DNA of 37,419 bases from assembly GCA_903932505.1 (NCBI GenBank), contig CAIZGN010000678.1:1-37419 (forward strand), given 5' to 3'. A program made the translations under genes and the position numbers. Positions 1 to 37,419 of the stretch are shown here, in pieces. Source of the stretch: Candidatus Hydrogenedentota bacterium. Its GTDB lineage: Bacteria; Hydrogenedentota; Hydrogenedentia; Hydrogenedentales; CAIZGN01. A model generated the notes under the pieces. The model was not told the DNA's origin. It did not search any database and worked only from the letters and a program-made list of their open reading frames with translations. Each line of letters opens with the position of its first letter. Positions within the stretch are counted from its first letter, which is position 1.

Positions 1-1230
1 ACCCTCGACCCCGACACCGGAGACCTACCCGAGGACGCGCTCGCGGGTTTCCTGCCGCCCAACGACACCACCCACCGAGGCGAGGGCCACGTTTCCTTCG
101 AAGTGAAGCCCAAAGCGGAACTGGCCGGTGGTACGGCGATCACCAACAAGGCGACCATCGTCTTTGACTCCGAATTGGCGATTGAGACGAACGAGGTGCT
201 CAACACCATCGACACCGACAACCATGTCCCCACCTTGGAAAATCCCGGCGACCAGGCGAGCGAGGTCGGACAGACCGTCTCCCTCCAACTCAGCGCCACG
301 GACACCGATACAGATCCCCTGGACTACACCGCCGTTGGATTGCCACCCGGAATCACCCTCGACCCCGTTTCCGGATTGATCTCCGGCGTGATCGACCTCG
401 CCGCCTCGCCCTCGTATAACGTCGGCCTGTATGTGTCCGACAGACGCGGCGGGAACGCCTCACAGAATTTCCTCTGGACCATTTCTGCGGCCGGGTCAAC
501 AAACCATGCCCCGGTTTTGAACCCGATTGGCAACCAACAATCCGAAGAAAACAAGCGGCTTTCCTTCGTCATCACTGCAACCGATGCCGATGGCGACCCC
601 TTGACCTACGCAGCCACAAACCTGCCCTCGGGTGCATCCTTCGATCCGGGGTCACACACCTTCAGCTGGACCCCCGGCGCAAGTTCAGCCGCCGTCTATC
701 CCGGCATACAGTTCACCGTGACCGATAACGCAGTCCCCCCGTTGAGTGCCTCGGAGACCATATCCATCACCGTGAGCACTCCGGGGAATCATGCCCCCGT
801 ACTGGCCGCCATCGGCGACCAGCAGGCCCGGGAGGGGCAGCTGCTCGAATTCACCCTGAACGCGACAGACCCCGATGGGGATACGCTGAGCTATGCTGCA
901 GAAAATCTACCCACTGGCGCGACATTCGACCCCGACACCCGAACCTTCGCATGGACGCCGGACTATAAGGCGAAAGGAACCTACCCCGACATCAAATTCA
1001 CCGTCACAGACGGTAAGCTCGAAGATAGCGAGGATGTGACCATTGTCGTGGCAAACACAAAACACGGACTCTTTGGATGCGGAACCCTACCCACATCCAA
1101 CGAAAACACCCTGCCCGACATAACTCTGGTCTCGGCTCTCCTTCTTTGTCTTTTCCGATCCGGTGTAGGAACCCGGGCACAAGATACCGAAAAGAACAGG
1201 AACACAGTCACTCCCGGAACCCCCATGTAA
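1..1230 (+). CDS. Large surface protein, C-terminal part, with He_PIG/cadherin-like repeats (5' truncated)
   Basis: The frame is open from base 1, so the true start lies upstream; 409 residues are visible. Residues 1 to about 72 carry a recurrent module of huge secreted proteins, with the markers AGFLPPN, GEGHVSFEVKPK, ITNKATIVFD and the closing NTID. I believe this is the DUF7619-type domain, but the name is from memory. Three He_PIG/cadherin-like Ig folds follow, starting at residues 74, 168 and 263. Each opens with NH(V/A)P and carries D.DGDPLTY-like and FDP...F.WTP-like signatures. The last 55 residues hold GLFGCG, a spacer, one hydrophobic helix (LVSALLLCLF) and a basic/polar tail, like C-terminal sorting tails that anchor or process exported proteins. 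Likely role: extracellular adhesion or carbohydrate-binding scaffold. Function beyond that is not visible. Confidence 0.85.
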   Translation, partial: TLDPDTGDLPEDALAGFLPPNDTTHRGEGHVSFEVKPKAELAGGTAITNKATIVFDSELAIETNEVLNTIDTDNHVPTLENPGDQASEVGQTVSLQLSATDTDTDPLDYTAVGLPPGITLDPVSGLISGVIDLAASPSYNVGLYVSDRRGGNASQNFLWTISAAGSTNHAPVLNPIGNQQSEENKRLSFVITATDADGDPLTYAATNLPSGASFDPGSHTFSWTPGASSAAVYPGIQFTVTDNAVPPLSASETISITVSTPGNHAPVLAAIGDQQAREGQLLEFTLNATDPDGDTLSYAAENLPTGATFDPDTRTFAWTPDYKAKGTYPDIKFTVTDGKLEDSEDVTIVVANTKHGLFGCGTLPTSNENTLPDITLVSALLLCLFRSGVGTRAQDTEKNRNTVTPGTPM

Positions 1231-1473
1231 GCCTCTTGTAATAGTACCTATTGGCAAAGAAAAAAGCCGGATCCGGTGGCTCGTTTATCAAGACACGGAC
1301 GGCAAGGATCTGCCACGAAAATACAGCGTCGGCGTGGGAGCCACTTTTGCAAGAACTCCCAACTGATTTCCGTCGCAAACGCCCCATTGAAATCGCATCG
1401 CCTGAATTTGCTCAATGACCGTACTCACCTCTGATGTGCGGCATATTCCTGTCGTTGCAGGGGTGGTGTACCC

Positions 1474-1878
1474 TCAGTCCCACAGTGCTGTCGGTGTCAC
1501 GGAAAGTCCGTTGCGTCCGCACTTCGGGCAAGGCCATGGGACTCGTTCCCATTCATCCTCATCCAACGGCAAATGTACCATCGGGCATCCGCATTTTTTG
1601 CAGTGATGGGGTACTTGGTGTACCTGTTCTCCATACCGTACGGTGCAGAGGACTTCGCCTTGCAACCGGGTGCATTCTGGACACTGGAAAACGGCGTGGG
1701 AAACCGAACATCCATGATAGTCAGGGCGGCGTAGGAGTGCCTGAACCTCCCAATTATCTCGGGGTGACAGCATATCTGACAGAAATAATTTCGGCTCGTT
1801 GTACGCCATGCCGCATCCGACTATGAAATCTTTACGCCATCCGCATCCAGCGCACATCAAGTGAATCTGACGTCCCAT
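1474..1878 (-). CDS. Small zinc-ribbon protein of unknown function
   Basis: This 134-residue protein is rich in Cys pairs: C9/C12, C66/C69, C93/C96 (with C98 next to it) and C117/C120. The last two pairs are about 20 residues apart, the spacing of a classic zinc ribbon. C9/C12 and C66/C69 may form a second, more open one. There is no signal peptide or membrane helix, so it is probably cytoplasmic. The start is supported by an AAGGGG ribosome site 8 nt upstream. It lies downstream of the Tat-exported glycosidase gene on the same strand, with a gap of about 110 bp, so cotranscription is possible but not clear. Metal binding is inferred from the Cys pattern. Nucleic-acid or protein binding would be typical of zinc ribbons, but no specific role can be assigned. 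Confidence 0.7.
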   Translation of the reverse strand: MGRQIHLMCAGCGWRKDFIVGCGMAYNEPKLFLSDMLSPRDNWEVQALLRRPDYHGCSVSHAVFQCPECTRLQGEVLCTVRYGEQVHQVPHHCKKCGCPMVHLPLDEDEWERVPWPCPKCGRNGLSVTPTALWD

Positions 1879-1989
1879 GGTATCATCCCCTTATCCAGTT
1901 CCTAACCCGGAGTTCGCATTCCTATCCGTCAGGAAGGCACTCCCCAGTACTATACCATCTGCATGCATAGACGGGAAATGAGGATAGGA

Positions 1990-3102
1990 TCAGGAAGTAG
2001 CCACGCCCAGCCCACGAGATTCAGTGGTCTTATCCTTGCCCACTTGACGCTCGGGCATGGGGGATACGGCGCAGTAGAAATGGTACAGCTTGCCATCTTT
2101 GGCGATGACAGAGGGCTTGTGGGCGTAGCGGGAATCAATACTGCCGCTCGCTCCGACGTCGATAAGGATCGCATCGGATTTGCGCCAGTGTATGAGGTCG
2201 TTGGAAAGTGCAACGGAGTCACGCGCACGCCCATCGCTGGAAAGGGTGTAAAAGAACATGGCCCACACACCGTCCACGCGAACCACACCGGGATCGCTGC
2301 AAAACACATCATCGAAACGCCCCTTTGCGCCCACAGGCAGCACTGGGTTTTCCCGGACGCGTTTCCAGGTCTTGAGGTCGGTGGAGGTCGCCATGCCAGT
2401 CTGCTCGACCCAAGGTTCGCTTTTGGTCTTGGCGTTGTAGAACATGTAGAAGACGCCTTCATGTTCCACGATGCACGATTTGTAAAGTCCGCCGCATTCC
2501 CAGGCACCAGCGTCCTGATCCGAAGCACGCAGGCAGGGCGGCTCAACGCTCCAGTGCCGCAGGTCGTCGCTCCAGCACAGACCGATGGCGGCCGGGCCGG
2601 TTTCGTAGCCGGGTTTGGGGTAGGCGTGGTAAGTGCCGAAAAAACGCCCGTTCACCTTTTTCAAGGTGCCCGATCCAAAGAGGTCGTTGTCCCGCACAAT
2701 CCAAGTCAGCGCGGCGTTGTATTCCGTGATGGAACCCGCCGATCCCCGATCAAGCACCAGCCCCTCCTTTATCCAATGGAACAGGTCATCCGATCGTGCA
2801 ATGCCAGTGCGATACCCCAGTCCGTCAAAACCCACATGCAGGAGGTAGTACTGGCCCTCATGGGAAAAGGCAAACGGACAGTCGATGGCAAGGGCATCAT
2901 ATGTCCCGGCTTGGTAAGAGGGCTCAAGGACGAGCGAAGGATGCTTGTGCGGTGTTCGCAGCCGCGCGAGAATCTCAGCATCCGTCTTAGAAAGCGGCAC
3001 TGTTTCCTCTGAAGGGGCAATACCCGCCCCCAGAAGAACGCCCGAACTCGCAGCGATAAATCCCCTGCGGGAGAGCTTCGGCTTGGATTGAGAAACGGTC
3101 AT
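1990..3102 (-). CDS. Tat-exported GH43/GH32-like five-bladed beta-propeller glycosidase
   Basis: The protein is 370 residues from the chosen ATG at 3102, preceded by GGAGA about 8 nt upstream; a longer frame to 3183 lacks this support. The N-terminus has a twin-arginine signal (SRRGFIAASSG) followed by a hydrophobic stretch, implying folded export. The body repeats the blade pattern of GH43/GH32/GH62-type propellers: YYLLHVGFD, RSDDLFHWIKEG, FFGTYHAYP, WSDDLRHWS, FYMFYNAKT, STDLKTWKRV, DPGVVRVDGVWAMFFY and HKPSVIAKDGKLYHFY. 'S.DL.HW' turns followed by an aromatic-rich strand are typical of these enzymes. Likely role: hydrolysis of plant or microbial oligosaccharides outside the cytoplasm. Substrate cannot be read from the sequence, and catalytic acids are not assigned with certainty. 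A strong terminator ends the upstream peptide gene just before this one, so it probably has its own promoter. Confidence 0.8.
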   Translation of the reverse strand: MTVSQSKPKLSRRGFIAASSGVLLGAGIAPSEETVPLSKTDAEILARLRTPHKHPSLVLEPSYQAGTYDALAIDCPFAFSHEGQYYLLHVGFDGLGYRTGIARSDDLFHWIKEGLVLDRGSAGSITEYNAALTWIVRDNDLFGSGTLKKVNGRFFGTYHAYPKPGYETGPAAIGLCWSDDLRHWSVEPPCLRASDQDAGAWECGGLYKSCIVEHEGVFYMFYNAKTKSEPWVEQTGMATSTDLKTWKRVRENPVLPVGAKGRFDDVFCSDPGVVRVDGVWAMFFYTLSSDGRARDSVALSNDLIHWRKSDAILIDVGASGSIDSRYAHKPSVIAKDGKLYHFYCAVSPMPERQVGKDKTTESRGLGVATS

Positions 3103-3141
3103 CTTCAGAGTCTCCACGAACCGCTTACCATCAGGCGTGCG

Positions 3142-3188
3142 AACAAAACCACCCTTGGCCGGAATCATGGCGAATCCGGCCAAGGGTG
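3142..3188 (-). terminator. Rho-independent terminator of the small peptide gene
   Basis: A perfect 14-bp inverted repeat lies at 3150-3163 and 3175-3188 with an 11-nt loop. Read on the minus strand, it is followed by GGTTTTGTT. It begins 20 nt past the stop of the 81-residue peptide gene. The strong stem plus T-rich tail make this a convincing intrinsic terminator. Confidence 0.8.
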
Positions 3189-3207
3189 ATCAGAGATTAA
3201 GCGCGTG

Positions 3208-3453
3208 TCAGTTGGCTTTGGTCTGCGCGCAGGAAATGCCGCAGGTAAACCAGCACGACTTGCTGTTGTACGGCACACCTAAGCCAATAAGCTGGGAATC
3301 ACTGCGGGCCACGATCGCCGCAGCTTCCTGAGGCAGCAAATTGGGATACTGCTTTAGTATCGCATCCATGGGCGGCGCGTTCTCTCCCTGCAGGGCCATT
3401 CGTTCCAACAGTACATCGTTTAGGAACTGAATAAGGTCTTTGGACATGCTCAT
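3208..3453 (-). CDS. Orphan 81-aa peptide with Cys-rich C-terminus; candidate RiPP precursor
   Basis: The start at 3453 is chosen because an AAGGAAGG ribosome site sits about 10 nt upstream. The next Met (two codons later) would be too far away, and the longer frame to 3543 has no such site. Residues 1-55 look like a charged, helix-forming leader without a signal peptide. Residues 56-81 are of different composition: a Gly/Pro turn (GLGVPYN), then S66-C67, T70-C71 and S74-C75. This is an (S/T)Cxx unit repeated three times, with spacing C-x3-C-x3-C and no other Cys in the protein. Such a leader/core split fits a ribosomally made, post-translationally modified peptide (thioether or other Cys crosslinks). 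No LanB/LanM, radical SAM, YcaO or peptidase-transporter gene lies in the window, so the call is inference. A small metal-binding protein is the alternative. Confidence 0.6.
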   Translation of the reverse strand: MSMSKDLIQFLNDVLLERMALQGENAPPMDAILKQYPNLLPQEAAAIVARSDSQLIGLGVPYNSKSCWFTCGISCAQTKAN

Positions 3454-3539
3454 CGTCAGCGTTCCTTCCTTGAATCCTAGTACGGGCCACCGCCCCTCCC
3501 CGTCTGAACTTGTGGGGCGGCGTAGTCCACCATGCCCAA

Positions 3540-3568
3540 ACAATACCTAATTTGGCGCAAAAGATCAA
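3540..3568 (-). promoter_or_regulatory. Candidate sigma-70 promoter of the small peptide gene
   Basis: On the minus strand, TTGATC (3568-3563) is followed after exactly 17 nt by TATTGT (3545-3540). Each hexamer matches the consensus at four of six positions with ideal spacing. It lies about 90 nt upstream of the peptide start. Together with the terminator after the gene, it suggests a single-gene transcript. Confidence 0.4.
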
Positions 3569-3715
3569 GCTGACGACCGCTCACCCTTCGGAAGTGCCGT
3601 TTTTCAAGGGCTCGGGCGTGTGAAATCTCACCGCGATATGAGTCATAATGAGTTCGGAGTTGCAGGTTTGGCTGCAATGACCACAAAAATGCAGACAGCA
3701 GGAAAGGGATTGGCT

Positions 3716-4294
3716 ATGAAACGATATGCGATAAAGGCAGGACTCTGGATCATGATGGTGGCGTTGATTGCCGGTGCGGGTTGCGGAAAAGCGAAAGACA
3801 AACTCGCCGAAGTGGCCCTCGAAAAAATGGCGCAGAGCGGGGGCAATGTCGACGTGCAAGTGAAGGATGGGCAGGTCGTAGGAATCACGTCCAAAAAAGA
3901 CGGCGAGAACGTCTCCGTGACTATGTCCAAAGACAGCGGTAATGTTCAGATTTCAAATGGTACGGGTGGCTCCATGACTATGGGCGATTCCGCCAAAGTC
4001 CCCGACAACTTCCCCAAGGATATCCCCATCTACACCGGACTCAAAATTGGCATGTCGTCGAACGATCCGGCAGAGGGCACCTTCCTCGTGCAAGGTACGA
4101 CCCCGGATGCCTTGGATACTGTGGCCGCCTTCTATGCAAAAGCCATGAAGGACGGCGCTTGGACAGAGACCCTGTCGATGAAACAAGCGGACATGTCCTC
4201 ACTGGCCTATGAAAAAGGGACCCTTGTCGTCCAATACATGCTGAGCAAGGCGGACACCGGAAGCACGGTTATGATCACAGTCGGCAAAAAGTAG
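3716..4294 (+). CDS. Putative lipoprotein of unknown function
   Basis: This 192-residue protein starts at 3716, preceded by AGGAAAGGG about 9 nt upstream; a longer frame to 3620 has no comparable site. MKRYAIK, a hydrophobic stretch and ALIAGAGC form a signal peptide with Cys23 as probable lipidation site. The lipobox is loose, with Gly rather than Leu at -3. The mature part starts with a Lys-rich linker, then a Gly/Val/Asp-rich beta segment (residues about 47-90). The C-terminal domain opens with VPDNFPKDIPIYTG and continues with alternating strands and a helix (DALDTVAAFYAKAMKDGAW). 'P..FP.DIP.Y.G' openings recur in small periplasmic lipoproteins of unknown function. It is divergent from the small peptide gene and about 210 bp ahead of the pyrophosphatase gene, which has its own candidate promoter. 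Confidence 0.75.
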   Translation: MKRYAIKAGLWIMMVALIAGAGCGKAKDKLAEVALEKMAQSGGNVDVQVKDGQVVGITSKKDGENVSVTMSKDSGNVQISNGTGGSMTMGDSAKVPDNFPKDIPIYTGLKIGMSSNDPAEGTFLVQGTTPDALDTVAAFYAKAMKDGAWTETLSMKQADMSSLAYEKGTLVVQYMLSKADTGSTVMITVGKK

Positions 4295-4328
4295 GCCACG
4301 CCCAAACAAAGCCCAAGCCGCCCACTAT

Positions 4329-4358
4329 TTGTAATGTTTCTCCGAAATTGGGTATGAT
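4329..4358 (+). promoter_or_regulatory. Candidate promoter of the membrane pyrophosphatase gene
   Basis: TTGTAA (4329-4334) and TATGAT (4353-4358) are separated by 18 nt, matching consensus at 4/6 and 5/6 positions. Transcription would start near 4365, leaving a leader of about 140 nt with a small GCGC-stem hairpin near 4380-4392. No known riboswitch class was recognised in that leader. Confidence 0.4.
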
Positions 4359-4506
4359 GCGAACCGTGTAAACCGGCGTGGCGCGAAAGGCGCAGTTTTT
4401 CGACCCGTCGGAGGAGAAATGGCGGAATAGTGCGCAAATACAAGCAATCTCTCGGCTATAGCGGTGCTTGGTAGGCGGATTATTCGGTACGGAGAGGAGA
4501 ATAGCG

Positions 4507-7008
4507 ATGTGTAGTAGTGTGTCTCGTCGATCATGGGGTGTATGCTCCAGGTCGGCCCTTCTGTGCGCGATTGCGCTTGCGGTGCTCTTGCCCGCAGGCT
4601 TCGCGCACGCCAGTGAAGCGGAGTTGAAGATCCCAGATTTATCGTCCGTGAGTTTCATGGGCGTAAACGGCCATGCGCTGTTGTTGGGCGGGTTGGTGAT
4701 TTGCGTGCTCGGCTGTGTGTTCGGGTTGGTGCAGTATGTGCAAATCCGTAACTTGCCCGTACACAAATCGATGCGCGAAGTCTCGGAATTGATCTACGAG
4801 ACGTGTAAGACCTACCTCGTCACGCAGGGCAAGTTTATCGCTATTCTCTGGGCATTTATTGCCACGGTGATCGTGATTTACTTTTACTTCCTGCTGAAAT
4901 TCCCGGTTCCCAAGGTTGGGACCATCGTGCTATTCAGCATCGTGGGAATTTTGGGCAGCTACGGCGTGGCGTGGTTTGGTATTCGCATCAACACCTTCGC
5001 CAATTCCCGGACGGCTTTCGCCAGTCTGGGCGGCAAGCCCTTCCCCTGCATGGCGATTCCGCTTCAGGCCGGTATGAGCATCGGCATGTTGCTGATCTCG
5101 GTTGAATTGGTCATCATGCTTTTCATCCTGCTCTTCATCCCTGGTGATTGGGCGGGACCCTGCTTCATCGGTTTCGCCATCGGCGAATCGCTCGGTGCGG
5201 CGGCCCTGCGTATCGCGGGCGGTATCTTCACGAAGATTGCCGACATCGGTTCTGACCTCATGAAAATCGTCTTCAAGATTAAAGAAGACGACATTCGTAA
5301 CCCCGGCGTTATCGCCGACTGCACCGGCGACCATGCCGGTGACTCCGTTGGCCCAACAGCCGACGGTTTCGAGACCTACGGCGTGACCGGCGTGGCTCTG
5401 ATCACCTTCATTCTGTTGGCCGTTAAGGTCAAAGATGCCGTCACGGGAGCGGTGCTTCCGCAAGAAACCATGAATCTGCAAGTCCAGCTGCTGGTGTGGA
5501 TCTTCACGATGCGCATTGGCATGATCCTGACCAGTGCCGCGTCCTATTTCATCAATGGCGCATGGGCAAAGGCCAAGTTCGGCAACGGCGGCAAATTCAA
5601 TTATGAAATTCCGCTGACCTCGCTGGTGTGGATCACCTCTGGTATTTCCATCCTGATGACGTTTGTGCTTTCGGCCCTGTTGATTCCGGATCTGGCCGGC
5701 GACAAGACCCTCTGGCTGAAGCTTTCCGCTATCATCACCTGCGGTACCGTTGCGGGCGCCTTGATTCCCGAAATGGTGAAAATCTTCACATCAACCAACT
5801 CGGGCCACGTGCGCGAAGTCATCACGGCCTCCCGTGAAGGTGGCGCGAGCCTGAACATCCTCAGCGGCTTTGTGGCCGGTAATTTCAGCGCGTACTGGAT
5901 GGGCATTGTGATTGTCGGTCTGATGGGCATGGCCTGGGGCGTGAGCACTTTTGGCTTGGGCACCATCATGGTGGCGCCTGCCATCTTCGCCTTCGGCTTG
6001 GTCGCCTTCGGTTTCCTGGGCATGGGCCCGGTCACCATCGCCGTCGACTCCTACGGTCCTGTGACGGATAATGCCCAGTCGGTCTACGAGCTTTCGGCGA
6101 TCGAAGCCCTGCCGAATATCTCCGAGGAGATCAAGAAGGAATTCGGGTTCACCCCGGATTTCAACGAAGCCAAGGACTTCCTCGAAGAAAACGACGGCGC
6201 GGGCAACACCTTCAAAGCGACGGCTAAACCGGTGCTTATCGGTACGGCGGTCGTGGGTGCAACCACGCTGATTTTCTCGATCATCCAAGTGCTTTCGGCC
6301 AAGTATGGCGTCGATACTCCCCTTGTCGAAGGCGAATGGGCTATCAACCAGGGACTGTCGATCATGAACCCGCTGTTCCTGCTGGGCCTGATCACCGGTG
6401 GTTCAACCATCTATTGGTTCACCGGTGCCTCCTGCCAGGCGGTGGTGACGGGTTCCTACAAGGCGGTTGAGTTCATCAAGCGCAACATCAAGCTGGACAC
6501 TGAACACGGCCGTGCTTCGGTTGAAGATTCCAAGCGTGTCGTGGAAATCTGCACGCAATACGCGCAGAAAGGTATGTTCAATATCTTCTTGGGCGTCTTC
6601 TTCTCCACGCTGGCGTTTGCCTGTTTCAACCACTACTTCTTCATTGGCTACCTGATTTCCATCGCCATGTTCGGTTTGTATCAGGCCATTTTCATGGCCA
6701 ACGCTGGTGGCGCTTGGGATAATGCCAAGAAGGTCGTGGAAACGGAACTCAAGGCGAAAGGCACTGAGCTGCATGACGCAACGGTGGTTGGCGATACGGT
6801 GGGTGATCCCTTCAAGGATACCTCTTCCGTGGCCATGAACCCCGTCATCAAGTTCACCACGCTGTTCGGGTTGCTGGCCGTCGAGCTGGCCATCGAGCTT
6901 ACACCGGCAGTGAAGCTAGGCGCAGCCGCGCTCTTCTTCCTGATTGCCATGTTCTTCGTGTGGCGTTCGTTCTACCGGATGCGCATCCCGGAACACATCG
7001 CCGACTAA
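4507..7008 (+). CDS. hppA: Membrane-bound ion-translocating pyrophosphatase (divergent, K+-independent type)
   Basis: The protein is 833 residues. The start at 4507 follows GGAGAGGAG about 8 nt upstream. It hydrolyses pyrophosphate and couples this to ion pumping across the inner membrane, conserving energy from biosynthetic PPi. About 16 hydrophobic helices are visible. The substrate motif at residues 261-282 reads DDIRNPGVIAD-CTGDHAGDSVG instead of the usual DNVGDNVGDCAG, with the key Asp residues kept. DSYGPVTDNAQSVYE matches the second Asp-rich motif. In GNTFKA (566-571), Lys570 sits where K+-independent enzymes have Lys and K+-dependent ones Ala. The motif variants place it in the divergent mPPase branch (Chlorobi/Bacteroidetes-like), members of which are reported to pump H+. 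The N-terminus has a cleavable-looking signal ending AHASEAE, unusual for shorter family members. Ion specificity is inferred. Confidence 0.93.
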   Translation: MCSSVSRRSWGVCSRSALLCAIALAVLLPAGFAHASEAELKIPDLSSVSFMGVNGHALLLGGLVICVLGCVFGLVQYVQIRNLPVHKSMREVSELIYETCKTYLVTQGKFIAILWAFIATVIVIYFYFLLKFPVPKVGTIVLFSIVGILGSYGVAWFGIRINTFANSRTAFASLGGKPFPCMAIPLQAGMSIGMLLISVELVIMLFILLFIPGDWAGPCFIGFAIGESLGAAALRIAGGIFTKIADIGSDLMKIVFKIKEDDIRNPGVIADCTGDHAGDSVGPTADGFETYGVTGVALITFILLAVKVKDAVTGAVLPQETMNLQVQLLVWIFTMRIGMILTSAASYFINGAWAKAKFGNGGKFNYEIPLTSLVWITSGISILMTFVLSALLIPDLAGDKTLWLKLSAIITCGTVAGALIPEMVKIFTSTNSGHVREVITASREGGASLNILSGFVAGNFSAYWMGIVIVGLMGMAWGVSTFGLGTIMVAPAIFAFGLVAFGFLGMGPVTIAVDSYGPVTDNAQSVYELSAIEALPNISEEIKKEFGFTPDFNEAKDFLEENDGAGNTFKATAKPVLIGTAVVGATTLIFSIIQVLSAKYGVDTPLVEGEWAINQGLSIMNPLFLLGLITGGSTIYWFTGASCQAVVTGSYKAVEFIKRNIKLDTEHGRASVEDSKRVVEICTQYAQKGMFNIFLGVFFSTLAFACFNHYFFIGYLISIAMFGLYQAIFMANAGGAWDNAKKVVETELKAKGTELHDATVVGDTVGDPFKDTSSVAMNPVIKFTTLFGLLAVELAIELTPAVKLGAAALFFLIAMFFVWRSFYRMRIPEHIAD

Positions 7009-7032
7009 GACGGTTCCAGAAAGAATCCCATC

Positions 7033-7068
7033 AAGGGGAGAGCGGTTTTCCGCTCTCCCCTTTCTTCA
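7033..7068 (+). terminator. Rho-independent terminator of hppA
   Basis: A perfect 13-bp stem (AAGGGGAGAGCGG at 7033-7045 pairing with 7050-7062) closes a TTTT loop and runs into TTTCTT. It starts 24 nt after the hppA stop. The minus-strand reading has no T tract, so it serves the plus strand only. Confidence 0.9.
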
Positions 7069-7148
7069 TAGGGGAAATCTATCTTCTTTGTGCCGTGTCC
7101 CGGGGGGGGCAGATGGAATATCGCGGTAAGCAAGTCAGCCGAGCCCCA

Positions 7149-7232
7149 GGCCCCGAAGGGGCCAAACAACCATAGCCGTGGGTGAAACCCACGGAATAGC
7201 CCGAAAAGCCGGGCCAACCCCGAAAGGGGTTG
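7149..7232. repeat. Cluster of four REP-like hairpins between convergent genes
   Basis: Four small palindromes follow each other: GGCCCC-GAA-GGGGCC (7149-7163), CCGTGGGT-GAA-ACCCACGG (7176-7194), GCCCG...CGGGC (7199-7214) and CAACCCC-GAAA-GGGGTTG (7215-7232). Two of the four have GAA loops and one a GAAA loop, the look of REP elements mobilised by RAYT (REP-associated tyrosine transposase) enzymes in other bacteria. It sits between the ends of hppA and batE, a usual place for REPs, and may protect or end the batE transcript. No RAYT gene is in the window. Confidence 0.7.
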
Positions 7233-7270
7233 AACGGTCACAGGAAGCCGCCCACCTCAAGGCGCTTCCC

Positions 7271-8164
7271 TCAAGCCCCGGGCTGAACCAATTCAGCAGC
7301 CTTAGCGGGAATCCAGCACTGGCGACCATCGAAAAGTTCGGCATAGTACCAGTCGCCGCGTGACTCGAGAAGATTGAATTCGGTGCCCGCATGGAGGGGT
7401 TCCTGAAAGCTGGGCCCGTAGTTCTCGCCATTACCCTTGCGGGCCACCACTTCATCTTGCAGAAGCACCCCGGCATGGTCATGGGCCTTGACGTAGGAAT
7501 CGGTGATTACCGAGCCCCCCAGCAAGAGCGCCAGAACAGCGGAAGTCGCAATCGTCCAGCGAAGCCCCTTCTTGTGAAAGAACAAGTGCGCCGCAGCGCC
7601 ACCCCAAAGCAGGGCGTTACAAAGCAGGAAAAGGGTCATGCGCGCCGACAGGGGCAGGTCATAGTGCCAGAAGAACAGGGTCTTCAGCACCACCTTGCGC
7701 TGCGGCTCCTCAATACGGTCCCGGCACTGGCTTCGTGCGTAATCGAGATTCTGCCGCAGATTGACATCGTTGGGAATCAGTAGCAGGGCATGCCGATAGT
7801 TGAGAATGGCCCGACCGATGTCCCCGGTCAGCAGGTATGCATTGCCCATGTTGTAAAACAATTTGCCATTTTCGATGCCACCCTCATGCGTCAATCGCTC
7901 AAAGCGCAGAATAGACTTGCCATAAAGCTCCTTGGCCGCTGTTGGGTCGCTGGATGCGGCCTGATTGGCCTGATCGAAGTATTGGGTGGCCTCCATGAGC
8001 AAGGACTCCGTAACCTTGGTTTCCAAGGTGGCAGCCGGGGCCCAAGAGCAGCTAAAGCAGAACGCCGCCAGCAAGGCCGAGGCGATTTTTCGTGTGGTGC
8101 GAAGAACGCCGAACAACATCCCCTGGCCCAGCCTCGAATTTGCGGGATAAACGTTTCGCGTCAT
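7271..8164 (-). CDS. batE: BatE-like TPR and SH3 membrane protein
   Basis: The protein is 297 residues. The start at 8164 is chosen because its ATG overlaps the batD stop (ATGA), like other junctions in this operon; a longer frame to 8263 would run deep into batD. Domains in order: a membrane/signal segment (residues about 20-45), TPR-type helices (KLFYNMGNAYLLTGDIGRAI, NYRHALLLIPNDVNLRQNLD), two membrane helices (about 175-225), then an SH3-like domain (GVLLQDEVVARKGNGENYG... GDWYYAELFDG-RQCWIPA). BatE is the last component of the Bat complex, with TPR and SH3 parts probably facing the periplasm to bind partners or cell wall. It is the final gene of the operon. Confidence 0.85.
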   Translation of the reverse strand: MTRNVYPANSRLGQGMLFGVLRTTRKIASALLAAFCFSCSWAPAATLETKVTESLLMEATQYFDQANQAASSDPTAAKELYGKSILRFERLTHEGGIENGKLFYNMGNAYLLTGDIGRAILNYRHALLLIPNDVNLRQNLDYARSQCRDRIEEPQRKVVLKTLFFWHYDLPLSARMTLFLLCNALLWGGAAAHLFFHKKGLRWTIATSAVLALLLGGSVITDSYVKAHDHAGVLLQDEVVARKGNGENYGPSFQEPLHAGTEFNLLESRGDWYYAELFDGRQCWIPAKAAELVQPGA

Positions 8165-10017
8165 GTCCGCAACTCCTTCTCCAGTGCCGCACCAAGTTCG
8201 CGTGCCTGGCCGATGATTCGCGAAACCATGTCGGAGGATGTTTGTGCGCCCGCGTACTGACACGCCATGCCCTCCTCAAAAAGCCCTTGGATGGCCGCCA
8301 GCGTTTGCGGCGTCACGTTACACGCGATCAGCGGACCCCGTACGTCACCGTAGGTGAGAGCGCCCGCAGTAAGGCCCAGTTTGGCCCCGAGATAGGCGCG
8401 GAAGGCGTCAAGCGCCTGTGTGCCGGCTTGTGCGTTGCCTGCTGTGGACAATTGGTCCAGAGTCTGGCAGAGCGTGCTGTGCGCCTTGCGCTTGCGACGC
8501 TGGGCCGGATTGGCCCCTTGGCGGCGATAGACGAACAACCCCACCAAGAGGGCCGCATAGCCCAGCGGCGGGAAAATGAGGATGCCCGCGCGCAAGGGAG
8601 AGCTCATCCACGCGCCGAGGCCGTACGCCTGATTCACCAGTACCGCCGGACCTTCATAATTGTGCGCGATACCATCCCGGCGTTCGGTAATTTCGTTGCG
8701 CTCGGCGGGGGTGGTAACACCTTCCGCACTGGCCGATGTGACGACCGTGGTTTCGTGTACCTTCAAGGGAATCGGGGCCGTCTGCGCGGTGCGGTACTGC
8801 CCGGCATCCGTGTCGAAAAAGCTCAGCTCGATGGGGGGAACCTGCGTGATCTGCGCATTCTCCGCCCGAATGGTTTGCGTGAAGACCTTAACCCCGTTAT
8901 CAACCTTGCCGGGGGCCATTTCCTTAGGGATTTTGAAATCTTTGGCGAGCGCGGGCTGGCTTTCCAGCGGTGGCAATTGCGCAGCATCAGGATACTGCCC
9001 GCCACGAACCTTTACCGTGAGCGTGATGGGATCGCCGACATTGACCTCGGTCGGGGTGGCGGTCGCTTCAATGCTGTACGCCCCGATAAGGCCATTGAAA
9101 CTCGCGGGGCGTCCCTGAGAAGGGACATCCTTCACTTCGAGGTGCAGTGGGTTGGAGGCCGTGACCACACCGCCATAGCGGGTCTGGGCACCGCCCATAA
9201 AGCCGTCGAAGAACGGATCGCCAAAAGGCCCACTGCGACGGCGCGTGTCCTGTCCGATAGCCGCTTCGCAAGCCGCAGTGGCCTCCGGAAAATCGAATAC
9301 ACCGGCCTTCCGGGGAATAAGCGCCTTCGAGAAGGTGATGGTCGTGTAGGCGCGACCGTCCAAAGTGCCTTTCGCCTGTTTGGCCACGCAGGGCTTGCCA
9401 TTCACCGGGATTTCCGCCAAGTCATTGCCGGTGGACGTCGGTTGCAGGTCGATGGCCTGAAAATCGGGGCTTTCCAGCACGGGGATCAAAATATTGACGT
9501 TTCGCGCGCTCTTGGAAATATACCAGGTGGCCGTGAAGACAAGGGGTTCACCCGTGTAGCATTGCGCCTTGCTCAATTCCAGCCTGAATTTGAAATCCTC
9601 GGTCTCCTGCGGCTTCTGCGCCGTGATGCGAATGGGTTGGGTGCGGCAAACCTGGCCTTGTATCGTCAGTTCGATCGCCGGGATAAGAAAAGCACCTGGA
9701 CGCTGGGCGGTTACGCGGTAAACGTGGATATAGCTCTTGCGCACCTGGCGCTGCATCTGCCCATTGATAATGGTCACGGATTGAGAGCTGCTCGGTTGAC
9801 CACCCACATCCTCAATCATCAATCCGTCCACCTGCGGCATGGCGGGCATGGGGGGCTGGTCATCCCCTTCAATCTGGAGCTGAAAAGTGAACTGTTCCCC
9901 CACAAACACCGTGTCCTTCTCCACCGCAGCACTCATGCGCACCGTCTGGGCATGCGCCCCCGATGCCGCCCACAGGAGGGCGATCGCGATGATGATGGCA
10001 CGTTTCACGGTGCGCAT
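8161..10017 (-). CDS. batD: BatD-like envelope protein
   Basis: The protein is 618 residues. The start at 10017 (MRTVKRAII) is immediately followed by a signal peptide ending GAHAQ; a longer frame to 10077 overlaps batC without reason. The large periplasmic part (residues about 25-440) consists of repeated beta-sandwich modules, e.g. VFVGEQFTFQLQIEG and VNVGDPITLTVKVRG, as in BatD proteins. One membrane helix follows (ILIFPPLGYAALLVGLFVY), then a basic, helical cytoplasmic tail of about 120 residues. It lies 4 bp after batC and overlaps batE by 4 bp, so the three are translated together. BatD presumably acts as the periplasmic platform of the BatA/BatB complex. Confidence 0.88.
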   Translation of the reverse strand: MRTVKRAIIIAIALLWAASGAHAQTVRMSAAVEKDTVFVGEQFTFQLQIEGDDQPPMPAMPQVDGLMIEDVGGQPSSSQSVTIINGQMQRQVRKSYIHVYRVTAQRPGAFLIPAIELTIQGQVCRTQPIRITAQKPQETEDFKFRLELSKAQCYTGEPLVFTATWYISKSARNVNILIPVLESPDFQAIDLQPTSTGNDLAEIPVNGKPCVAKQAKGTLDGRAYTTITFSKALIPRKAGVFDFPEATAACEAAIGQDTRRRSGPFGDPFFDGFMGGAQTRYGGVVTASNPLHLEVKDVPSQGRPASFNGLIGAYSIEATATPTEVNVGDPITLTVKVRGGQYPDAAQLPPLESQPALAKDFKIPKEMAPGKVDNGVKVFTQTIRAENAQITQVPPIELSFFDTDAGQYRTAQTAPIPLKVHETTVVTSASAEGVTTPAERNEITERRDGIAHNYEGPAVLVNQAYGLGAWMSSPLRAGILIFPPLGYAALLVGLFVYRRQGANPAQRRKRKAHSTLCQTLDQLSTAGNAQAGTQALDAFRAYLGAKLGLTAGALTYGDVRGPLIACNVTPQTLAAIQGLFEEGMACQYAGAQTSSDMVSRIIGQARELGAALEKELRT

Positions 10018-10021
10018 GGGG

Positions 10022-11290
10022 CTACCAATCCTTATCAATATTCCGCTGCGATGAGGGCATCTGTGTCCGCCGGTCACGGTTTTCCTCTTCCTCGTTCAAA
10101 ACATCTTCCGGCGAATCCTGCAGTGTACCCTTGGACTGCATCTGCTCGCCTTCCTGACCCTCACTCTGCTTGGCCTGCTGTTGCTGCTGTTCGGAGCCAC
10201 CTTCGCCTTCACCGGCGTTCTTCGGCTGTTCCTGCGGCTGCTTATCCGCGCCTTCACCTTCGCCTTCAGAACCGTCCTGCTTCTGCTGATCCTGCTGCTG
10301 TTGGTCCTGTCCTTGACCCTGATCTTGCTTCTGCTGGTCCTTATCCTTTTGCTGCTGTTGGTCGCTCGATTTATTCATGGCATCGAGCGCCTCTTTCATC
10401 TTCGTGATCGCCTCGTCTTGTGGCGGTAACGCCTGCTGAGGCGCGCTGGCGGCCAGCTGATCCTTCGCCTCCCGCTGCTTTACCACCGCTTGGTCGAGCG
10501 CCTGTTGGGGCGCACTCGGCGGGGCCATCTGTGGCGCGGATGGTGGCTGCGGTGCCGGGGCTTGTCCCTGTTGCTGCTGGGCCTGCTGTGCAGCCTGCAT
10601 TTGCTGGGCTGACTGCTGGGCCATTTGCTGCGATAGTGCGTTGGTTCGGTCTGCGAGGCCACCCTGCGGTGCGGCCAAGTCCTGACCCGTCTGACCGCTC
10701 CGCCCGGCCTCGTCCGTTTGACCGCGAAGGGTCTGCTGTTCCTGAAGGAGCTTCTCCAGCTCCTTCTTCATTTGCTGTTGCTGTTGCTGCTGATCCTTTT
10801 GCTTCTGAATCTCGTCCAGAATGACCTTCATGGTCAGACGAGCCACTTCGATATTGCGCGCGGCTTCCGTGTCGTTCGGATTCAACTTTAGGGCACGCTG
10901 GTAGAAATCCACCGCCTTCTGCAGGGATTCTACCGACTTTTTCAGGTCGCTGTCGCGCTGGCGCTCCGCCTCGCGGAAGGCGCAATTCCCGAGATTATAA
11001 TTACATTGCGCCTCGCGTGCCAGATCCTTGGTCTTGGTGGCCGCTTGTTCAAAGGCTTCCTTCGCCTTTTCGTAATCTTCCTGCCGGAAATAGGCGGTTC
11101 CCTTGTCGAAGAGGATGTCGGCGTTTTCCGGTGCGCTCACCGCCGCCTCATCGTAGGCTTCAATGGCTTTGGCAAAGTCGCCCTTCGCATAGGCGTCATT
11201 GCCCCGCTGCACGATTGACCGCACACCTTCCGCACCCGCCTGCGCCGCACACAGGGCGAGGACGACTCCTATCACAGCCCGTCGTGTCAT
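10022..11290 (-). CDS. batC: BatC-like TPR protein with long Gln-rich tail
   Basis: The protein is 422 residues with a signal peptide (MTRRAVIGVVLALCAAQAGA). Residues about 24-155 form TPR repeats (GNDAYAKGDFAKAIEAYDEA, KGTAYFRQEDYEKAKEAFEQ, FYQRALKLNPNDTEAARNIE). Residues about 160-400 are low-complexity, dominated by Gln with Ala/Pro then Glu/Gly/Lys, and are surely disordered. The end is a conserved-looking acidic tail (EDVLNEEEENRDRR...NIDKDW) that I associate with BatC/BatB-fused TPR proteins. The start overlaps the batB stop by 4 bp (ATGA). Likely role: periplasmic TPR partner of BatB. The long Gln tract is the source of odd codon periodicity on both strands here. Confidence 0.85.
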   Translation of the reverse strand: MTRRAVIGVVLALCAAQAGAEGVRSIVQRGNDAYAKGDFAKAIEAYDEAAVSAPENADILFDKGTAYFRQEDYEKAKEAFEQAATKTKDLAREAQCNYNLGNCAFREAERQRDSDLKKSVESLQKAVDFYQRALKLNPNDTEAARNIEVARLTMKVILDEIQKQKDQQQQQQQMKKELEKLLQEQQTLRGQTDEAGRSGQTGQDLAAPQGGLADRTNALSQQMAQQSAQQMQAAQQAQQQQGQAPAPQPPSAPQMAPPSAPQQALDQAVVKQREAKDQLAASAPQQALPPQDEAITKMKEALDAMNKSSDQQQQKDKDQQKQDQGQGQDQQQQDQQKQDGSEGEGEGADKQPQEQPKNAGEGEGGSEQQQQQAKQSEGQEGEQMQSKGTLQDSPEDVLNEEEENRDRRTQMPSSQRNIDKDW

Positions 11291-12327
11291 GGTTTCACCC
11301 CGTCCGCGACCGGCGCAAGCGGCACACGTCGCCGCTCGCTCACAGTCATTTCTATGCCGAGTAAAATCAACGCCAACGCCACAAAGATCTGGTATTTCTC
11401 TTCGTAGAGTGTGACCGACTTGGATTCCACTTCCTTCTTTTCGGCGGAAGCAACGAGATCGAGGTAGATAGCACCGAGGTCAAAGGTTCCGGTCGCCACA
11501 TTGAGGTAACGTCCACCCGGTGTGGCGACGACCATCTTGCGCAGGGTGTCACCATCGAGTTTCGACCAAACCTCCTGTCCCTTGTAGGAAAGGAAGGTCT
11601 TCCGGCCCTGCTCATCCGTAATCGGGATGCGCGTACCCTGGCTTTCATCCCCCAAGCCGATCGCAAGAATACGAATGCCGCGTTCGCCCACTTTCTGCGC
11701 CGCATCCACAGGGAAACTGTCATGATCCTCGCCATCGGTGATCAGCACAATATCCTTGTACTGCTTTTCCTGATCGTCGAATACCTCGTCGAGGGTTTTG
11801 CGCAGGGCATCGCCAATCAGGGTGCCGCCACGTGAAACACTTTCCGGGGTGACGCCCTCCAACATCATGCGGAAAAATCCGTAATCCAGCGTCAGTGGGC
11901 ATTGCACAGTGGCATTCCCCGCAAAGGCGACCAAGGCCACCCGATCGCCCTGCAGTTTCTCCACGCAGTCCATGATCGAGAGCTTGGCGCGATCCAATCG
12001 ATTGGGCGCGAGATCCTCGGCCAGCATGCTTCGCGACACATCAAGCAGGAAGACCACATCACGACCCTCGCGCTTCACCGTCTTGGGCTTGGGATTCCAC
12101 GCCGGGCGTGCCAAGGCCACGGAGAGCAACGCGACGGCGGTCAACACCAGTGCCGCCTTCCAGATCCGGCGAGCGCGGCTCACCGAGCGGGTGAGGCGGC
12201 CCAGTAGTCCCGCTTCTGCAAAAAGACGGCACGCCTGCGCACGTCGGTGTGCCGCCCACGCATATACGCCCAGGAGGACGGGCACCAGCCACAGCAGCAG
12301 GAGCATCTCGGTGGCGTAGAGTCTCAT
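11287..12327 (-). CDS. batB: BatB-like VWA-domain membrane protein
   Basis: The protein is 346 residues. Two membrane helices (about 8-25 and 58-75) precede a von Willebrand A domain with a complete MIDAS metal site. DVSRS has D96, S98 and S100; the conserved Thr is in GGTLIGDAL; and LITDGED closes the site. A third helix lies near the C-terminus (IFVALALILLGIEMTV). The architecture is that of BatA/BatB: helix pair, VWA, helix, with the VWA in the periplasm. It overlaps batA at the start and batC at the end by 4 bp each. It probably assembles with BatA under control of the MoxR ATPase encoded upstream. Confidence 0.9.
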   Translation of the reverse strand: MRLYATEMLLLLWLVPVLLGVYAWAAHRRAQACRLFAEAGLLGRLTRSVSRARRIWKAALVLTAVALLSVALARPAWNPKPKTVKREGRDVVFLLDVSRSMLAEDLAPNRLDRAKLSIMDCVEKLQGDRVALVAFAGNATVQCPLTLDYGFFRMMLEGVTPESVSRGGTLIGDALRKTLDEVFDDQEKQYKDIVLITDGEDHDSFPVDAAQKVGERGIRILAIGLGDESQGTRIPITDEQGRKTFLSYKGQEVWSKLDGDTLRKMVVATPGGRYLNVATGTFDLGAIYLDLVASAEKKEVESKSVTLYEEKYQIFVALALILLGIEMTVSERRRVPLAPVADGVKP

Positions 12328-13385
12328 GGCACTTTCCTGAATACGGTGGTGGACAAGAGTACTTCGACAACGAGCAGCAGGAGTCCACCCACCGCAAACG
12401 GCACAAAGTACTCGCGCCAGTTGACATAGCGCACGGCTTCCACCGAAGTTTTTTCCAGCTTGTCGATTTCTTCATACACCGCGCGCAGCGACTGAGCATC
12501 CTGGGCCTGGAAATACTTCCCGCCGGTTTTCTCGGCGATCCCCGTTAGGGTCTGTTCGTCGAGGTCCGACTGCGCGGGCACCTTGAACGACCCGAAAGGC
12601 CCCTGCACCGTTGTAAAGGATTCGCCGCCGCCCACACCGATGGTATAAATTTTGATGCCCCACTCCGCCGCCTGTTGCGCGGCGTCCAGCGGCATCCGTT
12701 TGCCGCAATTGTGCTGGCCGTCGGTTAGCAGGATGATGATTTTGCTCTTGATGTCGTAGTTCTTGGCGCCACCTTCCAACTGCTTCGCCAAGGTTTCCTC
12801 CGCCTTTTTCAGGCGGGCGGCCGCCAAAACGATGGCATCGCCGATGCCCGTGCCGTCCTCGGGACCGCGCGGTTGCGCCAGATGCACACTGTCGAGGAAG
12901 CGCGACAAAGCGCCATGCCCCAAGGTCAGCGGACAATTGGTTTCTGGGTAGCGAGCAAAAGAAACCAGGCCAATGAGGTCGTTGGGGCGACCATCAAGCC
13001 CGCCGCTGTTGCCCGCAACAAACTCTTCAAAGACCCGCTTGACGGCGTCCAGCCGGTTCATCTGTTCCCCGCCATAGGTCATTTCCGCGCCCATACTGGA
13101 GGAACGATCCACCGCCATCTCGATAGCCACGCCTTCGCTCACCTCACGCACCCGTTCCCCGCCCTTCTGTGGACGGGCCAGTGCGACCACAAACAGAACC
13201 ATGGCGAGTACCCGCAGAAGGGTAGGCAGGAAGGCCAGACGTTGTCGAAGGGAACGCCCGGAAGCCGCCGCATGTTTGGTGGAGGAAAACTGGAACGCCG
13301 CCCGTCCGCGCCGGAAGAGACTCAGGTACACCGGCAGTGGAATAAGCAGCAGCAGCAGGAAGGCCCATGGCGTTTCAAAGCGCAT
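12324..13385 (-). CDS. batA: BatA-like VWA-domain membrane protein
   Basis: The protein is 353 residues and follows the same plan as its neighbour BatB. Helices are at about 7-24 and 55-71, then a VWA domain whose MIDAS is DRSSS (D93, S95, S97). GTGIGDAI supplies the Thr and ILLTDGQ the late Asp. A C-terminal helix follows (FAVGGLLLLVVEVLL). ARPQ just before the VWA is typical of BatA. Its start codon shares one base with the stop of the preceding DUF4381-like gene (TAATG), and its stop overlaps batB by 4 bp, so the genes are translationally coupled. BatA/BatB pairs are linked to aerotolerance, envelope stress and virulence in Bacteroides, Leptospira and Francisella relatives. Confidence 0.9.
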   Translation of the reverse strand: MRFETPWAFLLLLLIPLPVYLSLFRRGRAAFQFSSTKHAAASGRSLRQRLAFLPTLLRVLAMVLFVVALARPQKGGERVREVSEGVAIEMAVDRSSSMGAEMTYGGEQMNRLDAVKRVFEEFVAGNSGGLDGRPNDLIGLVSFARYPETNCPLTLGHGALSRFLDSVHLAQPRGPEDGTGIGDAIVLAAARLKKAEETLAKQLEGGAKNYDIKSKIIILLTDGQHNCGKRMPLDAAQQAAEWGIKIYTIGVGGGESFTTVQGPFGSFKVPAQSDLDEQTLTGIAEKTGGKYFQAQDAQSLRAVYEEIDKLEKTSVEAVRYVNWREYFVPFAVGGLLLLVVEVLLSTTVFRKVP

Positions 13386-14407
13386 TAGCGGGTTCCTCCT
13401 GCAGCTTGAGCCGGGGTTTCCGGTAGGGGCGGCGTGTTCAGGATAAACTCCTTGCAGATATCAAAGGCCCGCTGGATTTCTCCAGTGCCGGGTAGATGCT
13501 CTGCGAACTTTACCAAGTCGCACTGGGTGAGGAAATCCCGCAGCGTGTTTCGTGCGTCGCGGGACAGTACGCGTTCAGTCCGTGAATCGCGCAGAAACTC
13601 TTCCGTGGTCTGTTCCGGGGCGTGCAGGTCGAAGCGGCCCTCAAGAAAGCGGCGAAGAATGTCCGACAGGCGCGTGTGAAACTCTTTGATGGCACCCTGG
13701 CCGATGAGATCTTCCGCAAGCAACTGCTGGAGCGCCGCGAAGGCAATATCATGCGGAGGAATGGGGGGGGCCTGCCAAGCTCGGCTTTTCTTGCGCCGCC
13801 ATACCCACAGTCCCGCAGCGACAAGCGCTGCAAGGAGCACGGCAAGTCCCCCTGCCAACGGTTTCCATCCTATTTTTCTGGGAATATCCACTGGCCCGGC
13901 AATGTCGCCAATTTGCAGGTCTTTTGTGTCCTCGGGAAGGAGCGAAGTCACCTTGACCTTCAATTCCTTGGTCTCAAGATCGTGGCGTTCCTCCTCGCCT
14001 TCCTTCCAGAATTTCAGGTTCATCGCGGGGATGACATAGTCGCCGGAAAGGAAGGGTTCGAGAAGGTAGGTGCGTTTTCGGGTGACCCGTTTATCGGCAC
14101 CGAGTACGGGCGGCGCGTCCTTGAATTCCACAATCCCAAACTGTTCGAGCTTCTCCCCGAATTTCGGGAATTCAATCTGCTGCCCTTCCTCGAGGGAGGT
14201 TTCGATGTCAAAGGTGAGGTGCTGCGCAATGGTGATTTCATTGCGGTCAATGCGCGTGGTGACCTTGGCAGGGCCGCGCTCGGCGGTTTCCTCAACCGGT
14301 TTCGGCGCGGGTTTCGCCTCGTCCGCCTTCTTGGCGCACGAGCCGCCCAGCAAGAGCATCACCGCCATCAAGGCAGCCATGCCATATGTGCGAGCCGTCT
14401 TGTACAT
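13385..14407 (-). CDS. BatD-like/DUF4381-like lipoprotein in the Bat operon
   Basis: The protein is 340 residues. The signal peptide ends LLLGGSC, a good lipobox with Cys24 as lipid site, followed by a Lys/Pro/Glu linker. The periplasmic part (about 45-165) contains VTTRIDRNEITIAQHLTFDI, the BatD-like strand pattern. A membrane helix follows (GGLAVLLAALVAAGLWVW), then a basic stop (RRKKSR). The helical cytoplasmic domain (PHDIAFAALQQLL... FHTRLSDILRRFLEGRFD... TTEEFLRD) resembles the DUF4381 family seen between DUF58 and BatA in many Bat operons. Both a lipid anchor and a helix are predicted, which is odd and would give an N-terminus outside and C-terminus inside. It is 3 bp downstream of the PPIase-like gene. 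Confidence 0.75.
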   Translation of the reverse strand: MYKTARTYGMAALMAVMLLLGGSCAKKADEAKPAPKPVEETAERGPAKVTTRIDRNEITIAQHLTFDIETSLEEGQQIEFPKFGEKLEQFGIVEFKDAPPVLGADKRVTRKRTYLLEPFLSGDYVIPAMNLKFWKEGEEERHDLETKELKVKVTSLLPEDTKDLQIGDIAGPVDIPRKIGWKPLAGGLAVLLAALVAAGLWVWRRKKSRAWQAPPIPPHDIAFAALQQLLAEDLIGQGAIKEFHTRLSDILRRFLEGRFDLHAPEQTTEEFLRDSRTERVLSRDARNTLRDFLTQCDLVKFAEHLPGTGEIQRAFDICKEFILNTPPLPETPAQAAGGTR

Positions 14408-14410
14408 GCC

Positions 14411-15862
14411 CTATTTACCTGCCTGTGGGGCGTTGTCCGGCTGTTGAACCGGTGCGGGTGCGGGTGTGGTGGTCTGCGGGGCAGCCGGAACCGTCGGCTG
14501 CACCTGCACCTGATCCTTGGACAGATCCTGCACCTTTTTCTCCGGCACAAACTGTGCGGTGTGAATGACCACGTTGTACTGCTGTTTCAGCTCTTCCAGC
14601 AATTGTGTTTGCGCTTCCTGCTCCTTCTGTCGGCGCAGCGCGCCGTAGACTTCCTGCCGCGCTTCCTCAAACGGACGTTGCTCCTCGGCCTTCTTTTCGA
14701 GCACCTGAAAAACCAGTTGCCCTTTCTCTGTGGCAACGAGCTCGCTCAGGCGTTGCCCGGTTGCCACGGTGAACAATGCATCCGTCTTCTCGGCGGCAAG
14801 CGTCAGCGCGGGGAGCCCGCGCCCCTTTTCCACCCAAGTCTCTTGCGCGGCGGCACCGGCCGCATCCTTCATCGCCTGTCCTGCATCCAGGGCCGACTGG
14901 ATTTTGCGGGCTTCGTCTTCAGACGGGAGGCTGGCATAGGCCACGCGCACCCGCTCGGGGCGCACATAGCGGGCCTTGTTCGCGTCATAGAAGGTCTGCA
15001 CATCACCCGGGGTGATGTTGACCTTGGTACTCAGTTCCTTCTCCATCGCCTGTTGCGCAAGCAGTTTGCGCTCGGTGTCCCGCACGAGATCCTGGACTTC
15101 CGGTGTCTCTGCAAGTTTTGATTCGCGCGCCTTGCGGTACAGCACCTCTTCCGCCACCATCTGCGTGACCAGTTGCATCCGCGCCTCGTTGGAGGAAAAA
15201 CGCTTGAGCATTTCCTCTTTCTGTTCCTTGCGCTGCTCTTCAGGCAGGAACGCGGCCATCTGCTGTAGTTGTCGGTCAATTTCCGCTTCCACGCGCTGGT
15301 CGAGATCCGCGCGGGTGATCTTCTGCGGGCCAATCTCCGCCACCACATCCTCGCCCACCGCCTTGTCGTCCTTGTTCAGACCGACGCGGCCCGCCAGCTC
15401 ATAGCGCAGCGCCGAAAACTTGCCCAGGCTTTCGAGACACTGCGCGGTGCGTCGTCCAATCTCGTTCTTCACGTCCTCGCTCACGCCGAGAATCTCCGCG
15501 CGGTAGTAACTTTCAAGTGCCGGGCCAAATGCCCCGGAGCTTTGCCGCAGCTGGCCGATCTGATACCAGATGTTGGCGGACTCCTCGTCCGGCAAATTCG
15601 CCGTATCCAGATAGGCCTGCCATGTATTTGCGGCCTGCTCGTCCAAGCCCTGCTTCTGAAGCTTCAGTGCCAATTCTTTTTGGGTAGCGGGCGCAATATT
15701 GGAACCCGCGAGGTTCTGGATGCTCTTAGGCTCGCTCGAAAGCCGGTAAAGAACCAACGAAACGAGCAATAGCATCAGTATCTGCAATACCAGCGAAATG
15801 CTCGATGATGGCTTCCATCCCTGTTTCCGCTCAGGCAGGCTCAAATTTAGTTTGTCACTCAT
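14411..15862 (-). CDS. Membrane-anchored SurA/parvulin-like protein
   Basis: The protein is 483 residues. A short cytoplasmic N-terminus and one membrane helix (about 22-42, ISLVLQILMLLLVSLVLY) anchor it, with the rest periplasmic. Residues about 55-160 look TPR-like (ANTWQAYLDTANLP, GPALESYYRAEILG). The next part matches the SurA-N/trigger-type helical fold (KITRADLDQRVEAEI... MAEEVLYRKARESKL), and residues about 300-420 align with a parvulin PPIase. That domain is short: the usual opening HIL motif and the GGDLG loop are not evident, so catalytic activity is doubtful. A Pro/Thr/Gln-rich tail ends the protein. Its place between DUF58 and the DUF4381-like gene suggests a chaperone dedicated to Bat components. 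Confidence 0.72.
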   Translation of the reverse strand: MSDKLNLSLPERKQGWKPSSSISLVLQILMLLLVSLVLYRLSSEPKSIQNLAGSNIAPATQKELALKLQKQGLDEQAANTWQAYLDTANLPDEESANIWYQIGQLRQSSGAFGPALESYYRAEILGVSEDVKNEIGRRTAQCLESLGKFSALRYELAGRVGLNKDDKAVGEDVVAEIGPQKITRADLDQRVEAEIDRQLQQMAAFLPEEQRKEQKEEMLKRFSSNEARMQLVTQMVAEEVLYRKARESKLAETPEVQDLVRDTERKLLAQQAMEKELSTKVNITPGDVQTFYDANKARYVRPERVRVAYASLPSEDEARKIQSALDAGQAMKDAAGAAAQETWVEKGRGLPALTLAAEKTDALFTVATGQRLSELVATEKGQLVFQVLEKKAEEQRPFEEARQEVYGALRRQKEQEAQTQLLEELKQQYNVVIHTAQFVPEKKVQDLSKDQVQVQPTVPAAPQTTTPAPAPVQQPDNAPQAGK

Positions 15863-15889
15863 GGCATGAGAATCCTTACGATACGGTTC

Positions 15890-16761
15890 CTACTGTCTTC
15901 TTTCCCGGCTGCGGAAAAACTTCACCAAATCGCGCACATAATCGCGCCCGGTTTCTATCTCGATCTGTTCCACATCCATCGACGCGAAGAGCGAGCGAAT
16001 GGCGGCATTGCGCTCGCTGCCGTGTTGCTCGTACGCCTTGCGAACGGAGGCGCTGCCGGTGTCCAGCAACACCAATTCACCGGTTTCTGCATCCTCCAGC
16101 TCGATCAGCCCAACATTGGGCATGCGCATCTCCCGGGGATCCGCCACAGATACCGCGATGAGGTCATGCTTCTTCGATAGCACCCGCATCGGCCGTTCAT
16201 AGTCCTCGCCCAGAAAATCAGAAACCAGAAAGACCACACATTGCTTGCTGGTAACCCGTCCCAGAAAATCCATCGCCTCGGCGATGTTCGTTTTCGCCTG
16301 ACGTGGCGTGAATGCCAGCAGCTCGCGAATGAGGCGCAACACATGTGACACGCCCTTCTTGGGCGGAATAAACATCTCGACGCGGTCGGTAAAAACGATC
16401 AAACCGGCCTTGTCGTTGTTCTTCACCGCCGAAAAGGCCAGCAGGGCGCACAATTCCGTGGCCACCTCGTTTTTCAGTCGATCAACGGTGCCAAAAGCAC
16501 CCGAAGCCGAGAGGTCAACCAGAAACATGATGGAAAGCTCGCGCTCCTCGCGGAAACGCTTCACAAAGGGGCGACCCATGCGCGCGGTGACGTTCCAGTC
16601 AATGGATCGCACCTCATCGCCGGGGAGATACTCGCGAACCTCCTCAAATTCCATGCCACGGCCCTTGAATACACTGTGGTATTCACCCGCCAGCACGTCA
16701 TTGACCGCCTTATTCGTGTGTATCTGAATATAGCGGACTTTTTTGGCCAATTCCTTGGGGA

Positions 16762-16765
<4 letters not shown>
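15890..16765 (-). CDS. DUF58 domain protein (VWA-like MoxR partner)
   Basis: The protein is 291 residues with no membrane helix, so it is soluble and cytoplasmic. The DUF58 hallmark GRGMEFEEVREYLPGDEVRS lies at residues 35-54. IDWNVTARMGRPFVKRF follows, then a VWA-type MIDAS, DLSAS (D84, S86, S88). LVSDF late in the domain corresponds to the final metal-side strand. The start overlaps the moxR stop (ATGA), the standard MoxR-DUF58 pairing. In this arrangement the ATPase is thought to remodel or load metal-dependent VWA partners. The DUF58 protein is the cytoplasmic one of the three MIDAS proteins here. Confidence 0.92.
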
Positions 16766-17751
<986 letters not shown>

Positions 17752-17797
17752 GTCCCGGACTCCTTTGGCTGCATGGTTGGGTTGTTTTGACCGAAGC

Positions 17798-17825
17798 CCG
17801 GGGGTGGCGCAGGCGCCACCCCCGG
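17798..17825. other. Strong GC hairpin between htrA and moxR
   Basis: A perfect inverted repeat of at least 12 bp (CCGGGGGTGGCG pairing with CGCCACCCCCGG) has a 2-4 nt loop. It lies 17 nt after the htrA stop and 47 nt before the moxR start. No T tract follows on either strand, so it is not a classic intrinsic terminator. It may attenuate, protect the htrA 3' end, or set the htrA:moxR ratio. Confidence 0.6.
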
Positions 17826-17841
17826 ACGGCGGGAGGGAGGT

Positions 17842-19404
17842 TTACTTCTTTTCTTCGTCGATCTTCAGGGAGATATAGCGAGAGAATTCGCCGTCGCGAA
17901 CCTTGAGAAGGAGTGCATCTCCGGGTTTCGCATCCTTGATGACCGACTCGAAATCATTCGCATTTGTGATCGGCTTGCGGTTCGCCTCCTGAATCAGAAG
18001 TTCCGGAACCAGACCGGCGTGATCCGCGGGGGAACCGGGCAACACCTCAGTGACCACAACGCCCTTCTGGTTCTCAAAGCCCAGCTGGCCGGCTATTTCC
18101 TCTGTAAGGTTCTGCACGGTGAATCCGAGTTTGATCTTTGACCCTTCCGGCGTCTTCTTCTCGATCATCCCGCCACCTACTTCGCGCTCTTTCGGCAACT
18201 CGCCCAGTTTGACCTTGAGGTCGATGCGCTTACCAGCCCGCAGAATGCCCAGGTTGACTTCACTGCCCGGGGCGGTGCTGCCCACGCGACTCTTGAACGA
18301 AGCACTTTCTTCGACGGGTTGGCCGTTCAGTTCAACGATAATGTCTTCAGGTTGCACGCCCGCCTGTCCCGCCGGGCCATCCGCAAGCACTTCAGGAACC
18401 AGCACGCCCTTGGTGTATTCCACCTGCATTCCCTTGGCGAGGTCAGGCGTGTTGTCCTGAAGTATCAGACCCAGATAACCACGCGAGACTGATCCATGGT
18501 TGATCAGCTGTTCCTGGACATATTTCACGATGTTCACCGGCACCGCAAAGCTGATGCCCATGTATCCACCGCTGCGGCTGTATAGCGCCGTGTTCACGCC
18601 GATGACTTCTCCGTCCAGATTCAGCAACGGCCCGCCGGAATTGCCCGGATTAATGGCCGCATCCGTTTGGATGAGGTCAGAGTATTGGGTGATGCCTGTT
18701 GAACCGCGTCCGCAAGCACTGATAATACCGGCCGTCACTGTGTGCGACAGCCCGAAGGGGTTGCCAATCGCCATCACCCATTCACCAACGCGCAGCTTAT
18801 CCGAGTCGCCCAGCTTGAGCGGCGGGAGACCCGTGGCCTCAACCTTGATCACCGCAATTTCGGTCTGCTTGTCCGACCCGATGATCTTCGCCTCAAATTC
18901 ACGACCGTCGGCGAGTTTCACCTTCACCTTGTCCGCATCGCCCACCACATGGGCATTGGTCACGATATAACCATCCTGAGATATGACAAACCCGGTGCCC
19001 TGACCATAAGGCATGAACTGGTCGCCCTCGTAGTCATTGCCTTGGTCATTGCGAGGTTGCTGCGGCCCACGGGGCATCCGAGGTCCGCGCGGGCCGGGCA
19101 TTCCTGGGCCGGGCATACCGAAGGGGCCGAAAAACCGCTCAAAAATGTCGCCATGCGGATCTGGCATTCCACCCATCTCGCTCCGCTTCATTTCCTTCTC
19201 CACCTCGATGAAAACCACCGAGGGGGAGGTCACTTCAACAGCCTTGGCGAAGGCGTCACTCAGACCGTTCAGGGCCGTGCGTGCCTCCGGTGCACTTTGC
19301 GCCCGAACTTGCTTCGGTGTTCCGCCAAGCCCACCGACCAGGGCGACACCCAACAACAGGGCCAATACCGCGCCCATTGCGTACCCGATTCTCTTGCTCT
19401 TCAT
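17842..19404 (-). CDS. degP: HtrA/DegP-family periplasmic serine protease with two PDZ domains
   Basis: The protein is 520 residues. The start follows AGAGGAG about 8 nt upstream. A signal/anchor segment (about 8-35) is followed by a linker and a Met/Pro/Gly/Arg-rich insertion (about 90-125) in the position of the regulatory LA loop. The trypsin-like domain has His152 (TNAHVV) and Ser256 (GNSGGPL). At the Asp position, 30 residues after the His as in E. coli DegP, there is Glu182 (KQTEIAVIK) instead of the usual TD(L/I)AV. Two PDZ domains follow (about 300-390 and 425-515). It degrades or refolds damaged envelope proteins. It is upstream of and codirectional with the Bat operon, so it probably shares an envelope-stress role with it. 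Confidence 0.92.
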   Translation of the reverse strand: MKSKRIGYAMGAVLALLLGVALVGGLGGTPKQVRAQSAPEARTALNGLSDAFAKAVEVTSPSVVFIEVEKEMKRSEMGGMPDPHGDIFERFFGPFGMPGPGMPGPRGPRMPRGPQQPRNDQGNDYEGDQFMPYGQGTGFVISQDGYIVTNAHVVGDADKVKVKLADGREFEAKIIGSDKQTEIAVIKVEATGLPPLKLGDSDKLRVGEWVMAIGNPFGLSHTVTAGIISACGRGSTGITQYSDLIQTDAAINPGNSGGPLLNLDGEVIGVNTALYSRSGGYMGISFAVPVNIVKYVQEQLINHGSVSRGYLGLILQDNTPDLAKGMQVEYTKGVLVPEVLADGPAGQAGVQPEDIIVELNGQPVEESASFKSRVGSTAPGSEVNLGILRAGKRIDLKVKLGELPKEREVGGGMIEKKTPEGSKIKLGFTVQNLTEEIAGQLGFENQKGVVVTEVLPGSPADHAGLVPELLIQEANRKPITNANDFESVIKDAKPGDALLLKVRDGEFSRYISLKIDEEKK

Positions 19405-19759
19405 GGTTCAATCTCCTCTAAGTGGCTGATCCGCGTAATGCGAACCATTACGCCACCATTGGTAACTTGTTGCGCTCTCATTATTCCGTCTGGATGCAAG
19501 CATGAAACGTGCCAATTTATTCGCGGGGTCTAACGTATTGAACTGTAGGTCTTTGCGGGGTGGATGCAGCCGATTCCCATGCCGAAAAAATGCCTGATTC
19601 GCGTTCGCCGGGTCTCATTTGGGGTAGCCAACGCCGCGAATCCAACCCAATCGTCGGTTTTCTCCGGCTCGGGGATTTCCAATAGGAATAGAAACGGGAA
19701 GCGAGCGCTGTTTTTTGTGTATACTATTACTATGTTTTTGGGGCCAAGAAAGGAATAGC
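19405..19759. other. Divergent intergenic region between htrA and dapF (355 bp)
   Basis: No credible gene is present. The htrA-side half holds the inverted repeat described separately. The dapF-side half ends in an AT-rich stretch with a TATACT hexamer at 19720-19725, a plausible -10 for dapF, but no good -35 lies 16-18 nt upstream. The middle holds no recognised RNA motif. Confidence 0.5.
19433..19453. promoter_or_regulatory. Perfect inverted repeat upstream of htrA; possible operator
   Basis: GCGTAATG-CGAAC-CATTACGC is an 8-bp perfect palindrome with a 5-nt spacer. It is centred about 40 bp upstream of the htrA start codon, just outside the ribosome site. The size and symmetry fit a dimeric repressor site. 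It could also be a 5' leader hairpin that limits htrA translation. Confidence 0.4.
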
Positions 19760-20596
19760 ATGGGTATCCCGTTCACGAAAATGCATGGTTTGGGCAATGA
19801 TTACCATTTCATTAACGGTTTTGAGCACACAATCGCCGATCCGGCGGAGTTGTCGCGGCAAATGAGTCATCGCCATCTTGGTGCGGGCTCGGACGGCATC
19901 ATTCTGGTGTTGCCCGGCGAGGAAGCCCCCTTCCGCATGCGCATATTCAATGCGGACGGCAGCGAGGCGGAGACCTGCGGTAACGGTATCCGGTGCTTTG
20001 CCAAATATGTCTACGAACGCGGCATGACCCAGGCCAAGGATTTCGTGATTGAAACCCTCGCGGGCCCGAATCGTGTTCAATTGAATGTGGAAGACGGGCG
20101 CGTCTTGACCGTACGTTCAAACATGGGCCGCCCGAAGTTTGAGCGAAGCGAAATCCCCATGCTGGGTCCCGAAGGGCGCGTCTTGGAAGAAGAACTCGTG
20201 CTGGATGACCGCACGGTGCGTATCACCTGCGCCAATATCGGAAATCCGCACGCGGTCATCTTTGTTGATGACGCCACCCAGGCAGACCTGCTCACGGTAG
20301 GCCCGAAAGTGGAAAACCACCCCAGTTTTCCAAAGCGCACGAATGTGGAATTCGTCAATGTGGTTGACCGGCAGAATATCGTCATGCGTATATGGGAACG
20401 CGGCAGTGGCGTTACCATGGCCAGCGGCAGCGGCTCCTGCGGGTCATCCCTCGCCTCAATGATCACGGATCGTGTGGACCGTCGGGTCAACGTGCATCTC
20501 GTGTTCGGCGTGCTGACCATTGAGTGGGCGGAAGATGGTTGCGTCTATCAGGAAGGCCCGGCCACCGAAGCCTATAGCGGCGTGTGGCCCGAGTGA
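19760..20596 (+). CDS. dapF: Diaminopimelate epimerase family protein with Cys-to-Ser active-site change
   Basis: The protein is 278 residues. The start at 19760 follows AAAGGA 6 nt upstream. The family converts LL- to meso-diaminopimelate for lysine and peptidoglycan, using two facing Cys residues. The opening FTKMHGLGNDY, the FNADGSEAETCGNGIRC block with Cys73, the NIGNPHAV block and the ERGSG block are all DapF. The second catalytic motif, normally ACGTG, reads ASGSG, with Ser222 where Cys217 of the Haemophilus enzyme lies; the nearest Cys is 227, five residues later. The length is normal. Either this lineage uses Ser or another residue, or the protein has a different epimerase/racemase substrate. 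It converges on the TauE gene with only 3 bp between stops. Confidence 0.88.
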   Translation: MGIPFTKMHGLGNDYHFINGFEHTIADPAELSRQMSHRHLGAGSDGIILVLPGEEAPFRMRIFNADGSEAETCGNGIRCFAKYVYERGMTQAKDFVIETLAGPNRVQLNVEDGRVLTVRSNMGRPKFERSEIPMLGPEGRVLEEELVLDDRTVRITCANIGNPHAVIFVDDATQADLLTVGPKVENHPSFPKRTNVEFVNVVDRQNIVMRIWERGSGVTMASGSGSCGSSLASMITDRVDRRVNVHLVFGVLTIEWAEDGCVYQEGPATEAYSGVWPE

Positions 20597-20599
20597 CCC

Positions 20600-21430
20600 T
20601 TAGCGCGGCGCGATCCATTCCAGCGCGGGCTGAATGATCTTGATGTCAAACGCCAGTTGCACCCCCGCAATCAGTGTCAACACCATGATAATCCGGTTGA
20701 ACAGACTTTCGGACACCCGCAGGTGCATCCAATGCCCCAGCCAGGATCCCGCCGGAATCAGCGGAATCAGGAACAGGTCGAATTTCAGCACATCCCAAGT
20801 CAGCAGGCCGGTAAGATAGAAAAACGGCACCTTGGAAAGATTGATGAAGGTGAACGTCCACGCCACCGTGCCCACGAAAAGGCTCTTCCCCAAGCCCTGC
20901 GAAAAGAAATAGAGACTGACAATCGGCCCGGCTGCATGCGCCATCGACGAGGTAAACCCGGCCGTCACCCCCGCCACAAACGCCGTTTTCTTCCCCGCCC
21001 GGTGGTGTTCGGCCCAGCGCATGGATGTTTCTTTCGCCACGATATAAAGCGCGAACACAATCGCAATGACCCCGACAAAGCGTTTGATAGGCCCGGCGTA
21101 GTGTTCGATGCCCTCTTGCCCCACCCGCCACCACACCGCCGTGGCCAGCACCGTGCCGATGAGCGAGGGCCAGAAAATCGCCATCACCTGCTGCCACACC
21201 ACATTGCGGCGGTGGTGATAGATGGCGTTCATGTCACAAAGCACCAGCAGCGGCAGCATCGCCGCCGTCACCTTGTCCACCGGCATCACCAACATCATCA
21301 GCGGCAGCGAAAGAATCCCCGCGCCTCCGGCAAATCCCGACTTGCTGATTCCCTGAATGAGTATGCCCGCTGCCACAAAGACCCAGAACACAAGCAAAGG
21401 AACCCCGGGTTCAATAAAATGCGCTGGCAT
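20600..21430 (-). CDS. TauE/SafE-family membrane permease
   Basis: The protein is 276 residues with about eight hydrophobic helices and short loops. GISKSGFAGGAGILSLPLMM near the N-terminus and GVTAGFTSSMAHAAGPIVSL in the middle are the duplicated TauE/SafE half-motifs (G.(G)KTG..GG / G..aG..s...g.GGp). Members export or import small sulfur-containing or organic anions such as sulfite, sulfoacetate or taurine-related compounds. The substrate here is unknown and no sulfur-metabolism gene is adjacent. It faces dapF tail to tail and is divergent from the GH4 gene, with about 209 bp of shared upstream DNA. Confidence 0.85.
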   Translation of the reverse strand: MPAHFIEPGVPLLVFWVFVAAGILIQGISKSGFAGGAGILSLPLMMLVMPVDKVTAAMLPLLVLCDMNAIYHHRRNVVWQQVMAIFWPSLIGTVLATAVWWRVGQEGIEHYAGPIKRFVGVIAIVFALYIVAKETSMRWAEHHRAGKKTAFVAGVTAGFTSSMAHAAGPIVSLYFFSQGLGKSLFVGTVAWTFTFINLSKVPFFYLTGLLTWDVLKFDLFLIPLIPAGSWLGHWMHLRVSESLFNRIIMVLTLIAGVQLAFDIKIIQPALEWIAPR

Positions 21431-21575
21431 CGGATAAAGGCCTTTCGTTAGACGTGCGACTGGAAGGGGCCCAGTATAGCCGCTGCGAGTACCCGAAGGC
21501 CAGAAAAACAGCCCGAATTCGACGTCTGAAAGGTTTGGGGCGGGACTTTCTGTGCATTTTTCTTGCGAAACATGC

Positions 21576-21581
21576 TATAAA
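21576..21581 (+). promoter_or_regulatory. Candidate -10 element (TATAAA) for the GH4 gene
   Basis: TATAAA lies about 60 nt upstream of the GH4 start in an otherwise GC-rich divergent region. The -35 position (17 nt upstream) reads TGCATT, a weak match, so an activator may be needed. Confidence 0.3.
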
Positions 21582-21639
21582 TGGGGGTTGTCACTCGCAA
21601 TGGGGTGGCACATTGAAACCCAACATAAAGGAAATGACC

Positions 21640-23070
21640 ATGGCCAAGATTGCGATGATCGGCGCGGGAAGCATTGTGTTCTGCAAGACCCTGTTCATGG
21701 ATCTGGCGGCGACACCGGCCTTGGCCGGCAGCGAATTCCGGCTGATGAGCCGTACGCGGCCCAAACTGGACCGCATGAAAAAATTCGCCGACCGGGTTAT
21801 CGCCGAAAACAATTTGAAGGCTTCGGTCAAGGTCACGCTGGATCGCGATGAAGCCATGCGCGATGCGGACTACGTCATCGTCATGCTGCAGGTGGGTGGC
21901 GTGGATGCCTTTCAGAAGGACTACGAAATTCCGCTGAAGCACGGCGTGGACCAGTGCATCGGCGACACACTGGGCCCGGGCGGCGTATTTCGCGCCCTGC
22001 GCACCATCCCCATGATGATGGACATCGCGCGCGACATGAAGCGGCTCTGTCCCAAGGCCTATCTGCTCAATTACGTCAACCCGATGGCGGCGGTGTGTTG
22101 GGCCTTGGGCGAGGTGCCCGGCACCAAATATGTCGGGCTGTGTCATGGCGTACAGACAACGCTCGACCTCATCGCGGGCTACCTGCGCCTGCCCAAGGAA
22201 GAGATCGACTTTCTCTCCGCAGGCATCAACCACATGGGCTGGTTTTTGCGCATGGAACACCAGGGCCAGGATCTGTATCCCCAGTTTAAGGCGCTGTGCG
22301 AAAAGCCGGAGTATTACATCAACGAGAAGGTGCGCATTGAAGTCATGCGCCACATCGGCTATTTCATGACCGAAAGCACCGGGCATCTTTCCGAATATCT
22401 GCCGTGGTTTCGAGGGAGCGAGCGCGCCCTCAAAACCTATTGCGACGAGCCCGCCTTTGGTGGCGAAAGTGGGGCCTACTACAAATGGTGCCGCCTCATC
22501 GGCGACAAGCTCATGGACGTCGACATGCTCGAAAGCGAACCGGCCAAGCTCGGCCAGCGCAGCGTAGAGTACTGCTCGCACATCCTCGAGGCGCTCGAAA
22601 CCGGGCGTCCCTTCAAGTTCCAGGGCAACGTTCGCAACGAGGGTTACATCACCAATTTGCCGCAGGGTTGCTGCGTGGAAGTGCCGGTTTTTGCCGACAA
22701 GATGGGATTGCACCCCACGGTCGTAGGCAAATTACCGTCCCAATGCGCCGCGCTTAACCTCACGAATGTGAATGTGCAGGGCCTGACAGTGGAAGCGGCC
22801 ATCACTGGTGATCCTGATCTGGTGGTCGCGGCCTGCGCACTCGACCCGCTCACCTCCGCCAGTCGCACCCTCGGCGAAGTTCGGGCCATGGTGTCCGACA
22901 TGCTGGAAGCCGAGCGCGAATGGCTGCCCCAGTTTGAAGGGAAAAAGGTGCGCCCGACCCCGCTCATTTCAACGCCAGCAGGCACCGCGCATGCCGAAGT
23001 GCCCCTCGATCCGGCCCTCGCGGTCGTGCATCGCTTCGGTGAACTGGCAAACAAGGCACAGACCTCCTAG
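21640..23070 (+). CDS. Glycoside hydrolase family 4 (NAD/Mn-dependent, MelA/AglA-like)
   Basis: The protein is 476 residues. The ATG at 21640 is preferred over the one at 21634 because AAAGGA (21627-21632) is 7 nt from the former and 1 nt from the latter. GH4 enzymes cleave glycosides by a redox-elimination mechanism using bound NAD and Mn2+. The NAD-binding opening ([15 protein letters not shown]), [13 protein letters not shown] with Cys168 and GINHMGW with His198 are all present. The last two are the metal ligands. The C-terminal end ([20 protein letters not shown]) is also typical. The best subfamily fit is alpha-galactosidase/alpha-glucosidase/LplD-like; the sugar is not certain. It is cytoplasmic, so it needs an imported substrate. 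It is followed by alaS after 56 bp. Confidence 0.9.
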
Positions 23071-23084
23071 CCGTCTTCGGCTAG
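23067..23084. other. Short hairpin over the GH4 stop codon
   Basis: CTAGCCG-TCTT-CGGCTAG is a 7-bp inverted repeat that includes the GH4 stop TAG. No T tract follows. It may slow ribosomes or protect the mRNA end before alaS, but it is short enough to be incidental. Confidence 0.35.
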
Positions 23085-23126
23085 CAACTGATAATGCTCA
23101 ACGGACAACCAACTGGAGAATAAACG

Positions 23127-25757
23127 GTGAAGAGTAACGATATCCGCGCGAGTTTTTTGGATTTCTTCCGCCAACGCGACCATGTGGTCGAGCGGAGCGA
23201 CACCTTGGTGCCGAGCAACGACCCCACCCTGTTGTTTACCAGCGCGGGCATGGTTCAGTTCAAGCCTTATTACACCGGTGAAGCGCCGGTTCCTTATCGT
23301 CGCGCCACGACCTCGCAGAAGTGTCTGCGGGCAGGCGGCAAGGCCAACGATCTGGATGAAGTGGGCAAGACCGCCCGTCATTTCACCTTCTTCGAAATGC
23401 TGGGAAATTTCTCCTTCGGCGACTACTTCAAGCAGGAAGCCATCCTGTGGGCCTGGGAATTCTCTACGCAAGTCATGAAGATCCCGGCGGATCGCATCTG
23501 GGTCTCGGTCTATACCGATGACGACGAAGCCTTCGGTATCTGGGAGAAGGAAGTGGGGGTTCCCGTGTCGCGCATCGTGCGTCTGGGTGCCAAAGATAAC
23601 TTCTGGGGCCCGGCGGGGGATACCGGCGCCTGTGGCCCGTGTTCAGAGCTGCTCTACGACAAGGGTGAGAGCATCGACCCCACGGCCACCCTGGAAAATG
23701 ACCCCCGCGAACGGTTCATGGAATTCTGGAACCTCGTCTTCCCCCAGTTCGACCAGCAGCTGGATGGATCGCGTCCTCAACTGAAAAACCGGGGTATTGA
23801 CACCGGCATGGGCCTTGAGCGTCTGGCGGCCCTCCTGCAGGCACAACCCACGGTCTTCGACACGGATGGTTTGTCACCGATCATCGGGGCCACGCAATCC
23901 CTCACCAAGACGAACTACGCCGACTGCCCGGTGCCCTTCCGCGTCATCGCGGACCACATTCGGGCGCTGTCTTTCATGACGGCCGATGGCATTCTGCCGG
24001 GCAACGAGGGGCGCGGCTACGTATGGCGTCGGCTCCTGCGGCGCGCGGCACGTTTTGGCCGGGAACTCGGCTTCGAAAAGCCTTTCTTGCACGAAGTTTG
24101 CTCATCGGTGGTCGATGTCATGGGGCATCATTACCCCGAACTTATCGAGGGCCAAAGCCAGATTAAGAAAATCATTTTCACCGAGGAAAAGCGTTTTGCG
24201 GATACGCTCGCGAAGGGCATGGATCTGCTCGATCAGGTCTTCTCGCGCATGCAGCAGCAGGGCGACAAGGTGGTGCAGGGCGAAGACCTCTTCAAGCTGC
24301 ATGATACCTACGGGTTCCCGCTCGACCTCGCGGCGGACATTGCGGAAGATCGCGGCTACGGCGTGGACCGCGAAGGCTTTACCAAGGCGATGTCACAGCA
24401 ACGCGAAAAGGCCCGCAGTGCCTGGGCGGGCAGCGGACAGGCGGAAATCAGCCCGATCTACCGCACCCTGCACGATTCCTTGGGGGATACCGAATTCGTG
24501 GGCTACGACACCGTGGAGTGTTCCGCCAATATCCTCGCAATTGTCGCCAATGGCGCGTCCGTCCAAGCCTTGGAAGAAGGACAGGAAGGCTTTGTCATTC
24601 TCGACAAAACCCCCTTCTACGCCGAGTCCGGCGGTCAGGCGGGCGACCACGGCACCTTTGATTCCCCTGATGGCAACGCCTTTATCACCGGGGCCTCCCG
24701 CGCCGTCGGCAAGATGACGCTCCATGCGTGCAAGGTCAATCGCGGAACCCTGCGCACCGGCATCAAGGTTGAGGCGCGGGTCGACGCGGATAAACGGGCC
24801 TGCACGGAAAACCATCACACGGCCACGCACCTTCTACAAGCCGCTTTGCAGGAAGTGCTGGGTGACCATGTGCATCAGGCGGGTTCCTATGTCGGCCCCG
24901 ACCGGCTGCGCTTCGACTTCACGCATTTCGAGGGCATCGACCTTGATCGGCTTCAAGATGCCGAGCGCATGGTCAATACCTACGTGCGCAAGAATGTGGC
25001 GGTGGAAACTTCGCTGAAGCCCATCGAGGAAGCACGGGCTGCGGGCGCGATGGCCCTGTTCGGCGAGAAATACGAGGACGTGGTGCGCGTCGTACGCATA
25101 GACGAATTCAGCATGGAACTTTGCGGTGGTTGCCACGTCAAACAGACCGGGGCTATCGGTTACTTCAAAATCCTGAGCGAGTCGGCCCTGTCGTCCGGCG
25201 TTAGGCGTATAGAGGCCGTCTGCGGCGATCCCGCCGTGGAAACCCTCCAGTCGCGCGAACGTCAACTGTCGGGCACCGCGCACATGCTCAGCGCGAATCC
25301 GAACGAGCTCATGACCCGCGTGCAGGCGCTCATTGATGACAATAAGCGCCTTCAGCGCGAAGTGGAAAAGTGGAAACAGACCGCCGCCACGGGCGGCTCG
25401 GTCGACTACATGAGCCAGGTGCAGGATATCGCCGGGGTCAAAGTCATCGCCGCTGTGGTGGATGGTCAGGATGCCCAGGGCCTACGCATGGTGCTGGATA
25501 ATCTCCGCGACAAGCTCGGTTCCGGCGTCATTGTGCTGGGCAGTGGGGAAGGCGGCAAAGTTTCGTTGTGTGCCGGGGTCACCAAGGATCTCACCGCCCG
25601 CGTAAAGGCCGGTGCGATAGTGGCTGCCATTGCGCCCATCGTCGGTGGTGGCGGTGGCGGACGCCCCGACATGGCGCAGGCGGGTGGAAAAGACGTGGAG
25701 AAACTTCCGGAAGCCATCGGAAAAGTCGCCGAGGTTGTCCGGGGCATGCTGGGATAG
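23127..25757 (+). CDS. alaS: Alanyl-tRNA synthetase
   Basis: The protein is 876 residues, full length for a bacterial AlaRS. The start is GTG at 23127 with GGAG 8 nt upstream. The enzyme charges tRNA-Ala and clears Ser/Gly mischarging. The class II catalytic core (about 1-440) shows LFTSAGMVQFKPYYTG, TSQKCLRAGGKANDL, FFEMLGNFSFGDYFK, GDTGACGPCSE and GIDTGMGLERLA. The editing domain carries HHTATHLL with His563 and CGGCH with Cys666, the same positions as in the E. coli enzyme. The DHHA1/C-Ala end has the usual glycine-rich GGGGGGRPDMAQAGG loop. It is 56 bp behind the GH4 gene and 61 bp ahead of the GH172 gene, so the three may be cotranscribed. All key residues are intact. Confidence 0.98.
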   Translation: MKSNDIRASFLDFFRQRDHVVERSDTLVPSNDPTLLFTSAGMVQFKPYYTGEAPVPYRRATTSQKCLRAGGKANDLDEVGKTARHFTFFEMLGNFSFGDYFKQEAILWAWEFSTQVMKIPADRIWVSVYTDDDEAFGIWEKEVGVPVSRIVRLGAKDNFWGPAGDTGACGPCSELLYDKGESIDPTATLENDPRERFMEFWNLVFPQFDQQLDGSRPQLKNRGIDTGMGLERLAALLQAQPTVFDTDGLSPIIGATQSLTKTNYADCPVPFRVIADHIRALSFMTADGILPGNEGRGYVWRRLLRRAARFGRELGFEKPFLHEVCSSVVDVMGHHYPELIEGQSQIKKIIFTEEKRFADTLAKGMDLLDQVFSRMQQQGDKVVQGEDLFKLHDTYGFPLDLAADIAEDRGYGVDREGFTKAMSQQREKARSAWAGSGQAEISPIYRTLHDSLGDTEFVGYDTVECSANILAIVANGASVQALEEGQEGFVILDKTPFYAESGGQAGDHGTFDSPDGNAFITGASRAVGKMTLHACKVNRGTLRTGIKVEARVDADKRACTENHHTATHLLQAALQEVLGDHVHQAGSYVGPDRLRFDFTHFEGIDLDRLQDAERMVNTYVRKNVAVETSLKPIEEARAAGAMALFGEKYEDVVRVVRIDEFSMELCGGCHVKQTGAIGYFKILSESALSSGVRRIEAVCGDPAVETLQSRERQLSGTAHMLSANPNELMTRVQALIDDNKRLQREVEKWKQTAATGGSVDYMSQVQDIAGVKVIAAVVDGQDAQGLRMVLDNLRDKLGSGVIVLGSGEGGKVSLCAGVTKDLTARVKAGAIVAAIAPIVGGGGGGRPDMAQAGGKDVEKLPEAIGKVAEVVRGMLG

Positions 25758-25818
25758 TCACCCTCAACAATGCGGCAAATCACGCGGGAAAGTCCCCCGC
25801 GCAACCGGGAGAATGGTC

Positions 25819-27837
25819 ATGAGTGCGAAACGCTGCTGGTTGGTGGCCCTGTGGGTCGTGTGTTGTAGTGTGCTGAGCCTGACCGCGACGGCCCAGACCG
25901 TCACGCTCGACCAACTGCTGGATGAAATGACGAACATGGAGGCGCTGACCAAAGTTTCAGCGCCCTCCTATGTCTGCAAGCAGTTCTCGAGCTATGACCA
26001 GCGGTCTACGGATTCTGCAACCGCCACCGACGAGAATTGGTTCGCCAATGACGATCGCGGCAAGTTCCTGCGCGAGGAAGAGCGAAACGGCGCGAAGGAA
26101 TATGTGTTGATGGACGTAGACGGCCCGGGCGCGATTGTCCGGTTTTGGTCGGCGAATCCCAAAGATGCGGGCGTGGTGCGCATCTACATGGATAACGCAG
26201 CAACCCCCACCTTCGAGGCATCCCTTGAGACCTACCTCGGCGGCCAACACGAGATCGCACCGCAGCCCATCGGCCACATGGTTGCGCAAGGATGGAACTC
26301 CTACCTGCCCATGCCTTATGCGCTTCACTGTAAAGTGACCGCCTCCCAGCCGAATTTCTATTACCACATCAACTACCGCACCTATGCGCCGGGCACGGCG
26401 GTGGAATCTTTTTCAACGGAGCGGGCGGCCCTGTCGAAAGATAAAATCGCCGCTGTGGCCAGCGCCCTCACCGTTCCCTCGCGAGCTGCATCCATGCCTG
26501 CGGGTGCCCATGCCGAAGCCATGGAACTCAATATTCAACCCGGGGGAACCGCCCTCATCCCGCCCTTCACCGGTCCCGCTGCCCTCTACGAATTGTCATG
26601 CCGCGTAAAGGCGGAGGACATTGAAGCCGCCCTGCGAAAATGCGTCATCGAGATTGTCTTCGACGGGCAAAAGCTTCCTGCCATAGAAGCGCCACTCGGC
26701 GATTTCTTTGGAAATGCCCCCGGCTATGCGCATTTTCAGTCCTTGCCCTGCGGTTTTGATCCTGAAGGCCGCATGTATGCGCACTGGGTAATGCCCTTTG
26801 AAAACTCCGCATCCATAACCCTGCGCAACACATCGTCGCAACCCGTGAGCCTCGCCTTTACCCACACCTCGGCACCCCGCGCGTGGACGCCCGACTCCCT
26901 GTATTTTCACGCCAAGTGGCGCTCCGAGCGCAACATACCCACGCGCCCCCGCCGCGATTGGAACTACGTTGAGGTCAAAGGCCGGGGACGATTCGTGGGC
27001 GACATGCTACACATTACAAACCCGGTTCCGCAGTGGTGGGGCGAGGGTGATGAGAAAATCTACGTGGACAGCGAAAAATTCCCCAGCCACTTCGGGACCG
27101 GTTCGGAAGATTACTATGGCTACGCCTGGTGCTCGCCCCAAGTTTTCACCCATGCCTATCACAATCAACCGCGCTGCGATGGTCCGGCCAATCTCGGGCA
27201 GACCTGCGTGAGCCGCTTCCACATTCTCGACAATATCCCCTTCTCCACCGCGTTTCGCTTCGACATCGAAGTGTGGCACTGGAAAGACTGTTCCATCAGC
27301 CAGTCCGCCGTCAGTTACTGGTATGCCGATGCCGCCGCCACGGATAATTTCGCACCCCTGCGTGCGGAGAGCCTCGTGGTGCCGCCCTACGACAAGCCAA
27401 AGCGCATCGCGGGTGCCCTCGAAGGCGAAGAACTTCGGGTCGTCTCCTGTTCCGCAGGAAAGGCCAGCGTGCAGATGGACACCTCCTACGGTTGGAGCAA
27501 TGCTGCCCAATTGTGGTGGCGCGATGGAAAGCCGGGCGATGCCTTGGAATTGGCATTCTGGGTTCCCACGGAAGGTAAGTACGAGCTATTCGCGGCCTGC
27601 ACCGAAGCCCCGGACTACGGCATCATGGCGATATCTGTCAACGGCAATAAAGCCGGGGAGGCGCGGGATTTCTACGCGCCGGAAGTCAAAGCCACAGGGC
27701 CAAAATCCCTGGGTGCATTTGACCTTCGTGGTGGAGAAAATATCCTTCGAGTCGAAATCACGGGTTGCAACGCGAAGGTCGCCACACCCCGATACATGTT
27801 CGGGATCGACTATCTGAAAATCGATAACGCCCACTAG
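25819..27837 (+). CDS. Secreted GH172 (DUF2961) family protein
   Basis: The protein is 672 residues. The ATG at 25819 is 6 nt after GGGAGA; the ATG at 25813 is too close to it. A signal peptide ends about TATAQT. The DUF2961 core, now CAZy GH172 (alpha-D-fructofuranosidase, difructose-anhydride and D-arabinofuranosidase activities), shows DVDGPGAIVRFW and NPVPQWWGEGDEKIYVD, then GTGSEDYYGYAW. Glu409 (WGEGD) and Glu430 (GSEDY) are 21 residues apart. This is the spacing I recall for the catalytic Glu pair of the Bifidobacterium enzyme (270/291). After residue about 520 there is a carbohydrate-binding-like beta domain (VPTEGKYELFAACTEAPDYG, FDLRGGENILRVEITG). Likely role: extracytoplasmic trimming of fructan-, arabinan- or similar furanosides. 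Confidence 0.88.
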   Translation: MSAKRCWLVALWVVCCSVLSLTATAQTVTLDQLLDEMTNMEALTKVSAPSYVCKQFSSYDQRSTDSATATDENWFANDDRGKFLREEERNGAKEYVLMDVDGPGAIVRFWSANPKDAGVVRIYMDNAATPTFEASLETYLGGQHEIAPQPIGHMVAQGWNSYLPMPYALHCKVTASQPNFYYHINYRTYAPGTAVESFSTERAALSKDKIAAVASALTVPSRAASMPAGAHAEAMELNIQPGGTALIPPFTGPAALYELSCRVKAEDIEAALRKCVIEIVFDGQKLPAIEAPLGDFFGNAPGYAHFQSLPCGFDPEGRMYAHWVMPFENSASITLRNTSSQPVSLAFTHTSAPRAWTPDSLYFHAKWRSERNIPTRPRRDWNYVEVKGRGRFVGDMLHITNPVPQWWGEGDEKIYVDSEKFPSHFGTGSEDYYGYAWCSPQVFTHAYHNQPRCDGPANLGQTCVSRFHILDNIPFSTAFRFDIEVWHWKDCSISQSAVSYWYADAAATDNFAPLRAESLVVPPYDKPKRIAGALEGEELRVVSCSAGKASVQMDTSYGWSNAAQLWWRDGKPGDALELAFWVPTEGKYELFAACTEAPDYGIMAISVNGNKAGEARDFYAPEVKATGPKSLGAFDLRGGENILRVEITGCNAKVATPRYMFGIDYLKIDNAH

Positions 27838-27862
27838 GCGGGGGTGGGGTGTCCCTGCGAAA

Positions 27863-27930
27863 ACATCACCCGGCGCGAAGCGCAGTCCTATCCCCCTTCG
27901 AAGGGGGTGGCCTGGAGGGCCGGGAGATGT
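27863..27930. repeat. MITE/REP-like palindromic element between convergent genes
   Basis: The 68-bp element is bounded by imperfect terminal inverted repeats, ACATCACCCGG (27863-27873) and CCGGGAGATGT (27920-27930), with one mismatch. Inside lie GCGC-GAA-GCGC (27873-27883), the 16-bp palindrome CCCCCTTCGAAGGGGG (27892-27907) and a GGCC...GGCC hairpin. It could be a small non-autonomous mobile element and also a two-way transcription stop between the GH172 and sulfatase-like genes. Confidence 0.6.
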
Positions 27931-27949
27931 CTCGCCTCCACCACACAAC

Positions 27950-30007
27950 CTACCGCAAATACCCCATCCCATCCAGCGCTTCCCGCTGCTCGCTATTGCC
28001 CGAAGGCACGGCCGCACTTTCAAACCGGGACGGGAAGGAGGCCTGCCAGGCGTCGATGGCTTGCGTCATCGCCGCCGTCCGCGCAGGCTCTTGTTGGGCA
28101 AGGTCGCTCTGTTCCCCCGGGTCTTTGCGCAGGTCGTAGAGATGTGCGGCATTGGTTCCAAGTTCGCGGACGAGTTTGTACCCCTCATCGACCATGGCCT
28201 GTTGTGGATTCGGCCAGCAGGTGTCGCAAGTGCCCTGAACGAAAACAGGCCGCTGCAATGGGGCCGCTTGTCCCTCGCACAAATGTTCCGCCCAACTCAA
28301 TCCACTCCACTGCGGTTCTGGCTCAGTGTTCAGCAGTCCCGCCAAGGTCGGCAGGCAGTCAATGGCGGAAACCGGAGCGGGGATGCGCTGGGGCGCGATG
28401 CCGGGACCGGTGATAATCCAAGGCACACGCACTTGCTCCTGCCGAAGGGACTGCCCATGCCCCCATCGACCGTGATCCCAGAGCTCTTCACCGTGATCTG
28501 ACATGAAGCACACATAGGTGCGCTTATCCAGCCCCAACTCAGCAAGCCGCTTCATCAGGCGCCCCATCGACTCATCTATGTAGCGGACTTCGCCCTCATA
28601 GAGTGACCGCACATAGGGTCGATCTTTTTCCTCAATGTTGAAACCGGAACCAAGCCGGGGAATGCCCCATGCCTCCCCGCCGTCATAGGGGTAATAGAAC
28701 GGCCACGGCCCTTGAAGCGTGCGGAACCGTTCGGGCGGGTCACAGGGCGCATGCGGGTCAATATAGTGCAGGTACAGGAAGAAGGGTCGGTCTTGGCAGC
28801 GTCGTAGAAAACCATCTGCATATCGGTTCAAGACCTCGGTGCAATCGTGGGGGCGTTTCGGGGCCAGCGCGGGAATGCGCGCGTGAAGCGCCTCCCAGAG
28901 AAAGGGACAGGCACGAAAAAGTCCGGCGCGGACGAGAAGCACCGGGTGGGCTTGCAGGGATAGGTCGAAGCCCTCCAGCAAACCCGGCATTCCCCACAGC
29001 AGTGCGTTCGAAGTAATGGCCCCGGTGGCATAGCCGCGATCCCGCAGTTGCACGGCAAGAGGTTTGGGTGCCGGGTTCACCGCATAGCGCCACAACTCGC
29101 CCAACCACGCAGTGTGCGCCGCGCCCGGCGTTAGGCTCGGCGGGTAGGTGGAACCAAACAACGCGCTCATGCTGGGCATCGTCCAAGGCCCGAGGGAATA
29201 GGCCTCCTCAAAGACCGCCCCTGAACGTCCGATAGCGTCAATTTCGGGAGTGAGTATCGGCAGAGTCGCGCTGCGTCCGGGTGAAAGCATATCCGCGCGC
29301 AAGGCATCAGAAATAACGAAGATGAGATTGGGCGCATCGACGGCCTTTGTGGCGGCAGGCATTCGGTCGAGATACTGCAAGGCCAGCCACGGCCCCGCGA
29401 ATGCCAGTACCACGTGAACAAGGCGAAGAATCCATCGACCGGGCTTCCTCCACAACACCAAGCCGCAAAGGCCGATGAAAGCCACCCAGATCATCGGCCA
29501 CCACTGCGCGGAGGCCCGCAGAGCCGGATGAATCAGTCCGTAGTCCGCAGCAAGCGGAATCGCCAACAGCCCCGCCGCCAAGGGCAACGCCACCATCATG
29601 CCCCATCCGGGCAAACCCCAGACTGCACCAAAGACCGCGTATCCCCCGAGAGCCACCACCACCAGCGCGTCATCCCCAGTAGGCCACTGTTCCCGGTGAA
29701 CACTTAGGAAGGCCCACATCAGGAGGCCCGTTATCCCCCCGGCAAGCGGTCCCGCCACCTTCCACGACATGCCCTGCCTTGTTGTCCAGCGCAACCCGCC
29801 GCCGAACAGTCCCACGCCCAATGCGGCCAGCGTCCCATACAGTAAACCGGCCACCATCAGACCAAAGACATCACCGGCCGACAAGCCGCTCCAAGTTGAG
29901 GCCCGGCAGGCTTTCAGCAATTCAAGTCCGACAAAAAAAAGTCCCAGATGAACCGCTACCCGCAAAACGGTCGGGCCAGGCCGGACATTGATAATGGATG
30001 CGCTCAT
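27950..30007 (-). CDS. Membrane-anchored sulfatase-superfamily hydrolase/transferase with Thr nucleophile
   Basis: The protein is 685 residues. The N-terminal third has about six hydrophobic helices (to residue about 220). The rest is an alkaline-phosphatase-superfamily domain: NLIFVISDALRAD, YSLGPWTMPSMSALFGSTYP, FFLYLHYIDPHAP, FMSDHGEELWDHGRWGHG and a C-terminal DLRKDPGEQSDLA turn. At the position of the sulfatase C/S-x-P-x-R nucleophile motif the protein has Thr276 in WTMPSM, so it cannot form formylglycine. Thr nucleophiles occur in LtaS and phosphoethanolamine-transferase relatives. The plan, helices then enzyme domain, also fits a lipid-linked phospho-group transferase. A Thr-type hydrolase is the alternative. 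It is last in the minus-strand group, 58 bp after a hypothetical membrane protein. Confidence 0.8.
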   Translation of the reverse strand: MSASIINVRPGPTVLRVAVHLGLFFVGLELLKACRASTWSGLSAGDVFGLMVAGLLYGTLAALGVGLFGGGLRWTTRQGMSWKVAGPLAGGITGLLMWAFLSVHREQWPTGDDALVVVALGGYAVFGAVWGLPGWGMMVALPLAAGLLAIPLAADYGLIHPALRASAQWWPMIWVAFIGLCGLVLWRKPGRWILRLVHVVLAFAGPWLALQYLDRMPAATKAVDAPNLIFVISDALRADMLSPGRSATLPILTPEIDAIGRSGAVFEEAYSLGPWTMPSMSALFGSTYPPSLTPGAAHTAWLGELWRYAVNPAPKPLAVQLRDRGYATGAITSNALLWGMPGLLEGFDLSLQAHPVLLVRAGLFRACPFLWEALHARIPALAPKRPHDCTEVLNRYADGFLRRCQDRPFFLYLHYIDPHAPCDPPERFRTLQGPWPFYYPYDGGEAWGIPRLGSGFNIEEKDRPYVRSLYEGEVRYIDESMGRLMKRLAELGLDKRTYVCFMSDHGEELWDHGRWGHGQSLRQEQVRVPWIITGPGIAPQRIPAPVSAIDCLPTLAGLLNTEPEPQWSGLSWAEHLCEGQAAPLQRPVFVQGTCDTCWPNPQQAMVDEGYKLVRELGTNAAHLYDLRKDPGEQSDLAQQEPARTAAMTQAIDAWQASFPSRFESAAVPSGNSEQREALDGMGYLR

Positions 30008-30065
30008 GCGGGAACGCTAGCAGAAGCATTGCCTCGGAGGCAAGAAGCTCCATCGCTGCAGCCGC

Positions 30066-31124
30066 CTAGTCGTACATTTTGTTCCTCGGACTCTTGGCTA
30101 ATCCCCACAAACCAAGAACACCCAAGGGCGTCAACAGCGCGATATTCACCACGCTGGCGGTGAAAATCGAAACCGGCCCGGGACGCAGCACACCACCATC
30201 CATGACGTCCAATGCACCGGCACTGCTCATGAGTTCAGTCATTGCTAACATTTGGCACAGGTAATAGAGCCCCAAGAGAGCGGCCATCCCGCCCAACGCA
30301 CAGCGTTTCGCCATGGGATGAAACACGGCTTCGCGGACAGCGCCATCATACCGTTGCCGCATCACCGCAAGGCTTCCAGTCAACAGCAGGAGCGAAAAAA
30401 GGCACATGTCGCCCAAGTTTTTCCATTCGGAGTAGATGCGCAAATCCACGGCAGAGGAAATAGCCATAAGGAGCAGCAGTGCAAAGAAAACCCTATGCCA
30501 ACCCGTGGTCGGCATGGGTAGGCGGCGAATGTGCTCGATTTGCACAAGAGACAAAGACGCCTTCGCACACGCCACGGCATCGGTTCCCGGCGGGATCTCT
30601 GCCGGGCCCTGAACCGTCTCGATCTCGCTAATTAGGGCCTCAACAGCCGGGCGTGCCTGTCCCCAGCGACTTAGACCATACAGGCGTTCCTTGTTCACGC
30701 GCGTATGGATTTCGCAGACGCAGGTTGCACCACGCACGAGGTTGAGCAGTAGAAACAAGACCGCGAAGGCGGTAAAGACAGTCAGCAGGATCTGCGTAAT
30801 CTCTGGAAGCTCAAAGCGAATGGCCAGTGCCAACAGCGAAACGAAAATCATCGAGAAAAAGGCCATAAGAATGGATATCCAAAGACCCGCACGGGTTCGG
30901 CGCACCGTAATCGCCTGAATGTCCTGGAAATCGTAGCAGTGCCGGGTGTCTTGAAAGAACCAGCGGTTGAGCACTTCGAGTGCGACTGCACCGTTTTCTT
31001 CCACCCTGCGGAAAAGATATTGTCGGGGTATCAACGGCATGAGCCCGAGAAATACGAAGACCTCTATCGGCAAGAGGATGCCGAAATAGCGGCGCGACGG
31101 TGCTTTGATGCGTTCGTGGGTCAC
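30066..31124 (-). CDS. Hypothetical multi-pass membrane protein
   Basis: The protein is 352 residues. The start chosen is GTG at 31124, which overlaps the stop of the preceding gene (GTGA) and follows AAGGAGGT 5 nt away; the longer ATG frame to 31325 has no such site and overlaps the neighbour by 200 bp. An N-terminal helix pair (about 13-30), a soluble stretch (VALEVLNRWFFQDTRHCYDFQDIQAITV, reminiscent of bacterial PH-like loops) and two helices (about 80-130) come first. A cytoplasmic loop and four more helices follow, ending with KSPRNKMYD. No family is recognised. It is translationally coupled to the B-box-like zinc-finger membrane protein, so the two probably act together. Confidence 0.65.
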   Translation of the reverse strand: MTHERIKAPSRRYFGILLPIEVFVFLGLMPLIPRQYLFRRVEENGAVALEVLNRWFFQDTRHCYDFQDIQAITVRRTRAGLWISILMAFFSMIFVSLLALAIRFELPEITQILLTVFTAFAVLFLLLNLVRGATCVCEIHTRVNKERLYGLSRWGQARPAVEALISEIETVQGPAEIPPGTDAVACAKASLSLVQIEHIRRLPMPTTGWHRVFFALLLLMAISSAVDLRIYSEWKNLGDMCLFSLLLLTGSLAVMRQRYDGAVREAVFHPMAKRCALGGMAALLGLYYLCQMLAMTELMSSAGALDVMDGGVLRPGPVSIFTASVVNIALLTPLGVLGLWGLAKSPRNKMYD

Positions 31125-31813
31125 GTCAGACCTCCTTGGAAGGCTTGGAAGATCCCTATGGCAAAGAGCGCACAGAAGGCGATGAACGCCAGTGCGGCGG
31201 CAGCACATTCCAAGATGGCAAGGGTCAGGACGATCTTCGAAAATCGTCGCTTCATCATGGGGGGCAGGGGCGCGTTCCTGTACCGAATGGCAACGAAGCA
31301 CCCAATAGGTGCGGTTAGCACACACATCATGAACCCGAAACCTATGGCCATGCCGACCAAAACCGATTCCTTCGCCAAGGCGGCACCGACCAGAAAAGGC
31401 AGGGCGATAACGAGGGGGGCCAGAATCGCAAGAAGTGCAAGACGGTCAAAGCGGAAAAACGAGGTGCGGAATTCAGGAGAACCATTCGGTCCGACCCGCT
31501 TGGAATAACACTCCGGGCAAATCTCCTTTCCCTGCGTCGGGATATCGCACAGCGAGCACATGAACCGACCGCAGATGCCGCAAGCCTCCACCGCCCGTTT
31601 GCCGGGATGGACATAGCATGTGGACTCTTCGTCGGAAACAACGCGTTCTCCGGCGCTATCCTCCTTTTCGACGCGAAAGGCTGCAGGGAAAACCGCATAG
31701 CAATGTTCCGCGCCACACGTGGCGCAAGCGGTGTGCGGCTGTGAAGCAGGGAAGGGCAGGGGGGAGCCGCAGGTTTCGCAGGCCAACCGCTTGGCTGTCA
31801 TTGTCTGTTCCAT
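31121..31813 (-). CDS. Membrane protein with N-terminal zinc-ribbon and B-box-like finger
   Basis: The protein is 230 residues. A GGGAAGG site lies about 10 nt before the start. Residues 12-36 carry two CxxC pairs (CETC, CATC), forming a zinc ribbon. Residues 66-102 read C-x2-H...C-x2-C...C-x2-C...C-x2-C (CYVHPGKRAVEACGICGRF, CSLCD, CPEC), a B-box-type zinc finger like those in bacterial membrane proteins. The C-terminal half has about four helices. It overlaps the next gene by 4 bp and starts 23 bp after the RDD gene. Combined with the CxxC-bearing GYF_2-RDD neighbour, it forms a small set of zinc-finger-tipped membrane proteins of unknown role. Confidence 0.75.
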   Translation of the reverse strand: MEQTMTAKRLACETCGSPLPFPASQPHTACATCGAEHCYAVFPAAFRVEKEDSAGERVVSDEESTCYVHPGKRAVEACGICGRFMCSLCDIPTQGKEICPECYSKRVGPNGSPEFRTSFFRFDRLALLAILAPLVIALPFLVGAALAKESVLVGMAIGFGFMMCVLTAPIGCFVAIRYRNAPLPPMMKRRFSKIVLTLAILECAAAALAFIAFCALFAIGIFQAFQGGLT

Positions 31814-31836
31814 GGACGTGCACCTTCCCTGAGAAG

Positions 31837-32586
31837 TTAATCCACAATGACCCGTGTTTCACAGATACGATCATGCAGTGCGCGACGCTCATCATCAAAC
31901 GCCGCGATGATATACCCGATATTCATCAAAATGGCTGAAATGTACTCGGCAAACACCCGGCCCGCAGCTCGGGCATAGGTTACCGGCTGGCCATCAGGCC
32001 GCACCACCCGGAGACCCATGGCCATCTTCCCCACGGTGGCCCCATAACGGCCCACCATGTAGGTGCCATAGGCCACGCCAAAGCAAATCCCGGAGAAAGA
32101 ACTCAGACCCCAAAGCAGCGGTGTGAGCGTGCTTTCGGAGGAGTCTGAGGCGAGGCGAATCAAGAGCATGAGTGGGTACTGAAAAGAATAGATCAGCGTT
32201 GCATCGATAAACTTCGCGAACACCCGCAGACCGAAGCTCGCGTAATGCATGGTGGCCGGCACCGCCAACCCTTGTTCCAGACGCTGCAGAAAGACCGACT
32301 TGCAGGAGGCGCAGACGAAGGCATTCCCCACGGCGATGCTCTCATCAAGCAAGGCATCCACGCCGCATTCCACACATCGAACGGTCGGTTGATGCACAAT
32401 AAACGACTCGCCCAAGGCACCCGTGCGGGCGTAGGGAACCCAGGAAGGAAGCTGGGGATTCCACACGAGAGTTTCAGCGGTGATGGTTCCAGAACCCGCC
32501 AGTGCCTGCAAGACCGCCTCGTCCACGGGGCCTTTCGGCTGCCCGCCTTCGGCGTAATACCATTCTATGTGGCTGCCCTCGTCCAT
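31837..32586 (-). CDS. GYF_2-RDD family membrane protein
   Basis: The protein is 249 residues. The start follows GGGGGATG about 4 nt upstream. Residues 8-53 form a GYF_2-type domain (WYYAEGGQPKGPVDEAVLQA... LVWNPQLPSWVPY), a peptide-binding fold common in Planctomycetes-like bacteria. A short CxxC module (CVECGVDALLDES... CASC) follows at about 71-95. The RDD membrane domain (about 118-245) has the opening R in FGLRVFAKFIDATLIY, TVGKMAMGLRVV, and LHDRICETRVIVD at the end. RDD proteins are small transporters or membrane scaffolds; the function is uncertain. It lies 13 bp after the Dabb gene and 23 bp before the B-box gene, as a clear operon. Confidence 0.82.
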   Translation of the reverse strand: MDEGSHIEWYYAEGGQPKGPVDEAVLQALAGSGTITAETLVWNPQLPSWVPYARTGALGESFIVHQPTVRCVECGVDALLDESIAVGNAFVCASCKSVFLQRLEQGLAVPATMHYASFGLRVFAKFIDATLIYSFQYPLMLLIRLASDSSESTLTPLLWGLSSFSGICFGVAYGTYMVGRYGATVGKMAMGLRVVRPDGQPVTYARAAGRVFAEYISAILMNIGYIIAAFDDERRALHDRICETRVIVD

Positions 32587-32599
32587 CGCATCCCCCGTG

Positions 32600-32899
32600 T
32601 TATTCGGCGTCGTAAATCAGCACCTTTTCCCAATAGGAACGAAACTGCTCCAGAAAGCGCAAATGAAGGGGGTGCGACTGGTAGGCGTCGTGGTCTTCAC
32701 TGCTCTCGAGTAGCACCGTCAGGGCAAAGGTATAGCTCGAATCAATAACCGGACGGGCGGGCGTCGCCGCCGGTGTGCCCACGTAAACCCCTTTGGCACA
32801 TTCGATGCCGACAAGCGATTGCAAACCGCCCAGAAACTCGGCCTTATCGGCCTCCGCGTGTTCCGGCTTCAGCCAGAAGAAAACGCTGTGTACCAACAT
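32600..32899 (-). CDS. Dabb (stress-responsive A/B barrel) domain protein
   Basis: The protein is 99 residues. The start at 32899 has AAAGGAAAG about 7 nt upstream; the longer frame to 33016 runs into the next gene. The sequence opens MLVHSVFFWLKPE, continues with VYVGTPAATPARPVIDSSYTF and ends with YQSHPLHLRFLEQF, the markers of the dimeric alpha/beta Dabb barrel. In plants and bacteria Dabb proteins are stress-linked or act in small-molecule pathways; no catalytic residue set is diagnostic. It starts the run of short-spaced genes that leads to the RDD and zinc-finger proteins. Confidence 0.88.
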   Translation of the reverse strand: MLVHSVFFWLKPEHAEADKAEFLGGLQSLVGIECAKGVYVGTPAATPARPVIDSSYTFALTVLLESSEDHDAYQSHPLHLRFLEQFRSYWEKVLIYDAE

Positions 32900-32967
32900 G
32901 ATCACTTTCCTTTCCAAGGTTGCCACGATTATCTCAAACCGAGAATACTTGTCGCTTCCGCGAAAAG

Positions 32968-33945
32968 TCAACCACCGGAGGCGATTTCCGCCGAGATGGC
33001 CATAAATTCCTGACACATCGCTTCAATGGCCTCGGGCGTGTGCCCGGCACCCTTCGGATCGGCATACCAACCGGCAATAAACCCGCCTTTCGCCCCCCCC
33101 AGCGTCCGCTGCATGCGCCGACAGTAGGCCCGTATCTCGTCCAGCGAACCGTGTGCCATCGTCTTTTGGATATCCACCGGACACCAAAAGGCGATGCGAC
33201 CACCAAAGCGCTCCCCGAGCAGTTCCAAACCCATGTTTTCCTGCTGATCCATCTGGATCACGTCCAAACCGACCTCAATAAGGTCGTCCATGATGTCCAC
33301 GATGTGGCCGCAGCTGTGAAGCAGGGTAAGCAGCCCGGCCTCATGGGCGGCCCCATAAACCTTGGCATAGCGCGGCTTCCAAAGGGCGCGCCAGGCCTCC
33401 GGGTCGATCATCAGTGCGTTTTGTAGACCCCAATCGTCGCAAAACATGTATCCATCCACACCGGCGGCCGCATAGCGCCGGATGATCTCCAGATTCATAT
33501 CCACAAGAATGTCGATTAGTTGCAGCAGGCGTTCCTGCTCCAGATGAATGTCCGCCCACGTATTTTCGAGTCCGCGAATAAAATGGGTTCGCTCATACAA
33601 GGAAACACCCGACCCGATAAGGAATTTATCCCCCGCCTGCTCCCGCGCTCCCACAAGTGGCTGCCAACGGTGTTCTTCCGTGATATCCGGAATCCGCATA
33701 TTCTCGAAACCGGCCCAATCCGGCAGGGCGGGCGTCTGAACCTCGCCGAGACGGCATACCCCGATATTCCTCCATACCGACCCCCACTCGTCCGTACCCG
33801 TCCCCCCCGCAGGGCGATCGTCCGGAGACGGCGAAAGCCCTACATGCGCAAAATCGCTCCCATACGGCTCCGGTAAAGAGCCTACCAGACGTCCGGGGTG
33901 CTCAAAGCGTATGGTTTTCCTTACTTCCTCGCGGCTTGTTGTCAT
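32968..33945 (-). CDS. URO-D/MtaA-like cobalamin-methyltransferase family protein
   Basis: The protein is 325 residues. The ATG at 33945 is supported by GAGGAG 7 nt upstream. The fold is that of the uroporphyrinogen decarboxylase superfamily, but heme URO-D marks are missing. LLTLLHSCGHIVDIMDDLIE holds an HxC pair (His-Ser-Cys), the zinc site that MtaA/MtbA-type methyltransferases use to activate a thiol. DGYMFCDDWGLQNALMIDP, LDVIQMDQQENMG and IAFWCPVDIQKT complete the barrel. Such proteins are very abundant in PVC-type genomes, and most have unknown methyl donors. No corrinoid protein is visible nearby. It is separated from the Dabb gene by 68 bp and is divergent from the RND operon. Confidence 0.8.
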   Translation of the reverse strand: MTTSREEVRKTIRFEHPGRLVGSLPEPYGSDFAHVGLSPSPDDRPAGGTGTDEWGSVWRNIGVCRLGEVQTPALPDWAGFENMRIPDITEEHRWQPLVGAREQAGDKFLIGSGVSLYERTHFIRGLENTWADIHLEQERLLQLIDILVDMNLEIIRRYAAAGVDGYMFCDDWGLQNALMIDPEAWRALWKPRYAKVYGAAHEAGLLTLLHSCGHIVDIMDDLIEVGLDVIQMDQQENMGLELLGERFGGRIAFWCPVDIQKTMAHGSLDEIRAYCRRMQRTLGGAKGGFIAGWYADPKGAGHTPEAIEAMCQEFMAISAEIASGG

Positions 33946-34088
33946 CCTTTTTCTCCTCTGCCCCGTTGGGGCTCGAAAGTCGTGCGCCTTCACATGATTG
34001 GATGCTGATAAGACTTTATCGTATGCCAACGGGCTTTGCAACCCGGCGGGAAGTGCCCCGCAAGGTGATTTACAAGGTATGAGGCGGG

Positions 34089-34094
34089 TATAAT
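34089..34094 (+). promoter_or_regulatory. Consensus -10 (TATAAT) of the RND efflux operon
   Basis: A perfect TATAAT lies 60 nt upstream of the adaptor start. The hexamer 17 nt upstream of it is TGATTT, a weak -35, so a regulator may set expression. The 209-bp region is shared with the divergent URO-D-like gene. Confidence 0.45.
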
Positions 34095-34154
34095 CGCCCC
34101 GGCGTGGACTGGGTCGTGTGTTCTAATCTCCGAGAGCATGGGTGAAGCGATAAC

Positions 34155-35525
34155 ATGAGAAAAGCAATTCTAATCTCCATACAGTGCGTTGCCGTGCTAC
34201 TTGCCGGTTTGGGGGTGATGTGGGCACTCGCCGCCTTGAAAGAAGAACCCAAGCGCATTGACATGAAAGAGCAGCCGATCCATGTGGCGGTCCTTGCAGT
34301 TCAACCCGAATCCCCTACCATCATGGTCGCCGGTTATGGCACCGCCCACAACCTCAACACCGTGTCGCTGGCCGCCGAAGTTCCCGGAACCGTGGTGGAA
34401 GTCCATCCCCGTCTGGAACGTGGAGAAATCATTCCCAAAGGGGAAGTGCTCTTCAAGATTGACCCGCGTTCCTATGAACTGCAATTACACGGCGCAGAGG
34501 CCAATGTCAGCCAGTCTCGAAATTCACTGGCATTGCTGGAAGAAAAACACGGGGCGGATGTAAAACGCCTCGAGGGCCTCAAGCGCATTCGAGATTTGGC
34601 CAAGGGCGAATATGGCCGCGTGCAGGGCCTCTTTGAGAAAAAGGTGGGCGCTCAGCACGGGGTGGAACTCGCCGAAGGCGCACTCATTGAGGCTGAAGAC
34701 AAGGTTATTCAGGTGCAACAGGCTATCGATGCTTTTCCGCAGCAGCGCGGACAAGCTGAAAGCTTGGTAAAGACCGCCGAGGCTCAATTAGATCAGGCCA
34801 AGCTGAGCTTGGAGCGAACCACCGTGCTCGCACCCTTCAACGCCCGTATTAAATCCTTTGGCGGGGCCAGTCCGGCCATGGCGATGGGGATGGGGGCCGG
34901 GTCAACGGCGATTCAAAGTCTGGAAATCAACCAATACATCGGCCCCGGCATGCCGGTCATCACCCTCGCCGACGATTCCACCATCGAAATTTCGGTCCCC
35001 CTCGACAGCAACGAGGCTCGGGAATGGCTCCTTTTTGACGATCCTACGCAGGAATCCAAGGCTTGGTTTGATAAACTCAAGCCGATCGAATGCAGCGTAA
35101 GGTGGACCGAGGACGACAAGAGCGAGTGGAAGGGCACGGTGCACCGCGTCGAAGATTTCGACGAGCGCACCCGTACGCTCACGGTCGCCATTCGCGTGGT
35201 TGCCAACCCGGGTGAGACGCCCAGCCAAGGCACCTTGCCGCTCGTGGATGGCATGTTCTGTGAAGTCAATATCCCCGGCCGACCGGCAGAAAACGTGTTC
35301 CGGGTGCCCCGCAAGGCCGTTAATTTTGATGGGACGGTGTACGTCGATGAAGCAAATCGCCTTCGGACCGTCAAGGTCAAGGTGGTGCATGAACAGGGCA
35401 ACGAGGCCCTGGTTTCGGAGGGGTTGAAACCCGGCGACCAAGTAGTCACCACCCGTCTCGTAAACCCCATGGAAAACGCCCTGCTTGAAGTTGAGACCGC
35501 GCCTGCCGGAGGATCGCCTTCATGA
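34155..35525 (+). CDS. RND efflux periplasmic adaptor (membrane fusion protein)
   Basis: The protein is 456 residues. An N-terminal anchor helix (about 5-28) is followed by the HlyD/AcrA plan. First comes half a lipoyl domain (VSLAAEVPGTVVEVHPRLERGEIIPKGEVLFKIDP), then a long coiled-coil hairpin (about 110-220) and the other lipoyl half (LSLERTTVLAPFNARI). The beta-barrel follows, then the membrane-proximal domain (VFRVPRKAVNFDGTVYV... GLKPGDQVVTTRL). A Met/Gly/Ala-rich insert (PAMAMGMGAGSTA) just after the lipoyl half is unusual. It connects the RND pump to an outer-membrane channel; no TolC gene is in the window. Its stop overlaps the pump start (ATGA). Confidence 0.92.
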   Translation: MRKAILISIQCVAVLLAGLGVMWALAALKEEPKRIDMKEQPIHVAVLAVQPESPTIMVAGYGTAHNLNTVSLAAEVPGTVVEVHPRLERGEIIPKGEVLFKIDPRSYELQLHGAEANVSQSRNSLALLEEKHGADVKRLEGLKRIRDLAKGEYGRVQGLFEKKVGAQHGVELAEGALIEAEDKVIQVQQAIDAFPQQRGQAESLVKTAEAQLDQAKLSLERTTVLAPFNARIKSFGGASPAMAMGMGAGSTAIQSLEINQYIGPGMPVITLADDSTIEISVPLDSNEAREWLLFDDPTQESKAWFDKLKPIECSVRWTEDDKSEWKGTVHRVEDFDERTRTLTVAIRVVANPGETPSQGTLPLVDGMFCEVNIPGRPAENVFRVPRKAVNFDGTVYVDEANRLRTVKVKVVHEQGNEALVSEGLKPGDQVVTTRLVNPMENALLEVETAPAGGSPS

Positions 35526-37419
35526 GGGCCATCATCGAATCTTTTGCCCGAAATTCCATATTCTCCAAGGTGGGAATGGTGCTGATTTTCGCTGGGGGGG
35601 CACTCGCGGGATTGTTGATTGTGCGGGAACGTTTTCCCGCAACCACAATAGACTTGGTCACTATACTTGTGCCATACCCCGGTGCCGATCCCGAGGAAGT
35701 GGAGGAGGCGGTCTGCACGAAACTCGAAGAAGCCGTCAATGGGATTCCGGGCATCAAGGAATACACCACCAAAGCCTTCGAGAACTATGGGATGGCCTAT
35801 ATCGAGGTTCTGGAAAAATATAACATCGATATTGTGGCACAAGAAATCACCAGCCGGATCAATGCGGTATCGACCTTTCCTGTCGGCGCTGACAAGCCAA
35901 TCATTACGAGACCCGTCTTACCGGATGAGGTGATTGAGATCGGACTGACGGGCACACTGGATGAAAGGCGCTTGAAGGAATGGGCGGAGGATGTAAGGCG
36001 GGATCTTCAGGCACTGCCTAACATATCCCAAGTCGAGATAGTGGGTGCCCGGGAGTATGAAATCGCCATTGAGGTCTCTGAAGAGCGACTGCGCGAGTAT
36101 GGATTGACGTTTGACCAAGTGGCGATGGCGGTTCGAGCGAACAGTCAAAGCCTGACCGGGGGAACATTGCGTACTGAGGGTGAGGAAATACGTCTGCGAA
36201 CCATAGGCCGCAAGTATTGGGGTGATGAATTCAAGAACATCCAGGTGATGGCGGGGCCCAAAGGGGAAGTCATTACGCTGGACAAGGTGGCGAAAATCAA
36301 GGATGCCTTTACCGAAGACTATGTTTCTGCCCGGTTGAACGGTGAACCTGCCATCATGGTTCGGGTTTTCAAGACGGCCTCGGAGGATGCCATTGGCATC
36401 GCCAAAGCAGTTCGCCAGTATGTGGATGAACATCAGAAAGCTCTGCCCGAAGGCATGAAGTTGCAAGTTTGGCACGACCTTTCCCAAGCAATCGACGCCT
36501 CCCTGAATACCATTGCGGTAAACGCTATTCAGGGTATCACCATCGTTTTCTTTGCGCTGTGGCTCTTCTTGGATTTTCGCCTCGGCGTTTGGGCTACCAA
36601 CGGCGTGCCCATATCCATTTTCGGTTCCTTGATTGTCCTCTGGATAACGGGTAACTCACTTAATCTCGTTGCGCTTTTCGCCCTGCTCCTAGCCACCGGT
36701 ATGGTGGTGGACGATGCAATCGTGACAGGAGAAACCATTTACCTGCTCCGCAAGCAGGGGCAATCCTCCATTGACGCGGCGGTCAACGGCGCGATGAAAA
36801 TGGTCGTCCCGGTCGTGGCCTCCGGAGCCACCATGATAATCGGGTTTATTCCTTTGTTCTTCGTTGGCGGGTTCATGGGGAAAATGATTTGGACTCTTCC
36901 TTTCGTGATCATCACCTGCTTGCTGGTTTCCTCTTTTGAAAACTTCCTGATGCTGCCTTCCCATCTCAGTCATCTGCCCGATTTCAACGGGCCGGAGTAC
37001 CAAAAACAGCAGAAACGCCCGATCCATTGGGTTCGGAATAAACTCAATTGGGCGTTCGACTTCGTCGTGGATCATTGGTATACCCCCGTGCTTCGGCTGG
37101 CGATGCGGAACGCCTATGTCACTGCCGTCGTTTTTATTGCCATCGTGTTTTCGGGGGTCGGGATGATTAAAGGCGGGTTCGTCAAGTTCATCATGTTCCC
37201 CCCCATCGATAGTTACCTTTTGAATGGGCGAATCGAGTTTCCCAGCGGCACCCCCATTGAGGTGACCCAAGCCGCCGTGAAACGGATGGAGGAGGCGATA
37301 CGGCGGGTCGGTGAGCGGGAAAACATGAAGACGACAACCGGCGCACCCTTGGTTGAGAATATTTTCTCCCTCACAGGGGCCTCGATGGACACCTTGCCAG
37401 GTGAAAAGGCATCCTTGGG
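35522..37419 (+). CDS. RND-family efflux pump permease (3' end outside window)
   Basis: The open frame runs from ATG at 35522 to the window edge with no stop; 632 residues are visible, about 60% of a usual pump. It starts inside the adaptor stop (ATGA), so adaptor and pump are coupled. An N-terminal helix is followed by ERFPATTIDLVTILVPYPGADP, the RND porter opening. The first porter half (about 40-330) leads into helices 2-6. Proton-relay Asp pair D397/D398 is in GMVVDDAIVTGETI; the usual next residues are VVEN, here TGET. GFIPLFFVGGFMGKM matches the conserved helix-6 region, and the second porter half begins near residue 560 (FVKFIMFPPIDSYLL). The best fit is the HAE/AcrB-like branch. Drug or solvent export is the typical role; the substrate is unknown. 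Confidence 0.93.
   Translation, partial: MRAIIESFARNSIFSKVGMVLIFAGGALAGLLIVRERFPATTIDLVTILVPYPGADPEEVEEAVCTKLEEAVNGIPGIKEYTTKAFENYGMAYIEVLEKYNIDIVAQEITSRINAVSTFPVGADKPIITRPVLPDEVIEIGLTGTLDERRLKEWAEDVRRDLQALPNISQVEIVGAREYEIAIEVSEERLREYGLTFDQVAMAVRANSQSLTGGTLRTEGEEIRLRTIGRKYWGDEFKNIQVMAGPKGEVITLDKVAKIKDAFTEDYVSARLNGEPAIMVRVFKTASEDAIGIAKAVRQYVDEHQKALPEGMKLQVWHDLSQAIDASLNTIAVNAIQGITIVFFALWLFLDFRLGVWATNGVPISIFGSLIVLWITGNSLNLVALFALLLATGMVVDDAIVTGETIYLLRKQGQSSIDAAVNGAMKMVVPVVASGATMIIGFIPLFFVGGFMGKMIWTLPFVIITCLLVSSFENFLMLPSHLSHLPDFNGPEYQKQQKRPIHWVRNKLNWAFDFVVDHWYTPVLRLAMRNAYVTAVVFIAIVFSGVGMIKGGFVKFIMFPPIDSYLLNGRIEFPSGTPIEVTQAAVKRMEEAIRRVGERENMKTTTGAPLVENIFSLTGASMDTLPGEKASL

Follow-up and report, generated by a model that had tools for sequence, protein, structure and literature searches.

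A new peptide family in Hydrogenedentota, probably precursors of a class IV-type lanthipeptide, with the LanL-type enzyme on another contig in one genome assembly

Class IV lanthipeptides are made by LanL, a single-chain enzyme that joins lyase, kinase and LanC domains and has a zinc-type cyclase. A small precursor is encoded beside the enzyme, as in the SflA and ALQxL precursor families, and consists of a leader and a C-terminus containing Cys, Ser and Thr. Class III enzymes (LanKC, for example ThurKC) share this domain order, but their cyclases lack the zinc ligands, a loss described for ThurKC (PMC10604976), and the leader protease of the ThurKC system is encoded outside the cluster (PMC10604976). 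Actinobacteria and Firmicutes hold most class III and IV enzymes, and 86% of class IV precursors had gone unannotated (PMC7268733). The search used in that study looks for precursors near the enzyme (PMC7268733) and would miss a precursor like the one described here, because only the vicinity of the enzyme is scanned. No paper devoted to lanthipeptides of Hydrogenedentota was found in our literature searches; two papers mention both the phylum and lanthipeptides, each only once or a few times. Here, an open reading frame (ORF) in a 37,419-nt stretch of a Candidatus Hydrogenedentota genome (contig CAIZGN010000678.1, hereafter the window) was compared with these systems. It very probably encodes the precursor (LanA) of a class IV-type lanthipeptide, on which a LanL-type enzyme from another contig of the same genome (C276) would act in trans.

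The ORF, which had been picked out in a sequence-only reading of the window, encodes a peptide of 81 residues that begins with MSMSKDL and ends with CAQTKAN (Table 1). As that reading had it, the three cysteines (Cys67, Cys71 and Cys75) are spaced exactly four residues apart, and in the window copy they are preceded by S66, T70 and S74. When the peptide was shuffled 500,000 times, the pattern [ST]C..[ST]C..[ST]C arose once. In a search of 68 Hydrogenedentota genomes the family was present in five, namely the window's own genome (G000), G031, G032, G039 and G040, and the relatives were 71-78% identical to the window precursor with E-values below 1e-32. The start codon is supported by the MSMS sequence, which is conserved in all five homologues. 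Comparison of G039 and G040 revealed 28 synonymous changes and one nonsynonymous change, and therefore purifying selection acts on the leader and the core alike. Weak matches (E 0.01-0.1) in G002, G007, G037, G048, G051 and G052, together with a further match in G032, were set aside, as they appear to lie inside longer or stop-interrupted frames. Three additional DNA matches to CWFTCG (G017, G050 and G063) were read as unrelated frames. One genome-collection scan for relatives of the precursor returned the G031 homologue only. The precursor matched no NCBIfam or Pfam model, and the known class IV precursor models were silent even at E 10; its sole PHROGs match, to a kinase, was at chance level (E 0.1). 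The precursor family is new, and its predicted chemistry is of a known kind, that of class IV-type lanthipeptides.

Table 1. Features of the precursor locus (positions in the window)
Feature	Position	Strand	Remark
lanA-like precursor ORF, 81 aa	3208..3453	-	homologues in 5 genomes, purifying selection
Leader, residues 1-59, predicted boundary	3277..3453	-	no Cys; helical in low-confidence model
Core VPYNSKSCWFTCGISCAQTKAN region, residues 60-81, predicted boundary	3211..3276	-	units CWFT CGIS CAQT
MALQ, residues 19-22	3388..3399	-	LELQ-like candidate synthetase-binding motif, putative
Ribosome-binding site AAGGAAGG	3464..3471	-	GGAAGG-type sites in all homologues
Promoter TTGATC-N17-TATTGT	3540..3568	-	same hexamers and spacing upstream of G031 and G032 homologues
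Intrinsic-terminator-like hairpin 3' of stop codon	3147..3191	-	12-bp perfect GC-rich stem at 3152-3186

Alignment of the homologues showed that the Cys positions, whose loss would have spoken against a RiPP precursor, are kept. CWFTCG and S64 are invariant in all five sequences, as are S74, C75 and T78 in the four homologues with a complete C-terminus, and T70 wherever sequence exists. In the four full-length homologues a Ser or Thr stands at +3 of every Cys (C67-T70, C71-S74, C75-T78). Residue 66, in contrast, is Ser in the window copy and Ala in G032, so that C-x-x-(S/T) describes the core better than (S/T)C, and the earlier statement that Ser or Thr precedes each Cys holds for the window copy but not for the family. 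Since N63 and S66 of the window copy are replaced by T63 and A66 in G032, each peptide keeps at least three Ser/Thr residues (63 or 66, 64 and 70) before its Cys partners, and rings from Ser/Thr to a later Cys may form. The AlphaFold model of the precursor (low confidence, mean pLDDT 51) places helices at residues 6-22, 29-35, 41-48 and 52-57 of the leader, and the Cys region is modelled at very low confidence with no clear fold. The residues aligned to MALQ are LELQ in G032, FEIQ in G039 and G040, and LEIR in G031. This M/L/F-E/A-L/I-Q/R pattern, a match of four residues, faintly resembles the LELQL motif on which leader binding depends in class III ThurKC (PMC10604976).

In G032, G039 and G040 the next gene after the precursor, on the same strand and separated from it by roughly 60-125 bp, encodes a protein of 820-867 aa that combines a RamC_N (lyase) domain with a kinase and a LANC_like domain. 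Pfam assigned these domains in G032 and G040, where the Pkinase matches were below the Pfam cut-off; in G039 they were recognised through NCBIfam and an alignment. The adjacency was seen in three genomes, two of them of one genus; in G031 the contig ends truncate both genes. Next to the precursor-synthetase pair, neither a protease nor a transporter was recognised. A LanL-type enzyme was found in six of the 68 genomes, that is in all five precursor genomes and in G038, where the contig start cuts into the enzyme gene so that the region 5' of it is missing. The inclusion of the five precursor genomes within the six enzyme genomes has a hypergeometric probability of 5.8e-7 (n=68, ignoring relatedness). 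The RiPP precursor reading is supported by three genomes in which the homologue immediately precedes the gene of a class IV-type lanthionine synthetase. A precursor genome devoid of a RiPP enzyme, named beforehand as a refuting observation, was not encountered among the 68. A plain small metal-binding or structural protein, to which three evenly spaced cysteines in C-x3-C-x3-C arrangement would also be suited, is very improbable given this gene pair, the exceptionless co-occurrence among precursor genomes, the Ser/Thr conserved at each Cys+3 and the lack of a clear fold in the low-confidence model of the Cys region.

In the LanL loci of G038 and G031 a protein of the type encoded after the precursor in the window (GH43/GH32-like, 1990-3183) is encoded convergently after the enzyme (L031 1804-3429 and L032 581-2338). 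A sugar nucleotidyltransferase-like gene follows further on, and this neighbourhood is common to two families of the phylum.

The ribosome site and the 17-nt-spaced promoter proposed earlier are both in place, and two relatives carry the identical promoter. Within the 400 nt upstream of the precursor, TTGATC-N17-TATTGT is present a single time in each of G000, G031 and G032, which belong to three families of the phylum, and this exact string was obtained in 2 of 100,000 Markov simulations of one upstream region. The counterparts are TTGATC-N17-TATCGG in G039 and TTGACA-N17-TATGGG in G040. The hairpin behind the stop codon is present as well and is followed by a short T-run (GGTTTTG). It had been taken as the sign of a deliberate single-gene unit, but hairpins also lie between precursor and synthetase in G032, G039 and G040; thus the hairpin by itself does not mark such a unit. 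In these three genomes it may raise precursor over synthetase transcripts via partial termination. A literature search on lantibiotic attenuators yielded nothing useful.

All six Hydrogenedentota enzymes scored higher with the class IV model NF038150 than with the class III model NF038151 (397/251, 333/211, 384/252, 383/235, 236/142 and 71/21 bits). The curated cut-off of NF038150, 650 bits, was missed by a wide margin in all six (333-397 bits for the four three-domain enzymes, 384 for that of the window's genome); it is a curation threshold and not a biochemical feature, and with these scores the enzymes fall outside the named LanL equivalog family and are described as class IV-type. When aligned with plasmid-borne enzymes annotated as LanL or LanKC, they retain the lyase Lys/Arg, the kinase Lys/Asp/Asn/Asp and, in the cyclase, His and the WC/CHG positions. 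WCHG and CHG, at the zinc-ligand positions, are present in six of six, whereas the class III enzymes in the alignment lack the Cys ligands. In a small tree of few sequences the Hydrogenedentota enzymes grouped with LanL of Haematobacter and Kitasatospora, apart from LanKC. Among solved structures, the best match of the enzyme from the window's genome was 8car (deposited as a serine/threonine protein kinase), which we take to be a class IV enzyme, followed by class III LanKC entries. A class III-type product (labionin or a dehydrated peptide) in place of class IV lanthionines would agree with the identical lyase-kinase-cyclase architecture and with the LELQ-like leader motif, which was shown in class III (PMC10604976). 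It is nevertheless quite unlikely, as the class IV model scores higher for every enzyme and the zinc-ligand Cys/His are kept. The system differs from known class IV examples in its host, in its longer precursor (81 aa in the window versus 39 and 55 aa in the examples compared), in the missing NCBIfam/Pfam match of the precursor and the enzyme score below the LanL cut-off, and in the separation of the two genes in the window's genome. The enzyme and its class are identified by sequence, and the earlier RiPP guess is right in kind.

That the window holds no modifying enzyme, and that maturation depends on enzymes encoded elsewhere, had been stated before; the first point is confirmed and the second supported. 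The only LANC_like gene of the genome, encoding its one LanL-type enzyme, is on contig C276 (likely start 231, end 2651). A precursor is absent from the initial 230 bases of this contig, which consist of tandem repeats and an interspersed repeat that matches the genome at about 55 places; these repeats may be the cause of the contig break beside LanL. In the window, the precursor is followed by a GH43/GH32-like gene (1990-3183, minus strand). In the assembly of G000 the precursor and LanL are hence split, truly if the assembly is right, or else by an assembly error, as misassembly of a metagenome-assembled genome (MAG) is possible. The MAG consists of 740 contigs with a contamination estimate of 4.9%, and C276 begins in repeat sequence; all this would fit an assembly or binning artefact with the genes adjacent in the real genome, as in the relatives. 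About 3.2 kb of other sequence follow the precursor in the window, however, and the 230 bp before LanL are free of a precursor where the relatives have roughly 60-125 bp of intergenic sequence, and we therefore regard an artefact as rather unlikely. Still less likely is a stranded relic, a precursor that a rearrangement has parted from its synthetase and whose expression or modification has ceased. The different contigs and the interspersed repeat 5' of LanL could be read in this way, but ORF, start, ribosome site, promoter, hairpin and core are each intact and agree with those of the relatives, and the LanL of G000 is intact with its catalytic residues. If the split is true, precursor and synthetase need not be neighbours, and enzyme-centred mining tools would miss such cases. 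A literature search on precursors split from their synthetase found nothing useful.

The repeat region of C276 (L030 1-230) is composed of tandem units of ~55 bp followed by the interspersed element (about 131-188), some matches of which occur in closely spaced inverted pairs. The GH43/GH32-like protein of the window carries an apparent twin-arginine (SRRGF) signal and has no visible tie to lanthipeptides.

From the results obtained here, that is the family, the gene pairing in relatives, the co-occurrence, the domains, the catalytic and zinc-ligand residues and the conservation of promoter and hairpin, we infer that this enzyme modifies this precursor, that rings are formed and that the enzyme acts in trans. 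In the class IV-type route that we favour, the leader of ~59 residues would be bound by the single-chain lyase-kinase-cyclase enzyme, supplied in trans from C276. The kinase would phosphorylate core Ser/Thr residues and the lyase would eliminate the phosphate to give dehydro residues, onto which the zinc-type cyclase would add Cys67, Cys71 and Cys75, forming up to three thioether rings. The product would then be completed by a protease and an exporter encoded elsewhere. The core is strongly conserved, which tentatively points to a conserved role, for example in signalling or at the surface, more than to a fast-changing antibiotic. An uncultured phylum gains a concrete lanthipeptide family and its matched enzyme, which could be expressed in E. 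coli, and the small regular core (three Cys with Ser/Thr at +3) is a substrate for testing the ring direction of class IV enzymes.

A comparable arrangement was found on plasmid pOT1-4 of Haematobacter massiliensis, where a LanL-type enzyme has an upstream peptide with C-x-x-(S/T) cores (CDVTCTSSCGATCAQSC), as in Hydrogenedentota. The peptide, picked after the fact, contains the units CDVT, CTSS, CGAT, CAQS and CGYT twice. The core pattern, which had been called new, is so only in part: no family model matches it, but it recurs in this LanL-linked peptide. The Haematobacter enzyme joined the Hydrogenedentota enzymes with a support of 0.989 in the small tree, although the enzymes are only about 30% identical. 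Its peptide has two cores of five units versus one three-unit core in the window precursor. Full-length BLASTP between the two gave E 0.001 (a single comparison), and leader-only comparisons were mostly not significant. The cores are of the same form, the similarity of the leaders is marginal, and homology of the two peptides is no more than possible. A distinct class IV-type subfamily that is marked by tandem C-x-x-(S/T) cores, spans two or more phyla, serves a housekeeping or signalling function, as its strong core conservation would imply, and in G000 is produced in trans, is a speculative extension that we hold to be more doubtful than probable.

In the Haematobacter locus (L042 2354-5649) the peptide, with its two near-identical five-unit cores, is annotated only as hypothetical. 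On a plasmid of Salipiger sp. CCB-MM3 (L052 2888-5048), a 523-aa protein that has RamC_N and kinase parts but no LanC cyclase is encoded shortly downstream of a 91-aa ORF whose C-terminus is rich in Thr and contains Cys; this pair is possibly a dehydrating system without a cyclase.
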